Of a stretch of 56,506 nucleotides of DNA, positions 1 through 56,506 are shown one piece after another. The stretch spans positions 1 to 56,506 of the forward strand of contig NZ_MRCD01000060.1 in the NCBI RefSeq assembly GCF_001904745.1, given 5' to 3'. The notes under the pieces are model-generated. The model was given only the letters and a program-made list of their open reading frames with translations, searched no databases and was not told the origin of the DNA. The DNA is from Calothrix sp. HK-06 (GTDB lineage Bacteria; Cyanobacteriota; Cyanobacteriia; Cyanobacteriales; Nostocaceae). Both the position numbers and the translations under genes were made by a program. Within the stretch, counting starts at the first letter, position 1, and the number at the start of each line of letters is the position of its first letter.

Positions 1-276
1 TATACAAAGTATTAAATTATTTTTACAAACCTGATTAATTACTGATAAATACGGTTAAAAATTTTAATTAAACATTAAACAATGCTTGAACGGGCTAAAT
101 TTTTAACCCTAAGCCATATATTGAAATACCACTTGCAGTGTTAAAAAATACCATTCAGACACTGTAATGAAAGCGGTATATCAGTCATTGCTCAATGAGG
201 ATTTAGATGTCAGCTTGTTCTGTGTCACTGTAATTTGCGTCTTTCTAATTGTTCCCATTGATTCATAGAGTTATTT

Positions 277-1242
277 ATGGAAAAATTCATTTTCCCAGAT
301 TTATACTGCCCATTCCCGTCGCAGGTCAATAAATATGTAGATGTCTTAGAAGAATATGCATTGGAATGGGTGACGCGCTTCAATTTGCTCAAAGATGAAT
401 TCTCTTACCAGCGTCTTTACAAATCAAAATTTTATTTTCTAGCTGCGGGTGCTTACCCTTACAGCCAGCTTGAAGAACTAAAGATTGCAAATGACTTGTT
501 AAATTGGGTGTTTATTTGGGATGACCAATGCGATGCGTCAGGTTTAGGAAAAGAACCTGAATTACTCGAAGTTTTCCATAAGAGATTTCTAGAAATATTG
601 AATGGACTAGAACTAACAAATAAGGATGTACCCTTAACTCATGCTTTAAGTGATTTGCGACAGCGGATACTTCAAAAAATGAGTAGAACATGGTTCCTTC
701 AACTGGTGTGTGGCTTTGAGAGTTGGTTTAACGCATATGAGCAGGAGGCAATGATTCGCGCACAGAATATAACTCCCGATCTTGATACTTATATAAAGTT
801 ACGTAGATCAAGCGTAGGCGTAGGCATATTTCTTACATTAAGTGAAATGTGCCATCAGTTAAATATTAGCGATTCTTTACGAAACCACAACGTAATCAAA
901 AAACTCAACTTGATGACAGGCGATATTATTGCTTGGTCTAATGATATCTTTTCGGCGCCTAGAGAAATAGAGAGTGGTGATGTTCACAATCTGATAATAG
1001 TACTGAAATATCATCAGCAAATTTCTTTGAAACAAGCGATGAATCATGTCGCTGTTATGCACGATCAAGAAGTAAAAAAGATGATAAATTTTGAAGCATC
1101 TATTCCATGTTTTGGAGAACAGTTGAATGCTCAAGTCGCAAAGTATATATTAGGATGTCATGCCTGGATACGTAGTAACCTTGATTGGTATTCTCATTCT
1201 GATCGCTATCAGAATATAGAAAGCCTAGAGCTAGTTGCATAG
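277..1242 (+). CDS. Class I terpene cyclase (sesquiterpene synthase type)
   Basis: A 321-residue class I terpene cyclase, expected to ionise farnesyl diphosphate and cyclise it in the cytosol. The aspartate-rich motif DDQCD is at residues 82-86. The second Mg-binding motif, NDIFSAPRE, supplies N222, S226 and E230. An arginine pair at 176-177 lies 46 residues before N222, where the diphosphate sensor is expected, and the C-terminal RY pair is at 310-311. Length is normal for bacterial mono-domain cyclases. A P450 gene follows 83 bases downstream on the same strand, so the product is probably oxidised. Nostoc sesquiterpene synthases of known product (germacrene A, 8a-epi-alpha-selinene) sit in the same arrangement (family knowledge). 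The actual product cannot be read from the sequence. No strong ribosome binding site precedes the ATG, and the upstream 276 bases show nothing else recognisable. Confidence 0.9.
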   Translation: MEKFIFPDLYCPFPSQVNKYVDVLEEYALEWVTRFNLLKDEFSYQRLYKSKFYFLAAGAYPYSQLEELKIANDLLNWVFIWDDQCDASGLGKEPELLEVFHKRFLEILNGLELTNKDVPLTHALSDLRQRILQKMSRTWFLQLVCGFESWFNAYEQEAMIRAQNITPDLDTYIKLRRSSVGVGIFLTLSEMCHQLNISDSLRNHNVIKKLNLMTGDIIAWSNDIFSAPREIESGDVHNLIIVLKYHQQISLKQAMNHVAVMHDQEVKKMINFEASIPCFGEQLNAQVAKYILGCHAWIRSNLDWYSHSDRYQNIESLELVA

Positions 1243-1325
1243 TAAATTAATCTACCAATTTATGCTAGCAAACTGGTATTAATCCAAGTGAGAAAAAAAA
1301 TTAGTGCAAATAAGCAGTTAATAGG

Positions 1326-2729
1326 ATGAAAACACACATGCACTTGCCCAATCCTCTCAAAACTCCCTCTTTTTTACAAAAGCTGCAATGGGTTGTTGAC
1401 CCTATCGGGTATATGGAAAATGCAGTCAAGCAATATCCTGATATTTTTACGGCTAAAGTAGTTGATTTTGCTGACACGCCGATATTTGTAAACCATCCCC
1501 GGGCAATCCAAGAAATTTTAACTAATGATCGCAAGAAGTTTGCAGCCCTTGGTGAGGCAAACAGAATTTTGCAACCCTTATTAGGAGATCATGCAATCCT
1601 CATGCTATCGGGCAATCGCCATAAACGACGCCGACAACTACTGATGCCTTCTTTTCATGGAGAGCGAATGCGAGCCTATGGTGAGCTAATCTGTAATCTG
1701 ACTGAAAAAGTTTTTAGTCAGTTACCGCTAGACAAAGTATTCTCATCTCGTAGTATGCTCCAAGAGATATCTTTGCGAGTTATATTACAAGCTGTCTTTG
1801 GTTTATATGAGGGGGAACGTTGTGAAAAGATCAAGCATCTAATGCGCTTACTTTTACATGTTTTTGAGTCACCACTGACTTCTAGCTTGTTCTTTTTTTC
1901 CTTCTTACAAAAAGATTTAGGAGCTTGGAGTCCTTGGGGGAGATTTCTACGTCAACGACAGCAAATGGATGAATTGCTCTACGCGGAAATTGCTGAACGC
2001 CGACAGCAACCGGATCCAAATCGCATCGATATCCTCTCTTCACTGATGTCTGCTCAAGATGAAGCGGGTCAATTCATGACCGATTTAGAGTTGCGCGATG
2101 AGTTGATGACTCTGATTTTTGGTGGACATGAGACCACGGCAACTGCAATGTCTTGGGCATTGTATTGGATTCACCACAAGCCAGAAGTCCGAGAAAAACT
2201 CCTCCAAGAATTGGATACCCTTGGTGTTTCCCCAGACCCTATGAGCATTTTCCAGCTACCTTATCTAACTGCGGTATGTCATGAAACCTTACGGATTTAC
2301 CCTGTAGCACTTTTAACTTTGTCCAGGGTAGTGCAAGAAAAAGTTGAACTACTAGGACATTCGCTAGAGCCTGGTATGGTAGTGGTTCCCTGTATTTATC
2401 TCACTCATCACCGTGAGGATTTATACCCACAACCAAAGCAGTTTAGGCCAGAACGCTTTCTAGAACGGCAATTTTCTCCCTATGAATTCCTGCCTTTTGG
2501 TGGCGGCACTCGTGCTTGTATTGGTCAAAGCTTGGCTTTGTTTGAAATGAAACTAGTATTGGCAACCATTATGTCGCGCTATCAACTTGCACTCGCAGAT
2601 CATCAACCAGAGCAACCTCTACGTCAAGGTGTTACCATTGCGCCTGCTAATGGAGTCAAGATGCTAATTAAAGAACGGTGCGTGCGTCGTGAGTCTCTAT
2701 TGAATATGGCAACCACATCCGCATCCTAG
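1326..2729 (+). CDS. Cytochrome P450, CYP110-like
   Basis: A 467-residue soluble bacterial P450. The I-helix oxygen-activation motif GGHETT is at residues 266-271, the K-helix ExxR is E320-R323, and the haem-binding loop FGGGTRACIG has its cysteine ligand at C398. Together these show an intact monooxygenase. The sequence style (LPPFGGGTRACIG-type loop, long N-terminus without a membrane anchor) resembles the cyanobacterial CYP110 family, several members of which oxidise terpenes or fatty acids. It follows the terpene cyclase by 83 bases in the same direction, so oxidation of that cyclase's product is the likely role. Electrons would come from ferredoxin and ferredoxin reductase, which are not encoded nearby. 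The start ATG at 1326 has a weak AGG upstream. The assignment to substrate is inference. Confidence 0.9.
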   Translation: MKTHMHLPNPLKTPSFLQKLQWVVDPIGYMENAVKQYPDIFTAKVVDFADTPIFVNHPRAIQEILTNDRKKFAALGEANRILQPLLGDHAILMLSGNRHKRRRQLLMPSFHGERMRAYGELICNLTEKVFSQLPLDKVFSSRSMLQEISLRVILQAVFGLYEGERCEKIKHLMRLLLHVFESPLTSSLFFFSFLQKDLGAWSPWGRFLRQRQQMDELLYAEIAERRQQPDPNRIDILSSLMSAQDEAGQFMTDLELRDELMTLIFGGHETTATAMSWALYWIHHKPEVREKLLQELDTLGVSPDPMSIFQLPYLTAVCHETLRIYPVALLTLSRVVQEKVELLGHSLEPGMVVVPCIYLTHHREDLYPQPKQFRPERFLERQFSPYEFLPFGGGTRACIGQSLALFEMKLVLATIMSRYQLALADHQPEQPLRQGVTIAPANGVKMLIKERCVRRESLLNMATTSAS

Positions 2730-2804
2730 TGCTTGATGCCATTAAATTTGGGAGTTTATAGATTAGGAGTCTTGCCTGTGCTACGGTCAAGCGGGACACC
2801 TGAT

Positions 2805-5800
2805 TTACAGTTCCACTGGTATTTCAATCATAAACTCAGTTCCTTCTCCTGGCGTAGAATTACAGATTAATTGACCCTTGTGTTTATCTACTATAACCTG
2901 ATAACTAATCGATAACCCCAATCCTGTACCACTTCCAACTGGTTTAGTAGTGAAAAATGGGTCAAAAATTTTCTGTCGCACTGCTTCTGTCATACCACAA
3001 CCGTTATCAGTAATCTTAATTCTCACTGTAAAGTTGTCTACTAGCTCAGTGTAAATCCTAATTATAGGAGTTTGGGGTTGACCATTCTCTATTTCCCATT
3101 TTTTAGTCCTCATCCCCTCTTCCAAAGTATCAATCGCGTTACTTAGGATATTCATAAATGCCTGATTAAGTTGACCAGCATAACAATTAACTTTTGGCAG
3201 TGGTGCGTATTTTTTAATAACTGTAATTTCCGGTTCTCCACTTTGTTTTTTCAGTCTGTGTTGCAAAATCATCAACGTGTTGTCAATTCCTTCATGAATA
3301 TCTATAGGCTTCATTTCAGATTCATCAAGACGGGAGAAATTACGTAAGCCTAACACAATATTACGGATGCGTAAAGTCCCCATATTCATGGAATCTAAAA
3401 CTTTAGGCAAGTCTTGTAATATAAAATCAATGTCAATCTCCTCAATTTTTTCTTCAACTATAGGGTAAGGGTTGGGGTATTCTTGTTGATAAACATTAAT
3501 CAAATTAAGCAAGTCTTGCACATACTTATTAGTATATTGAATATTCCCATGAATAAAATTGATCGGATTATTGATTTCATGGGCAATACCTGCGATCATT
3601 TGTCCTAAAGAAGACATTTTTTCACTTTGAATTAATTGGCTTTGGGTACGTTGTAAATCTCGTAGGGTTTGTTGCAAACTTTCATTTTTATCGTTAAGTT
3701 CCTGCGTTCTCTTCTCTACCATTTCCTCTAGGGTGTGGTTGTATTCCATTAATTGTTGATTAGCTTCAGCTAAATTTTTATAGAGGATAGCATTTTCTAG
3801 AGATATAGCTGCTTGGGTAGTGAGAAGTTGCAGCACTTCTAAGCGATCACGTGTAAATGCTCCCGTAGTGAGTTTATTTTCTAGATAAATAATCCCGATT
3901 AATTTACCTTGATTAATAATTGGAATGCACAAAATGCTCTTAGGCTTTTCACGGATAATGTAGCTATCAGAGGCTATAGATGTATCAGCTTTTACATCAT
4001 CAATTACCAAAGTTTCCAGAGTACGTTTGACGTAATTGATTAAAGTAATTGGAATATCATCGCTCGACTCTAAGCAAATTGAAGGGAACTCTATGTTTGA
4101 ACTGGAACTGATTGCAGTAATGCTTAAATGTGAGTGATTCAATTTGCTCAAAATTAAAGCACACTTAGAGGCACCAGCATTCTCCATTACAAGTTTTATT
4201 AAAGTAGAAAGTAGTTGTTCAAGCTCAATTTCTCCCGAAAGTGCTTGAGATGCTTTGATGACAGCTGCTAAATCTAAAGAGTCAGAAACGCTTGTTTTGA
4301 GACCAATAACAGTTTGATGAGTGCTGAGGCTTGATAGAGATTTATGGTTGGAAGATGTAGTTTTATAGCTAGGATTAAGGCTAGGTTTTTCTTGCTCAAG
4401 AATGGGAGCAAGTAATTGAGGATAGCGTTCTACCAAATCTTTGACTTTAGCTTTTGCTCCCCAACGACTGTATGCATAGTATGCATCAATTAAATAAATT
4501 TGGGCAATCTTATTTTTACCTAACTCTAAATAGAATCTTGCAGCAAGTTCGTTCGCGAGGGCTTCTTCATTCATGTACTCATTTTCTTTAGCAAGAGAGA
4601 TAGCATGATCGTATAATTCCATAGCCTCGAAAGATTTACCAAGAACCCTATACCGTTCTGCCTCTACAAGATAATATTTGTGTAAATTATTCATTGGAGC
4701 ATGATGCGCCCATTTCAGCATCTTTTCCTGATTCGCAGCTACCTTATCAAGAATTAGTTTTTGCTTAAACTTTTCGAGATTAGAATATACCGCTAGTCTA
4801 GCCAGAGAATCGTAGAAGTGGAAAAAAAGAAAAATTGGTTGTCCGATCCCACCCTGTAAATAATTTTCTGCTAGAGTGGCATTATCAACAGCTTGAGGGA
4901 AATCCTGAAATAAATAACACAGATGTAGTTTGCATAAATAAAAATTTATAAGTCCAATTCCATCATGAGATTTAAGGTGAATCGGTAGCATTTTATCTTC
5001 GTTGTAGGATTTACCAATTAAACGACAGGGATTTTCCACAACTTCCAATAAGTTCAATACACTCTGCCTATAGAGTTCATGCCAGTTAAATACTGTTTCT
5101 TGCTTTGTTTGAGCAATGGTACAACTGTATATTGTCATTTCCCGTTCAAGTACCATCAGCTCTTTACCAATGAAGTATGAACAGTAGGAGTAAACGTAAA
5201 GAGACAAAACCGCACATTCTATATCTCCATTTTCGAGTCCATAAGAATAAGCTTCTAACAAAGGTTTTAATATTTCCTTAGTATGCTCCTTCCAATGCCT
5301 GATAGCAGCATTAAATGACTGCATGATTTTAGCTTTAACTTCTTTTGCATTGCATTTTGCTTCCAAACTTAAAGCTAATTGGCCAAATTGATAGCCAGAC
5401 TCAATATCTCCCACTACTCCGCAGAGAATTACTCCGTAAATAACATAGGCATGGGTAGAAAAGGGAGCATTGCCATGTTTTAACGAAAAGCTGATCTGTT
5501 TAAGAGTGATCAATGGGAAAAGATTAGGAGTAACTTGATAAGTAAGAGTAATTGCACTTGACAAGATACGCATTGCTGCCAGTGGTTTATCTTCCGTCAT
5601 CTCTGGCAATTCAAGTAAATCCTCAATCCGCTTAACTGCCAAATTTGATGCTAATTCTGCCATCGCTAACTGTACATCATACTGAGTGGGATGTTCAGGA
5701 AATTCGATGCCCAATAACTTCAAAAAGTCTAGCGCAGTATTAACAGCTTCTAACGCTTTATTCTGTGCCCCTAATGCTTTAATTTTTACTTCATAAACTT

Positions 5801-8495
5801 TTACCTGTTCCAGCAGTGTTTTAGCCTTTATCAACACTACCTCTACAAATCCCTCCATTTGTTCAAATTCGCCAGCCAAGTATGCCGCCTCTGCTACAGC
5901 CTCATACAAAGCTAGCGATAAATCATATTTATTGTCCCAACTATCTAGAGTAAGTAGCTCAATTCCTGTTGTTAAATACTTCAACGCAGCAGGATAAGCA
6001 GTTGATGCTAAAGCCTTACGTCCAGCTAATAAATTCATCTGAGCTAGTTCATCATACTTAGTTCGATCTGCGATTAACTCAACTGCAACATTAAAATGAT
6101 TAACAATTTGAAAAATATTTTCTTCTCGTTGTGCAACTTGGGTATTGTTCAATAGTAGTAACCCAATTCTTAAGTGAATTGCCTTTTTTTGTCCTTCGGG
6201 GATCAGAGAATAGGCAGCTTGCTGTACCCGGTCATGGATAAATTTGTATTTAGGAGTTTGTAAATTCCTTAATGATAATTCTCTAGAGTCTTTGCTTTCA
6301 AAGTTATCCTTTTGACCTTCCTTCTGACCATCACCATGTTGAAATAACTTGTAAACGCTTGATTGAGGTACAACTAACCCTTCTTGTAAAGCTTTCCATA
6401 TATATGATGCTGTGTCTACCACAGATTTTTCGTATACTGTAGCAAGAGTTTGCAAGTCAAATTCGTTACCAATACAAGCTGCTAGCATTAAAACTTGTTG
6501 AGTAATTTCTGGCAATTTTTTTAATTGATTTGCCATAAAATCAACAACATCATCTGTGAGAGCTATTGACCGTATTTCGGCAATATTATATTGCCAGAAT
6601 CCCACATCAAAGCTAAATCTAATAATTCCATCTTGATATAAAGAAGTGAGTAATTGAGTAGCAAAGAAGGGATTTCCAGTGGTCTTTACGAACACTATTT
6701 GCGTAAGAGGTACAGCAAGCGTTTCTTCACACCGTAGGGTATCAGATATCAAACTATTTAATTGACTTTGCTTTAAATTTTTTAGAGTTATTTTATTAAT
6801 AACTTTTCCCGCTTTTTCAATTTCTTGTAGTGTTAAAAAAAGCGGATGTGTCTTTGAAACTTCGTTATCCCGATATGCACCAATTAGTAACAAACCTCCC
6901 GCAGTTTCGTCAGTACTTAATTTTTTATTGACCTCGCAATTTTTTCCTTTAAACATAGGAAACGAGAAGTTTTCTGTAATTTCAGGAGAAGACAATGAAA
7001 GATTTTTGTTGACTACATTGGTTTGACTCATTAATAATTCGATGAGTTTTAAAGAAGCTGCGTCTGCCCATTGCAAGTCATCTAGAAAGATAACGAGGGG
7101 ATGCTCTTTAGTACTAAAAACTTGGACAAATCTCTGAAACAATAAATTAAAGCGATTTTGAGCCGCGTTACCAGAAAGCTCGGTAATTTCTGGTTGTTTA
7201 CCAATAATCTGTTCAAGTTCGGGAAAAATATCAGTAATTACAGCCGCTTGTTCTCCCAATGCCGACAAAATTTGAGTTTTCCAATGTTGAATTTGGGTAT
7301 CAGTTTCACTGAGCAATTGCCCAATTAAATCCCGAAATGCTTGTACTAGTCCTGATAAGGGAATATCACGCTGAAACTGGTCGAATTTTCCTTTAATAAA
7401 GTAACTACGCTGCCGCGCGATAGGTTTATGGACTTCATTGACCACGGCAGTTTTACCAATTCCAGAGAAACCCGCAACTAGCATCATCTCAGTTGCCCCC
7501 CTTGTTACACGCTCAAAAGCAGCAAGTAGGGTTTCCACTTCATGTTGGCGCCCATAAAGTTTTTCAGGAATCACGAAACGGTCTGATACATCTCGTACTC
7601 CCAACTCAAAGGCGCCAATATTTCCAGTTTCTTGCCAAGCGACATAGCATTTTTCCAAGTCATACTTTAACCCGCGTGTACTTTGATAACGGTCTTCGGC
7701 ATTTTTTGATATCAACTTGGTAACAATATCAGACAAAAGCGGGGGAATATTAGCGTTAATATCGCTGGCAGAAGGCGGTTGTTTGGCAATATGAGAATAA
7801 ACTAATTCTATTGGGTCAGTAGCAGTGAAGGGTAACTGCCCTGTCAGGAGTTCAAAAAAGGTAACACCCAAAGAATAAAAGTCGCTGCGATAGTCGATAC
7901 CTCGATTCATCCTCCCCGTCTGTTCGGGGGAAATGTAAGCGAGCGTCCCTTCTAAAACGTTAGGATTAGTCAGGAACTGAATTTCCCTCGGTAATAGGGT
8001 GGCAAGACTAAAGTCAATGATTTTTACCTCACTAGTGCTAGGGTTAATGAGAATATTGGCGGGTTTAATGTCTTTATGGATGACCCGATAACGGTGCAGT
8101 CCCTCCAAAATAGAGACAATTTCAATCGCAATGGTAAAAAATTGACTTAAAGAAATAGAACTATTCTCCATCCCCTGCTTTTGCAGCCAATCAGCAAGGG
8201 AAATGCCACCAAAGTCTTCCATGACTAGGGCATAGCCATTGCGATAATTTTCTATACTTAAAGGTTTGACTATGCCAGGAAGGTCGAGACTTTTAGCGAT
8301 GGTGTATTGATTGCGGAACTGAGTAATTTCACTGAAGGTTGGGTATTCAGCCGCCATTAGTTTAAGGATGACCGATTGTCGATCTTTTTCTCTAATACCT
8401 CGATAAACTAAGGTTTTGCTACCTGAGTAGATTTTTTCAGTAATGTGATAGCCAATAACTTTATCTTCTGTATATAATACTGTTGTCATAGTCAC
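2805..8495 (-). CDS. Giant Ser/Thr kinase - AAA ATPase - GAF - histidine kinase sensor protein
   Basis: A 1,896-residue signalling protein. Residues 1-270 form a Ser/Thr kinase domain with VILK (K45), HKDIKPAN (D142, N147), a DFS in place of DFG (D161 kept) and SPE at 189-191. An AAA/NACHT-like ATPase follows, with Walker A GFSGIGKT at 342-349 and a Walker [11 protein letters not shown]. Residues of about 650-1380 are a helical TPR-like region. A GAF domain spans about 1400-1565, then a coiled coil. A histidine kinase ends the protein, with phospho-acceptor H1639 in AHEINNP, an N box (NILSNAID), DNGCGM and GTGLGLSIS. There is no receiver domain, so a partner response regulator must be elsewhere. 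The DFS variant is usual in this cyanobacterial family. The gene converges on the terpene cyclase-P450 pair; in Nostoc a comparable signalling gene sits beside terpene miniclusters. A link to terpene control is inference. Only one GGCGCC occurs in its 5.7 kb. Confidence 0.92.
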
Positions 8496-8656
8496 TTATA
8501 TGTATACTCTTCTATAAATGAGTATTCCCATTAAAAGGCTACGAATATCAGTAATTTGAACAAATTTTACAGTCGGCACCGACATATTCCTGAAAAGTGT
8601 AAGTAAGTTGGCACGGTAAAACTGATTTGTTTTTTGTCTTTTTTGTGTGTTGAGTT

Positions 8657-9442
8657 TTATTTTCCTTCTCTCTGTAACATTTTAGATTTATCTAATAAGC
8701 CTCTAATAAAATTACTATACTCATCTCTCATAGGTAATTCTAAATCTCGCTTAATGCGGCGCCTAGTTGCAGTAACTGTTTCATCTGTCTTGGGATTATA
8801 CCCTTCTTTTTGATATTCTTCCCAGTAAAGTCCTACTCCTCGTTTTTGCCAGTTGGGAAGGTTATTAAAGTTTATTCCGTGTTGAAACAAGAGTTCGTTT
8901 TTATCTGCAACTGATAACCCATCCATCATGCTCGTTGCTAGTCTTGCGCTTTTGCCGTCACGACGTAAGCACCAATAACAATGTGCGTTGAGTGCGTTAC
9001 GATGTGCGTCTTCGTTACGCCAACGGAAGTAGTTGACAACTTCGGTAATATTAGGCAGTTGTGATATACGACAGTCAAAGCAAGCTATATCACCTAAGAG
9101 TAATGAGAACCGCGCGCTTGCTTCTCCTGCTAATACTGAGTTGAGCTTACGTGTTTTGCGTCCAAAGCTTACTTCATCATATGCAAATAATAAAGATATT
9201 TCGTCACTTTCTGTATATCCGTAAATAATATCTATGCCACAGTTCATTAAATGCTCGACTGTTGCCAACATCATATCACGAACTTTCTCGTCGAATGGCG
9301 CCTCAAATTTATGTACTTCTTTTGTTAAACGAGTAAAGCTGCGTCCATCTAACCGAGCAACTATATAAAGACCTGGTAGAACACAATGGTCGTGCGCTGT
9401 TTCAAAAACGCGCATCCTTGTATCGAGTTCATCAAATTTCAC
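8657..9442 (-). CDS. Thg1-like 3'-5' RNA polymerase (tRNA-His guanylyltransferase family)
   Basis: A 261-residue member of the Thg1/TLP family, which adds nucleotides to RNA 5' ends in the reverse (3'-5') direction. The first metal-binding aspartate is D32 in RLDGRSFTR, and the pair D80-E81 lies in YGYTESDEISLLF, matching the three carboxylates of the family. A later NAHCYWCLRRDG stretch resembles the conserved HINNLYN-W region. Bacterial Thg1-like proteins generally repair 5'-truncated tRNAs rather than add G-1 to tRNA-His (family knowledge). The gene overlaps by 11 bases with the upstream polynucleotide-kinase-like gene, which shows co-translation. That partnership suggests end-healing followed by 5' rebuilding of cleaved RNA, which is inference. 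Contains two GGCGCC sites, so its composition matches the rest of the window. Confidence 0.88.
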   Translation of the reverse strand: MKFDELDTRMRVFETAHDHCVLPGLYIVARLDGRSFTRLTKEVHKFEAPFDEKVRDMMLATVEHLMNCGIDIIYGYTESDEISLLFAYDEVSFGRKTRKLNSVLAGEASARFSLLLGDIACFDCRISQLPNITEVVNYFRWRNEDAHRNALNAHCYWCLRRDGKSARLATSMMDGLSVADKNELLFQHGINFNNLPNWQKRGVGLYWEEYQKEGYNPKTDETVTATRRRIKRDLELPMRDEYSNFIRGLLDKSKMLQREGK

Positions 9443-9881
9443 GGAAGCATTCCTTTACTATAAACGAGTAATTTTTAACTGTTTGAATTGAATATATTGC
9501 ATCAAATCCTTCTTCCGATGTTGGTAAAACTAACCTTTTATATGTACTTATTATTCCAACAAGAGGAATGATTTCTTTTCCTGTACGCTGGTTATTTCGT
9601 TGCTTACACTCTTCTAAATGAGAATCAAAATAATAAGCTACGACTTGAAATTTATTTTCTTTGGCTGGCAATATATAACGACTTCTTTCTTGAGGTGTTG
9701 AGTTTGTATTATCAATAACAAACGGTTGTTTTGCTTCAAAACAAGCTTTGAGAAATATTTGCTCGCGGTGTCTTGTTTTAAGCATATCTAAATTAATACG
9801 CATGTGGGTATTTAACAACCGTTCACGGTAAAAAGTTGATTTTCCGGCGCCTTGAAGCCCTATAAATATAATTGCCTCCAT
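9432..9881 (-). CDS. P-loop polynucleotide kinase-like protein (AAA_33 type)
   Basis: A 149-residue P-loop kinase. Walker A is GLQGAGKST at residues 8-16. D32 in RINLDMLK sits where T4 Pnk-type kinases keep their general base, VIDNTN (55-60) matches the Walker B-like strand, and QRNNQR (94-99) looks like the arginine lid. These features fit the 5'-hydroxyl polynucleotide kinase branch rather than nucleoside kinases. The gene is the middle member of a minus-strand operon. It starts 6 bases after the end of the 303-residue gene and overlaps the Thg1-like gene by 11 bases. A role in phosphorylating 5'-OH ends of cleaved RNA before the Thg1-like enzyme acts is inferred from this context. No phosphatase or ligase domain is attached or adjacent. 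Small-molecule kinase activity cannot be excluded. Confidence 0.78.
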   Translation of the reverse strand: MEAIIFIGLQGAGKSTFYRERLLNTHMRINLDMLKTRHREQIFLKACFEAKQPFVIDNTNSTPQERSRYILPAKENKFQVVAYYFDSHLEECKQRNNQRTGKEIIPLVGIISTYKRLVLPTSEEGFDAIYSIQTVKNYSFIVKECFREI

Positions 9882-9887
9882 AATAAT

Positions 9888-10799
9888 CTAATCTCTAGCT
9901 GATTTAACCATTTCTTGTTTTTCTTCTAAAACTGTATTGACATATGATAAAATTCGTTGGTGAAACTTACCGCAGCTTGCAATAGTAGGAGTGTCGCCAA
10001 AGTTAGGGTTTTGGCTTCTGGCATAAGTTTGAATCCTTAACCACACATAGTTAACATTACGTTTTACATGTTTACTTTTCTTCTTTTTAGAAGCATTAAT
10101 ACCAGGCTCTTGAATCGCATTTTTATTAATACTTGCATTTTGCAGAAAATTATCAAAATTTTGTTGTATGTACTCAAAGAAAGACTGCTGTATGAGTTTT
10201 GTACGTAAGCGTTCAAGTTTTTCTTTTTCAGCTTTGTCTTGTTCTTCGCGTTCCCAATGTTCAATAATAGCTTGTACGTTTCTAATACACTGAAACACAA
10301 TGTTAGATGCTATTAAAGCTTTTTTAATCTGAGTATAAACTATTGAATAAACCTTATCCGAAGCTGCAAATTCTTTTCGGATGCGTGCTTCTTCGTCATC
10401 AGCTAAATATCCAGCAACTAAATTTAGGGTTAAGTCATCAGATTTAAATGCTGATGTCGAAATTGCTCCAGTTTTAAATGCTATTTCAATTAGTCTACAT
10501 GTTTCATATTCATTAAGTGAATAGCTGTAATTTTCCAGATAAAACCCTAATAACGAACGCTTTGCAGATTTTATTTTATTCTTTGCTTCTAATATTTTGG
10601 CACGTTTTGCCAAATTTGTTTCTAACTCGTCTTTTTTCTCTTCTCGTACTTTATCTACTAAGTCACGCTCCCAGAGCTTCATCGGCGCCGCGCATTTGTA
10701 GTGAGGGTTGCTAGCAATTATCGGTTGACCTAAATATTGGTCAATCATTTTTTGAGTAAATCCAAAAGATTTAATTGTTTTTAAGCAATAACGTGACAT
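9888..10799 (-). CDS. Unknown protein, first gene of the PNK/Thg1-like operon
   Basis: A 303-residue protein not recognised with confidence. The first 50 residues carry a striking motif, NPHYKCAAPMKLW (31-43), preceded by a helix ending in DQYLGQP; this looks like a small conserved module, not an enzyme active site. Residues 45-80 and 185-215 are highly charged and probably coiled. Residues 235-255 are lysine-rich (KKKKSKHVKR), suggesting RNA or DNA contact. The C-terminal part ends in a region with FGDTPTIASCGKFHQRI. No signal peptide or membrane segment is visible. It is separated from the kinase gene by only 6 bases, so it is translated with the RNA-processing pair and may be their substrate adaptor or a regulatory partner (inference). 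The start ATG at 10799 gives MSRYCLK, and no better start is seen. Confidence 0.7.
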   Translation of the reverse strand: MSRYCLKTIKSFGFTQKMIDQYLGQPIIASNPHYKCAAPMKLWERDLVDKVREEKKDELETNLAKRAKILEAKNKIKSAKRSLLGFYLENYSYSLNEYETCRLIEIAFKTGAISTSAFKSDDLTLNLVAGYLADDEEARIRKEFAASDKVYSIVYTQIKKALIASNIVFQCIRNVQAIIEHWEREEQDKAEKEKLERLRTKLIQQSFFEYIQQNFDNFLQNASINKNAIQEPGINASKKKKSKHVKRNVNYVWLRIQTYARSQNPNFGDTPTIASCGKFHQRILSYVNTVLEEKQEMVKSARD

Positions 10800-10942
10800 G
10801 CTTCTCTACCTCACTAATCACTTACACTACCTGCAAAGTAACACTATTGTACCAGGTAAAATCATATTTTTATGAAAGTTGATAGTTGATACTTAAATCA
10901 ACAAGCTCATAACTATATTTGTAACTGAAATCTTTTGTCGTG

Positions 10943-10957
10943 CAGGCATCCTGCCTG
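10943..10957. repeat. Short CAGGCA/TGCCTG hairpin repeat
   Basis: A perfect 6-base-pair stem (CAGGCA, loop TCC, TGCCTG) in the intergenic region upstream of the RNA-repair-like operon. The same 'aggcat-cc-tgcct' theme recurs in larger copies near 53530 and 55263-55335, so it belongs to a dispersed intergenic repeat family. Function unknown. Confidence 0.4.
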
Positions 10958-11077
10958 TCCTATATACCAACATCAATGTAAAAAATAATACTTCAAACCT
11001 TTATAAATCAATACATAAACATACTTCCATACCTGGCGCCTAATATTATAAACTCCGAACATCTGCACTACTAATAA

Positions 11078-11451
11078 ATGTGTATGAGTAAGAAAAAGAA
11101 ACGTGCCGATTATGATTCCCCTTGGAAAGAAATTCTAGAAGCTTATTTCCAACAGAGCTTCTATAATTTTTCTTTCCTAATACAGCAGCAGACACAGAAA
11201 GACTCAAAACAGCGTAAATACTGGAAGTTCTCTCTTATCCGTAGGCTTTACGATAAAGGGCTAGATGAACAAGATATTCGTAACCTGTATAAAAAGGACT
11301 AGAGGAGCAAGATATCCGTAACCTGTATAAATTTATTGACAAAGCTTTAATATTGTCGGAGCCTTTAGAAAAGGAGTTTTGGGAGGAATTGAAGCAATTT
11401 GAAACCGAACGTGATGTTACTTATATTACAATGGAAAAAGAGCCTGATTAA
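11078..11451 (+). pseudogene. Rpn-like/cytosolic nuclease-family gene remnant (internal deletion plus frameshift)
   Basis: The opening (SKKKKRADYDSPWKEILEAYF) and the later part (YWKFSLIRRLYDKGLDEQDI, then LEKEFWEELKQFETERDVTY) are the beginning and end of a common cyanobacterial protein of the Rpn/PD-(D/E)XK-like transposase-nuclease group, normally near 300 residues. Here the central catalytic part is missing, giving 74 codons before a TAG at 11300. A short tandem duplication follows: the bases encoding 'EQDIRNLYK' occur twice, at about 11265-11293 and 11305-11333, with the second copy in another frame. Reading then continues intact to the TAA at 11449. The gene therefore has a deletion, a duplication and a frameshift, and is dead. 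Family assignment rests on the remembered consensus of these proteins. Confidence 0.65.
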
Positions 11452-11591
11452 AATACTAAAAATAAGAATATAAAGTGATTAAACGCTTACCACGTATCCT
11501 TTACAGGCTATTTTAGGTTATAGCGTTAAATTTTTTATTGTTTATGATAGTTGTTACTGTTTATTTATAACTGCTTACTCTATTAACCTAT

Positions 11592-12953
11592 ATGACTACC
11601 AGTCCGGATACAGTGCGGGCACTGCGCTCGGCGCTTGAGTTTTCTCCTGATAACGTTCCACTCAGGCAACATTTAGCAGAAGTATTGCTGAGTATGCAAC
11701 AGTATACAGAAGCCGAGCAAGAGTACCGTCAGGCGTTAATGCTCAAACCAGCAGACAGTATATTAAAACTGGGTTTGGCGACGGTTTTTTATCAGCAGGG
11801 TAAGCATTCGCAATCGTTGGTAGTTGTCGAAGATTTACTCAAGAGCGCTGACTGCCCTGCGCTTGCCTATTTACTCCACGCGCGTTTGCTACTAAATGCT
11901 GGCGCCGTACAGCAAGCAGTTAGCCAATATCGCTACGCAACAGCAATTGATGCATCTATTGCCGACCAAGATTTTGCTGACCGTTTAGGTATATCAAATG
12001 AAGTAGGAGCATCACAGGACGAAGTAAATGAAATCGTTGACGGTAAGGTACGAGTAAGCAGTGGTGAAGATACACAAATTCCGAATGATAGTAATATTGA
12101 ACGTCCCCAAATTTCATTTCAAGATGTAGGGGGAATGGATACAGTCAAAGATGAAATTCGCCTCAAAATTATTTACCCCCTTAAACAACCCGAATTATAT
12201 CGAGCTTACGGCAAAACCATAGGCGGTGGGATTTTACTTTATGGTCCTCCAGGATGCGGCAAAACATACCTCGCACGTGCCACAGCAGGCGAAATTAATT
12301 CCAGCTTTATTAGTGTTGGTATAAACGATATCCTCGATATGTGGCTGGGCAATAGCGAGCGTAATCTCCACTCTATCTTTGAAAATGCTCGTAGCCACAA
12401 ACCAAGTGTATTATTTTTCGACGAGGTAGATGCTCTTGCTGCTAACCGTACTGATATGCGGCAAAGTGCTAGTCGTATGGTTATTAATCAATTTCTCTCC
12501 GAACTCGATGGTGTGAATACCTCGAACGAAGGGGTATTGATTTTAGCTGCAACTAATGCTCCGTGGCATTTAGATTCAGCGTTTCGTCGTCCTGGTCGGT
12601 TCGATAGAATATTATTTGTTCCACCACCAGATGCAAAAGCCAGAACTGAGATTTTACTATTGCTGTGTAGTGGTAAACCTGTTGCTACTATTGATTATGA
12701 GCTTATTAGTAAAAAAACAGAAAATTATTCCGGCGCCGATTTAAAAGCTGTTGTTGATATAGCAGTCGAGCGTAAGTTGCAAGAAGCGATAAAAATAGGC
12801 ATTCCCAAACCGTTGACGACAAAAGATTTACTTGCTGCTGTTAGTAGTGTTAAACCATCTACCAAAGAATGGTTTGCTAGCGCTCGTAATTATGCTTTGT
12901 ATGCCAACCAAGGTGGGTTATATGATGATATTTTAAAGTATTTAAAAATTTAA
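11592..12953 (+). CDS. TPR - AAA+ ATPase (Cdc48/FtsH-like ATPase module)
   Basis: A 453-residue protein. Residues 1-130 form about three TPR repeats, residues 130-170 are an acidic linker, and 170-453 form one classical AAA ATPase module. Walker A is GPPGCGKT (218-225), Walker B LFFDE (274-278), sensor 1 lies in AATNAP (319-324), and the second region of homology FRRPGRFDR contains arginine fingers R333 and R336. The module resembles Cdc48/p97 and katanin-type ATPases, which remodel or unfold proteins as hexamers. It has no protease or membrane segment of its own. A TPR membrane protein starts 28 bases downstream, and the two are probably co-transcribed. The TPR part likely selects substrates or binds that partner (inference). 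The substrate is unknown. Confidence 0.85.
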   Translation: MTTSPDTVRALRSALEFSPDNVPLRQHLAEVLLSMQQYTEAEQEYRQALMLKPADSILKLGLATVFYQQGKHSQSLVVVEDLLKSADCPALAYLLHARLLLNAGAVQQAVSQYRYATAIDASIADQDFADRLGISNEVGASQDEVNEIVDGKVRVSSGEDTQIPNDSNIERPQISFQDVGGMDTVKDEIRLKIIYPLKQPELYRAYGKTIGGGILLYGPPGCGKTYLARATAGEINSSFISVGINDILDMWLGNSERNLHSIFENARSHKPSVLFFDEVDALAANRTDMRQSASRMVINQFLSELDGVNTSNEGVLILAATNAPWHLDSAFRRPGRFDRILFVPPPDAKARTEILLLLCSGKPVATIDYELISKKTENYSGADLKAVVDIAVERKLQEAIKIGIPKPLTTKDLLAAVSSVKPSTKEWFASARNYALYANQGGLYDDILKYLKI

Positions 12954-12981
12954 TTAAAAATCTAATTAAAAATGTAATTTT

Positions 12982-14232
12982 GTGAGTATTGAACGAGCAA
13001 CACTATTAATTGAGCAATCGCGTTATGAAATGGCTGAAAGCGAGTTAAGACAAGCTTTAGCGCAGGCACCAAGTAATGCTTATGCCACTGCTTTACTGGC
13101 TTTATGTTTAAATTATCAACAGCGATTTCAAGAAGCGACGGCTGCGGCAGAAACAGCTATATCTTTGGCGCCTGATGACGCTTTTTGTCACTATATATTA
13201 AGTTATATTTTGTGCGACCGTCAAGAACTTGAATTAGCAGAAAAATCTGTACGCGAAGCAATTCGGCTTAATTGTTATCAAGCTTCTTATTTTGCTTTAC
13301 TCTCTAGATGTAAGTATAACCAAAAACTATGGCAAGATGCCCTTGGTGCCTCACTCCAAGGACTTGCTATTGACCCTGAAAATGTTGAATGTTTGAATTA
13401 TCGTGCGCTATCGCTATCACAACTAGGTAAAGGAGAGCAAGCAGTCGAAGCAGTAGAAAGTGCTATTGCAGTGGCGCCTCTAGATGCTTCTTGTTACGCT
13501 TCGAGTGGTTGGATTTTGTTGTCCCACGGTAAATGTCATCAAAAAGCTTTGGAATATTTCCGCGAAGCATTACGTTTAAATCCAAATCTTGAATGGGCGC
13601 GTTCTGGAATTATCGAAGCGCTAAAAGCGAAAAATCCTATCTATAGATTGATGTTACGCTACTTTTTATGGTCATCACGCCTTAATAATATAACCCGTTG
13701 GGCATTTACAATCGGTTTATATTTTGCTGTGCGTTTGCTGCTAATAGGATTAAATGAGATAGGTTTAAAAGAACTGGTTATTGTCGTCGCTATCGCATAT
13801 CTAATATTTGTAATTTTAACATGGATTATTGACCCTTTATTTACCCTTTTATTACGTTTTGATCAATTTGGACGTTTAGCACTAAGAGAAACCGAAATTC
13901 AACAGTCTAATTACTGGGGCGCCTGTTTTAGTATTACTATTTTATCTTTCTGTATATATTTATTTACTTATCATCACACCGCATTAATTAGCACTGCTGT
14001 TTTTGGTTTACTTTTAATTCCAACAGCAGCAAGTTTCCATTGCGAAGTTGGAACCCCACGCAAAACAATGGTAATTTATACAGTTAGTCTTGCTGTGTTA
14101 GGCGCCTTTGGCATTATTTTATCGCTGAATAGCATAACATTATCAATTATACCAATCGCGCTGTTTCTGCTTGGCGCTGTTGCTTCAAGTTGGGTTGCTA
14201 CACTTTTAAGTGGTATAAAAGTCAAAAAATAA
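12982..14232 (+). CDS. TPR-repeat membrane protein
   Basis: A 416-residue protein starting at GTG (12982); no in-frame ATG lies nearby and the GTG follows the AAA gene by 28 bases. Residues 1-205 contain about six TPR repeats, seen from the A-x3-Y/A-x6-L-x2-P-x2-A spacing and the repeated 'LxPxxAxxHY' pattern. Residues of about 235-415 hold several hydrophobic helices, including segments near 235-255, 258-280, 310-330, 335-350, 365-385 and 388-410. The TPR half should be cytosolic and the rest embedded in the membrane. The location and shared TPR content suggest that it docks the upstream AAA ATPase at a membrane (inference). No enzymatic motif is visible. Confidence 0.75.
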   Translation: MSIERATLLIEQSRYEMAESELRQALAQAPSNAYATALLALCLNYQQRFQEATAAAETAISLAPDDAFCHYILSYILCDRQELELAEKSVREAIRLNCYQASYFALLSRCKYNQKLWQDALGASLQGLAIDPENVECLNYRALSLSQLGKGEQAVEAVESAIAVAPLDASCYASSGWILLSHGKCHQKALEYFREALRLNPNLEWARSGIIEALKAKNPIYRLMLRYFLWSSRLNNITRWAFTIGLYFAVRLLLIGLNEIGLKELVIVVAIAYLIFVILTWIIDPLFTLLLRFDQFGRLALRETEIQQSNYWGACFSITILSFCIYLFTYHHTALISTAVFGLLLIPTAASFHCEVGTPRKTMVIYTVSLAVLGAFGIILSLNSITLSIIPIALFLLGAVASSWVATLLSGIKVKK

Positions 14233-14279
14233 CTCCTAACTCCCAGCTGCTAACCCCTAACTCCTAACTTCTAACATAA
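14231..14279. repeat. Heptamer tandem repeat (STRR type), CTAACTC/CTAACCC units
   Basis: About six degenerate copies of a seven-base unit (CTAACTC and variants) lie between the TPR gene and the glycosyltransferase gene. They run into the 3' end of the latter, so the repeat supplies its last codons and the stop. Short tandemly repeated heptamers are typical of heterocystous cyanobacteria. Confidence 0.65.
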
Positions 14280-15444
14280 CCGCACGTACAAGTTTCGCAA
14301 TTTTTGACCAGTCGAAGTTGGCAGTTGCATATTCGCGACATTCATAGCGTGATGGAACTGCAATTTTTTTCAATAATGCTTGTTCTAAAGTTTCTGCTAT
14401 CGCATTACTAGTTGTGGAGGCAGAAATTAAGTTAGGTGAGAATGATTCTAATATTTCTGGCATTCCACCAACTGGTGTGCAAACAACCGGAGTTCCACAA
14501 GCTAATGATTCAATTAATGATAATCCGAAACCTTCAAACGATTGGCTAGGCATTACACTCAGGTCTGCGGCTTGATATGCTACTGGCAATAATTCATCTT
14601 TTAAAAATCCAATAAATTTAACGTGGTTATCAAGCCCAAGTTCGGTTGCTTGAGAAACTAAAGTTTCTAGCAAAACACCTTTTCCCCCCACTGCTAGCCA
14701 AATATCAGGATTTCTAGATTTTATTGCAGCTACTGCTTCTAATAATTTATCTATACCAACACGATGCACTAAGCGACGTGATGTAAAAACAATTTGACGG
14801 TCTTGGGGCCAGCCTAGCATTTCTCGCGCTTGTGTAGGAGACAAATTAGGCTGGAATTTTTCAGTATTAACTCCACCAGGAATTATATGAATTTTATTCC
14901 AAGGAATTTGATATTTTTGGTGTAATATATTACCAAACGCTTTTGAAAGAACAATAAATTTGTCGCAACGATTATATGTTCTCTGCTCAATTAACCATTT
15001 CTTAAGTAAAAGGCTAATTTTATTCCCCCCAGATTCCTCTACGCTTTCTGAAGTCCAGGGCCCGTGAAAGTTAAATGTAATTGGAACTTGTTTTGGGAGT
15101 AAATCTAATATTGGAAAGCTGTACAAAGCAAAATGTAAATTGATGGCATCGGGTGTAAAAGTGCGTGATGCTTGGAAATTTGAGCGACAAGTCCACATAC
15201 GGTTCCAAATTGGGGAATCTGGAGAAGCTAAGTTTGTTAATTTTATCGGTAGATTATTGTCATTTGAGGGCAACCCAACACCGCAAAGTTCAATAGTGTC
15301 TTTTTCTGCCAACTTGTGCGTTAGCTCATAGACATACCTCTCCAACCCTCCTGGTGATTTTGGAAACCAACCAGCACCTACACACATGATTGACGCAGGC
15401 TTAAAAATCTCATTATCCCTGCCGTTCACCAATTCTACTTGCAT
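14257..15444 (-). CDS. Glycosyltransferase family 4 (GT-B fold)
   Basis: A 395-residue GT-B glycosyltransferase. The N-terminal half begins with VGAGWFPKSPGGLERYVYEL, the glycine-rich acceptor loop of GT4 enzymes. The C-terminal half has HIIPGGVNTEKF, then TSRRLVHRVGIDKLLEAV, and the donor-binding motif SQSFEGFGLSLIESLACGTPVV, where the two glutamates of the EX7E pattern fall. It would transfer a sugar from an activated nucleotide donor, probably in surface polysaccharide or glycolipid synthesis. Acceptor and sugar are unknown. There is no signal peptide or membrane helix, so it is cytosolic or peripheral. It stands alone, converging on the TPR gene, and its last residues (EVRS) are encoded by heptamer repeat sequence, suggesting the tail was altered by repeat insertion. 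Confidence 0.88.
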   Translation of the reverse strand: MQVELVNGRDNEIFKPASIMCVGAGWFPKSPGGLERYVYELTHKLAEKDTIELCGVGLPSNDNNLPIKLTNLASPDSPIWNRMWTCRSNFQASRTFTPDAINLHFALYSFPILDLLPKQVPITFNFHGPWTSESVEESGGNKISLLLKKWLIEQRTYNRCDKFIVLSKAFGNILHQKYQIPWNKIHIIPGGVNTEKFQPNLSPTQAREMLGWPQDRQIVFTSRRLVHRVGIDKLLEAVAAIKSRNPDIWLAVGGKGVLLETLVSQATELGLDNHVKFIGFLKDELLPVAYQAADLSVMPSQSFEGFGLSLIESLACGTPVVCTPVGGMPEILESFSPNLISASTTSNAIAETLEQALLKKIAVPSRYECREYATANFDWSKIAKLVRAVMLEVRS

Positions 15445-15558
15445 TTTCTTAAATCGCGCCTCTAAACTTGTTTAATATAGATTGAGAGTGTTACTAACAC
15501 TATGTTACTACCTGAAGCTAGGGTATCAATCCAAATATTAATTACATGACTTATGCAT

Positions 15559-15624
15559 AGAAACCGGGTTTCTGATTGAAATCTTGCGATAGCAATAATG
15601 ATTTTGCCTAGAAACCCGGTTTCT
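15559..15624. repeat. Pair of GAAACC(C/G)GGTTTC palindromes
   Basis: AGAAACCGGGTTTCT (15559-15573) and AGAAACCCGGTTTCT (15610-15624) are near-perfect palindromes 36 bases apart and can also pair with each other. Further copies lie at 32684-32724, 35452-35512 and 42601-42615, always between genes. Confidence 0.7.
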
Positions 15625-15670
15625 TAAAGTTTTTGAGCTAATTTTTACAATATCGGTAAAATAATAGTAA

Positions 15671-15861
15671 GAGGTTGTTTGAAAAGTGTCCTCTCTTGTC
15701 ATGCTGAACGCAGTGTAAAGCGAAGCTTTTCCCGTAGGGTAGCATCTCAGTATACGCTCAAACCCTAGATTCTAGCCTGCGGCAAATGCTCCGCATTACG
15801 TTCCGCTGCGCTCCACTCGCTTGGGACAATTTATACCTTGTTTGACTTTTCAAACATCCTC
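15671..15861. mobile_element. MITE-like element with 17-bp inverted ends and TAA target duplication
   Basis: The left end GAGGTTGTTTGAAAAGT (15671-15687) and the complement of the right end (15845-15861) match at 16 of 17 bases. TAA flanks the element on both sides (15668-15670 and 15862-15864), consistent with a three-base target duplication as made by some IS5-group elements. The 191-base interior has no transposase and includes a copy of the 'tgtcatgctga...agcatct' dispersed repeat. Family assignment is inference. Confidence 0.6.
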
Positions 15862-16105
15862 TAAATACGCTTCCTTTACCCAGTTCAGATTCTACAGTCA
15901 GCTATCGTTGTGAAAGCTTTAGAACAATCTAATAAATTTGTTATAAATTGTGTATTTTCAAACAATTAGATTCTGTAACCCCCAATACAATTTACGATAA
16001 CTTTGCAACCTTGAATACAGTTTTGTACAGTCGTATGAATGCTTGTATTCTTTTATGCGTAAATATTAATTTTTATTACCACGTACTGAGGACTTTAGTC
16101 CTTAT

Positions 16106-16627
16106 CTATCCCATAAAATTATCTAAATAATCTTGATAACCCACCTGTTCTAACTTTGACTGTTTTTGCATTACTGAGTCCTTTAAATTACTTCTATACT
16201 CTTGAACTTTTCTAAGTAATTCTGGCTGAAAAGTAGCAATAATTTGTACAGCTAACAACCCAGCATTTTTAGCATTCCCAATAGCAACAGTAGCAACAGG
16301 TATACCTGCTGGCATTTGCACTATTGAGTATAAAGAATCAACACCTTGTAAATGACGACTAGAAACCGGAACGCCAATTACGGGTAGGGGTGTTAGCGAT
16401 GCTACCATTCCAGGTAGATGCGCGGCGCCACCAGCACCAGCAATAATAACCTTAATACCGCGTTCATGTGCTGCAAAAGCGTATTCAAACATACGTTCGG
16501 GAGTGCGATGTGCGCTAACAATAGCAACCTCACAACCAACCCCAAACTCTTCACAGATAGCAATAGCGTCTTTCATAGTAGGCAAGTCAGAGTCGCTGCC
16601 CATAATAATTCCAATAACAGGTGACAT
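16106..16627 (-). CDS. purE: N5-carboxyaminoimidazole ribonucleotide mutase
   Basis: A 173-residue PurE. It converts N5-CAIR to 4-carboxy-AIR in purine synthesis, acting as a cytosolic octamer. GSDSDLPTM (10-18) is the phosphate-binding loop and SAHRTPE carries the catalytic histidine. [11 protein letters not shown] and the later GVPVSS...[14 protein letters not shown] stretches are also diagnostic. The length is normal. It lies divergently from nagA with 73 bases between the start codons, so the two promoters share that gap. purK is not nearby. Confidence 0.95.
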
Positions 16628-16700
16628 ATTCTTGCTTAATCCCTAAGTATAGTATTTAAATCAAGGCAGTAATAGTTAAACCTATATTTCCATATAAGTT

Positions 16701-17873
16701 ATGTTTACACCTATAGATATTATCAACGCGCGCGTACCTGGTTACAGTGGTTTACAGATGTTATTGATCAACTCTGGTACAATTCAAAGAATTTTACCAA
16801 TGGGTACAATCTTCAAACGGGTACCACCAGATAATTTGCAAGTCGTGGACGTTAAAGAAGATTGGATTTCTCTGGGTGGTGTAGATTTACAAATTAACGG
16901 TGGTCTATGTTTAGCGTTTCCTGATTTAAGTGCTGATAATGCTCATGTACTGTCAAAAATATGTAAATTTTTATGGAATAACGGTGTAGATGGCTTTCTA
17001 CCTACTTTAGTAACAACTTCGGTAGAAAATATCCAGCGTGCGTTAGCAGTAATCGCTAATTATATAAGTTTTAATAACATTGCTTCACAACAAGCCCAAA
17101 TTCTGGGTGTGCATTTAGAAGGACCCTTTCTAAACTACCAAAAACGCGGCGCCCATCCTGCTGAATACTTGCTGCCTTTAACCATCAATGAAGTTAAACG
17201 AGTTTTAGGCGATTATGCTCACGTAGTAAAAGTTATCACGATAGCACCCGAACTAGACCCAACAGGGGAAGTTATTAAATATCTACGTTCACAAAATATT
17301 ACCGTTAGTCTTGGACACTCACAAGCAACTTACGATAAAGCGCAACAAGCATTTGAATACGGTGTCACGATGGTAACACACGCATTTAACGCCATGCCAC
17401 CCTTACATCACCGCGAACCTGGCTTATTAGGTGCAGCTATTACCAATAAAAATGTCATGTGTGGATTTATTGCTGATGGTCAGCATGTCTCACCCATTAT
17501 GCTAGATATACTTTTACGCGCAAGTAATTATGACAAGGGTCTATTTTTAGTTAGCGATGCATTGGCGCCTTTAGGATTTCCCGATGGTACTTACCCGTGG
17601 GATAGTCGCGAAATAGAAGTCAAAAATGGTACAGCAAAACTACCCGACGGAACGCTTTCAGGAACAACACTGCCATTATTAGTAGGGGTACAAAACTTAG
17701 TCAAGTGGGGTATTTGTGATGTTGAGACAGCAATTAATCTAGCAACTTTGGCGCCGCGTCAAGCAATAGGTTTAGATAGTACTATATCTGGTGCTGCTAT
17801 TAATAACCTTTTACGTTGGCATATTGATGAAGAAAGCAGTGAGGTAAGTTGGCAACGGATACAACGGATATAA
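16701..17873 (+). CDS. nagA: N-acetylglucosamine-6-phosphate deacetylase
   Basis: A 390-residue amidohydrolase that removes acetate from GlcNAc-6-phosphate in amino-sugar recycling. Typical motifs in order are GGVDLQINGG (the usual HxH is replaced by DLQING, as in NagA), HLEGPFLNYQKRGAHP with the metal-binding glutamate, LGHSQATYDKA and THAFNAMPPLHHREPG with histidine ligands, and VSDALAPLG with the catalytic aspartate. Length fits the family. No nagB or transporter is adjacent; the gene is transcribed away from purE. The deacetylase is probably used for cell-wall amino-sugar turnover (inference). It contains three GGCGCC sites. Confidence 0.92.
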   Translation: MFTPIDIINARVPGYSGLQMLLINSGTIQRILPMGTIFKRVPPDNLQVVDVKEDWISLGGVDLQINGGLCLAFPDLSADNAHVLSKICKFLWNNGVDGFLPTLVTTSVENIQRALAVIANYISFNNIASQQAQILGVHLEGPFLNYQKRGAHPAEYLLPLTINEVKRVLGDYAHVVKVITIAPELDPTGEVIKYLRSQNITVSLGHSQATYDKAQQAFEYGVTMVTHAFNAMPPLHHREPGLLGAAITNKNVMCGFIADGQHVSPIMLDILLRASNYDKGLFLVSDALAPLGFPDGTYPWDSREIEVKNGTAKLPDGTLSGTTLPLLVGVQNLVKWGICDVETAINLATLAPRQAIGLDSTISGAAINNLLRWHIDEESSEVSWQRIQRI

Positions 17874-17931
17874 CGGATAAATTATTGGTTACAAACAATA
17901 TATAGTGGTCTGTGTCATTAATTTTCGTCTA

Positions 17932-17961
17932 TGTAGAGACTAAACATGTAATGTCTCTACA
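17932..17961. repeat. TGTAGAGAC...GTCTCTACA inverted repeat
   Basis: A 9-base-pair perfect stem with a 12-base loop, 59 bases after nagA. A related copy with an 11-base stem is at 31307-31358. The pair belongs to a dispersed cyanobacterial repeat; here it could also act as a transcription end, though it lacks a T-run. Confidence 0.5.
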
Positions 17962-17998
17962 ATGATTTTGATATATAACCAGCTTAATATAAACCATC

Positions 17999-18089
17999 GG
18001 CGTTGCTGAATCATGGGATGGTTTTGCCCAATTTCTAACCAATTATTAATGGTTTCAGACGCTAGTTCATCCCGCAAATAAGCAACGCC
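17999..18089. mobile_element. 91-bp MITE with 9-bp perfect inverted ends and 8-bp target duplication
   Basis: The element starts with GGCGTTGCT and ends with AGCAACGCC. The inverted similarity continues imperfectly for about another 13 bases (to GGGATG on the left and CATCCC on the right). It is flanked by an exact 8-base direct repeat, AAACCATC, at 17991-17998 and 18090-18097. The 91 bases cannot encode a transposase, so this is a non-autonomous miniature element. The parent family is not determined; an 8-base duplication narrows the candidates. Confidence 0.75.
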
Positions 18090-18128
18090 AAACCATCCGT
18101 TACATCCGTTTATAATCCGTTGCCTAGA

Positions 18129-19238
18129 TTATTTGCGTGTACTAATTATGACATCAGCCGACATTCCAGGAGCAATTCGTGATTCAAAACCTTTAATGCT
18201 ATCAGGTTCAAACACCACTTTAACGGGAATGCGACGAGGATTATTAGATTGAACATTGCCCAAACTATTATTCGTACTGTCAGGAGAAGGAGATGCGACA
18301 ACAGGTGTTGGTGTAGAAGACACACTTTCTACGGTTCCTTGAAATTTACGACTTGGAAAAGCAGCTATTTTAATTTCAGCTTTTTGTCCAGGCTGTATTC
18401 TTTCTAACTGGTTTTCTTTAAAGTTAGCAACCACCCAACGATTAGGCTGTACTATCTCGACAAGAGTTTGTCCGGGTTGTACTTGTTGACCAACACGGAT
18501 ATTAGTGTTTCCAATTGCACCAGGAACCAGCGCGCTGACAGTAGCATAAGATAGTTTTAGTTCAGCTTGTTTAACTTCTGCTTGTCTTTGTGTGACTGTT
18601 GCCAATGCAGCTTTGTATTGCTGACGGTTGACTTCGACTTGTCTATTAAAAGTTTCTGTTGGTTTAGGAACAACCAGCTTTGGCTGCACCGGGCTGGTGG
18701 GAGCAGAGTTAAGCGGTTCGGGTATAATCGTTGGTGGAACGTTATTGATGTTTTCTCGCGCGATTTCGGCTTGTTGCTTTGCCACATCAAGCGCAGCTTT
18801 TGCTTGTGCCAAACCTACTTGATACTCACGTGGGTCAAGTTTAACTAAAGTAGTTCCTGCGTTAACAGGTTGATTTTGTTTTACGGAGACTTCAGTTACT
18901 ATCCCACCCACGCGAGAAGTAACTGGGTAAATATCTGCACTTGTGTAAGCAACATCGGTTGTAAGGTGGAATCTGTTGAACTGTGTCCACCGATAGTAAT
19001 AAACGCTTGATGCTGCTACTCCTGCTCCCAGCAATACACCAACAATTACTTTAGGCAATAGTCGGCGCCTTTTTGACCTGCGTCTTTCTCTTTGTTCTCT
19101 TTCTTCGATTGATTCTTCGATGGGAGTAATAGCGGTAATATTACCCATATCATCCATTTCATGCTCATCATTCAGATTGACCGAATCATTGATTGGTTCT
19201 ATCTGCTGGGTTTGCTGTGAAGTATTTACACTTTCCAT
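18129..19238 (-). CDS. HlyD/EmrA-type membrane fusion protein
   Basis: A 369-residue periplasmic adaptor subunit of an efflux system. The charged N-terminus (1-60) is cytosolic, a single membrane anchor covers about 61-82, and the rest is periplasmic. The biotinyl-lipoyl-like half motif (VTSRVGGIVTEVSVKQNQPVNAGTTLVKLD) is followed by a helical hairpin (about 135-225), a second lipoyl half (PGAIGNTNIRVGQQVQPGQTL) and a beta-barrel domain ending in APGMSADVIIST. A proline-rich insert (about 165-190) within the hairpin is unusual. It normally pairs with an MFS or ABC pump and an outer-membrane channel, but no pump gene is adjacent, so the partner is elsewhere. The start gives MESVNTSQQ. Confidence 0.88.
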   Translation of the reverse strand: MESVNTSQQTQQIEPINDSVNLNDEHEMDDMGNITAITPIEESIEEREQRERRRSKRRRLLPKVIVGVLLGAGVAASSVYYYRWTQFNRFHLTTDVAYTSADIYPVTSRVGGIVTEVSVKQNQPVNAGTTLVKLDPREYQVGLAQAKAALDVAKQQAEIARENINNVPPTIIPEPLNSAPTSPVQPKLVVPKPTETFNRQVEVNRQQYKAALATVTQRQAEVKQAELKLSYATVSALVPGAIGNTNIRVGQQVQPGQTLVEIVQPNRWVVANFKENQLERIQPGQKAEIKIAAFPSRKFQGTVESVSSTPTPVVASPSPDSTNNSLGNVQSNNPRRIPVKVVFEPDSIKGFESRIAPGMSADVIISTRK

Positions 19239-19562
19239 ATCGACCTACGCCTTGGTATCAATTTATATATCTATTTAAATGAGGATAGTAAACTCTTTAA
19301 GATAAAAGCTAGTCAAAAGTTTACCGAATCGAGTTTTGCCAAAATTGTTAAAGACCTGTTAACTACTAGTTTCAATTGCTTAATACATCCTTCCGAAACA
19401 AATTAAAACAAATATAGACATACTTATTCAACCACAAATGACCTAATATTGTTCCCCAGTTGCTGCGAAAGGTTTTTAGGCATACATTAGTTCTATCTCT
19501 TCCTCTGCTAGCCCTTCTCCTGCTACTCTAAACGATTGAGAAGGGTTGATTTATTTACTTAT
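19239..19562. other. Divergent intergenic region upstream of chlM
   Basis: A 324-base AT-rich region between the divergent HlyD and chlM genes that should hold both promoters. The only structure recognised is the hairpin at 19510-19547. No further gene is seen. Confidence 0.5.
19510..19547 (+). promoter_or_regulatory. Hairpin in the chlM leader
   Basis: CCCTTCTC (19512-19519) pairs with GAGAAGGG (19538-19545), extendable to about 10 pairs with a G-U wobble. The right arm carries AGAAGG, the only Shine-Dalgarno-like bases before the chlM ATG at 19563, though about 18 bases away. It could influence chlM expression or end an upstream transcript; there is no T-run. Functional meaning is inference. 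Confidence 0.4.
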
Positions 19563-20246
19563 ATGAACGTAGCTGACGATAAAACGATTGTTAAAGATTA
19601 TTTCAATTCCACAGGGTTTGACCGCTGGAAGCGTATTTACGGTGATGGTGAAGTCAATAAAGTCCAGCTTGATATTCGCAACGGACACCAGCAAACAGTC
19701 GATAAAGTCATCAACTGGCTTCAAGCTGATGGTAATTTAACTGAACTTTCCATTTGCGATGCTGGGTGCGGTGTTGGTAGTCTCAGTATTCCACTCGCCG
19801 AATCTGGAGCTAAAGTTTATGCCAGCGATATTTCTGAGATGATGGTAGGGGAAGCATCTGAACGCGCCCACAGCATTTTTGGCAATAATGATAATCCGAG
19901 TTTCGATGTGCAAGATTTAGCTGCTTTGAGCGGCAAATACCACACCGTGATTTGTCTTGATGTTCTTATTCACTACCCAGTAAATGAAGCATCAACAATG
20001 ATATCGCATTTGTGTTCGCTTGCTGAGTCACGAATTATACTAAGTTTTGCACCAAAAACTTTTGCATTAAGTTTGTTGAAGAAAATAGGTAGTTTTTTTC
20101 CAGGCGCCAGCAAAGCAACAAGAGCCTACCTTCACAGGGAAGCGGATGTAGTCAAGGTTTTGCAAGCGAACGGTTTTAAAGTTAAGCGTTCGTCTATGAC
20201 AAAGACTCGATTTTACTTTTCACGACTACTGGAAGCTACACGATAA
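19563..20246 (+). CDS. chlM: Magnesium-protoporphyrin IX O-methyltransferase
   Basis: This enzyme transfers a methyl group from S-adenosylmethionine to Mg-protoporphyrin IX in chlorophyll synthesis, at the thylakoid or envelope membrane. The sequence from residue 1 (MNVADDKTIVKDYF, then FDRWKRIYGDG and VQLDIR) is the hallmark ChlM opening. The SAM-binding loop DAGCGVG is at residues 66-72 and VICLDVLIHYP follows. The frame is open upstream to a TTG at 19536, but the ATG at 19563 matches the family start and gives 227 residues, the usual length. Its leader contains a hairpin. It is not in an operon with other chlorophyll genes here. Confidence 0.94.
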   Translation: MNVADDKTIVKDYFNSTGFDRWKRIYGDGEVNKVQLDIRNGHQQTVDKVINWLQADGNLTELSICDAGCGVGSLSIPLAESGAKVYASDISEMMVGEASERAHSIFGNNDNPSFDVQDLAALSGKYHTVICLDVLIHYPVNEASTMISHLCSLAESRIILSFAPKTFALSLLKKIGSFFPGASKATRAYLHREADVVKVLQANGFKVKRSSMTKTRFYFSRLLEATR

Positions 20247-20292
20247 CTGAAGTTAAAATCGCGGCAAGATACACACATAATCTTCGCTGCGT

Positions 20293-20715
20293 ATGAAACT
20301 CCTCACAAAGTTTGCTGCTGGTTCGATGCTCTCGCTTGGATTTATATTTCTCATGCTTTCATTATCAGCTTTAGCTTCATTGCAAGATAAAAATAATAAT
20401 TCTTTACAAAACCGTGACGCAAAGGATTCTGCAATTGGGTGTATTGCTTTAGGCGTTCCGTTGGTTGCAGGTGGAGGATGGTTAATTTTGGGGTCACGGC
20501 GCCAAAATCGTAAACTGTTATCTCAACACCTCCAGTCAACTTTTTATAATTTGGTAGAGCTTGGAGAAGGGCGTATTTCAGTACTACAGTTTGCCAAAGA
20601 AGCAAATATTACTGCTACAGAAGCAAAGCAATACCTTGATAAGCAAGCAAAAGAGTTCAATGCGACCTTCGACCACGGTAAAGAAGGCGGTATATACTAT
20701 CACTTCCATATTTAA
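20293..20715 (+). CDS. Small membrane protein with C-terminal helical domain (paralogue A)
   Basis: A 140-residue protein of unknown function. Two hydrophobic segments lie at about 8-30 and 47-66, and the last 70 residues form a soluble domain with the pattern Q(S)xFYxxVE...GRxxxLxFAxxxxxxxxxAKxYLDxxAKEFNAxF...Y.FxI, which looks like a small winged-helix-type fold. The gene 136 bases downstream encodes a paralogue with the same layout, so the pair arose by tandem duplication. Similar two-helix plus helical-domain proteins seem common in filamentous cyanobacteria, but no function is known to me. It lies 46 bases after chlM, so it could be co-transcribed with it. Confidence 0.65.
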   Translation: MKLLTKFAAGSMLSLGFIFLMLSLSALASLQDKNNNSLQNRDAKDSAIGCIALGVPLVAGGGWLILGSRRQNRKLLSQHLQSTFYNLVELGEGRISVLQFAKEANITATEAKQYLDKQAKEFNATFDHGKEGGIYYHFHI

Positions 20716-20720
20716 CGAAT

Positions 20721-20770
20721 AAGGGAAAAGGGGAAGGGTTCCACGTGTTCCTCTTTTCCCCTTCCCCCTT
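20721..20770. terminator. Imperfect purine/pyrimidine hairpin between the paralogues
   Basis: AAGGGAAAAGGGGAAGGG (20721-20738) can pair with the C/T-rich arm at 20753-20770 at about 14 of 18 positions around a loop containing CACGTG. It lies directly after the first paralogue and may end or attenuate transcription; it also resembles dispersed intergenic repeats. Confidence 0.4.
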
Positions 20771-20851
20771 ACCTTATTGATAAGAATTAGTGGAACATTA
20801 ATGAAAGTGAAGTTAGAATCGCACATGATGCTTCACATCTGAAACATAATT

Positions 20852-21346
20852 ATGAAGACTGCTGAAAAATTGGCTTCATTTTGGCTACTCACGCTTGGGC
20901 TTATGTTCCTATCTATATCGGCTACAGCGATACTACAAAAAAAAAGTACGGAGCAACCAGTATTTGCGCCCATAAATGATAATAATCCTGTTTATGAACT
21001 TCCCAATACTAGTAGCTACGCGCTAGTAGACAGTAGTTCCGCAGTTGCCGGAATTGTATTTGGGGTTCCTAGTTCAGTATTGGGTGGATGGTTAGCGCTT
21101 TCTTTATACCGACGTAACAAAGACGAGAAAAAAGCGCTTCAGCAGCAAACGACCGAGCGTTTACAGTCTATTTTTTACCGCATGGTACAAGAAAACCAGG
21201 GTAGAGTTACACTTTTAGGGTTTGCTATGCAGTCACAACTACCTCCAGCGACTGCAAAAGATTATTTAGACAATAGAGCCAAAGAATTTAACGCCAATTT
21301 TAGGATTAGTGAAGAAGGTTCTGTGTCTTACCTTTTTGATATTTAA
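20852..21346 (+). CDS. Small membrane protein with C-terminal helical domain (paralogue B)
   Basis: A 164-residue paralogue of the preceding gene. Hydrophobic segments lie at about 8-28 and 66-86. The C-terminal domain repeats the signature: QSIFYRMVQENQGRVTLLGF, AKDYLDNRAKEFNANF, then SYLFDI. Compared with paralogue A, the loop between the two membrane segments is longer by about 20 residues and the domain linker has extra charged residues (NKDEKKALQQQTTE). The predicted topology places both termini on the same side, with the domain probably cytosolic. Function unknown. A role in membrane-tethered DNA or protein binding is only a guess from the fold impression. Confidence 0.65.
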   Translation: MKTAEKLASFWLLTLGLMFLSISATAILQKKSTEQPVFAPINDNNPVYELPNTSSYALVDSSSAVAGIVFGVPSSVLGGWLALSLYRRNKDEKKALQQQTTERLQSIFYRMVQENQGRVTLLGFAMQSQLPPATAKDYLDNRAKEFNANFRISEEGSVSYLFDI

Positions 21347-21398
21347 GGGTGGGGTAAGCTTTGGCTTACCTTACATCTAGTGCGGGCAATATAAATTT

Positions 21399-21782
21399 AT
21401 GAAACAAATATTTTTAACTATCGCAGCATTACTAGGCGCCTCTGGAGTTGCAGCAGGCGCCTTTGGTACACATTCACTGCGAGGACAACTAAGTGAGCGC
21501 GCGTTAGAAATTTTTGAAGTTGGTACTCGTTACCAAATGTATCATGCGTTGGCACTACTAGGCGTTGCCATATTATTGAACAATAATCTTCAACTCAACA
21601 AAAGGTTGATTTTTAGTGGCTGGCTGTTTATTGCAGGAATATTATTATTTTCGGGAAGTTTATACGCTCTCAGTTTAACAAATATAGTCAGCGTAGGAAT
21701 GATAACACCCCTAGGTGGTGCCGCTTTAATTGCGGGCTGGATAACTTTAGCTTTTAGTAATGTAAGTGAAAAGGGGAGCTAA
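21399..21782 (+). CDS. DUF423 (YgdD-like) membrane protein
   Basis: A 127-residue inner-membrane protein with four hydrophobic helices (about 4-24, 45-62, 70-92, 97-120). The opening GASGVAAGAFGTHSLRG and the central YHALALLGVA are diagnostic of DUF423. Its role is unknown in any organism as far as I know. It begins 52 bases after paralogue B. The last 120 bases of the gene have a degenerate second copy at 22089-22211, beyond the small minus-strand gene, so a local duplication has occurred here. Confidence 0.85.
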   Translation: MKQIFLTIAALLGASGVAAGAFGTHSLRGQLSERALEIFEVGTRYQMYHALALLGVAILLNNNLQLNKRLIFSGWLFIAGILLFSGSLYALSLTNIVSVGMITPLGGAALIAGWITLAFSNVSEKGS

Positions 21783-21788
21783 AGTTGA

Positions 21789-22040
21789 TTATGCTGTCTT
21801 TCTTGTATTTCTGATAGTAGCAATTGTTCGCGCTGCTGCCGCCCATTCAACTTTTTCTAATAATTTTTGTTTGTAAGCACGTACTTCTTCAAGCTGCTGT
21901 TGGTACTTGTTAGGTTCGAGATAGTCAGCTACTAATTTATCTCTTTCCTTATCTAATATTGGTTTACCCGATACTGCGTACTGTTCAGACGCATATAATT
22001 CTTCCTGCCATTTGAAAAGTTCTTCTGAATAAATGAGCAT
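21789..22040 (-). CDS. Small hypothetical protein
   Basis: An 83-residue reading frame, highly helical and charged, with YSEELFKWQEELYASEQYAVSGKP at the front and a coiled region (QQQLEEVRAYKQKLLEKVEWAAAAR) after it. No family is recognised and no membrane segment is seen. An AGAAAG lies about 16 bases before the start. It is wedged between DUF423 and that gene's partial copy, facing the other way, so it may have been part of the rearrangement. It may be real, but this rests on codon-like composition alone. Confidence 0.45.
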   Translation of the reverse strand: MLIYSEELFKWQEELYASEQYAVSGKPILDKERDKLVADYLEPNKYQQQLEEVRAYKQKLLEKVEWAAAARTIATIRNTRKTA

Positions 22041-22088
22041 TTTGTTATAACTAAAACTTTCTTGTTTTGAAAAAGTGTATACTATATA

Positions 22089-22211
22089 CCCTCAACTTAA
22101 CAAATAAAATAAGCCTAGGAATGATAACACCCCTAGGTGGCGCCGCTTTAATTAATTGCGGGCTGGATAGCTTTAGCTTTTTGTAGTGTAGAAAGTAAAG
22201 CGGAGCTAGAG
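22089..22211 (+). pseudogene. Partial second copy of the DUF423 gene 3' end
   Basis: Bases 22089-22211 repeat 21667-21786 in the same orientation, including a 25-base identical core (from 'taggaat' to 'aggtgg') that spans the MITPLGG codons. A four-base AATT insertion after the ALI codons breaks the frame. Only the last third of the gene is present, so this is a non-functional fragment. Confidence 0.75.
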
Positions 22212-22294
22212 TAGAAAAGCTAGTAAGTGTGAGATTCCCAATTTCTAAGAAAAATCAGGAATCTTCTCACAACTCCGTGCCTCCTAACTTTCTT

Positions 22295-23392
22295 CTACTC
22301 TTCTGGCTCTTCCATGTCTTCTTCTTCTTCTTCTAACTCGTCTTCGGCAGTTTTGCGAACTGAGTTAGCAGAGACAACGGCGCCTTTTTCGAGTTTTTCT
22401 TTGACCAGTTTCTTGAGTTGTTCGCTGACTTCGGGTTTTTCTTCCATGTACTTAATCGCATTATCGCGACCTTGGGAGATATTTTCACCGTTGTAGCTGT
22501 ACCAGGCACCTTTACGAGTCAAGATACCTGTTTCTTCAGCTAAGTCTACTAAACAACCAATAGTTGAAATACCTTTACCAAAGATAATGTCAAATTCGGC
22601 AATTCTGAAAGGAGGCGCCACCTTGTTTTTGGCAACTTTGACTTTAACTCTGTTACCAAACTCTTCAGTACCTTTCTTCAAGGTTTGAATCCGACGAATA
22701 TCTAAACGTACCGATGCATAATACTTCAATGCATTACCACCAGTGGTTGTTTCAGGGTTGCCGTAACTAACACCAATTTTTTGACGCAACTGGTTGATGA
22801 AAATTACAGTACAACCAGATTTACCAATGTTACCAGTGATTTTACGTAGAGCTTGGCTCATCAAGCGTGCTTGTAAACCAACGTGAGCATCACCCATTTC
22901 ACCTTCAATTTCTGCACGTGGTACGAGTGCTGCTACCGAGTCAACAACAACGATATCTACTGCTGCTGAACGAACTAACTGGTCAACAATTTCTAACGCT
23001 GCTTCACCAGTATCAGGTTGAGAAATCAACAGATTTTCAATATCTACACCCAGTGCTGCTGAGTAAGCTGGGTCAAGTGCGTGTTCAGCATCGACGTAAG
23101 CAGCAATGCCACCTTCTTTCTGCACTTCCGCAACCGCGTGTAGAGCTACTGTTGTTTTACCCGAACTTTCTGGTCCATAGATTTCGATAACCCGACCCTT
23201 GGGTAAACCACCACCCAACGCCAAATCTAAAGTTAAGGCGCCGCTAGAAATCGTCTCAACTCTCATCCGGTTAGCATCACCCAGGCGCATTATTGTGCCT
23301 TTTCCAAAGGTCTTCTCAATCTGGCTAAGAACCATATTGAGAGCCTTTTGCTTGCCTGTGCTGTTGTCTTTTTCTTTATCTGCTGCTGCCAT
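22295..23392 (-). CDS. recA: Recombinase RecA
   Basis: A 365-residue RecA, the ATP-dependent strand-exchange protein of homologous recombination and the SOS trigger. Walker A is GPESSGKTT (73-81), VDAEHALDP and the Walker B strand [12 protein letters not shown] follow, and loop 2 ([25 protein letters not shown]) is intact. The C-terminus ends in the acidic stretch [15 protein letters not shown] typical of RecA autoinhibition. Length is normal for cyanobacteria. A LexA-box-like sequence lies 83 bases before the start. The gene is monocistronic: the next gene upstream (xseA) is divergent. Confidence 0.97.
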
Positions 23393-23474
23393 TAGAGCCT
23401 CTATCTTAGTAAAAAACTATTGCTTAGATTTCGTGTTAATTTAACGTGTTATTCTGGCGACTGTTTCTCTACGC

Positions 23475-23488
23475 GGAACATTTATACT
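23475..23488 (-). promoter_or_regulatory. Candidate LexA (SOS) box upstream of recA
   Basis: On the recA strand the sequence AGTATAAATGTTCC matches 13 of 14 positions of the cyanobacterial LexA consensus RGTACNNNDGTWCB; the mismatch is T for C at position 5. It is centred about 90 bases before the recA start, a plausible operator position. Consensus from published work on Anabaena; binding is inferred. Confidence 0.45.
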
Positions 23489-23651
23489 ATCTTACGCCAG
23501 AAAAATGCAAAATGGAATATACTTTACAAAATTGTGACAATATCCTAACGCGATTTTAGTCAGATGTAGGTAGTGCTTACTCACCATCACAAACAAAAAG
23601 ACAAAAATCACATATTTTCATACGTATAAACACGCAATTACATTGAAGTAG

Positions 23652-23709
23652 GGTGCGTGATGTATAGAAAAATTAAAAATAGAATTACAATCAAGTAGCA
23701 TCACGCACC
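23652..23709. repeat. GGTGCGTGATG inverted repeat
   Basis: A perfect 11-base stem with a 36-base AT-rich loop. This 'gtgcgtgatg' hairpin type recurs in cyanobacterial intergenic DNA; only one copy is seen here. Function unknown. Confidence 0.5.
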
Positions 23710-23860
23710 ATCGATAATTTTTAACAAAACGAAACATTAAAACAGCAACCGAATAAGAGCGCCCAGACCAACCATATAAGAGCGTGCGTGTAGTAAAATC
23801 ACCAATAGCCAGCATTTTGGCAACGACTCGTTGTCAAAAAATCTGAAACGTAGAGGTTTC

Positions 23861-25096
23861 ATGACTTACAATCAAAACACCTTTGCCCCTGAAACAGCAG
23901 TATCAGTAGCAGGTCTAACCGAATATATCCAGGTACTTCTCGAAGAAAACGAAATCCTTCGTCAAATTTGGGTAGTTGGCGAAGTTTCCAGCGCAAACAA
24001 CCACCGTGTTGGGTTATTTTTTACCCTAACTGACCCAGGTGGCGGCGCCTCAATAAAATGCGTAACATGGAAGACTCAAGTCGTAAAACTAGCACAAATA
24101 CCCACACCTGGACAACAAGTAATAATTTTAGGCAGCATTCGTTTATATCCAACACGTGGAGAATACCAACTCCAAGTGTGGCAAGTAATACCTGCTGGTG
24201 AAGGGTTACAAGCGATTCGATACAAACAGTTAAAAAATCGTTTAGCAGCAGAAGGATTATTCGACTCTGACCGCAAGCGCAATATTCCAGTGCATCCAAA
24301 AACAATTGCCGTAGTCTCCTCCCCCACAGCCGCAGCATGGGGAGACATTCAAAAAACTTTGCGGAGTCGTTATCCTGGTTTACACGTTTTATTTTCCCCT
24401 GCAATTGTACAAGGGGATGAGGCGCCTGATTCTATAGTTAAAGCAATTCGTCGAGTCGAAAAAGATGGACGTGCAGAAGTATTAATATTAGCGCGCGGTG
24501 GAGGCGCCGTTGAGGAGTTAGCTTGTTTTGATGACGAGCGGGTAGTAATGGCGGTGGCAAATTGTACAATTCCTGTAATTACAGGTATTGGGCACCAGCG
24601 AGATGAGTCATTAGCTGATTTAGCAGCAGATTTGCGGGTACACACTCCCACTGCTGCTGCAGAACGAGTAGTACCATCCTTAGAAGATTTATATAATCAA
24701 CATCAAGACCGTATTGAAGAATTAGTAGCAGTAGTTAATTATGTATATGAAAATGCAGCAAATAAACTGCAAAAAATGCGAAACCGTCTACAACGATTAA
24801 GTTTAGATAAACAAGTTAAACAAAGAATTGAAGCATTAAATTGGCGGAAAGAAAAATTATTACAAACCACATCACAAAAATTAATTTCCGAAAAGCAGCA
24901 TGTAGAAATGTTACGGCAAAAACTGCAAACTCTTGACCCAAAGAAAGTATTAAAGCGTGGTTATGCAGTGGTAAGAAAAGAAAATGGAGAAATTGCACGC
25001 ACAGCAAGCGACTTAAATATAGGAGACGAGTTACTTGTGTTATTGGGTGAAGGTCAGATAAAAGTAAAAGTAATACAAGTAAAAGAAGAATCTTAA
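23861..25096 (+). CDS. xseA: Exodeoxyribonuclease VII large subunit
   Basis: A 411-residue catalytic subunit of exonuclease VII, which degrades single-stranded DNA to oligonucleotides. An N-terminal OB-fold (WVVGEVSSANNHRVGLFFTL) is followed by the catalytic core with IAVVSSPTAAAWGDI, LARGGGAVEELACFDDE and ITGIGHQRDESLADLAADLRVHTPTAAAE. A long coiled coil covers about 280-375, with VLKRGYAVVRKENG at the end. The frame is open to a TTG at 23831, but the ATG at 23861 gives the usual start. xseB follows 193 bases downstream, so the two are probably co-expressed despite the repeat inserted between them. Confidence 0.93.
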   Translation: MTYNQNTFAPETAVSVAGLTEYIQVLLEENEILRQIWVVGEVSSANNHRVGLFFTLTDPGGGASIKCVTWKTQVVKLAQIPTPGQQVIILGSIRLYPTRGEYQLQVWQVIPAGEGLQAIRYKQLKNRLAAEGLFDSDRKRNIPVHPKTIAVVSSPTAAAWGDIQKTLRSRYPGLHVLFSPAIVQGDEAPDSIVKAIRRVEKDGRAEVLILARGGGAVEELACFDDERVVMAVANCTIPVITGIGHQRDESLADLAADLRVHTPTAAAERVVPSLEDLYNQHQDRIEELVAVVNYVYENAANKLQKMRNRLQRLSLDKQVKQRIEALNWRKEKLLQTTSQKLISEKQHVEMLRQKLQTLDPKKVLKRGYAVVRKENGEIARTASDLNIGDELLVLLGEGQIKVKVIQVKEES

Positions 25097-25104
25097 CTTA
25101 TGAT

Positions 25105-25190
25105 GTCATGAGTCGTGAACGTTAACGCAGTTTTCCTGCTTTCTTAGCATCTCTAACCATGTCATGCTGAGGTACGAAGCATCTCTAATA
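25105..25190 (+). repeat. 'gtcatgctgagg...gaagcatct' dispersed repeat
   Basis: Degenerate copies containing AACGTTAACGCAGTTTTCC and GTCATGCTGAGG...CGAAGCATCT. The same words recur at 15697-15753 and in three tandem copies at 48815-48945. It lies between xseA and xseB. Confidence 0.55.
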
Positions 25191-25289
25191 TTCATGTTTA
25201 TTCAAAAGTCAGATTATAATTAAAATATTTTATATTGTATTTTAAGAAGATTATTTAACCACAAAGACACAAAGGACACAAAGAATAAA

Positions 25290-25520
25290 ATGATTAAGGG
25301 TAAGAAGACAACAAGTGATGAGTTTAGCTATGAAGCGAAAGTAGTCGAAATTGATAGTATTATTGCCCGAATTGAAGCGGGGGAACTTGATTTAGCAGAA
25401 GTTTTTGAACAGTTTGCTACTGCGGTACAATATATAAAAGAGTGCGACAGTTTTTTACAAGCAAAACAGGAAGAAGTAGATATACTTATAGAAACACTAC
25501 AAGATGAGTCATCTGAATAA
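25290..25520 (+). CDS. xseB: Exodeoxyribonuclease VII small subunit
   Basis: A 76-residue helical protein that wraps around the XseA coiled coil to form exonuclease VII. The sequence [53 protein letters not shown] follows the XseB pattern of two helices joined by a GELDL turn. The length is normal. It lies downstream of xseA on the same strand, although a dispersed repeat has lengthened the gap to 193 bases. Confidence 0.88.
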
Positions 25521-25558
25521 CCCAACCAACTAAGTGAAATTTTAAGGAGTCATATTTT

Positions 25559-25890
25559 ATGACACTATCTATTGAACAAACCTCTATACTAACTCTACAA
25601 GAATTCTTAGAACTGCCAGAAACAAAACCTGCAAGCGAATATATTGACGGGGCAATCTACCAAAAACCTACGCCATAAGGAAAACATAGCACGTTACAAA
25701 TCGAATTATCTTCTAATATTAATCAAGTTGGAAAACCGAAAAAGTTAGCTTACGCGCTCCCAGAACTACGCTGTACTTTTGGTAGTAAGTCGTCCTGAAA
25801 ATTTTCCGAATTTATCAATTCTACAATAAATACCCGTAACGCAGTCACAAAAATTACAACCATACTTAGATTTTGATAACCATTGGTTAA
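25559..25890 (+). pseudogene. Uma2-family (PD-(D/E)XK) gene remnant
   Basis: A good Shine-Dalgarno (AAGGAG) precedes ATG 25559. The reading starts like Uma2 proteins: LTLQEFLELPETKPASEYIDG and then QKPTP. A TAA at 25676, probably from CAA, ends it at codon 40. Reading through gives GKHSTLQIELSSNI and ALPELRCTFG, then the frame fails before the nuclease core. The gene is dead. An intact relative is at 48968-49537. Confidence 0.7.
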
Positions 25891-25964
25891 CAAATTTCAA
25901 GGCGCCATCACATTGAACGCACTACTATTAATAGTACTTGATTAGACTTTTTATAGCATAATTA

Positions 25965-26004
25965 ATCCCCCCTAGCCCCCCTTAATAAGGGGGGTTGGGG
26001 GGAT
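25965..26004. repeat. C-run/G-run hairpin repeat
   Basis: ATCCCCCC-TAG-CCCCCCTT pairs with AAGGGGGG-TT-GGGGGGAT: two stems of eight pairs separated by a 3:2 internal mismatch, with a 3-base loop. This is a common cyanobacterial intergenic palindrome; function unknown. Confidence 0.65.
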
Positions 26005-26288
26005 TTATAAATGTTGGGTTCCGTTCCTCCACCCAACCTACAATTTTAAAGATATTTCATTAAACCTATTTACAAGGGTACAACAATGTGTAACGCCCTT
26101 TTGTTATACGTATCATATTTTTATTGTTACAAAATTGTTACCAAAATCGTATAGCATTGCCTATAGACTTTTTTCGCAAAGCAAGTTACTAATAATACTC
26201 AACTCTTGTTGGGGCGAGTTTTATCTATTAACTATTGAGTCAATCAAATATTTACTAGTAATCCCAAAATCTTTTACCCCTTACTCCC

Positions 26289-27053
26289 ATGAAACCGTTT
26301 TTGTTTGTCACTGATTTAGATAACACTCTCGTTAATCACACTGTCGTTGGCGCCGATGATCAATTAGTACTATTGAACCAAATGTTAACCGAGCATAGAC
26401 AAAATTATGGTAGTAAAATTGTTTATGCAACTGGTCGTTCACCCGTACTATATAGAGAGCTAAAAGAAGAGAAAAACTTGATAGACCCTGATGCATTGGT
26501 TGTATCTGTAGGAACAGAAATTTATTTTGATGATAGCGAAACCCCTGATACGTCTTGGTCACAGAAGCTTTCACATGGGTGGAATAAAGAAGCTGTTATC
26601 GAAGTGACATCGCAATTTCCGGAGTTAGTTCCACAACCAGAGACAGAACAGCGTCCATTTAAGGTAAGTTTCTTTTTGAAAGAGGAAGTATCAGAAAAAA
26701 TTTTGCCGCAACTTGAGTCAAAGTTACAAAAATGTGCTTTAAATATAAAGTTAATCTATAGTAGTGGGATTGACCTTGACATTGTGCCCCGCGACAGCGA
26801 TAAAGGTCAGGCAGTGCAGTTTCTACGTCAAAAGTGGAATTTTGTAGCTGAACAAACGGTTGTTTGTGGAGATTCAGGTAACGATATATCATTATTTGCT
26901 ACTGGAGAGGAACGGGGAATTCTTGTCGGGAATGCACGCCCGGAATTACTACAGTGGTACAGTCAAAATCGCGCGGATTATCGTTATTTGGCTTCAAATC
27001 ATTGTGCGGGTGGGATTATTGAAGGTTTGAAACATTTTGGTTTCTTAGAATGA
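26289..27053 (+). CDS. Sucrose-phosphate phosphatase-like HAD hydrolase
   Basis: A 254-residue haloacid-dehalogenase phosphatase of the Cof/SPP branch. DLDNTLV (9-15) holds the nucleophile D9 and acid D11. [10 protein letters not shown] is motif [20 protein letters not shown] gives the conserved lysine, and [11 protein letters not shown] carries the motif IV aspartates. The whole pattern is that of sucrose-6-phosphate phosphatase, which makes free sucrose from the product of sucrose-phosphate synthase. Length is slightly above 240-250 and normal. ruvA follows with a four-base overlap, so both are translated from one message; there is no functional link between them. The synthase gene is not in the window. 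Confidence 0.85.
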
Positions 27054-27679
27054 TTAGTTATCTTAAAGGTCTGGTTGCGAATATTCAAAGCAGTGGTAAT
27101 CGCCATATTCTCACTTTGGAAGTGAATTATATGGGGTACGACTTGCAAATTCCCGGAAAGCTGGCGAAACAATTGCCCGGTTCGGGTGAGAGTGTTCAAA
27201 TTTTTACTCATTACCAAGTCCGTGAAGAAGTTCCTTTGCTTTACGGTTTTGGTTCACCAGCAGAACGCGATTTATTTCGCCATTTGCTAGGTGTGAGTGG
27301 TATTGGCGCCGCATTAGCTATTGCATTACTCGATACTCTCGAAGTACCAGAATTAGTGCAAGCAATTGTTACAGCGAATGTACAATTAATTATTCAGGCG
27401 CCTGGTGTTGGGAAGAAAACGGCTGAACGGATTTGTTTAGAGCTAAAAAGCAAGCTCATTGAGTGGCGTAAAACTGCTGGTTTTTTCGTTGCTACCGATG
27501 GTCCGGCGCCAAGTATTCTTGAAGAAGTGCAAAGTACATTACTAGCACTTGGTTATACAGCAGGTGAGGTAAGTCATGCTTTACACTTTGTTAGCGAAGA
27601 TATTGGACTACCTAAAGATGCTTTTGTAGAAGATTGGATACGCCAAGCTATCGCACATCTAAGTAGTACAGAAGTATAA
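27050..27679 (+). CDS. ruvA: Holliday junction branch migration protein RuvA
   Basis: A 209-residue RuvA. It binds Holliday junctions as a tetramer and loads the RuvB motor. The N-terminal OB-fold begins [13 protein letters not shown]. The tandem helix-hairpin-helix motifs [16 protein letters not shown] and [23 protein letters not shown] contact DNA. The C-terminal three-helix domain ([18 protein letters not shown]...) binds RuvB. Its ATG overlaps the stop of the phosphatase gene (ATGA), showing translational coupling. ruvB and ruvC are not nearby. Three GGCGCC sites occur in it. Confidence 0.95.
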
Positions 27680-27752
27680 TAATTTTAGGTTTATCATGTA
27701 TGGTTTTGGGTCATCTACTTTACCTCACTAATTAATTTTTATTCCAAATCTA

Positions 27753-28934
27753 ATGTCCGCATACGCTTGGATAGAAGAATCGTTAGAAACAATCAAAAGA
27801 GCAAACTGGTATCGTTCAACACAAACCATCCACGGTACTCCCGGCGCCGTTGTTGTTTTAGAGGGTAAGGAAGTTATAAATTTTGCGAGTAATGATTATT
27901 TAGGTTTGGCAGGTGATGAGCGTTTAATCACCGCAGCAGTAAACGCAATTAAAGAATTTGGTACTGGTTCTACTGGTTCACGGTTACTTACTGGACAACG
28001 GTCATTACATCAAGAATTGGAACGAGCAATAGCATCTCTCAAACAAACTCAAGACGCTATTGTTTTTAGTTCCGGTTATCTTGCCAATATTGGCGCCATT
28101 ACAGCATTAGTTGGTAAACGTGATTTGGTACTATCTGATCAATATAATCATTCTAGTCTCAAAAATGGCGCAATTCTAAGTGGTGCAAGTATTACCGAGT
28201 ATCCGCACTGTAATACCGAAGTTTTAAAAAAACAACTTATCGAACAACGCAAAAACTATCGCCGATGTTTGATTATTACCGATAGCGTTTTTAGTATGGA
28301 CGGTGATTTATGTCCTTTACCCGAATTATTAGATTTAGCAGAAGAGTTTAATTGTATGCTGCTAGTCGATGAAGCGCATGGTACTGGAGTATTAGGAAAA
28401 AATGGCACCGGATGCGTTGAACATTTTGGATGTACAAGTAAAGAGTTAATTCAAATGGGAACTCTTAGTAAAGCTTTGGGTAGTTTGGGAGGATATATTA
28501 CAGGAAGTGCCACTTTAATAGATTATCTTCGGAATCGGGCGCCGAGTTGGATTTACACAACCGCACTTTCCCCTGCTGACACAGCATCCGCACTCACAGC
28601 AATAGAAATAGTTGGTAGTGAACCACAACGTAGGATGCAACTATGGCACAACGTAAAATACTTGAAGGGATTGATACAAAAGCATTTACCTGAGTTAAAA
28701 ATATTACCTTCATCTTCACCTATACTATGTTTCCAATTAGCAAATGCTGCTGATGCTTTAAAAGCTGGTAAACAGTTAAAGGATGCTGGCATTTTTGCAC
28801 CTGCAATTCGTCCTCCAACAGTACCTACAAGTCGCATTCGCATTACATTGATGGCAACTCATGAGAATGTTCATATTGAAAAATTAGTTGAAGTATTGTC
28901 TAGTATGGTGGGCAATGCCTACCCTACAGGTTAA
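27753..28934 (+). CDS. bioF: 8-amino-7-oxononanoate synthase
   Basis: A 393-residue PLP enzyme that condenses pimeloyl-ACP or -CoA with alanine in biotin synthesis. Conserved features are [11 protein letters not shown] (43-53), [12 protein letters not shown] (70-81), VDEAHGTG with D206 and H209, and GTLSKALGS with the PLP lysine K240. C-terminal [19 protein letters not shown] is typical of the alpha-oxoamine synthase family. The length fits BioF rather than 2-amino-3-ketobutyrate ligase, though the two are hard to separate by eye. It lies 73 bases after ruvA. No other bio gene is adjacent. Confidence 0.88.
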
Positions 28935-29024
28935 GAAGACATTATAAATAAATTAACTATTTAATAATGCCAAAATCAATCGAAGGTAATAGAATTTTGG
29001 TATCTTTTTATAATCTACCACAGT

Positions 29025-30881
29025 ATGAAAAATCGTAAACATTTCCAGCGTTTCATCTACCTTGCGCTTTGTGTTGTTACTATAACTATAGCTTGTACAA
29101 GACAGCCTCAACAAAGTAATCAACAAGTAGCTCAAAAAGCCAAGCAGCATAATGCAATTATTTTCGTTGCTGATGGTTTGCGTCCTGATTGGGTAAATTC
29201 TACCGATACTCCAAATTTAAATGAGATTCGTTCTGATGGAGTAACTTTTCTTAACAGTCATTCTTTATTTCCAACTTTTACTACTTCAAATGCTTCTGCA
29301 ATTGCAACTGGCCATTTTCTTGGCGATACTGGTGATTTTAGCAATACAATTAAAGTTAACACTCCTGTTAAAAGTGCAAAAAACAGTGTTGTTCCTTTTT
29401 TAGAAAATAATGCTGTTATTAAAGAAGTTAACAAACAATTCGGCGCCAATTTCTTAAATGAGCAAACTTTATTAGCAACTGCGCGTAAAGCAGGGTTTAG
29501 TACAGCAGCAGTTGGTAAAATTGGCCCTGTACTTATTCAAGACGTAACCTTACAACAAGGTGAACCAACGATTATTTTTGATGATGATACAGGTAAACCA
29601 GAGGGAGTCGCGCTCAATCCAGATATAATCAGCTTGCTTGATAAAAATACTTTACCGAAAGAAACACCAAAACGAGGTGAGAACGGTCAAAGCGGTGATA
29701 GTAAAACCGCAGGAACTAAAACGGCGAATGTAACTCAGCAGCAATATTTTGCTGATGTCACAACCAAAGTAATTCTACCACTTTTTCAACAGCGCCAAAA
29801 GCCTTTTGTAATGGTGTATTGGTCGCGTGACCCCGACGGTACGCAGCATAATCATGGTGATAGCCTTAACCAATTAGTACCAGGAATTAATGGACCCACA
29901 GTTCAAGCTGCACGGCAAAATGTAGATAAAAACTTGGCACAAATTCGAGGCGCCCTCAAAGAGCTAGGATTAGAAGAGACAACGAATATATTTATTACTG
30001 CTGACCACGGGTTTTCGACGATTAGTAAAGAAAGTAAAACTAGTTATGCAGCGACTCTTAACTATCCTGATGTACCCAAAGGGTTTTTACCATCCGGATT
30101 TGTAGCAATTGATTTAGCTAAGGATTTGTCCCTTTCTTTATTTGACCCAGATAAAAAGAATGCTCCTGTAGACCCAACTAAAGGTCAAAATACCCGAAAT
30201 CATATTCTTGGTAAAGACCCGAATAAACCTGATGTGATTGTGGCAGCAAACGGTGGTTCAGATTTGATATATTTACCAAATAAAGCAAATCAAAAAGATT
30301 TAGCGCAAAAAATAGTTACTTCACTGTTCAAACAAGATTACGTTAGTGGTGTTTTCGTCAATAATGATTTGGGCAAAATACCTGGCACATTATCACTAGA
30401 GAATATTGGACTTAGAGGGAATGCACGTACACCCAAACCCTCAATGTTAATAAACTTCCGTTCGTTTGATACAGGATGTGGAACTCCTACCGCATGTGGT
30501 GCAGAAGTCTCTGATACAAAGTTGCAACAAGGGCAAGGAATGCATGGTAGTTTTAGCCGCGCGGACACTTATAATATGATGGGCGCCATAGGCCCTGACT
30601 TTAAAAAAGGATTTAAAGACTTTGCACCTGTAAGTAATGCAGATGTACCACGCACTATTGCTAAAGTTTTAAATTTACAGCTTAAACCTTTGGGAAGATT
30701 AACGGGAAGAGTGATAAATGAGGCATTGGTGGGTCAACTAGATACAGTGGGCACCAAATCTTTTACTATGGAATCGAAAGCATCTGAAAATGGGTTGAAG
30801 ACAGTTTTGAAGTATCAAACCGTTGGTAAAACTCGCTACTTTGATGTTGCGGGTTTTCCTGGTCGAACGTTAGGTTTGTAA
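29025..30881 (+). CDS. Alkaline-phosphatase-superfamily phosphodiesterase, probably exported lipoprotein
   Basis: A 618-residue member of the type I phosphodiesterase/nucleotide pyrophosphatase group. The N-terminus (basic residues, hydrophobic stretch 10-23, then TIAC with C24) resembles a lipoprotein signal, though the -3 threonine is unusual. Metal-site elements follow in order: FVADGLRPDW, the nucleophile loop FPTFTTSNASAIATGH, YWSRDPDGTQHNHGD, FITADHGF and QGMHGSF. Predicted location is the periplasm or outer face of the membrane. It would hydrolyse phosphodiester or phosphomonoester bonds, possibly for phosphate scavenging (inference). No PHO box was identified in the 90-base upstream gap. 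Confidence 0.82.
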   Translation: MKNRKHFQRFIYLALCVVTITIACTRQPQQSNQQVAQKAKQHNAIIFVADGLRPDWVNSTDTPNLNEIRSDGVTFLNSHSLFPTFTTSNASAIATGHFLGDTGDFSNTIKVNTPVKSAKNSVVPFLENNAVIKEVNKQFGANFLNEQTLLATARKAGFSTAAVGKIGPVLIQDVTLQQGEPTIIFDDDTGKPEGVALNPDIISLLDKNTLPKETPKRGENGQSGDSKTAGTKTANVTQQQYFADVTTKVILPLFQQRQKPFVMVYWSRDPDGTQHNHGDSLNQLVPGINGPTVQAARQNVDKNLAQIRGALKELGLEETTNIFITADHGFSTISKESKTSYAATLNYPDVPKGFLPSGFVAIDLAKDLSLSLFDPDKKNAPVDPTKGQNTRNHILGKDPNKPDVIVAANGGSDLIYLPNKANQKDLAQKIVTSLFKQDYVSGVFVNNDLGKIPGTLSLENIGLRGNARTPKPSMLINFRSFDTGCGTPTACGAEVSDTKLQQGQGMHGSFSRADTYNMMGAIGPDFKKGFKDFAPVSNADVPRTIAKVLNLQLKPLGRLTGRVINEALVGQLDTVGTKSFTMESKASENGLKTVLKYQTVGKTRYFDVAGFPGRTLGL

Positions 30882-30889
30882 ACGTGCTT

Positions 30890-31273
30890 TTACGTTTCAT
30901 ATATTTCTAATGGCAAGCCGTCGGGGTCTTGGAAAAAGGTATATTTTTTATCTGTAATGTCGTCAACTCTAATATTCTCAACTTCGATGCCTTGAGATTG
31001 TAAATACAAAACAGTCTCTTCTATATTTTCAACCTCGAATGCTAAATGTCTTAAACCACACGCTTCTGGTTTATTTACTCGTTGTGGTGGATTAGGAAAT
31101 GAGAATAATTCTATTTGATTTTCTCCAACTTGTAAGTCTAATTTATAGGAGTTGCGTGGCGCCCGATATGTTTCTTGAATAATTTTGAAGCCTAGGGTTT
31201 CGACGTAGAATTTTTTGGATAGCTCGTAGTTTGAACAGATGATTGCGGCATGATGAATTTTAATGGGTTTCAT
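30890..31273 (-). CDS. VOC family (glyoxalase/bleomycin resistance) protein
   Basis: About 127 residues from the ATG at 31273 (MKPIKIHHAAI); the frame is open to another ATG at 31291, but the shorter form matches the family start. The fold pattern is clear: IHHAAIICSNYELSKKFYVETLGFKI is the first half, and LRHLAFEVENIEETVLYL plus YTFFQDPDGLPLEIYE the second. Metal ligands are likely the first HH pair, E in QIELF, H in LRHLA and the final E of LEIYE. The set resembles the YaeR/GloA2-type lyases. The reaction is unknown. It converges on the phosphodiesterase gene with only 8 bases between the ends. Confidence 0.8.
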   Translation of the reverse strand: MKPIKIHHAAIICSNYELSKKFYVETLGFKIIQETYRAPRNSYKLDLQVGENQIELFSFPNPPQRVNKPEACGLRHLAFEVENIEETVLYLQSQGIEVENIRVDDITDKKYTFFQDPDGLPLEIYET

Positions 31274-31306
31274 GGATAGGAATTTACGCATTGAAATATA
31301 AATTAT

Positions 31307-31358
31307 GTAGAGACGCGTAAACCGGAGGTTTTCCCGCAGGGATAAATCGCGTCTCTAC
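31307..31358. repeat. GTAGAGACGCG/CGCGTCTCTAC inverted repeat
   Basis: An 11-base perfect stem with a 30-base loop in the gap between the VWA and VOC genes. It matches the widespread cyanobacterial 'gtagagacgcg' repeat; a shorter relative is at 17932-17961. The loop carries 'ttttcccgcaggg', a word also present in the 48.8-kb repeats. Confidence 0.65.
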
Positions 31359-31364
31359 GTAATA

Positions 31365-32612
31365 TTAAGAATCTTGTAATATGGTTTTTGATACAATCCT
31401 GGTTTTTTTGCGGTCAGCTTCTGATAGGTCTTGCCCTGCTTGAAGTTGGGTGGCAGAAGTTTGTAACACTGTTGCTGCACTCATATCGCCCATTTGCAGA
31501 GCGGTTTTTGCTGCGGTTTGTAACATTGTTGCGGCACCTGCTCTATCACCCATTTGTAGTTTTGTTTCTGCAAGCTGGGTTTGTCTATATTTTGCTAGTG
31601 CCAAAACATGCTGTTGTACGTTCGCGTCAACTACTGATTGATATTGTCCTGTAACATTTGCCTCGACGAAGAATATTTCTGAAAGTATTCCTGTAACGTT
31701 TTGACCTGGGTCATCATAACGCACTTGTAATTGGGCGATTGGTTGTCTACCAATTGGCAGTTGCGAAATATACAAGTTTGCTAAAATTACCCGTTCAACA
31801 TCACGCATCAAATCGCCTATGCGTACAGATATTCGCCCATCGGGGTCTTGCTGTACTGGTAATTCGATTGTTTCTGGCGCCACTTGTGCAACAGGCTTAA
31901 GTTCGGCTAACCGTACTTTTGGAACTAGCGAGAGCAGTAAATAAGCATTTGTTAAACTTACCGTTTGAATGCGTGTAAATAGCTGGTTGAATTTAGTTTC
32001 TGCTTGATCCGGCTGTTGAATGTGGGATAAAGAGCCACCACCAGCATCTGCAATCTGTTCGAGAACGTCTTGGTTCCAGTTATCGCCAAAACCTAAAGTA
32101 TTCAAAGTCAAATTGTAGCTAGCAGCTAATTTGGCAAATTCTAAACAGCGCTTATTACTACCGTGTTCGTTTTCACCGTCGGTTAACAAAAAAGCTTGCG
32201 ATATCGAATCTTTGTTACCTTTGGTTAGTTCCTTGATACCTAATTGTAAACCTTCATCAATGGCAGTACCCCCGTCAGCAGAAAGTTTATTAATTTGTTG
32301 TTTGATGCGTTCTGGGTCTTCTACTGTTTGGTTGGATACCAAAACCTTGGCACGGTGGTCAAAAACAACAATGCTGAGGCGATCACCAGGATTTAATCTG
32401 TCAACAATACGGCAAGCCGCCTTTTTAACAGTTTCTAACGGGCGCCCACTCATCGAACCACTATGGTCAAGAATTAGGCATAAATTTAACGGTACATTGC
32501 GGTTAAGACTATCCGCAACGGCTGAAATCGATATCGCCAACTGTCGTTGACTATTCGGCTGGCTCCCATCTAAGTTGCCATCATTTAGAGCAGGCTGCAA
32601 GCTAACCTTCAT
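31365..32612 (-). CDS. von Willebrand factor A domain protein
   Basis: A 415-residue protein. The VWA domain begins near residue 40, with a complete metal-ion site: DHSGSMSG (D49, S51, S53), GGTAIDEG supplying the threonine, and LTDGENEHG supplying the aspartate. A beta-sandwich-like middle region (about 225-315) and an alanine-rich helical tail (320-400, with the repeated phrase MGD-AATML/VLQT-A) follow. There is no signal peptide or membrane helix. Cyanobacterial proteins of this type are thought to act as protein-interaction modules, sometimes with MoxR-like ATPases, but none is adjacent. Function unknown. Confidence 0.85.
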   Translation of the reverse strand: MKVSLQPALNDGNLDGSQPNSQRQLAISISAVADSLNRNVPLNLCLILDHSGSMSGRPLETVKKAACRIVDRLNPGDRLSIVVFDHRAKVLVSNQTVEDPERIKQQINKLSADGGTAIDEGLQLGIKELTKGNKDSISQAFLLTDGENEHGSNKRCLEFAKLAASYNLTLNTLGFGDNWNQDVLEQIADAGGGSLSHIQQPDQAETKFNQLFTRIQTVSLTNAYLLLSLVPKVRLAELKPVAQVAPETIELPVQQDPDGRISVRIGDLMRDVERVILANLYISQLPIGRQPIAQLQVRYDDPGQNVTGILSEIFFVEANVTGQYQSVVDANVQQHVLALAKYRQTQLAETKLQMGDRAGAATMLQTAAKTALQMGDMSAATVLQTSATQLQAGQDLSEADRKKTRIVSKTILQDS

Positions 32613-32966
32613 AAATCCTTTTATCCCGGCGACACGTGTTTATAATTAACTTCAGTAGCCAGTGTAATTGCTACGGAAAAGTTAGAAACTGGGTTTCTTA
32701 ATTGTTATGGAAACCCGGTTTTTTATAGCCAATGGTTGATAATCAACAGTTAATGGTTAATACTTAGTAACTAGTAAATAATAGTAAATATTAGTACTAG
32801 AGTTCTGTTTTTGAAAAAACCAACAATAATTGACCAAATAACCAAGGACTATATATAGATTAACGAGAGATTAGCGAGATTATCGAGAAATCCACACCTC
32901 CAGTTGACCTGAGACGTGCGTTAGGATGTATTACAGTTAACGGCATTATCTCAGGCAACAGTTGCT
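32613..32966. other. Intergenic region VWA-clpR with palindromic repeat
   Basis: The only recognisable structure in these 354 bases is a pair of GAAACC-GGTTTC elements: AGAAACTGGGTTTCT (32684-32698) and GGAAACCCGGTTTTTT (32709-32724), which can pair with one another. The clpR promoter should lie in the rest. Confidence 0.5.
32684..32724. repeat. GAAACC/GGTTTC palindrome pair
   Basis: Two facing copies of the palindrome described at 15559. The second ends in a run of six Ts, so on the plus strand it could work as a terminator-like hairpin. Confidence 0.55.
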
Positions 32967-33629
32967 ATGGACTCTTACCCCATCAAGGCTGTGCAAGCCG
33001 CTTATTACGGCGATAACTCTTACCGCACACCGCCACCAGATTTACCGTCTCTTTTGTTGAAGGAGCGAATTGTCTATCTCGGGATGCCGCTGGTACCTGC
33101 TGTGACGGAACTTATAGTTGCCGAACTGCTGTTCTTGCAATCAGACGACCCCGAAAAGCCAATTAAAATTTACATCAACTCGACTGGCACCTCTGGTTAT
33201 AGTGGCGAACCAGTTGGCTTTGAAACAGAAGCCTTTGCCATATATGACACAATGAAGTACATAAAACCGCCTATCCATACCATTTGTATTGGTTCAGCAA
33301 TGGGTATGTCGGCTATGCTCCTCAGTGCAGGTACAAAAGGCTGTCGTGCCTCGTTGCCCCACTCTACGATTATACTGCACCAGCCCAAGAGCTATGCTCA
33401 AGGTCAAGCTACAGATATTCAAATTCGTGCTAAAGAAGTGCTGGCAAACAAAGCCACTATGGTCGATATCCTCTCGACTACTACAGGGCAAAGCAAGCAG
33501 AGAATCGAGAAGGACATGGATCGCCTTTTCTATATGACACCTCACCAAGCTGTGGAATATGGATTAATTGACCGAGTATTCGAGAAAGAAGAACTCGCCA
33601 ATCCACCAATCCCCGCAAGCGTTCTTTAA
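32967..33629 (+). CDS. clpR: ClpR: non-catalytic ClpP-like subunit
   Basis: A 220-residue ClpP homologue. Alignment to ClpP places the catalytic serine at residue 113, where this protein has glycine (GSAMGMSAM); the histidine 25 residues later (H138 in LHQP) is kept. This loss of serine defines ClpR. In cyanobacteria ClpR and ClpP3 form a mixed heptamer that works with ClpC (family knowledge). The N-terminus (MDSYPIKAVQAAYYGDNSYRTPPPDLPSLLLKE) is the extended ClpR form. The catalytic partner gene starts 153 bases downstream, separated by a heptamer repeat, and the pair is probably one operon. Confidence 0.92.
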   Translation: MDSYPIKAVQAAYYGDNSYRTPPPDLPSLLLKERIVYLGMPLVPAVTELIVAELLFLQSDDPEKPIKIYINSTGTSGYSGEPVGFETEAFAIYDTMKYIKPPIHTICIGSAMGMSAMLLSAGTKGCRASLPHSTIILHQPKSYAQGQATDIQIRAKEVLANKATMVDILSTTTGQSKQRIEKDMDRLFYMTPHQAVEYGLIDRVFEKEELANPPIPASVL

Positions 33630-33636
33630 AAAGTGC

Positions 33637-33740
33637 TGAGTGGAAAGTGCTGAGTGCTGAGTAAATAGAATTTGAGTTAAGAGTTAAGAGTTTTATATTA
33701 AAAACTATCCACCTACTCAGCACTCAGCACTCAGCAGTCA
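33637..33740. repeat. TGCTGAG heptamer repeats forming an 18-bp inverted repeat
   Basis: Units of AGTGCTG/GTGCTGA occur on the left, ACTCAGC units on the right, and GAGTTAA units lie between. AGTGCTGAGTGCTGAGTA (33646-33663) is perfectly complementary to 33714-33731, so a very stable 18-pair stem can form in the clpR-clpP spacer. This may limit read-through into clpP (inference). Confidence 0.75.
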
Positions 33741-33782
33741 GCGCTTGTAACTAATAACTATTCACATTTGGAGTTACACAAA

Positions 33783-34376
33783 ATGCCTATAGGTGTTCCA
33801 AAAGTTCCTTACCGGATGCCAGGGGAACAATATACACAGTGGGTTGATATTTATAATCGTCTTTATCGTGAGCGCGTTATTTTCTTACCCCGTGATATTG
33901 ATGATGAAATTGCCAACCAAATCGTGGCAGTAATGCTTTATCTCGATTCCGAAGACCCTGGTAAAGATATTTCTTTATACATAAATTCTCCAGGTGGGAT
34001 GGTGACATCTGGATTAATGATTTATGACACAATGCAACACATTAAATCTGATGTCGTAACGATTTGTGTCGGTTTAGCTGCTTCAATGGGTTCATTCTTG
34101 CTTGCAGGTGGCGCCAAAGGTAAGCGTTTAGCATTGCCGCACTCACGTATCATGATTCACCAACCTTCGGGTGGCACGCGCGGACAAGCTACCGATATTG
34201 AAATTGAAGCGCGCGAAATTCTCAGAATTCGCCATCAACTTAATGGTATTTACGCTACCAACACCGGACAACCATTAGAAAAAATTGAAAGAGACATGGA
34301 TCGTGACTTTTTCATGTCCGCACAAGAAGCTAAAGACTACGGTCTAATCGACAAAGTAATCGAAGAACGTCCGTAG
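33783..34376 (+). CDS. clpP: ATP-dependent Clp protease proteolytic subunit
   Basis: A 197-residue serine protease subunit when started at ATG 33783, which has GGAG about 9 bases upstream; the frame is open to a TTG at 33768. The catalytic triad, counted from that TTG, is S106 (GLAASMGS), H131 (MIHQP) and D180 (RDMDRD-FF), so the subunit is active, in contrast to ClpR. Context directly after clpR identifies it as the cyanobacterial ClpP3-type subunit. The two probably assemble into one mixed protease core. A strong hairpin follows the stop at 34418. Confidence 0.94.
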
Positions 34377-34417
34377 ACCTTCCTTAGCATCAGGCTTTAC
34401 CCTGATACTATATCTTA

Positions 34418-34439
34418 AAAGCCCGCAAACGCGGGCTTT
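34418..34439 (+). terminator. Rho-independent-type terminator after clpP
   Basis: AAAGCCCGC, loop AAAC, GCGGGCTTT: nine perfect pairs ending in T-rich sequence 42 bases after the clpP stop. A smaller hairpin (TCAGG...CCTGA) lies just before it. Confidence 0.8.
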
Positions 34440-34820
34440 ACTTATATAAAACACTAATTATAATGTCATAAATATTACATATGACTACTAGACTTTAGTG
34501 GTTCCCCTTTTCAAAAAAGGTATTCAAGCGATAGTATATGTAGCGTAATTTTGTTTGTATACGATTGTTAAAGTCATTTATAGCTAATATTTAATAGATA
34601 AGAGTGGGTGCAAAGTTTCCGGACAGGCATTTTACGTTTTTGTAGAAATTGTCAAGACTGAACTGATAAAAGTAAGCAAACAGTCTTTCGGAATATATGT
34701 TCTAGGTTCTAAGCTTAATGATGTGGGTGCCTTAAAGGTATTTACATAATATCCCTAAAATAGACATAAACTATTTTCAGGCTAAGTAAACTATTATTGA
34801 TACTTGTGATTGGCTTAAAG
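34440..34820. other. Intergenic region between clpP and the J-domain gene
   Basis: About 380 AT-rich bases with no gene or repeat that I recognise. The promoter of the J-domain gene is expected here. Confidence 0.4.
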
Positions 34821-35450
34821 ATGGATGTAGTAGATTGCTACCGCGTATTGGGTTTAAGGTCGGGCGCCTCGTTCTCCGACATCAAAGCTTCGTATCGCAA
34901 ACTCGCACAGCAGTATCACCCTGATATCAATCCAAATGACAATAAGGCTAAAGAAAAATTTATTGCGCTCACAGAAGCGTATAAATTTCTTTTACAGGTA
35001 GTAGCACCACCAGTAACTCCAACTTCGTCAAGCCAAACACCAACTAAAACCCCTGTACCACAACCCACAACTCCAAAAACTAAAACCCAACAGGCGCCAC
35101 CAAAACAACAGAACAAACAAGAAGCACAACCCCAACCACCAAATGTAGTTGAAATAGAAAGGCGCCTGAAGTGGAAAACATACGAACAACTACAACGCTT
35201 CATCCGCGAACGACGTTTTCCTCAAGCAATAGCTTTAGCAGAAGCATTAGCCGAACGCTTACCCGAAGACCCCGAAGTAAAACAATGGCAAGCAATTTCA
35301 TATCAAGTATGGGGACGCGCCCTAATAGATGACAAACAGTGGCTAAAAGCAAGAATTTACCTCAAAAAAGCCCTAAAAACTGACCCTAACAACAAATCAC
35401 TATTCGATGAAGTACAGCGCGACTTCCATAAACTAGAACAAATATTCTAA
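34821..35450 (+). CDS. DnaJ-domain protein with C-terminal helical region
   Basis: A 209-residue protein from the ATG at 34821 (MDVVDCYRVLGLRSGASFSDIKASYRKL); an upstream TTG at 34797 is open but unlikely. The J domain covers about 1-65 with HPD at 33-35, which stimulates Hsp70 ATPase activity. A proline/threonine/glutamine-rich linker (about 70-115) follows, then a TPR-like helical region (about 120-205: FIRERRFPQAIALAEALAERLPEDPEVKQWQ, then DDKQWLKARIYLKKALKTDPNNKSL). Lack of the G/F and zinc modules makes it a class III DnaJ. The DnaK partner is not adjacent. It is a likely specialised co-chaperone. Confidence 0.88.
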   Translation: MDVVDCYRVLGLRSGASFSDIKASYRKLAQQYHPDINPNDNKAKEKFIALTEAYKFLLQVVAPPVTPTSSSQTPTKTPVPQPTTPKTKTQQAPPKQQNKQEAQPQPPNVVEIERRLKWKTYEQLQRFIRERRFPQAIALAEALAERLPEDPEVKQWQAISYQVWGRALIDDKQWLKARIYLKKALKTDPNNKSLFDEVQRDFHKLEQIF

Positions 35451-35451
35451 T

Positions 35452-35512
35452 AAACCGGGTTTCTTCATCACTAAGCATGACAAACTTAATACAAGAAAAG
35501 GAAACCCGGTTT
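35452..35512. repeat. GAAACC/GGTTTC inverted repeat after the J-domain gene
   Basis: AAACCGGGTTTC (35452-35463) and GAAACCCGGTTT (35501-35512) form a 12-pair stem just after the stop codon. It belongs to the palindrome family of 15559 and may act as a terminator. Confidence 0.65.
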
Positions 35513-35951
35513 CTCACCACCACGCAACGCTCCAAACTTCCCTTAACATTACATAGTTTTATCGCTAAATAAATTTTTTAGATAATTTCTCTTTTTATAA
35601 GTAGGTGAGTGGAAATAAACCCAGCTATGTAACAGAATGTAAAGTTTATTAAAAGCCTTACTTAGCTTAGGTTTAAGCTTCTTTACAAAACTATACATAG
35701 TTGTGTTTTTAAACGCCAACTTACTTACATTCGTAGGCGCCTGCAAAAATATACTTAAATACTGGCTCTTGCTTAATTTAGTTTATTGTTTAAGCTTTCA
35801 TAAAATATTTCTACCATCAGTAGATTGACGCAATTCTAATTCTTCGCGCTAATTTAAGTATTACCACTATGGTACATGTTTTATTTGATAGCTAGGCTGT
35901 TAATAGCTACTGACATAGCACAAGGATAATTAAATAATCCTTTTTTTCCTG
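35513..35951. other. Intergenic region before the pilin remnant
   Basis: About 440 bases with no gene I can support. A 65-codon frame on the minus strand (35549-35746) is lysine-rich and lacks a clear ribosome site; it is more likely chance than a gene. Confidence 0.4.
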
Positions 35952-36430
35952 ATGTTTAACCGTCTAGCCTTATCTTTTGGCTTGATACTAGTAAGCTTTA
36001 CTGCACTAGAACAAACCACACTCGCTCAGAATGTTGACGTTCCTTTTAATGGAATAGTTTCCGGTCAAGCTGGTTTCGATAGCCTTACACCTGGTACTAC
36101 ATAAACAACAGTTTCCAGTAGCTTTAATGGGATAGCGCAACAATTTGACTCTATTACCTCTGCCACGGTTGGTATTAATTCTAGTGTACCTGCAACAATA
36201 ACTATTTCGCCCCCCCAGTTTGTATCTGGCCCAAGTCCCGACCTATCGGGTACTACGCGTGTAGCGTACCTCAAATTTGGTTCAACTCAGGCAAAAGTGA
36301 TGTTAGTGGTGGAAGTGGAAAATTACCAGCAGGTAACACTAACTTACAAGTGGACATGCTGATAAAACGACCAGTTGCATTTGCACCAGGCAACTACACA
36401 TATTCGGTGAAGTTGACCATCACTCCCTAA
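35952..36430 (+). pseudogene. Spore-coat-U/Csu-type pilin-like secreted protein remnant
   Basis: ATG 35952 opens with a signal peptide (FNRLALSFGLILVSF, cleavage near LAQN) and a Ser/Thr-rich beta protein (VDVPFNGIVSGQAGF). A TAA interrupts at codon 51 (36102), and a frameshift occurs near 36275-36290. In the new frame the end reads SGKLPAGNTNLQVDMLIKRP and FAPGNYTYSVKLTITP, typical of SpoCsu pilin subunits of chaperone-usher systems. Two disabling changes make it a pseudogene. A chaperone remnant follows. Confidence 0.65.
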
Positions 36431-36485
36431 AAGGTTTTAGTAAGCACTTCATTAAACTTCTAATTTTTGAAAAGGAATTCAAAAC

Positions 36486-36867
36486 ATGATTCGCAATAGA
36501 CTTTTAGCAACCACATAGTAGTGGCGCAAAGGCACAAATGAGCGTCTCTCCACTAGTTATTGAAGCAAAAACAGAACGCTCAGAAGCTAAAGGAATTGTC
36601 ACAATTACAAATACCAGTAACGCTCCTTCACGAGTACGTATTTACGCGGAACCTTTTACTTATCACCGAGATACTGGGTTTCAAACTTTACCATCATCCC
36701 CCAACGATTTAACGCCATATTTACAGTTCTCGCCACGTGAGTTGACTATTCAACCTGGAGAAAGTCGTCGAGTACGTCTTATCGGTAACTTGGCGCCAAA
36801 TTTACCCGAAGGCGAATATAGAGAAGTCATATTTAATGAGGTATTACTACTTACCCCTACTTATTGA
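36486..36867 (+). pseudogene. PapD-like pilus chaperone remnant, truncated at both ends
   Basis: The ATG at 36486 begins a signal peptide that hits two stops within about 12 codons. In another frame, from 36538, 109 codons encode a chaperone immunoglobulin domain: MSVSPLVIEAKTERSEAKG, FSPRELTIQPGESRRVRLIG and LPEGEYREVIF. The second domain is missing: the frame ends at TGA 36865, which overlaps the first codons of the desaturase gene. The chaperone normally precedes an usher gene, which is absent here. A deletion has joined the chaperone to the desaturase operon. Confidence 0.65.
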
Positions 36868-37769
36868 GCCGATACGATTTACACATTACTGCTCATCATC
36901 ACAACTGGCGCCTTCTTACATTCGTGGTTTTATATGTCACAACTGCTTATAGTGCTTTTGCGGTATCTCAAACAATTATAAATCCTTGGGGATACTTGAT
37001 TTGCTTGCCGTTTTATCTAGTTGCGGCAGCTTCATTACATGGAATTAGTTTATTCACCCATGAGGGAGTGCATGGAGTTCTTCATGGTAATTCAGTATGG
37101 AATCGTATACTAAGTATTATTTGTGCTTTACCTGTTGGACAAAATTACTCAGCATATAAAGTCTTACATCTTAAACATCATAAGCATTTGGGCTTAAAAG
37201 GCGACCCTGACCATTATAGTAATTACACGTGTAGGACTTGGTTACAATTTTTGATGTACTGGGGGCGTCTAATTATTGGTTATCCAGTCTATTTAGTGGC
37301 AATTCCAATTTTAGGGTTTCGTCAAGGTGATACTCAAGATAAAGTTTGGATTGCAATTGAAGTTATTTCGCTCTTGATTATTGCTACAGCGCTAATGATG
37401 GCGCCAATCAATATCAACTTGATAATACATGGTTGGTTGATACCAATGGTGTTTATTAATACGATGGTGAATATTCGCGGTATGAGTCAGCACACGCTAT
37501 TAGAGCATGAGTTTGATACTATTCGCGGTACACGGACTATTCTTACAAACCGAGTTACACGCTTTTTCATGTGTAACGAAAATTACCATCTTGAACACCA
37601 TTTGTATCCTGGTGTGCCTTGGTACAATTTACCACGTTTACATCATGAACTCAAAGATGAACTAATATCCAAAGGCGCCCCGTTTATTCCTTCGTATTTT
37701 GCATTTGTACGTGATTTTGCTGTTACTAGCTTACAAAAATCACCTGCTGGTACCGTTGCTATTAAATAA
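36864..37769 (+). CDS. Membrane fatty acid desaturase/hydroxylase family protein
   Basis: A 301-residue integral-membrane diiron enzyme. Histidine boxes are H66EGVH70, H102xxH105H106 and H242xxH245H246, with another conserved histidine at 210. Hydrophobic segments lie near 20-60, 130-150 and 165-200. It could desaturate, hydroxylate or otherwise oxidise an acyl chain or other lipid. The start is uncertain: TTG 36864 is used here, no in-frame ATG lies upstream before a stop, and the codons overlap the end of the chaperone remnant. It is the first of four tightly packed genes with a diiron-like oxidase, a DUF3419 protein and a GNAT, so its substrate may be that pathway's intermediate (inference). 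Confidence 0.85.
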   Translation: MSRYDLHITAHHHNWRLLTFVVLYVTTAYSAFAVSQTIINPWGYLICLPFYLVAAASLHGISLFTHEGVHGVLHGNSVWNRILSIICALPVGQNYSAYKVLHLKHHKHLGLKGDPDHYSNYTCRTWLQFLMYWGRLIIGYPVYLVAIPILGFRQGDTQDKVWIAIEVISLLIIATALMMAPININLIIHGWLIPMVFINTMVNIRGMSQHTLLEHEFDTIRGTRTILTNRVTRFFMCNENYHLEHHLYPGVPWYNLPRLHHELKDELISKGAPFIPSYFAFVRDFAVTSLQKSPAGTVAIK

Positions 37770-37784
37770 TTATTATCTAAATAT

Positions 37785-38525
37785 ATGCAGGCATTTATAT
37801 CAAAGCCAGTATTTGCAATTACTAAAACACCAGAATTATCCTGGGAAGAACTAATCGAATTACCAACATTAGAAGCTGCCATAACGCAAGTTGCTTTCGT
37901 ATACGATTTTAGTAAGCATCCTTACTTTATCTGGATGAATGAGGAAGCTACAACACGCGATACTTTTCTTGAGAGTCAACTACCTTTTAGTTTTGCCGTT
38001 GAGTCATTTTCTCAAGCATTAGCAGCAGTTCTTGCACGTGTACAGTTTCTGGAAGCGCGACTGCCTCTTTTCGCGAATATTGCTGAGGAACATGGTTATG
38101 GCAATCTTTTACGTTCCCATAAATTTACTTTTCGTCAATATTTACAAGCTTTGGGAGCTTCTGAAGTTGAATTAAATACACCTTGCACTACTCCTGTATT
38201 AGCTTTTAATCAATCGATTTTAACTTATTGCCTGACTCAAAATCCTGAAGCAGGCGCCGCGATGCTGTGTATAATCGAATATTTATATGTAGGTATTAGC
38301 GCTTCGATTGCTAGTACTCTACAACAACGGCTCTGGACAATCCCTGGTAGTCAGTCGCATTACACTACTCACGAAAAACTTGATACCGAACACGCTAGAG
38401 ATTTAATGAATGTGGCAACCCCAGCTTGGAACACAATGGTATCACGTTCTCAAGTTGCCCAAGCCCTTGTCCTCGGCGCCTACTATTTTTGGAGTTTGTA
38501 TAATGATTTGCGCCCCACCGTCTGA
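37785..38525 (+). CDS. Haem-oxygenase-like diiron protein (iron-containing redox enzyme family)
   Basis: A 246-residue all-helical protein of the TenA/haem-oxygenase-like fold. The central AEEHGYGNLLRSHKFTF motif (residues 100-116) is typical of the HDO group, and THEKLDTEH (195-203) gives the third-helix ligands. Likely metal residues are E102, H112, E165, H196, D200 and H203. Relatives include UndA (fatty acid to alkene), BesC (amino-acid C-C cleavage) and CADD. It follows the desaturase by 15 bases and its last 23 bases overlap the DUF3419 gene. No substrate can be assigned; an oxidative cleavage or desaturation step on a lipid or amino acid is a reasonable guess. Confidence 0.78.
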   Translation: MQAFISKPVFAITKTPELSWEELIELPTLEAAITQVAFVYDFSKHPYFIWMNEEATTRDTFLESQLPFSFAVESFSQALAAVLARVQFLEARLPLFANIAEEHGYGNLLRSHKFTFRQYLQALGASEVELNTPCTTPVLAFNQSILTYCLTQNPEAGAAMLCIIEYLYVGISASIASTLQQRLWTIPGSQSHYTTHEKLDTEHARDLMNVATPAWNTMVSRSQVAQALVLGAYYFWSLYNDLRPTV

Positions 38526-39582
38526 TATTTCATTTTCCCAAGTTCGTGAAGACCCTACGATTGAACTACAGGTTATCAAGCAATTAACCCAAACGCAAAA
38601 TCATCCATTGCGAGTACTAATAATTGCGTCAGGAGGATGTACAGTACTAAGTTTACTGTCATCTCCACATATAGAACATATTGATGCCGTAGATTTAAAT
38701 CTTGCACAGCTTCATTTAGTTGAATTACGACGACAAGCATTATTACATTTACAACTCGAAGAACAACTAGATTTAATCGGTGCCACTAAAATAACTCAAG
38801 CCGAACGGGTTAACCTATACAATCAAATCGCATCTCAACTGCCAATCTCAACTCGAAATTACTGGGATGCACGAATTGAACAAATTACTTTTGGTGTAAA
38901 CCAAGTAGGCAAATTCGAGCAACTGTTTCGCGAATTATCTGCGAGCTTTACTGCATCAGGTCTTAACCCATTACGCAACTCAGACACCGTAACTTCTCAT
39001 CCACTATGGCAGCAAATTTTTGAAATTGTCTTTGAACGTAGTAAGCTAGCACGCATTTTTGGTGATGCTGCCGTTAATTACTCTATGGATAGAAGTTTTG
39101 GTACACATTTTGCTGATGTTTTTGCCAAAGCTTTACATAAATACACAATGGCAAATTACTTTCTAACTCAAGTTTGGAGTGATTCTTATTCCTATGGATT
39201 TGATGGTGTACCACTTTACCTGCAACCAGATACCCAAATCTCAATTCGAGAACTTGGAACCTCAAGATTACACCTACATCAAGGCGCCTTTGCTGAAAAA
39301 ATGCTCGAACTAGCAACAAGCCAACCTTATGATTTAATTCAATTTTCTAATATTTCTGACTGGATGCCCCCTAATGATTTAGATGAAATGCTTGAAAATG
39401 CCGTACATTGCTTAAAACCTGGTGGTGCATTAATTGGACGGCGCCTTAATGGCGACCATCATCTTGCTTCAGTCATGGCTAAACACATTTATATAGATAA
39501 ACAACTTAATTACGAACTTTTAGAGTCTGACCGTTCGTTCTTCTATCGTGAAGTAGTTGTAGGGTGGGTACAAAAAATATGA
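38503..39582 (+). CDS. DUF3419 (BtaA-like) SAM-dependent 3-amino-3-carboxypropyl transferase candidate
   Basis: A 359-residue protein when started at ATG 38503, which has GGAG 8 bases upstream; the frame is open further upstream inside the previous gene. A Rossmann SAM site is visible as VLIIASGGCTVLSLL and then IDAVDLNLAQL. Later stretches RSFGTHFADVFAKALHKYTM and YGFDGVPLYL, and DLIQFSNISDWM plus CLKPGGALIGRRLN, fit the DUF3419/BtaA pattern. BtaA attaches the 3-amino-3-carboxypropyl group of SAM to diacylglycerol in betaine lipid synthesis (family knowledge). Here it overlaps both neighbours (23 and 4 bases). The acceptor is unknown. A BtaB-type N-methyltransferase is absent, so betaine lipid is unlikely to be the end product. 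Confidence 0.75.
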   Translation: MICAPPSDISFSQVREDPTIELQVIKQLTQTQNHPLRVLIIASGGCTVLSLLSSPHIEHIDAVDLNLAQLHLVELRRQALLHLQLEEQLDLIGATKITQAERVNLYNQIASQLPISTRNYWDARIEQITFGVNQVGKFEQLFRELSASFTASGLNPLRNSDTVTSHPLWQQIFEIVFERSKLARIFGDAAVNYSMDRSFGTHFADVFAKALHKYTMANYFLTQVWSDSYSYGFDGVPLYLQPDTQISIRELGTSRLHLHQGAFAEKMLELATSQPYDLIQFSNISDWMPPNDLDEMLENAVHCLKPGGALIGRRLNGDHHLASVMAKHIYIDKQLNYELLESDRSFFYREVVVGWVQKI

Positions 39583-40382
39583 AATTCCACCGTATTGCTC
39601 CCGCAGAGCGCAAGATGTTTCAAGAAGGAATCATTAGCATTGAAACAATTGCGAAATATCCTCTAGGAAAAGATTTCTTTCAAATAGATCACGGTCTAGA
39701 TTACTTTGCTTTTTTTGACCGTCTTGGCAAAGTTAATTACTACGTAATGCACGAAAATAATATTGTTGCGGCTGCAGGTGCTGGTATACTACGTAAAATT
39801 TCATACCAGCAAGGAGAGGCAGCGCTTTCTGCATGGTACCTTTGTGATTTAAAAGTTCACCCTAATTACCAACGTCGTAATTTATCTTTACGAATTCTTA
39901 GCCATGCCATTGTAGATGGTATTCGTGAATGCAGTTGTGGTTATATGATTTCAATGAATCCTGGAGACGGTAGTGCTAACCGTTGGGTAAAAGTTATTGA
40001 TAAATACTCCAGAATTAAATTTACTACATCTACCCAATTAGGTATTTATAGTTTAGATGCGGCGACAATGAGTGATGTTGCTCCACTAATTGTTAAACAC
40101 AGGGGCGATATTTCTTACATGAGTCTTAAAGGCATTAAAGACTTACGCTTGCAAAGCACAGGAAATATTTTGCCACTCGTTCACGTCCAGTGGGGAGCAA
40201 ATGTTGAGAAAAGCACACCAGAAGTTATACCGGGGTATAATCATATGTTTTGTGTACCTAGTGATGATGAACTTGCACGGGCATTAGGACGTTTTGATAT
40301 ATATCCAGGCGCCAATGCAAGTGTTGTGAGTCATGGAATGGATAATAGTGATTGGCGTTTTATTTTAACTAGTGATATATAA
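39579..40382 (+). CDS. GNAT-type acetyl/acyltransferase
   Basis: A 267-residue protein from ATG 39579, which overlaps the preceding stop as ATGA, showing coupled translation. The GNAT core is in residues of about 15-170: WYLCDLKVHPNYQRRNLSLRIL is the acyl-CoA-binding strand-loop, though the usual RxxGxG/A lacks its glycines (QRRNLS). The C-terminal 90 residues are an extra domain of unknown type (HVQWGANVEKSTPE, DDELARALGRFDIYPG). It would acylate an amine or hydroxyl, perhaps the amino group of a carboxypropyl product made by its neighbour (inference). It ends the four-gene operon; the next gene is convergent with an 8-base gap. Confidence 0.75.
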   Translation: MKFHRIAPAERKMFQEGIISIETIAKYPLGKDFFQIDHGLDYFAFFDRLGKVNYYVMHENNIVAAAGAGILRKISYQQGEAALSAWYLCDLKVHPNYQRRNLSLRILSHAIVDGIRECSCGYMISMNPGDGSANRWVKVIDKYSRIKFTTSTQLGIYSLDAATMSDVAPLIVKHRGDISYMSLKGIKDLRLQSTGNILPLVHVQWGANVEKSTPEVIPGYNHMFCVPSDDELARALGRFDIYPGANASVVSHGMDNSDWRFILTSDI

Positions 40383-40390
40383 GGCACTAA

Positions 40391-41005
40391 TTACTTGACA
40401 GATACTTCAGGATTCCGCTGAATGTAGCTTTGAACTGATTGTGCCGAAGGAAAACCACTAGTTGCAGTTTGTACAGATGGCTGAGTTGTTGTTATAACCT
40501 CATACTTCATAGAAGATATTGGGGTTATAAGCGGCTTTGTTGCAGGTCGTCGGATAGTTACGACAGGTTCTGGGGTTGGAACTGGTAAAGTTTCTATAGT
40601 TTGTTTGATTTTTGGTTTTGCTATCTCTGATGTTACATGCTCTCCTTCTAGAAACGATGAGAGCGAAGATAGCATTGGACTTGAAGGCGCCACTTTAAGT
40701 TCACTGATTTGAGCATCTTTATTAGATATTTCTGTTTTAAGCTCAGATACTCGCTTCTCTAACTTAGATGACTCTTTCGCAAAGTGGCTCCAAGCTAACA
40801 TTGATGCAGTTGTCACCGTTACCCCTATGGTTAGTAAAGCTCCTAGCTGGGGCGAAATAATATCTTTGAGTCTACCATCAAAAACTTGTCTGTTTTCAAG
40901 TTGAACTTGCACTGGTTTGGAACCTTGCGTAAATAATAGGGCACCAAAACCAGCCAACAATGTACCTGAAATTACAACGGTTGGCAATAAAATTTTTTTG
41001 AGCAT
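40391..41005 (-). CDS. Hypothetical membrane-anchored protein with coiled coil
   Basis: A 204-residue protein. A basic start and a hydrophobic stretch (MLKKILLPTVVISGTLLAGFG, 1-21) form a signal anchor, and a second hydrophobic segment covers about 53-72. A coiled coil follows (about 78-105: ESSKLEKRVSELKTEI...), then a low-complexity Pro/Thr/Ser-rich tail (about 105-204). No enzyme motif is seen. The tail and anchor suggest a cell-envelope scaffold, but its role is unknown. It converges on the GNAT gene with only 8 bases between the two ends. Confidence 0.6.
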   Translation of the reverse strand: MLKKILLPTVVISGTLLAGFGALLFTQGSKPVQVQLENRQVFDGRLKDIISPQLGALLTIGVTVTTASMLAWSHFAKESSKLEKRVSELKTEISNKDAQISELKVAPSSPMLSSLSSFLEGEHVTSEIAKPKIKQTIETLPVPTPEPVVTIRRPATKPLITPISSMKYEVITTTQPSVQTATSGFPSAQSVQSYIQRNPEVSVK

Positions 41006-41545
41006 ATCGAAAATCTACTGGTATCGAGTTTACATGATTGAAATTGTTATTTCTAAAACTGCACCCTAACTTAACAGCCATTCAACACCTCTGTAGTCCC
41101 TATGTACTGAACTACGGAAGCTAGGGAAGTAAATTTTGCTAACTTACTCATTATCAAATTAATTTCTTATTAAACCATTATTTGTATAAATTTGATGAAT
41201 TTTATGAATCCTTTGTAAATTTTTTACATAGTTGCTGTTAGTTATACCAGTAAATACTTATTTTCGTTAGTAATAAGTTACCAATTTATAACTTTGTATA
41301 CGCAAATGTTCTAATCCAGTCATGGTATATAAAGATAACGACCAAGCAGCAAGCAATTTACCTATATATGTGCTTAAACATTGGGATGCCAAACAAACAG
41401 CAAATGCTTTAACATAAATCGTACTAGTATTCCTCTATATAAAGGCATATTTGTTGTCAAATTTTATTACTGAATCGTATCTGGCGCCGAAGTATATAAA
41501 AGTTATTAGCGCAAAAAAGAATAATTGCAATAGTACTTTTGTATG
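41006..41545. other. Intergenic region between hypothetical and regulator genes
   Basis: About 540 AT-rich bases. A 31-codon frame beginning at an ATG near 41321 (MVYKDNDQAASNLPIYVLK) is visible but too short to support. No repeat element is recognised. Confidence 0.4.
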
Positions 41546-41576
41546 CAAACCCAACTTCCAAACGAAGTTGGGTTTG
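41546..41576 (-). terminator. Terminator-like hairpin after the ArsR-type regulator
   Basis: CAAACCCAACTTC (41546-41558) and GAAGTTGGGTTTG (41564-41576) form 13 perfect pairs around a 5-base loop, 13 bases beyond the stop of the minus-strand regulator gene. There is no long T-run, but it is strong. Confidence 0.7.
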
Positions 41577-41589
41577 TTGAGTAGGGGAA

Positions 41590-42183
41590 TCAGTTGTCTT
41601 TATCCAGACGACAATAAACTGCCTGTTCACGCATCAACAGTTGGTACCCCACTAATTCGCGCCGCAGAGTGGCAAAATCAGGATGATAACGCTTAATTAT
41701 TTCATTGACATTACGTTCAGGATATTTGACCCCCACTTCAAATTTTTCTACTAACCATTTGAGAACCACCAAGCGTTTTTTTCGACTTGCAGGAATCTCT
41801 TTCAGATGTTGTACAGCTTCAGGGTTTTGAAAATCTCCTTCTATATAAGTTTTTAGTACTTTGTTTTCCCATGCTTGTGTACTAACATCTTCAACCAAAG
41901 AAGCCATTTTCTCTGGTGTAAAAATTTCTTTACTCAAGCTTTGTAATGCCTCACTATCTAACTGATATAAATGAGCATTTCCTTCTGGGCGCATACTAAC
42001 CAAATGTAACTCTTTTAATTTAGCTAAATGGTGAGATACTGTTGGCTCTTTCAGTTGCAGTAGTGCCGCCAATTCCTCCACACTACATTCTTGCGAAGCC
42101 AAAATACCTACAATTTTTAATCTGCTTTCATCGGCTAACGCTTTAAAAAAGCGCAGCAAAATTTTAAATTGCTCATTTTTCAT
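41590..42183 (-). CDS. ArsR-family winged-helix regulator with DUF2087 domain
   Basis: A 197-residue transcription factor. Residues 1-90 form the ArsR winged helix-turn-helix: LRFFKALADESRLKIVGIL, LLQLKEPTVSHHLAKLKELHLVSMRPEGNAHLYQL. No CxC or other metal-thiolate motif is seen in the usual helix (the motif CSVEEL has a single Cys). The C-terminus (about 110-195, with RKKRLVVLKWLVEKFEVGVKYPERNVNEIIKRYHPDFATLRRELVGYQLLMREQ) is a DUF2087 domain. The gene is monocistronic. An inverted repeat (42192-42234) in its own promoter may be its operator. The signal and targets are unknown. Confidence 0.85.
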   Translation of the reverse strand: MKNEQFKILLRFFKALADESRLKIVGILASQECSVEELAALLQLKEPTVSHHLAKLKELHLVSMRPEGNAHLYQLDSEALQSLSKEIFTPEKMASLVEDVSTQAWENKVLKTYIEGDFQNPEAVQHLKEIPASRKKRLVVLKWLVEKFEVGVKYPERNVNEIIKRYHPDFATLRRELVGYQLLMREQAVYCRLDKDN

Positions 42184-42600
42184 ACTTTGCTATAATTGAT
42201 TCGATACTCATCTAATTAAAGCTGAATCTAATTATTGTGCTGCCCTCCTTTCACACAGCATTCATTTTTGCCTGTTTGATTTTTTGCAGTCAATTTTTCA
42301 TTTTGTAGTCTTTTGCCAAGGAAAATTTAGTTTCTTAAGTAGTTCTTTACATTTGTATATGTAAAAATCGTCAAAAGCTACGAAAGATAACGCTTCGGTA
42401 GAGAAAAATCTCAGGCTAAATATAAGTATTTTCTAATTACATCATTAGAAAATCAAAACTAAACAAATGATTGAGTCGGCAAATCAATAGAAAAATCTAT
42501 CTCAAGTTAGGTATTTAGGCATCAGCCATACAATGACGAGAGAAACTATATTTATGTGCATCAAAATAGAATTTGTCATGAGGCGCCCATAAGAAACCTT
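42184..42600. other. Intergenic region between UPF0182 and the regulator
   Basis: About 420 AT-rich bases between the UPF0182 3' end and the regulator promoter. It holds the candidate operator and one GGCGCC (42582) but no gene that I can support. Confidence 0.4.
42192..42234. promoter_or_regulatory. Imperfect inverted repeat in the regulator promoter
   Basis: ATAATTGATTC (42192-42202) and GAATCTAATTAT (42223-42234) form an imperfect 11-12-base dyad just upstream of the regulator ATG. It is placed where an autoregulatory ArsR operator would be; AT-rich context makes it only suggestive. Confidence 0.35.
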
Positions 42601-42615
42601 AGAAACCGGGTTTCT
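42601..42615. repeat. AGAAACCGGGTTTCT palindrome
   Basis: A perfect-but-one palindrome abutting the UPF0182 stop codon, another member of the 15559 family, placed where it could end transcription. Confidence 0.65.
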
Positions 42616-45525
42616 TTACTGTACGGGACGCACAATCGCAGGAGTTGTGGGTTTAGTGGGTTGGAAAGCTGCTGTCAGCGCGTCATCTAAAGTTGGCGCC
42701 ATCACAATGCGGTCTTGATAGGCAACGACAACTCTAACTAAAGTGGGAACGCTGTTTTGTTCGGCTTCAAGATAAATTGGTTCGACGTAGAGTAGAGATT
42801 TTTCTATAGGAATTATAAGCAAATTACCTTGAATGACTCGTGACCCCTCACGATTCCATAAAGTAATCTGCTGGGAAATAACGGGGTCTTGGTTGATTAA
42901 TGCGTCGATTTGTTCTTGCCCGTAAACAAGCTGCTGTTTGGGAAATTTATATAAAAGTAATTTTCCGTACTCGTTGCCATCTGAACGTGCAGCTAACCAA
43001 GCAATTAAATTTGGACGTTGAGTAGGAGTAAATGGAAGCAATAAAATAAATTCTTCGCTTTGAGCAGTTGGTAGCTTGGTAATTAAATAGTAAGGTTCAA
43101 CCGCACGAGGTTTTGTACCATAAATTTCGTTAGGTATTTGCCATAAGTCCTCGCGGTTATAGAAAACCTGCGGGTCGGTCATGTGGTAAGTCAGTAAACG
43201 CTCGGTTTGAACGTTGAATAAGTCTACTGGGTAGCGTAAATGGCTTGCAAGTTGTTTGGGAATAGCGTCAAGCGGTTTAAACAAGCTTGGAAAGATTTTA
43301 GTAAGTGTTGTAATAATTGGGTCACTTTTATCAGCTATGTAGAAATTTACACTTCCGTTGTAAGTATCAACTATAACTTTGACAGAGTTACGAATATAGT
43401 TAAATTGATGTTTACCTGGGTCAGAATATGGATAGCTGTTGCTTGTAGTGTAAGCATCGATAATCCAGTAAAGATGAATTTCTTCGTTCGTAAGAGTAGT
43501 GGCGCCACCATCAGCTGCAACTAGGTAGGAATCGCTATCATAATGTAAGAATGGGGCAATTTCCTGTACCCGCTGCATAATATTGCGGCGAAATATTAAT
43601 TTTGTTTGCGGTGTGAAATTACGAGTAAGGAGCATTTGCCAATCTTTAAGATACTGAGCAAATATTAGTCGGCGCCAAAGTTGATTAAGAAGTATTCCTC
43701 CACGTCCATCGTAGACATTATAAATATTATCGTTACCACTTGAATAATCTAACTCTTTGGTCTTAGTGCCCGTCATCACATAATTATTAGTGATTTCACC
43801 GTAATAAATACGTGGTTTTCCAATCGGTATACTAACTCGAATGTTTTCATCTGATAACTGTAAAGAACCTTGTCGGTTTCCGGACTCAACACCAATATCT
43901 TTAACGTAGTACTCTGGTAAACCACCAGGGCCCACAGTATTTACAGGACTAAGAGTAAAACCATAGCCATGCGTATAAATTAAATGTTGATTTATCCAAG
44001 TTTTTGCTTGTTCGGGTAGTGCATTTGAATCTAATTCGCGTCCAGCAATAATTGTTTGTTGCTTTTCACCTTTTAATTTTTCTTCTGCTCTTAGCGTGTA
44101 ACGGTCAATATCGGCGCTATAAAATTTGTAGTAAGGTCGTATTTGCTGTAATTGACGATTTGCTTCTAATAAAGGATTACTATCCCACAGTCTAATATTA
44201 CGAATTGTTAAGTAATTTTCTTTTAAGTCAGCAGCACTTAACTTACCTTGTGGATCAAAAGTCTGTTCTTCAATATCGTCTAAGTTAAATGCTTGTCGTG
44301 TTAAGGCAATGGTTCGTTGGATGTAAGGACGTTCTTGCACTAACTCATTTGGTTGAACTAACAAGCGTTGTGCAATTATTGGCATAAATTCCCCACTTAA
44401 AATTGCAATTACAGCAAATACACTAACCATATAACCTATATGAGGTGGGATTGGCGTAATTATTTTATTCGTCAAAGACAGATGTATGAAGTGGTTTTGT
44501 CTTTTGAGTCTTTGTAAAACTTGGTACAACACCAAGGCAATTATAAGTAAATATACTCCAATTAAAAAAGCTGACCAACTCAACATAGTGTAAGTTGGTA
44601 GTTTAATATTAACGTCTGTGTAGTTGGCGCCGAAATTGACTTGATGTTTTTCAAAAAGCAGCGAGTAGCGCAATAACCAGTACCGTAGCGCGACTCCAAA
44701 CATAAGTAAAGAAGCTAAAGCATTAAGATGCAAGCGTTGTGGCAAAGAAAAACCAGGGAAACGACCTTCACTTAAACTTGATGCCGAACGTAAGTAAATA
44801 AGTGATACTGCGCTGATATTATATAAAAATATTCCTGATAAGTAAGATTCTAAAAGTTGCCAAATAGGCAATGAAAAAACATAAGTACTAATATCTTTCA
44901 GAAAAAGTGGTTCGTTTGAATTAAAATGGGTTAAGTGAAAAAACTGCAGAAATTTATCCCAGTTTGCCAGGAATATAAAACCTAAAAATAAGCTTTGAAG
45001 TAATCCTAAAACAGTCAATGAAGAATAGTGAAAAATTAAAACTAGTATAGTTATTGCAGCAACTAAAGTGACTTGTAGGGAAGATATTGAGAATTGTGCT
45101 AATTTCAAGGTAGGAAAAAATACTTGAATTTGCTTTGGTATTTCCCAGTTTGGTTGCCAAATTTTAAGGATTTCAATTCCAGTAAAAGTACATGTAATTG
45201 CAATACAAATACTTAAACAAATTACTACAGGCAAAAGAAAGCGTAATTTAAGCGTTGACGTTTTTTGGTTATTAATTTGCTTTTCTTTATACCTGATGCG
45301 TTTGGCAATAATTAAATTAAAAATTAAAAAACTTGCCGCAATAAAAAAACCAGTACACCACAATAACAATTGTGTGTTAAAGCGTAACCAAAAAACTTCT
45401 GGATATCCGACTTCGCGAAACCATAATATATCTACTGACAAGTGTGATACTAAGTCAAAACATATCCAGACACTTGCCAGCAGTATTATAAAGAGATAAG
45501 GACGCTTCCAAAATCGGCGAAACAT
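42616..45525 (-). CDS. UPF0182 family membrane protein
   Basis: A 969-residue protein. The first 380 residues contain seven hydrophobic helices in the UPF0182 arrangement, starting near residues 10-25, 48-70, 95-115, 150-170, 175-190, 310-335 and 365-385. The remaining 580 residues form a large soluble domain, presumably extracytoplasmic, with motifs typical of the family: YHGYGFTLSPVNTVGPGGLPEYYVKD-like text, GEITNNYVMTG and the C-terminal LVRVVVAYQDRIVMAPTLDDAL. Function is unknown across bacteria. Length matches other cyanobacterial members. It lies downstream of hemA, separated by heptamer repeats that form a stem. Confidence 0.9.
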   Translation of the reverse strand: MFRRFWKRPYLFIILLASVWICFDLVSHLSVDILWFREVGYPEVFWLRFNTQLLLWCTGFFIAASFLIFNLIIAKRIRYKEKQINNQKTSTLKLRFLLPVVICLSICIAITCTFTGIEILKIWQPNWEIPKQIQVFFPTLKLAQFSISSLQVTLVAAITILVLIFHYSSLTVLGLLQSLFLGFIFLANWDKFLQFFHLTHFNSNEPLFLKDISTYVFSLPIWQLLESYLSGIFLYNISAVSLIYLRSASSLSEGRFPGFSLPQRLHLNALASLLMFGVALRYWLLRYSLLFEKHQVNFGANYTDVNIKLPTYTMLSWSAFLIGVYLLIIALVLYQVLQRLKRQNHFIHLSLTNKIITPIPPHIGYMVSVFAVIAILSGEFMPIIAQRLLVQPNELVQERPYIQRTIALTRQAFNLDDIEEQTFDPQGKLSAADLKENYLTIRNIRLWDSNPLLEANRQLQQIRPYYKFYSADIDRYTLRAEEKLKGEKQQTIIAGRELDSNALPEQAKTWINQHLIYTHGYGFTLSPVNTVGPGGLPEYYVKDIGVESGNRQGSLQLSDENIRVSIPIGKPRIYYGEITNNYVMTGTKTKELDYSSGNDNIYNVYDGRGGILLNQLWRRLIFAQYLKDWQMLLTRNFTPQTKLIFRRNIMQRVQEIAPFLHYDSDSYLVAADGGATTLTNEEIHLYWIIDAYTTSNSYPYSDPGKHQFNYIRNSVKVIVDTYNGSVNFYIADKSDPIITTLTKIFPSLFKPLDAIPKQLASHLRYPVDLFNVQTERLLTYHMTDPQVFYNREDLWQIPNEIYGTKPRAVEPYYLITKLPTAQSEEFILLLPFTPTQRPNLIAWLAARSDGNEYGKLLLYKFPKQQLVYGQEQIDALINQDPVISQQITLWNREGSRVIQGNLLIIPIEKSLLYVEPIYLEAEQNSVPTLVRVVVAYQDRIVMAPTLDDALTAAFQPTKPTTPAIVRPVQ

Positions 45526-45533
45526 TTTTTAAA

Positions 45534-45658
45534 AGTTAGGAGTTATAAGTTATGAGTTATGAGTATAAGAACGCGACAAAATCAGGTTTATACAAGTTGT
45601 AAACTAAAAGTAATAGCCTTATTTTATAGCCAAACTCTTAACTTATTAACTCCTAACT
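45534..45658. repeat. AGTTAGGAGTTA inverted heptamer repeats
   Basis: AGTTAGGAGTTA (45534-45545) pairs perfectly with TAACTCCTAACT (45647-45658). The surrounding bases repeat GAGTTAT and TAACTCC units. It lies between hemA and the UPF0182 gene and belongs to the same heptamer class as 14231 and 33637. Confidence 0.7.
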
Positions 45659-45673
45659 CCTAAATTTTAATTT

Positions 45674-46960
45674 TTAACTAAATTGCTCTTCAACATCAAG
45701 GTTAAAGAGCATTTGGAGTGTTTGCATACATTTTCGGCGTGCTTCAACATCTTGTTGAGCGCGTAACTGTACCATTGGGTCATGTAAAATTTTGTTAACG
45801 ATACCGCGTGTTAAAGCTTCAATAATTTCTTGGTGTTTATCGCCAAATTCTGAACCTAGACGTGATAGAGCTTTTTCTAGTTCTTGTTCACGGATGGATT
45901 CAATTTTTGACCGCAAGCAGCTAATTGTGCTAACTGTCTCTAAACTGCGCCACCAAATATCAAAAGCTTCAGATTCTTGTTCTAGTAGACCTTCGGCTTC
46001 TTGTGCCATTTTACGACGGCTTTCTTGGTTTTGCGCTACGACTGCTTTTAAATCATCAACGTTAAATGCTTGAACATATGTCAGTTCGTTGACATCGACA
46101 TGGACGTTACGTGGAACTGATATATCAAATAGCATCAAACGACGATTTGGTTCTAAGACCATTTCTAACTTGGCACGGTCGAGTATTGGTTCGGTAGCTG
46201 ACGTGCTTGTAAATACAATATCGCTTTCGGCAATTACTGCCATCATATCGGCGAGTAGGTGAGTTTTAATAGCTTGTCCTGGGAACTGTTGTGCTAACTC
46301 AGTTGCCCGTGCCATCGAACGATTAACAATAGAAATTTCTGCAACACCTTTAGCTACTAAGTGTTGTACAAGTAACTTCGACATTTTTCCGGCGCCAAGA
46401 ATAGCGACACGGCACATACTAAGGTCTTCGGCTTTGATATGGGCCAATTCGACTGCTGCCGAACTAATAGAAACGGCGCCAGTACCAATAGACGTTTCAG
46501 AGCGTACCCGTTTGCCAGCTGAAATTGAATGTTTAAATAATCGATTCAAAATTGTTTTTATACCATTATATTGCTGCCCAAGCTTATAACTATTTTTAAC
46601 TTGTGCAAGAATTTGACCTTCACCAAGAACCAAGCTGTCTAACCCACCAGCAACACGCATCAAGTGCATAACAGCATCTTCATGAAGCAGCATAAACAAG
46701 TGAGGACGCAAGACTGTCATGGGTAACTTGCTATGTTCACTAAGAAACTGAACAACTTCGCGAATACCGAGTTCGGTTTCACTCGCTGTAATATAAATTT
46801 CCAGACGGTTACAGGTACTGAGAATAGCAACTTCTTCAACATGAGGGTAATTAAGAAGTTGGGCGATAGCGGTTTCAACCTGTGGTTCTGGAATACTTAA
46901 TTTTTCCCGGACTTCAACGGTCGCGGTTTTATGGCTTAAGCCTACTACTGCTATATTCAT
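45674..46960 (-). CDS. hemA: Glutamyl-tRNA reductase
   Basis: A 428-residue enzyme that reduces glutamyl-tRNA to glutamate-1-semialdehyde, the first committed step of tetrapyrrole synthesis. The catalytic cysteine is C50 in [33 protein letters not shown] is the signature region, [17 protein letters not shown] is the NADPH-binding motif, and the C-terminal helical dimerisation domain is complete. In the window it lies downstream of glpX by 85 bases and both face the same way; a hairpin intervenes. The link to chlM (chlorophyll synthesis, 26 kb away) is pathway-level only. Confidence 0.96.
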
Positions 46961-46999
46961 CTGCTAAATCGTAATTTGTAACAATGTTTTTAAGAAAGA

Positions 47000-47041
47000 T
47001 CAGGAGTCAGGAGTCCTGATTACGCTTCTCCTGACTCCTGA
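47000..47041. terminator. TCAGGAG heptamer hairpin between glpX and hemA
   Basis: TCAGGAGTCAGGAG (47000-47013) and CTCCTGACTCCTGA (47028-47041) form 14 perfect pairs with a 14-base loop just after the glpX stop. It is built from a tandem heptamer and could act as a partial terminator before hemA. Confidence 0.65.
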
Positions 47042-47045
47042 CGTT

Positions 47046-48125
47046 TTAGTGCAGTTGAATTGTCTGTGGATTATCAAACATGTGGATGGTATCGACAAAG
47101 CGAGCGGTTTTCGACTGGCTGGAAATTACTAAGCTTTGAGTTCTAGCACCACCGTGGAAGAAGCGAACACCTTCCATTAAGACTCCAGGAGTAATACCGC
47201 AAGCGGCAAACAATACGTTTTGACCCGAAGCCAACTCGTTACTATCGTAAACCCGGTCGCCGTCAGTGATACCCATCTCATTGAGTCGGGCAAGGTTGCC
47301 TTCTCTGCTTTCGCCAATTAAACCAGTTTGAACAACTTCTGGGTCATAAATTAACTGTCCTTGGAAGTGTCCACCTAGGCAACGCATTGCAGCAGCAGAA
47401 ATTACACCTTCAGGCGCCGCACCAATACCCATAAGCGCGTGGATGTTGGTTCCAGCGAAACCGCACGAGATAGCAGCAGAAACGTCACCATCGCTGATGA
47501 GTCGAACTCTGGCACCAGCGGTACGAATTTCCTGGATTAATTCCTTGTGACGCGGACGGTCCATAACAACGACAACTAACTCCTCGACCGAACGGTTCAA
47601 ACATTCAGATAGGATTTTAAGGTTTTCGGTGGCAGACTTATTGATATCTACATGACCTTTTGCTTGAGGAGGTGCAGCCAACTTCTTCATATAAAAGTCA
47701 GGAGCAGCAAACAAACCGCCTTTTTCTGAGATTGCCAATACAGCCATCGAGCCATTTTGACCATAGGCAACAAGGTTAGTACCTTCACATGGGTCAACGG
47801 CGATGTCAATCTCAACTAGTTCATCAGGGTTACAGTAATCTTTTGCATCTACACGAGTACAAATACCGACTTCCTCACCGATATAAAGCATCGGCGCCTC
47901 GTCGCGTTCTCCTTCCCCAATTACAATGCGTCCACGCATGTAAATTTTGTTCATACGTTCGCGCATTGCTTCTACTGCTACTTGGTCAGCAGTATTCTTT
48001 TCACCCTTACCCATCCAGCGTGAGGAAGCGATAGCCGCTTGCTCAACTACTTCGATAATCTCTAACCCAAGAGTATTTTCCACAGAGTCTGCCCTCTCAA
48101 TTGCTTGAATTCGCGGTGTTTGCAA
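47046..48125 (-). CDS. glpX: Class II fructose-1,6-/sedoheptulose-1,7-bisphosphatase
   Basis: A dual-function bisphosphatase of the Calvin cycle and gluconeogenesis, 359 residues from the ATG at 48125. The core starts [33 protein letters not shown], and cyanobacterial homologues generally start within this segment. A GTG 42 bases downstream (48083, VENTLG) gives the more usual 345 residues and may be the true start. Metal and substrate motifs visible are [16 protein letters not shown], the DPCEGTN loop and [25 protein letters not shown]. It lies upstream of hemA, an arrangement seen in other cyanobacteria. Confidence 0.93.
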
Positions 48126-48482
48126 CAGCCGTTTCCAAGTCTACCAAAGGGCGGATACTACAATAAACTAGTCTTTGCCCTGACTTCATTAATTTTTACT
48201 GCTTTTCTTCGCTTAACGAACAACCTTTACGTCAACAAACGGTTGTTCTATCATCTTACATTGTAGTTATTTTTACGTTACACTTACAAACATTTCCAAG
48301 TTTCCTTGTTTTTACATTATAAAAATCTCTATAGTTAAACAATCTAAGATAATTATTTTTTATCCTTTTGCAAGGCTTTAAGCTTTATAAGCATTTTAAC
48401 TTATAATTAATACTAGGCGTTTCAGCGCCATTCATTTCAAATGTAACTTTTAAAAACAGTACGTAAGTGTTTATACTAGCAT
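48126..48482. other. Intergenic region glpX-glutaredoxin
   Basis: About 357 AT-rich bases with divergent transcription on each side. No gene or strong repeat is recognised; the two promoters are expected here. Confidence 0.4.
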
Positions 48483-48803
48483 ATGCAAAATTTGATAAAT
48501 TCACTTCTTGGGCGCCATCCCGAAAAAATAAAAGCAAATGTTGAAATTTACACCTGGCAAACGTGTCCTTATTGTATACGCGCCAAAATGCTGCTGTGGT
48601 GGAAAGGGGTGGAATTTACGGAGTATAAAATAGACGGTTCGGAAGAAAAACGTGCATTAATGGCAGAACGAGCAAACGGGCGCCGGAGTGTTCCGCAAAT
48701 TTTTGTAAACAATCAACACATTGGCGGATGTGATGATATGTATAAGCTAGATACTCAAGGTCAACTCGACCAGCTATTAAGTCAAGAGGCAATAGCAGGA
48801 TAA
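48483..48803 (+). CDS. grxC: Glutaredoxin 3
   Basis: A 106-residue dithiol glutaredoxin, slightly longer than the 80-90 usual because of an N-terminal extension (MQNLINSLLGRHPEKIKA). The active site is TCPYCIRAK, and SVPQIFVNNQHIGGCDDMY supplies the cis-proline and the glutathione-binding loop. It reduces disulfides or glutathionylated proteins in the cytosol, with glutathione as donor. It stands alone, followed by three dispersed repeats. Confidence 0.92.
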   Translation: MQNLINSLLGRHPEKIKANVEIYTWQTCPYCIRAKMLLWWKGVEFTEYKIDGSEEKRALMAERANGRRSVPQIFVNNQHIGGCDDMYKLDTQGQLDQLLSQEAIAG

Positions 48804-48814
48804 TTTTTAATTTG

Positions 48815-48945
48815 TCATGCCCAGGAACGTTAACGCAGTTTTCCCGCAGGGTAGCATCTTAATATGTCATGCCCAGGAACGTTAACGCAGTTTTCCCGCA
48901 GGGTAGCATCTCTCAATTGTCATGCTGAGGAACGAAGCATCTTAA
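48815..48945 (+). repeat. Three tandem copies of the 'tgtcatgc...agcatct' repeat
   Basis: Two copies have the same order of words: TGTCATGCCCAGGAACG, then TTAACGCAGTTTTCCCGC and AGGGTAGCATCT. A third, shorter copy (TGTCATGCTGAGG, then GAACGAAGCATCTT) follows. The words recur at 15697-15753 and 25105-25190, showing a dispersed family; here it lies directly after glutaredoxin. Confidence 0.75.
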
Positions 48946-48967
48946 AAATTCTGACGTGATATCACAA

Positions 48968-49537
48968 TTAAGAAAAAATCGAAGATAAATCGAGAGAAGA
49001 AGACGGTAGTGGCAAGTCAGCCGATTGGTTTGCCAAAAAAATACGTTTAAAACGATAACCAAAATTACCTTGGGAATCTTGGTAGGGTTCGCTATATGCT
49101 TCTAATTGATTTGCAACGACATTAAATATCCAATAATAAGGTATTCCTGCTTCAGCATACAAAGGCATTTTGACATCACGGTCATAATCTAAAGACGAAT
49201 CAGCTATCTCAACTACTAAAAATATATCTTCTGGTGTAGGATGCCCAGATAAATAATGGTCTGGAGCAAGACGGGCAATAGCAAAATCAGGTTCGGGTTC
49301 GCTGCCAGATGGCAAAGTAATTGGGTCTTGGCATTGTAACTCAGCTTTACCAGCAACCAATTGTCCTAGCTCTCTAAAATTTCTACAACAAACTGTATGT
49401 GGCGTTCCCTTTGCTGCCATCCATACTAATTCCCCACGAATAAGTTCGACACGTTCGTCTTGATGAAAAAAGCCAATTTTGATTAAATGATGATATTCAT
49501 CTAGTGTAAAGCGTCGCGTTACTACACTACTTAGCAT
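48968..49537 (-). CDS. Uma2-family endonuclease-like protein
   Basis: A 189-residue protein of the Uma2 (DUF820) family, a cyanobacterial expansion with a PD-(D/E)XK fold. FTLDEYHHLIKIGFFHQDERVELIRGEL is the N-terminal signature. The nuclease-type residues lie in SEPEPDFAIARL (second D), IFLVVEIADSSLDYDRDVKMPLYAEAGI (E and K) and YYWIFN. Biological role is unknown; the family often occurs near mobile DNA. It is adjacent to remnants of an antitoxin and a toxin. A dead relative is at 25559. Confidence 0.88.
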   Translation of the reverse strand: MLSSVVTRRFTLDEYHHLIKIGFFHQDERVELIRGELVWMAAKGTPHTVCCRNFRELGQLVAGKAELQCQDPITLPSGSEPEPDFAIARLAPDHYLSGHPTPEDIFLVVEIADSSLDYDRDVKMPLYAEAGIPYYWIFNVVANQLEAYSEPYQDSQGNFGYRFKRIFLANQSADLPLPSSSLDLSSIFS

Positions 49538-49617
49538 AATTTTCCCAAAAATAAGGTTTATACATATTCTGATAAACTACTCTATAAATTGCACTACCAT
49601 TTCCATTCAACGTTATC

Positions 49618-49765
49618 TCAACTAGTAGTGTCAAAATTGTCAAGCAAAATATCATCTTTTTTTTCTGCCATTTTAGTAAAAGCTTCATTCCAACCAACCC
49701 GTCGTACAGATGGCGCCGGAGTAACACTCAAATGATTATCATCATGTAAGCTAAATAATCGCGTT
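49618..49765 (-). pseudogene. AbrB/MazE-like antitoxin tail remnant
   Basis: On the minus strand, reading through STRLFSLHDDNHLSVTPAPS, the sequence VRRVGWNEAFTKMAEKKDD then ILLDNFDTTS ends at TGA (49618-49620). The WxEAFxxMAxxxDDxLLD pattern is the C-terminal tail of MazE/AbrB-type antitoxins. The DNA-binding N-terminus is missing, and no toxin partner follows. It is a fragment. Assignment depends on the recalled family tail, so confidence is limited. Confidence 0.45.
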
Positions 49766-49845
49766 GATAATTCTAGGAGTCAGGCATATTGCATAATAAT
49801 TCTTTGTTTGTAAAACCGCTCCACTTCAAAGTCATAAGCTTAGTT

Positions 49846-50163
49846 TTAACCCTCTACTTGAAGATGGTAAAACATCTCTAAAGTATTAGCAATTTCTGAT
49901 ATCACCTTATACTCGGCATCGGTATCCATAACTCGTTGTGTTCGAGAGTCAATAGCGGGTTCAAACTGTCCTCCTACTGATTTTGACTTTGGTATTTTGG
50001 GAATAGGACTTTTACTACCACCCTTGGATGTCGCACCAGCACAAAATGATACATCTCCCTCAAGATATAATTCAGCAATTGCAACGTTGCTTTTGCCAAC
50101 TGGCTTTCCTAGGTATCGTTCCCAAATTAAGGCGGCGCCAGTTCTTAAATCATTTATCCTCAA
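49846..50163 (-). pseudogene. Truncated nucleic-acid-deaminase-like toxin domain
   Basis: 105 codons beginning MRINDLRTGAALIWERYLG and continuing GQFEPAIDSRTQRVMDTDAEYKVISEIANTLE. The D(T/S)DAEYK stretch matches the first catalytic motif (Glu) of the deaminase-like toxins found at the C-terminus of polymorphic toxins. The second motif, PCxxC, should follow about 20-30 residues later, but the frame ends at TAA just after LQVEG, so the catalytic core is incomplete. It lies near the antitoxin remnant and the Uma2 gene, which suggests a decayed accessory locus. Confidence 0.45.
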
Positions 50164-50323
50164 AATTCAGTCTCAAGAAGGATAATGCTTTAGTACAATA
50201 TTTGCTTCAATGTAGCAAAATTTTGCTTTTAGCCTAATAAATTTAAATTCCTTAACATATTTGTGAGTAAGCACAGTTAGATGGGAAAACTAGATATGAT
50301 AGAAAAGTCACAATTCTTAATGA

Positions 50324-51727
50324 ATGTTATCAATGCTGATTTCCTCCTCTGGTTTGTCCAAGGTCAAAGACTCAGTTAAAGAAAAGATTTTCTTCGGCAA
50401 CGAACCAAGTGCTGAGTTAATCGCGATATTAACTGTCTACTTTGTCCAAGGTATCTTGGGGTTGGCGCGCCTTGCCGTCAGCTTCTTTCTCAAAGATGAA
50501 CTGCGGCTTAGTCCGGCGCAGGTTTCAGCACTTATGGGGATTGTCGCCCTACCTTGGATAATCAAACCTTTATTTGGCTTTCTTTCTGATGGTTTACCGA
50601 TATTTGGCTATCGGCGCCGTCCATACCTAATACTTTCGGGGTTACTTGGGGCAATATCTTGGGTGTGGTTAGCAACAATTGTTCATACTCAAGTAGCTGC
50701 TACTGCTGCTATAGCACTTGGTTCACTCTCGGTTGCAGTTAGTGATGTAATCGTTGACTCGCTAGTTGTAGAGCGCGCGCGCGGTGAGTCACAAGCAGAT
50801 GCAGGTTCGTTACAATCGTTGTGTTGGGGCGCGTCAGCGGTTGGAGGATTAGTCACCGCTTACTTTAGTGGAATGCTTTTACAACATTTCACAACGCGCA
50901 CGATTTTTTGGATTACCGCTTCATTCCCGCTTATTGTTTCTTGTGTAGCATGGTTAATTGCTGAATCTCCTGTTAGCAAAGAAAGCATAAAAAACCAGCC
51001 AGAGGACGATATAATTGATGTAAAGCATCAATTTATACTACTGCGAAAGGCACTTACTCAGAAAGCAATCTGGCTGCCCACAGTATTTATATTTCTTTGG
51101 CAAGGTACACCATCAGCAGATTCTGCATTTTTCTTCTTTACTACTAACGAGCTTCATTTTGAACCGGAATTTTTAGGGAGAGTGCGTTTAGTTACAAGTC
51201 TTGCATCGTTAGTAGGTGTATGGATATTTCAGCGCTACTTAAAAACCGTTCCTTTCCGCGTCATCTTTGGTTGGACTATTGTTTTGTCAACAATGCTTGG
51301 GATGACAATGTTGCTTCTGGTAACTCATGCTAACCGAGCGTTGGGCATTGATGACCACTGGTTTAGTTTGGGTGATAGTTTGGTGCTAACAGTAATGGGG
51401 CAAATAGCTTACATGCCATTGTTAGTACTTGCAGCAAGGTTATGCCCTCCTGGTATAGAAGCCACTTTCTTCGCATTATTAATGTCAGTAAATAACTTAG
51501 CAGGATTACTCTCTTATGAATTCGGCGCCGTGTTAATGCACGCGATGGGAATTACAGAAAGTAATTTTGATAACTTACCATTACTAGTATTTATAACTAA
51601 TTTAAGTACTCTGCTACCGTTACCCTTTTTAAATTGGCTACCTGCGGCAGAAAGTCAAAGCGTTGGGGTGGCGCCTGCTAAACCTGTAGAAGAATCTTTT
51701 ATACCAGAAGAAGTAGGGGCTGGTTAA
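50324..51727 (+). CDS. BT1-family folate/biopterin (MFS) transporter
   Basis: A 467-residue membrane protein with about 12 hydrophobic helices. Features of the BT1 branch of the major facilitator superfamily include YFVQGILGLARLAVSFFLKDELRLSPAQVSALMGI, GFLSDGLPIFGYRRRPYL (MFS motif A loop) and VSDVIVDSLVVERARGESQADAGSLQSLCWGASAVGG. Homologues in Synechocystis and chloroplasts move folates, which is family knowledge. The first ATG (50324) is followed by a second at 50333; either could be used. It is unlinked to folate genes here. Confidence 0.9.
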   Translation: MLSMLISSSGLSKVKDSVKEKIFFGNEPSAELIAILTVYFVQGILGLARLAVSFFLKDELRLSPAQVSALMGIVALPWIIKPLFGFLSDGLPIFGYRRRPYLILSGLLGAISWVWLATIVHTQVAATAAIALGSLSVAVSDVIVDSLVVERARGESQADAGSLQSLCWGASAVGGLVTAYFSGMLLQHFTTRTIFWITASFPLIVSCVAWLIAESPVSKESIKNQPEDDIIDVKHQFILLRKALTQKAIWLPTVFIFLWQGTPSADSAFFFFTTNELHFEPEFLGRVRLVTSLASLVGVWIFQRYLKTVPFRVIFGWTIVLSTMLGMTMLLLVTHANRALGIDDHWFSLGDSLVLTVMGQIAYMPLLVLAARLCPPGIEATFFALLMSVNNLAGLLSYEFGAVLMHAMGITESNFDNLPLLVFITNLSTLLPLPFLNWLPAAESQSVGVAPAKPVEESFIPEEVGAG

Positions 51728-52001
51728 TCAAGGTATACAGTACAAACCCAAGGCTCTGTAAGGGTGGGTTAACCGAGATATACAACACAACCCCAAGGCT
51801 TTGTAAACCCGCCCCCCTCTCCACGGTACCCTGTCCTGATGATATGCGTTCCTGACGATATATATGGGGCGGGTTTACGGGATCTAAATACTATTGGAGG
51901 TTATGGGTTAACCCGCCCGTACGGTATCCGCGCCCCCACGATATGCTGTCCCGACGATATCCCTCCCCCTACAAAATCTTATAAAAACTAAAATTACTCA
52001 C
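51728..52001. repeat. Repeat-rich spacer between transporter and carotenoid oxygenase
   Basis: GTAAACCCGCCCC (51803-51815) and GGGGCGGGTTTAC (51866-51878) form a perfect 13-pair stem. A module containing GATATGCGT then TCCTGACGATAT (51838-51861) recurs as ACGATATGCTGTCCCGACGATAT-like sequence at 51938-51960, and 'acccgccc' and 'acggta' words repeat around both. It looks like two degenerate copies of a longer hairpin-forming repeat. No gene. Confidence 0.6.
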
Positions 52002-53507
52002 ATGCAAGGTTTTCAACTTTACGAACACGCAACAACAATACCAGAACCATCCTACCTCCGTGACGATTGGCAAGGAGGATATCAATCACTCAAAGAAGAG
52101 AATGATTACTGGATAGATAATATAGAAGGAGAAATTCCTCACTCACTACAGGGAACATTATTTAAAAATGGCCCCGGTTTATTTGAAGTCAACGGGCAAA
52201 GAATTCATCACCCCTTCGATGGTGATGGAATGATAAGTAGAATCACTTTCAAAGATGGACGCGCGCATTATAGTAACCGTTTTGTGCGTACCGAAGGATA
52301 TGTAAAAGAACAAAAAGCGGGTAAGCTTCTTTATCGTGGTGTTTTTGGTACGCAAAAACCCGGTGGATGGTTAGCAAATATATTTGACTTCAAGCTTAAA
52401 AACATTGCCAACACAAATGTAATTTACTGGGGTGGTAAATTACTCGCGCTTTGGGAAGCAGCAGAACCACACCTTCTTGACCCAGCAACTTTAGAAACAT
52501 TAGGAAGAGAATACTTCAACGGTGTTCTATCTGAGGGTGAGGCATTTGCCGCACATCCACACTTCGACCCAAGTTGTGCAATGGACGGTGGCACCCCATG
52601 CATGGTAAATTTCTCCATCAAACCGGGACTTTCCACCACAATTACAGTATTTGAGTTAGACACCACTGGCAAAATCATCAGAAAACACGCCCATAGCGTA
52701 CCAGGTTTCTGCTTTATTCACGATTTTGCCATTACCGAAAACTACTGTATATTCTTCCAAAACCCCGTTGCATTCAATCCAATACCCTTTGCATTAGGAA
52801 TGCGGGGTGCTGGTGAATGCATTAAATTTCAACCAAATCAACCAACGCGCGCAATAATTATTCCTCGCGACCCTAATTCAAAAGTAACTGGGGGGGAAAT
52901 ACAAACTCTAGAAATTCAATCGGGTTTTGTATTCCATCACTCAAACGCATTTGAACAAGGTGATGAAATCATAGTTGACTCAATATGCTATGAATCATTA
53001 CCTGAAGTAGAACCCGAAAGTGATTTTCGTCAAGTTGATTTTGATGCGCTTAAACCTGGACAACTATGGCGCTTCCACCTCAACTTAAAAACTCAAACCG
53101 TAAACCGCGAAGTCATCGAACCTCGCTGCTGCGAATTTCCTAGCTTGCATCCAGACTATTTTGGGCGCCCATACAGATATGTATATATGGGCGCCGCACA
53201 TGGACAAACAGGAAACGCACCACTACAAGCATTCGTCAAAGTTGATTTAGAAACAGGTGAAAAACAACTTTGGAGCGCGGCGCCACGCGGTTTTGCAGGT
53301 GAACCAGTATTTGTTCCACGTCCAAATGGTGAAAGTGAAGATGATGGTTGGGTATTAGCGTTAGTATATGACTCTGAAAAACATCGTTCAGATGTAGTGA
53401 TTTTAGACGCGAAAGACTTGAGTCTTGGCGCCGTTGCTAAACTACATCTAAAACATCATGTTCCATATGGTTTACATGGAAACTTTGTCAACTCAGTCTT
53501 CATTTAA
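52002..53507 (+). CDS. Carotenoid cleavage oxygenase
   Basis: A 501-residue seven-bladed-propeller enzyme that cleaves carotenoids or apocarotenoids with O2 and non-haem iron. The four iron-binding histidines can be placed in FAAHPHFDP, FCFIHDFAIT, VFHHSNAFEQ and GLHGNF near residues 184-186, 239, 305-306 and 495. Other signatures are LFKNGPGLFEVNGQRIHHPFDGDGM (near the start) and GHRxYxYMGA-like YRYVYMGAAHG. The length and start fit cyanobacterial members such as the Nostoc and Synechocystis CCD/apocarotenoid oxygenases. The exact substrate and cleavage site cannot be told. It is monocistronic. Confidence 0.93.
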   Translation: MQGFQLYEHATTIPEPSYLRDDWQGGYQSLKEENDYWIDNIEGEIPHSLQGTLFKNGPGLFEVNGQRIHHPFDGDGMISRITFKDGRAHYSNRFVRTEGYVKEQKAGKLLYRGVFGTQKPGGWLANIFDFKLKNIANTNVIYWGGKLLALWEAAEPHLLDPATLETLGREYFNGVLSEGEAFAAHPHFDPSCAMDGGTPCMVNFSIKPGLSTTITVFELDTTGKIIRKHAHSVPGFCFIHDFAITENYCIFFQNPVAFNPIPFALGMRGAGECIKFQPNQPTRAIIIPRDPNSKVTGGEIQTLEIQSGFVFHHSNAFEQGDEIIVDSICYESLPEVEPESDFRQVDFDALKPGQLWRFHLNLKTQTVNREVIEPRCCEFPSLHPDYFGRPYRYVYMGAAHGQTGNAPLQAFVKVDLETGEKQLWSAAPRGFAGEPVFVPRPNGESEDDGWVLALVYDSEKHRSDVVILDAKDLSLGAVAKLHLKHHVPYGLHGNFVNSVFI

Positions 53508-53547
53508 CATCTTGTATAACTATCTTGTGGAGCGGGCATCCCTGCCC

Positions 53548-53600
53548 GCCTCTATATAAATGCCTCTATATAAATAAAGAAGAGATGCCTCTATATAAAT
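53548..53600 (+). repeat. GCCTCTATATAAAT repeats (three copies)
   Basis: Exact copies of GCCTCTATATAAAT at 53548-53561, 53562-53575 and 53587-53600; the first two are directly adjacent. They may be slippage products in an AT-rich spacer. Confidence 0.7.
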
Positions 53601-53864
53601 AAATAAGGGAAATTATTGATATATAAATAACGAATGGGTGATTCTTGAATCATTATATTAATCGCGGATGTGGAGACAACACAACTCGGTGACTGGCAAC
53701 CTTATGTTAAATAACTATATATACAATAAATAAAATATAAAGAAATGAATAAAAAACACAGATATGTTGTATCATTTTTATCTGTGTTTGCTCATATATG
53801 TATCTCTGGTTTTCTGATTGTATAGTTTCCTGGCTCGGCTTATCAAATACAAAATTTGAAAACT

Positions 53865-53878
53865 GTAACGAATTTTAC
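53865..53878 (+). promoter_or_regulatory. Candidate NtcA box upstream of glutamate dehydrogenase
   Basis: The perfect nitrogen-regulator consensus GTA-N8-TAC sits about 85 bases before the gdh start. A -10 like TAATAG (53910) is 31 bases downstream, farther than the usual 20-24, so the promoter would be non-standard. Such matches are expected by chance many times in AT-rich DNA; position before a nitrogen-assimilation gene is the only support. Confidence 0.3.
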
Positions 53879-53962
53879 ACAAAATCAATATTTGCTCATA
53901 AAAGCGCGATAATAGAGATATATATATAGACATTCGCCACAATAAAAGGGTTAGGGGAATAT

Positions 53963-55252
53963 ATGATCTCAACGTCTCTGTTGCCCGTAGAAACGCCCAC
54001 TCCGGCGCACATCTGCCCGTTTGACCAAGCTTGTAGTTATCTCGATGCGGCAGCAAAAGAGTTAAAGCTTGACCAAGGTATTTTAGAAATACTCAGCAAT
54101 CCGCGTAAGGTGATAACTGTATCGATTCCTGTCAAACTAGATAATGGTAATATTAGAGTTTTTGCAGGACATCGTGTACAGCATTCGGATATTTTGGGAC
54201 CTTATAAAGGTGGTATTCGTTATCATCCGGCGGTAACTTTACGTGAAGTTTCGGCGTTAGCGATGTTAATGACTTGGAAATGCGCTTTACTGGGAATACC
54301 TTATGGTGGCGCCAAGGGTGGTATTGCAATAGACCCGAAAAAATTTAGTATTAATGAACTAGAACGTATTACACGACGTTTTATTAGTGAGTTAGTTAAA
54401 GATATTGGCCCAAGTGTAGATATACCTGCTCCTGATATGGGAACTTCCGCGCGGGAAATGGCGTGGATGATGGATACTTACTCGGTAAACGTTGGTCATG
54501 CTGTACCTGGTATTGTTACAGGTAAACCACTTTCTATTGGTGGTTCGCTTGGTAGAGAAATGGCAACTGGACGCGGTGTAATGATTGTTGTTCGTGAAGC
54601 TTTAAAAGATTTGGGTAAATCTTTAGCAGGCGCCAAAGTTGTAATTCAAGGTTTTGGCAACGTTGGTGGCGCCGCAGCAGAGTTATTACATTTAGAAGGC
54701 GCCAAAGTTGTTGCAGTTTCCACTGGTGCAGGAGGAATATATTCAGAAATAGGTTTAGATATTCCTGCTGTGAAAGCTTATGCTAAGGATAATAAAAGAA
54801 GTTTAGTCGGTTATCCGCAAGCGGCGTCTATTAGCAATGCTGAGTTATTGACTTTGCCATGTGACGTATTAATACCCGCAGCGTTAGAAAACCAAATTAC
54901 TGAAGATAATGTTAACCAAGTTCAAGCGAACATTATCGCTGAAGCAGCAAATGGGCCTGTGACGCTGGGAGCTAATAAATCTTTGGAAGCGCGCGGTGTT
55001 ATAGTACTACCGGATATTTTAGCGAATGCTGGTGGTGTTGTTGTTAGTTACTTGGAATGGGTACAGGGTTTATCTTATTTATTTTGGGATGAAGAACGAG
55101 TTAATAGCGAAATGGAAGAGTTAATGGTGCGGGCATATCAGCTAGTAACACAACAAGCAAAAAGGCGCCAGATTCCTTTACGGTTAGCTGCGTATACTTT
55201 GGGTGTTGGTAGAGTTGCACGCGCGCTTAGTGATAGAGGTTTGTATCCTTAA
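53963..55252 (+). CDS. gdhA: Glu/Leu/Phe/Val-type glutamate dehydrogenase
   Basis: A 429-residue oxidoreductase that interconverts glutamate with 2-oxoglutarate and ammonium. The substrate-binding lysines are K82 (YKGGIRYHP), K106 (MTWKCALLG) and K118 (GGAKGGI). DMGTSAREMAWMMDTY and GRGV follow, then VIQGFGNVGGAAAELL is the dinucleotide-binding motif. C-terminal helices are complete. Length is normal for the hexameric family. Substrate specificity between glutamate and other amino acids cannot be proved, though the text resembles GdhA. It contains five GGCGCC sites, is monocistronic, and follows an NtcA-like site. Confidence 0.9.
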   Translation: MISTSLLPVETPTPAHICPFDQACSYLDAAAKELKLDQGILEILSNPRKVITVSIPVKLDNGNIRVFAGHRVQHSDILGPYKGGIRYHPAVTLREVSALAMLMTWKCALLGIPYGGAKGGIAIDPKKFSINELERITRRFISELVKDIGPSVDIPAPDMGTSAREMAWMMDTYSVNVGHAVPGIVTGKPLSIGGSLGREMATGRGVMIVVREALKDLGKSLAGAKVVIQGFGNVGGAAAELLHLEGAKVVAVSTGAGGIYSEIGLDIPAVKAYAKDNKRSLVGYPQAASISNAELLTLPCDVLIPAALENQITEDNVNQVQANIIAEAANGPVTLGANKSLEARGVIVLPDILANAGGVVVSYLEWVQGLSYLFWDEERVNSEMEELMVRAYQLVTQQAKRRQIPLRLAAYTLGVGRVARALSDRGLYP

Positions 55253-55255
55253 ATA

Positions 55256-55337
55256 TGCTGTGGGATAGGCGTCCCGCCTGTCCTAACCTTAAAATATACA
55301 TTACAGGGCAGGCAGGCAGGGATGCCTGCTCCACAAG
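55256..55337. repeat. Dispersed hairpin repeat after glutamate dehydrogenase
   Basis: Facing words GGATAGGCGTCCCGCCTGTCC (imperfect, split) and GGCAGGCAGGGATGCCTG, flanked by TGTGG and CCACA, form a long imperfect hairpin. The theme 'aggcat-cc-tgcct' links it to 10943 and 53530. It may act as a shared terminator for the two convergent genes. Confidence 0.5.
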
Positions 55338-55345
55338 ATTAAGAG

Positions 55346-56506
55346 TTAGAATTTTAACCAGTTTGCTATTTCATCTATTAACCAGTGACGTTCGACTGTT
55401 GATAAAGGAGTGGTGGTAAATTTTTGATTTTTGGCTAATTCAATAGTTATACCCATAGGCGCCAAGGCTGCTTTTGTCTGCTCTTTATAAAGCTTTTCAA
55501 TTAATGCTGTTTTACCACGCTTTCGCCAGTAGCACAGTCCGAATAATTTCCATTTAATTTCAAATTTTTCACGGTCCAAGTATAATTCTGTATTGCCAAA
55601 AGCTGGTAATATAACTACTGGTATTATTGTTATAATAAATGATGGAATAACAAATATGTAAAACCAAAATGCATAAGTATTACCATTTATCATAAAATTG
55701 ATAAATTGAATAATTTGCCATGCAAAAGGTATACACAAGCCAATTAGATAGAATGACCGTAATGATTTAGCTCCACGTTTTGGTAATTCGATTTCAAGTT
55801 GACTAGCTGATTTTTTTATTTTAATTTTACTACCTGTTGGTTTGTTAGTGGTAATGGGAGGGCTAAGGGTTTGTTTATTTTTTAGTGCGGCAATAGCTTC
55901 TTTTGCTGTACTAATTCTATCTCTAATATTCGGTTCGGTAAGTTTTCCTACCCAATTAATTAATCCTAAATTAACGCTAACAAGATTAGCAAATTCTATG
56001 CGAGAGTTTTTAGAAGGCAAATTAGCAGGCGCCGTTCCTGTTAGTAGATGAATTAATGTGGCGCCTAATGCATATAAATCTGATGCAGCTTCCGCACGTC
56101 CAGCAAATTGCTCCATCGGTACATAACCGTAAGTTCCCACTACTGTAAAAGTTACACCTTCTGCAACAGCTTTATCTTGTACGGCGCCGAAGTCAACTAG
56201 GTATACTCGGTCATTTTCTCCTAAAATTAAATTACTCGGTTTTATATCCCTATGCAGTACTGGTGGCTTTAGTTCGTGTAAGTAAACTAAAATGCTTAAT
56301 ATTTCAATTGCAATTTTTTCTACTTGCGATTCTGAAAGATGCTTTCCTTGGTCGAGTAGCTCTTGTAGAGAGGCGCCGGGAATATAGCTTTGTACTAACA
56401 CAAACCAAGCAAATCTAGAACCGGTAAATTTTCAATGGTAAAATAATCTATATATTTGGGAATACGCGGATGTTCGAGACTTTTTAAAACAGCAGCTTCC
56501 CTTTCA
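55346..56506 (-). CDS. Ser/Thr protein kinase with C-terminal membrane part; partial, apparent frameshift
   Basis: A serine/threonine kinase whose 5' end lies beyond the window. Visible motifs are HRDIKPSNLIL (catalytic aspartate and N), DFGAVQD and GTYGYVPMEQF; a membrane-segment region (about residues 215-265 of the visible frame) and a PH-like tail follow. The current frame opens at a GTG (56401). Beyond it, in another frame, EREAAVLKSLEHPRIPKYID and YFTIENLP fit the normal preceding kinase lobe. Restoring one G in the CCGG at 56421-56424 joins the two parts as ENLPGSRFAWFVLVQSYIPG. The gene is therefore either a one-base-deleted pseudogene or has a sequencing error. Confidence 0.75.

Follow-up and report, generated by a model that had tools for sequence, protein, structure and literature searches.

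Four adjoining genes of Calothrix sp. HK-06, encoding a desaturase-like membrane oxidase, a haem-oxygenase-like diiron oxidase/oxygenase (HDO), a BtaA-related DUF3419 protein and a double-GNAT-fold protein, form a unit that recurs in distant cyanobacteria and has a desaturase-free relative on a mycobacterial plasmid. We put at about even the chance that this cassette is a self-contained biosynthetic set combining aminocarboxypropyl transfer, oxidation, N-acylation and an optional membrane oxidation; its product is probably an undescribed, fatty, amino-acid-containing small molecule. To a preliminary description of this DNA the present analysis adds a probable three-gene core with an optional desaturase, a GNAT protein that resembles N-myristoyltransferase (NMT) in predicted fold and has a fixed C-terminus, and the truncation of the copy found here.

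Organization of the cassette

The window, by which we mean the whole 56,506-nt stretch of DNA analysed, is contig C201 of a 9.99 Mb assembly that contains a single DUF3419 match. The four genes lie head to tail on the + strand between positions 36864 and 40382, with spacings of +15, -23 and -4 bases in the order desaturase-like, HDO, DUF3419, GNAT; on recomputation of the coordinates, both the four ORFs and these gaps were the same as in the preliminary description. The closest named relatives found are Calothrix sp. PCC 7716, PCC 7103 and FI2-JRJ7 and Dulcicalothrix desertica PCC 7102, with DUF3419 identities of 94-95%. The features of the region are as follows.

36538..36867, + strand: truncated ORF, pilus-chaperone-like by eye; outside the pathway, now reaching the desaturase
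36840..36875, no strand: junction filler of 36 nt, unmatched between two L035-matching blocks
36864..37769, + strand: FA_desaturase-like membrane diiron oxidase (PF00487), 5'-truncated here; homology to relatives from 36876
37785..38525, + strand: HDO (PF14518 and invariant putative ligands); CADD is nearest by sequence among solved structures
38503..39582, + strand: DUF3419 (BtaA-related), putative SAM 3-amino-3-carboxypropyl transferase; 23-nt overlap with HDO
39579..40382, + strand: double-GNAT-fold putative N-acyltransferase (fold model), C-terminus ...TSDI; 4-nt overlap with DUF3419

Pfam scores lie above the cut-off for three of the proteins and bear out the family labels given to them earlier: FA_desaturase (PF00487, 146.5 bits against 29.7), Haem_oxygenas_2 (PF14518, 62.1 against 28.9) and DUF3419 (PF11899, 127.3 against 28.2). 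The GNAT label stands in part, as the Pfam score of 18.1 bits falls under the cut-off of 20.7 whereas a two-domain GNAT fold is backed by a model of medium confidence (pLDDT 72).

Distribution and conservation in cyanobacteria

Matches to the DUF3419 protein at E<=0.001 were found in 31 of the 388 genomes of the class, 17 of them strong (E of 1e-40 or better, with the 1.4e-40 of G287 rounded in) and 14 distant. The GNAT protein is present in 17 of the 388, the identical 17 genomes that hold a close DUF3419. These cassette genomes belong to eight genera and six families, a single genus supplying nine of them; GNAT relatives occur in 8 of the 192 genomes of the window's family and in 9 of the 26 genomes of G158's genus. 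Around the distant DUF3419 genes, in flanks mostly of about 1.5 kb or less, no HDO, GNAT or desaturase gene was seen in any of the 13 loci inspected out of the 14.

Whether the genes stay together elsewhere had been set beforehand as a test. Across 21 loci, made up of the 17 genomes and four named genomes, 16 carry the full set in one order and on one strand. Contig ends break the cassette in three others (G383, G287 and G272), which for G287 is an assumption, this genome showing only partial DUF3419 and partial GNAT genes, on two contigs. Parts have been lost in two loci: G180 has HDO, DUF3419 and GNAT without a close desaturase, and G246 has only the GNAT and a DUF3419 matching from residue 25 onward. 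An HDO orthologue stands alone in G171. A family-level search gave eight matches, of which G649, G711, G721 and G729 coincide in position with the named loci L034, L035, L033 and L032. It contributed a new genus, G645, where the complete four-gene set stands in order; G644 retains of the GNAT only 44 residues from the C-terminal end, and DUF3419 found no match there.

Within flanks of up to about 8-10 kb on each side, less on short contigs, no further ORF family occurs in more than five of the 21 loci, and only three non-cassette families reach past close kin, each in two or three loci. With no other widely shared ORF family, the four-gene set looks complete. The ten nearest flanking ORFs in five lineages, among them phosphoglucose isomerase, CpeT, glutamine synthetase and a histidine kinase, are mutually unrelated by Pfam. 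Such a patchy spread in differing surroundings is consistent with transfer or with repeated loss. The dN/dS ratios of cassette genes lay between 0.10 and 0.39 over 24 comparisons. For these orthologues start codons were chosen by the analyst; the DUF3419 alignment leaves out L049, whose DUF3419 gene is 5'-shortened, the HDO alignment leaves out L046, although its HDO is intact, and the contigs of L048 and L051 hold no whole DUF3419 or GNAT.

A mycobacterial relative and the probable core

On a plasmid of Mycobacterium riyadhense, DUF3419, HDO and GNAT genes adjoin in that order and are followed by an RND transporter gene, and no relative of the desaturase was found in the 18.7-kb stretch of this plasmid. 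Profile comparison of cyanobacterial with mycobacterial proteins by hhalign supports their homology, with E-values of 4e-20 for DUF3419, 1e-29 for HDO and 5e-13 for GNAT, the last over about the first 113 residues only. As annotated, the mycobacterial DUF3419 has nothing ahead of motif I; a sequence similar to the conserved N-terminal motif is found upstream of it, but in a different frame, so that this copy may be broken. A DUF3419 tree of 19 rows supports both a cassette group of 11 and a BtaA-like group of seven, and in it the mycobacterial row is unplaced, with long branches meeting; we assign it to the cassette on the strength of its shared ASGGCT motif and its neighbouring genes. Taken together, M. 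riyadhense and G180 indicate that the core of the cassette is probably three genes, HDO, DUF3419 and GNAT, and the desaturase is probably an optional part, added in most cassette-bearing cyanobacteria.

Among plasmid records, DUF3419 matched two, GNAT none, HDO seven (E<=0.001) and the L032 desaturase eight (E<=1e-8), the M. riyadhense plasmid being the only one matched by both DUF3419 and HDO. No DUF3419 was annotated alongside the HDO in the two inspected of six Streptomyces plasmid records. When the mycobacterial proteins served as queries of the plasmids, GNAT found its own record only and DUF3419 its own and two others. HDO and GNAT alignments found no relatives in viral contigs.

Properties of the four proteins

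The preliminary description had made much depend on a SAM-binding fold in the DUF3419 protein, and such a fold is present in the model: structure prediction and Foldseek place it in the class I SAM-dependent methyltransferase fold. The fold matches are ordinary SAM enzymes that cover about half of the model, with low TM-scores (at most 0.36 by query among the 50 matches listed), and the proposal of aminocarboxypropyl transfer therefore rests on family membership. Family model, predicted SAM fold, a conserved motif I and an aspartate are common to BtaA and the cassette protein, which differs from the BtaA family in the ASGGCT form of motif I, in an FSQVREDP N-terminal motif and in its linkage to HDO and GNAT. 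It shows 25-26% identity to the three other cyanobacterial DUF3419 proteins aligned. DUF3419 proteins are known chiefly for betaine lipids. A review on SAM (PMC10491745) cites BtaA in connection with betaine lipid.

In the HDO, residues E101/E102, H112, E165, H196, D200 and H203 are invariant across 19 cyanobacterial rows and the mycobacterial homologue. The alignment thus keeps six putative metal ligands in a 3-His/3-carboxylate pattern, at positions matching the three histidines and three carboxylates that we take to be the ligands of CADD/pABA synthase. Among solved structures CADD comes closest in sequence (E 2e-10), and the cassette protein departs from it in having four more residues between the first two ligands, in its operon with DUF3419 and GNAT, and in lacking Lys152, which aligns with the invariant Ile175; against the NCBIfam CADD model TIGR04305 it scores 22.7 bits, under the cut-off of 200. 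The alignment of the sacrificial Tyr27 of CADD with invariant Tyr47 was dropped as evidence, since the two may be out of register by one residue and aromatic residues are common here across the wider fold. According to a review of HDOs (PMC13108848, sections 4, 10 and 11), Lys152 is the amino donor in CADD, N-oxygenation is among the known HDO reactions and a function is known for around a dozen HDOs out of over 10,000; these sections do not mention DUF3419.

The structures matched by the GNAT model are mostly of NMT, with HisAT and Eis also among the best and a tabtoxin resistance protein further represented. The predicted two-domain GNAT fold is that of NMT, HisAT/NAT16 and Eis, from which the cassette protein differs in sequence (about 4-15% identity to double-GNAT enzymes), in its length of 267 residues and in a substrate that is presumably a small molecule. 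Its end residue is identical in all 19 orthologues, which are related sequences, whereas the other three proteins end variably; in the model the final eight residues have a pLDDT below 50. A catalytic C-terminal carboxylate is found in NMT, where it acts as the base (PMC7048800, PMC4964394), and its counterpart in the cassette protein may be this fixed end. The GNAT would probably use a fatty acyl donor; the shared fold by itself is no proof of such a donor.

The three histidine boxes noticed earlier in the membrane oxidase (H66-H70, H102/H105/H106 and H242/H245/H246) are invariant in 18 aligned rows. The family and the boxes are shared with the GntB, CrtR and CrtW hydroxylases and ketolases, and the cassette protein lies far under their equivalog cut-offs: 69.1 of 380 bits for GntB (NF041365), its best curated NCBIfam match, 54 of 475 for CrtR and 34 of 350 for CrtW.

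The desaturase gene in the window

Although the preliminary description began the desaturase at 36864, which is a TTG, comparison with L035 (Calothrix sp. PCC 7103) makes that start non-native and puts the ATG in missing DNA. Window 36528-36839 corresponds to L035:2697-3008 at 99%. From window 36876, equivalent to L035:6374 and 57 nt past the desaturase ATG, the two sequences agree again, at 95%. About 3.4 kb of L035 is absent at this junction: the last part of an ORF judged by eye to be pilus-chaperone-like, a second ORF of 2.6 kb, and the desaturase's upstream region together with its first 19 codons. The truncated ORF at 36538..36867 agrees with a 278-residue ORF of L035 (2620-3456) over 103 of its 109 residues at 98%, and has no Pfam match above the cut-off. 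Farther upstream, a further stretch of L035 (1422-2697, some 1.3 kb) is absent between window positions 36514 and 36528. Inspection by eye shows an element like 'tccagttaaaaaagttgcaca' in the upstream regions of L033, L034 and L036; the window does not have it at that place.

By this comparison the desaturase of the window lacks its first 19 codons and its upstream region, through deletion or assembly error. The remaining frame is open, with dN/dS of 0.14-0.39 against five relatives (0.30 for L034 against L035), which indicates a change of recent date or one that is tolerated, or else an assembly error. Expression of the window cassette may now depend on upstream transcription. A scan on one strand of the 250 bases preceding each of 18 desaturase starts gave no shared NtcA or PhoB half-box; an NtcA-like box occurs only in the window, where it falls within the truncated upstream ORF, and a PhoB-like CTTAACC half-box likewise in one of the 18.

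Proposed pathway and alternative explanations

We infer the substrates, the order of the steps and the product. The starting materials would be SAM, O2, an acyl donor and some acceptor that cyanobacteria and mycobacteria share. DUF3419 would transfer the 3-amino-3-carboxypropyl group of SAM to this acceptor, giving a homoserine-like amino-acid head, and the HDO would oxidise that amino acid. The double-GNAT protein would add an acyl group, probably a fatty one, to the amine, and as in NMT the carboxylate at its C-terminus would probably serve as the base. The membrane oxidase would hydroxylate or desaturate a product of rising hydrophobicity. That the core is probably three genes, and that no others are widely shared, suggests a short pathway. 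From the earlier interpretation, the conserved cassette and the SAM fold held, and its N-acylated, oxidised aminocarboxypropyl ether or lipid would still be a conceivable product.

Other readings of the same genes were weighed. The DUF3419 protein could be a true BtaA acting on diacylglycerol, with GNAT and the oxidases modifying the homoserine head or the acyl chains in membrane-lipid remodelling. Family membership, the suitability of both oxidase families and an acyltransferase for lipid chemistry, and the mycobacterial RND transporter speak for this, but no BtaB-type or other methyltransferase was found among the ten nearest flanking ORFs of the five lineages (four of the ten are without a Pfam match), nor a BtaB-type enzyme among the window's three scanned neighbours. 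The cassette DUF3419 is also separate from the other cyanobacterial DUF3419s tested and differs in its N-terminal motif, and the PhoB-like box is confined to one upstream region in 18; we consider remodelling unlikely. An enzyme of the FA_desaturase family acts on dihydrorhizobitoxine, an O-alkyl-homoserine, and the cassette might by analogy desaturate an O-alkyl-homoserine ether to an enol ether (vinylglycine), a rhizobitoxine-type antimetabolite that GNAT would acetylate for self-protection. The tabtoxin resistance protein among the GNAT fold matches and the amino-acid hydroxylase GntB as best curated desaturase match agree with this, yet a desaturase essential to such a route is optional in the cassette, and GNAT is retained in both part-losing cyanobacterial loci, though G171 has HDO only. 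The antimetabolite is thus an improbable product.

Pairs of an N-oxygenase and a GNAT protein are known in siderophore pathways, which brings into view a hydroxamate-type metallophore in which HDO would N-oxygenate an amine and GNAT acylate the hydroxylamine on an aminocarboxypropyl scaffold. N-oxygenation lies within HDO chemistry, but the 3-His/3-carboxylate set is the only ligand set recognised in the HDO and no widely shared nearby family is fit for a receptor or uptake, so that we hold this to be improbable. The clearest counter-evidence among the four alternatives concerns a CADD-like, self-sacrificing HDO that would yield a p-aminobenzoate-like cofactor: its proximity to CADD in sequence is offset by the replacement of the amino donor by Ile175 and by the TIGR04305 score, and we give it hardly any credence.

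Significance

Returning to the preferred reading, an N-acylated amino-acid product made by the cassette itself, searches of open-licence literature turned up no pointer to a cluster of these gene families; the earlier view of the pathway as undescribed is consistent with this. It is possible, at somewhat less than an even chance, that the cassette represents a new class of natural product, a SAM-derived, N-acylated, doubly diiron-oxidised amino-acid lipid for which three or four enzymes suffice. A BtaA-type transferase would then have moved from membrane-lipid synthesis to specialised metabolism, and a bacterial double-GNAT protein would acylate a small molecule by an NMT-like C-terminal carboxylate. 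The cassette is compact enough for whole expression in a laboratory host, and a three- or four-gene unit in distant cyanobacteria with mycobacterial relatives offers a tractable route to a new reaction for each enzyme. If our reading is true, aminocarboxypropyl transfer by the BtaA family would extend past betaine lipids.

Cassette junction and remnants

At the junction before the window's desaturase gene, a truncated ORF extends up to the desaturase, which is shortened at its 5' end by 19 codons, and approximately 3.4 kb present in Calothrix sp. PCC 7103 are absent from the window. In another genome, G644, the fixed C-terminal motif is retained in a GNAT remnant, and a search of this genome with DUF3419 gave no match.

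Window 36840-36875: junction with 36-nt filler
L123:3632-3763: GNAT remnant of 44 residues, G644

DUF3419 genes in other settings

On the Mycobacterium riyadhense plasmid, a piece resembling the N-terminal DUF3419 motif (L074:7700-7990) lies in another frame upstream of the annotated start. A second gene set, assigned with Pfam, consists of adjoining genes for a BtaA-like DUF3419 protein and a pyruvate phosphate dikinase-like enzyme; by annotation, the Roseinatronobacter set also includes UbiA and an AMP-binding enzyme.

L115:523-8507: Roseinatronobacter
L055:4165-9842: cyanobacterium

The DUF3419 neighbours at two further loci, L052 and L053, appear to resemble this set on inspection by eye only.

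HDO genes outside the cassette

Two Streptomyces plasmids carry HDOs related to that of the cassette (~30% identity), each after an EF-hand protein gene and, by annotation, with no adjoining DUF3419 gene. Genome G171 encodes a lone orthologue of the cassette HDO, preceded by a very large kinase-like ORF; searches of this genome returned neither DUF3419 nor GNAT matches.

L075:8232-9618: EF-hand gene and HDO, Streptomyces plasmid
L076:7232-8630: EF-hand gene and HDO, Streptomyces plasmid
L111:9118-9855: lone HDO, G171

Two genomes of the window's family share the order methyltransferase, HDO, H-NOX (HNOB) and HNOBA histidine kinase.

L112:5310-8985: four genes, Pfam assignments
L114:3471-7198: four genes, order as in L112, where Pfam was run

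In this gene order an HDO is linked with a nitric-oxide-type sensor.
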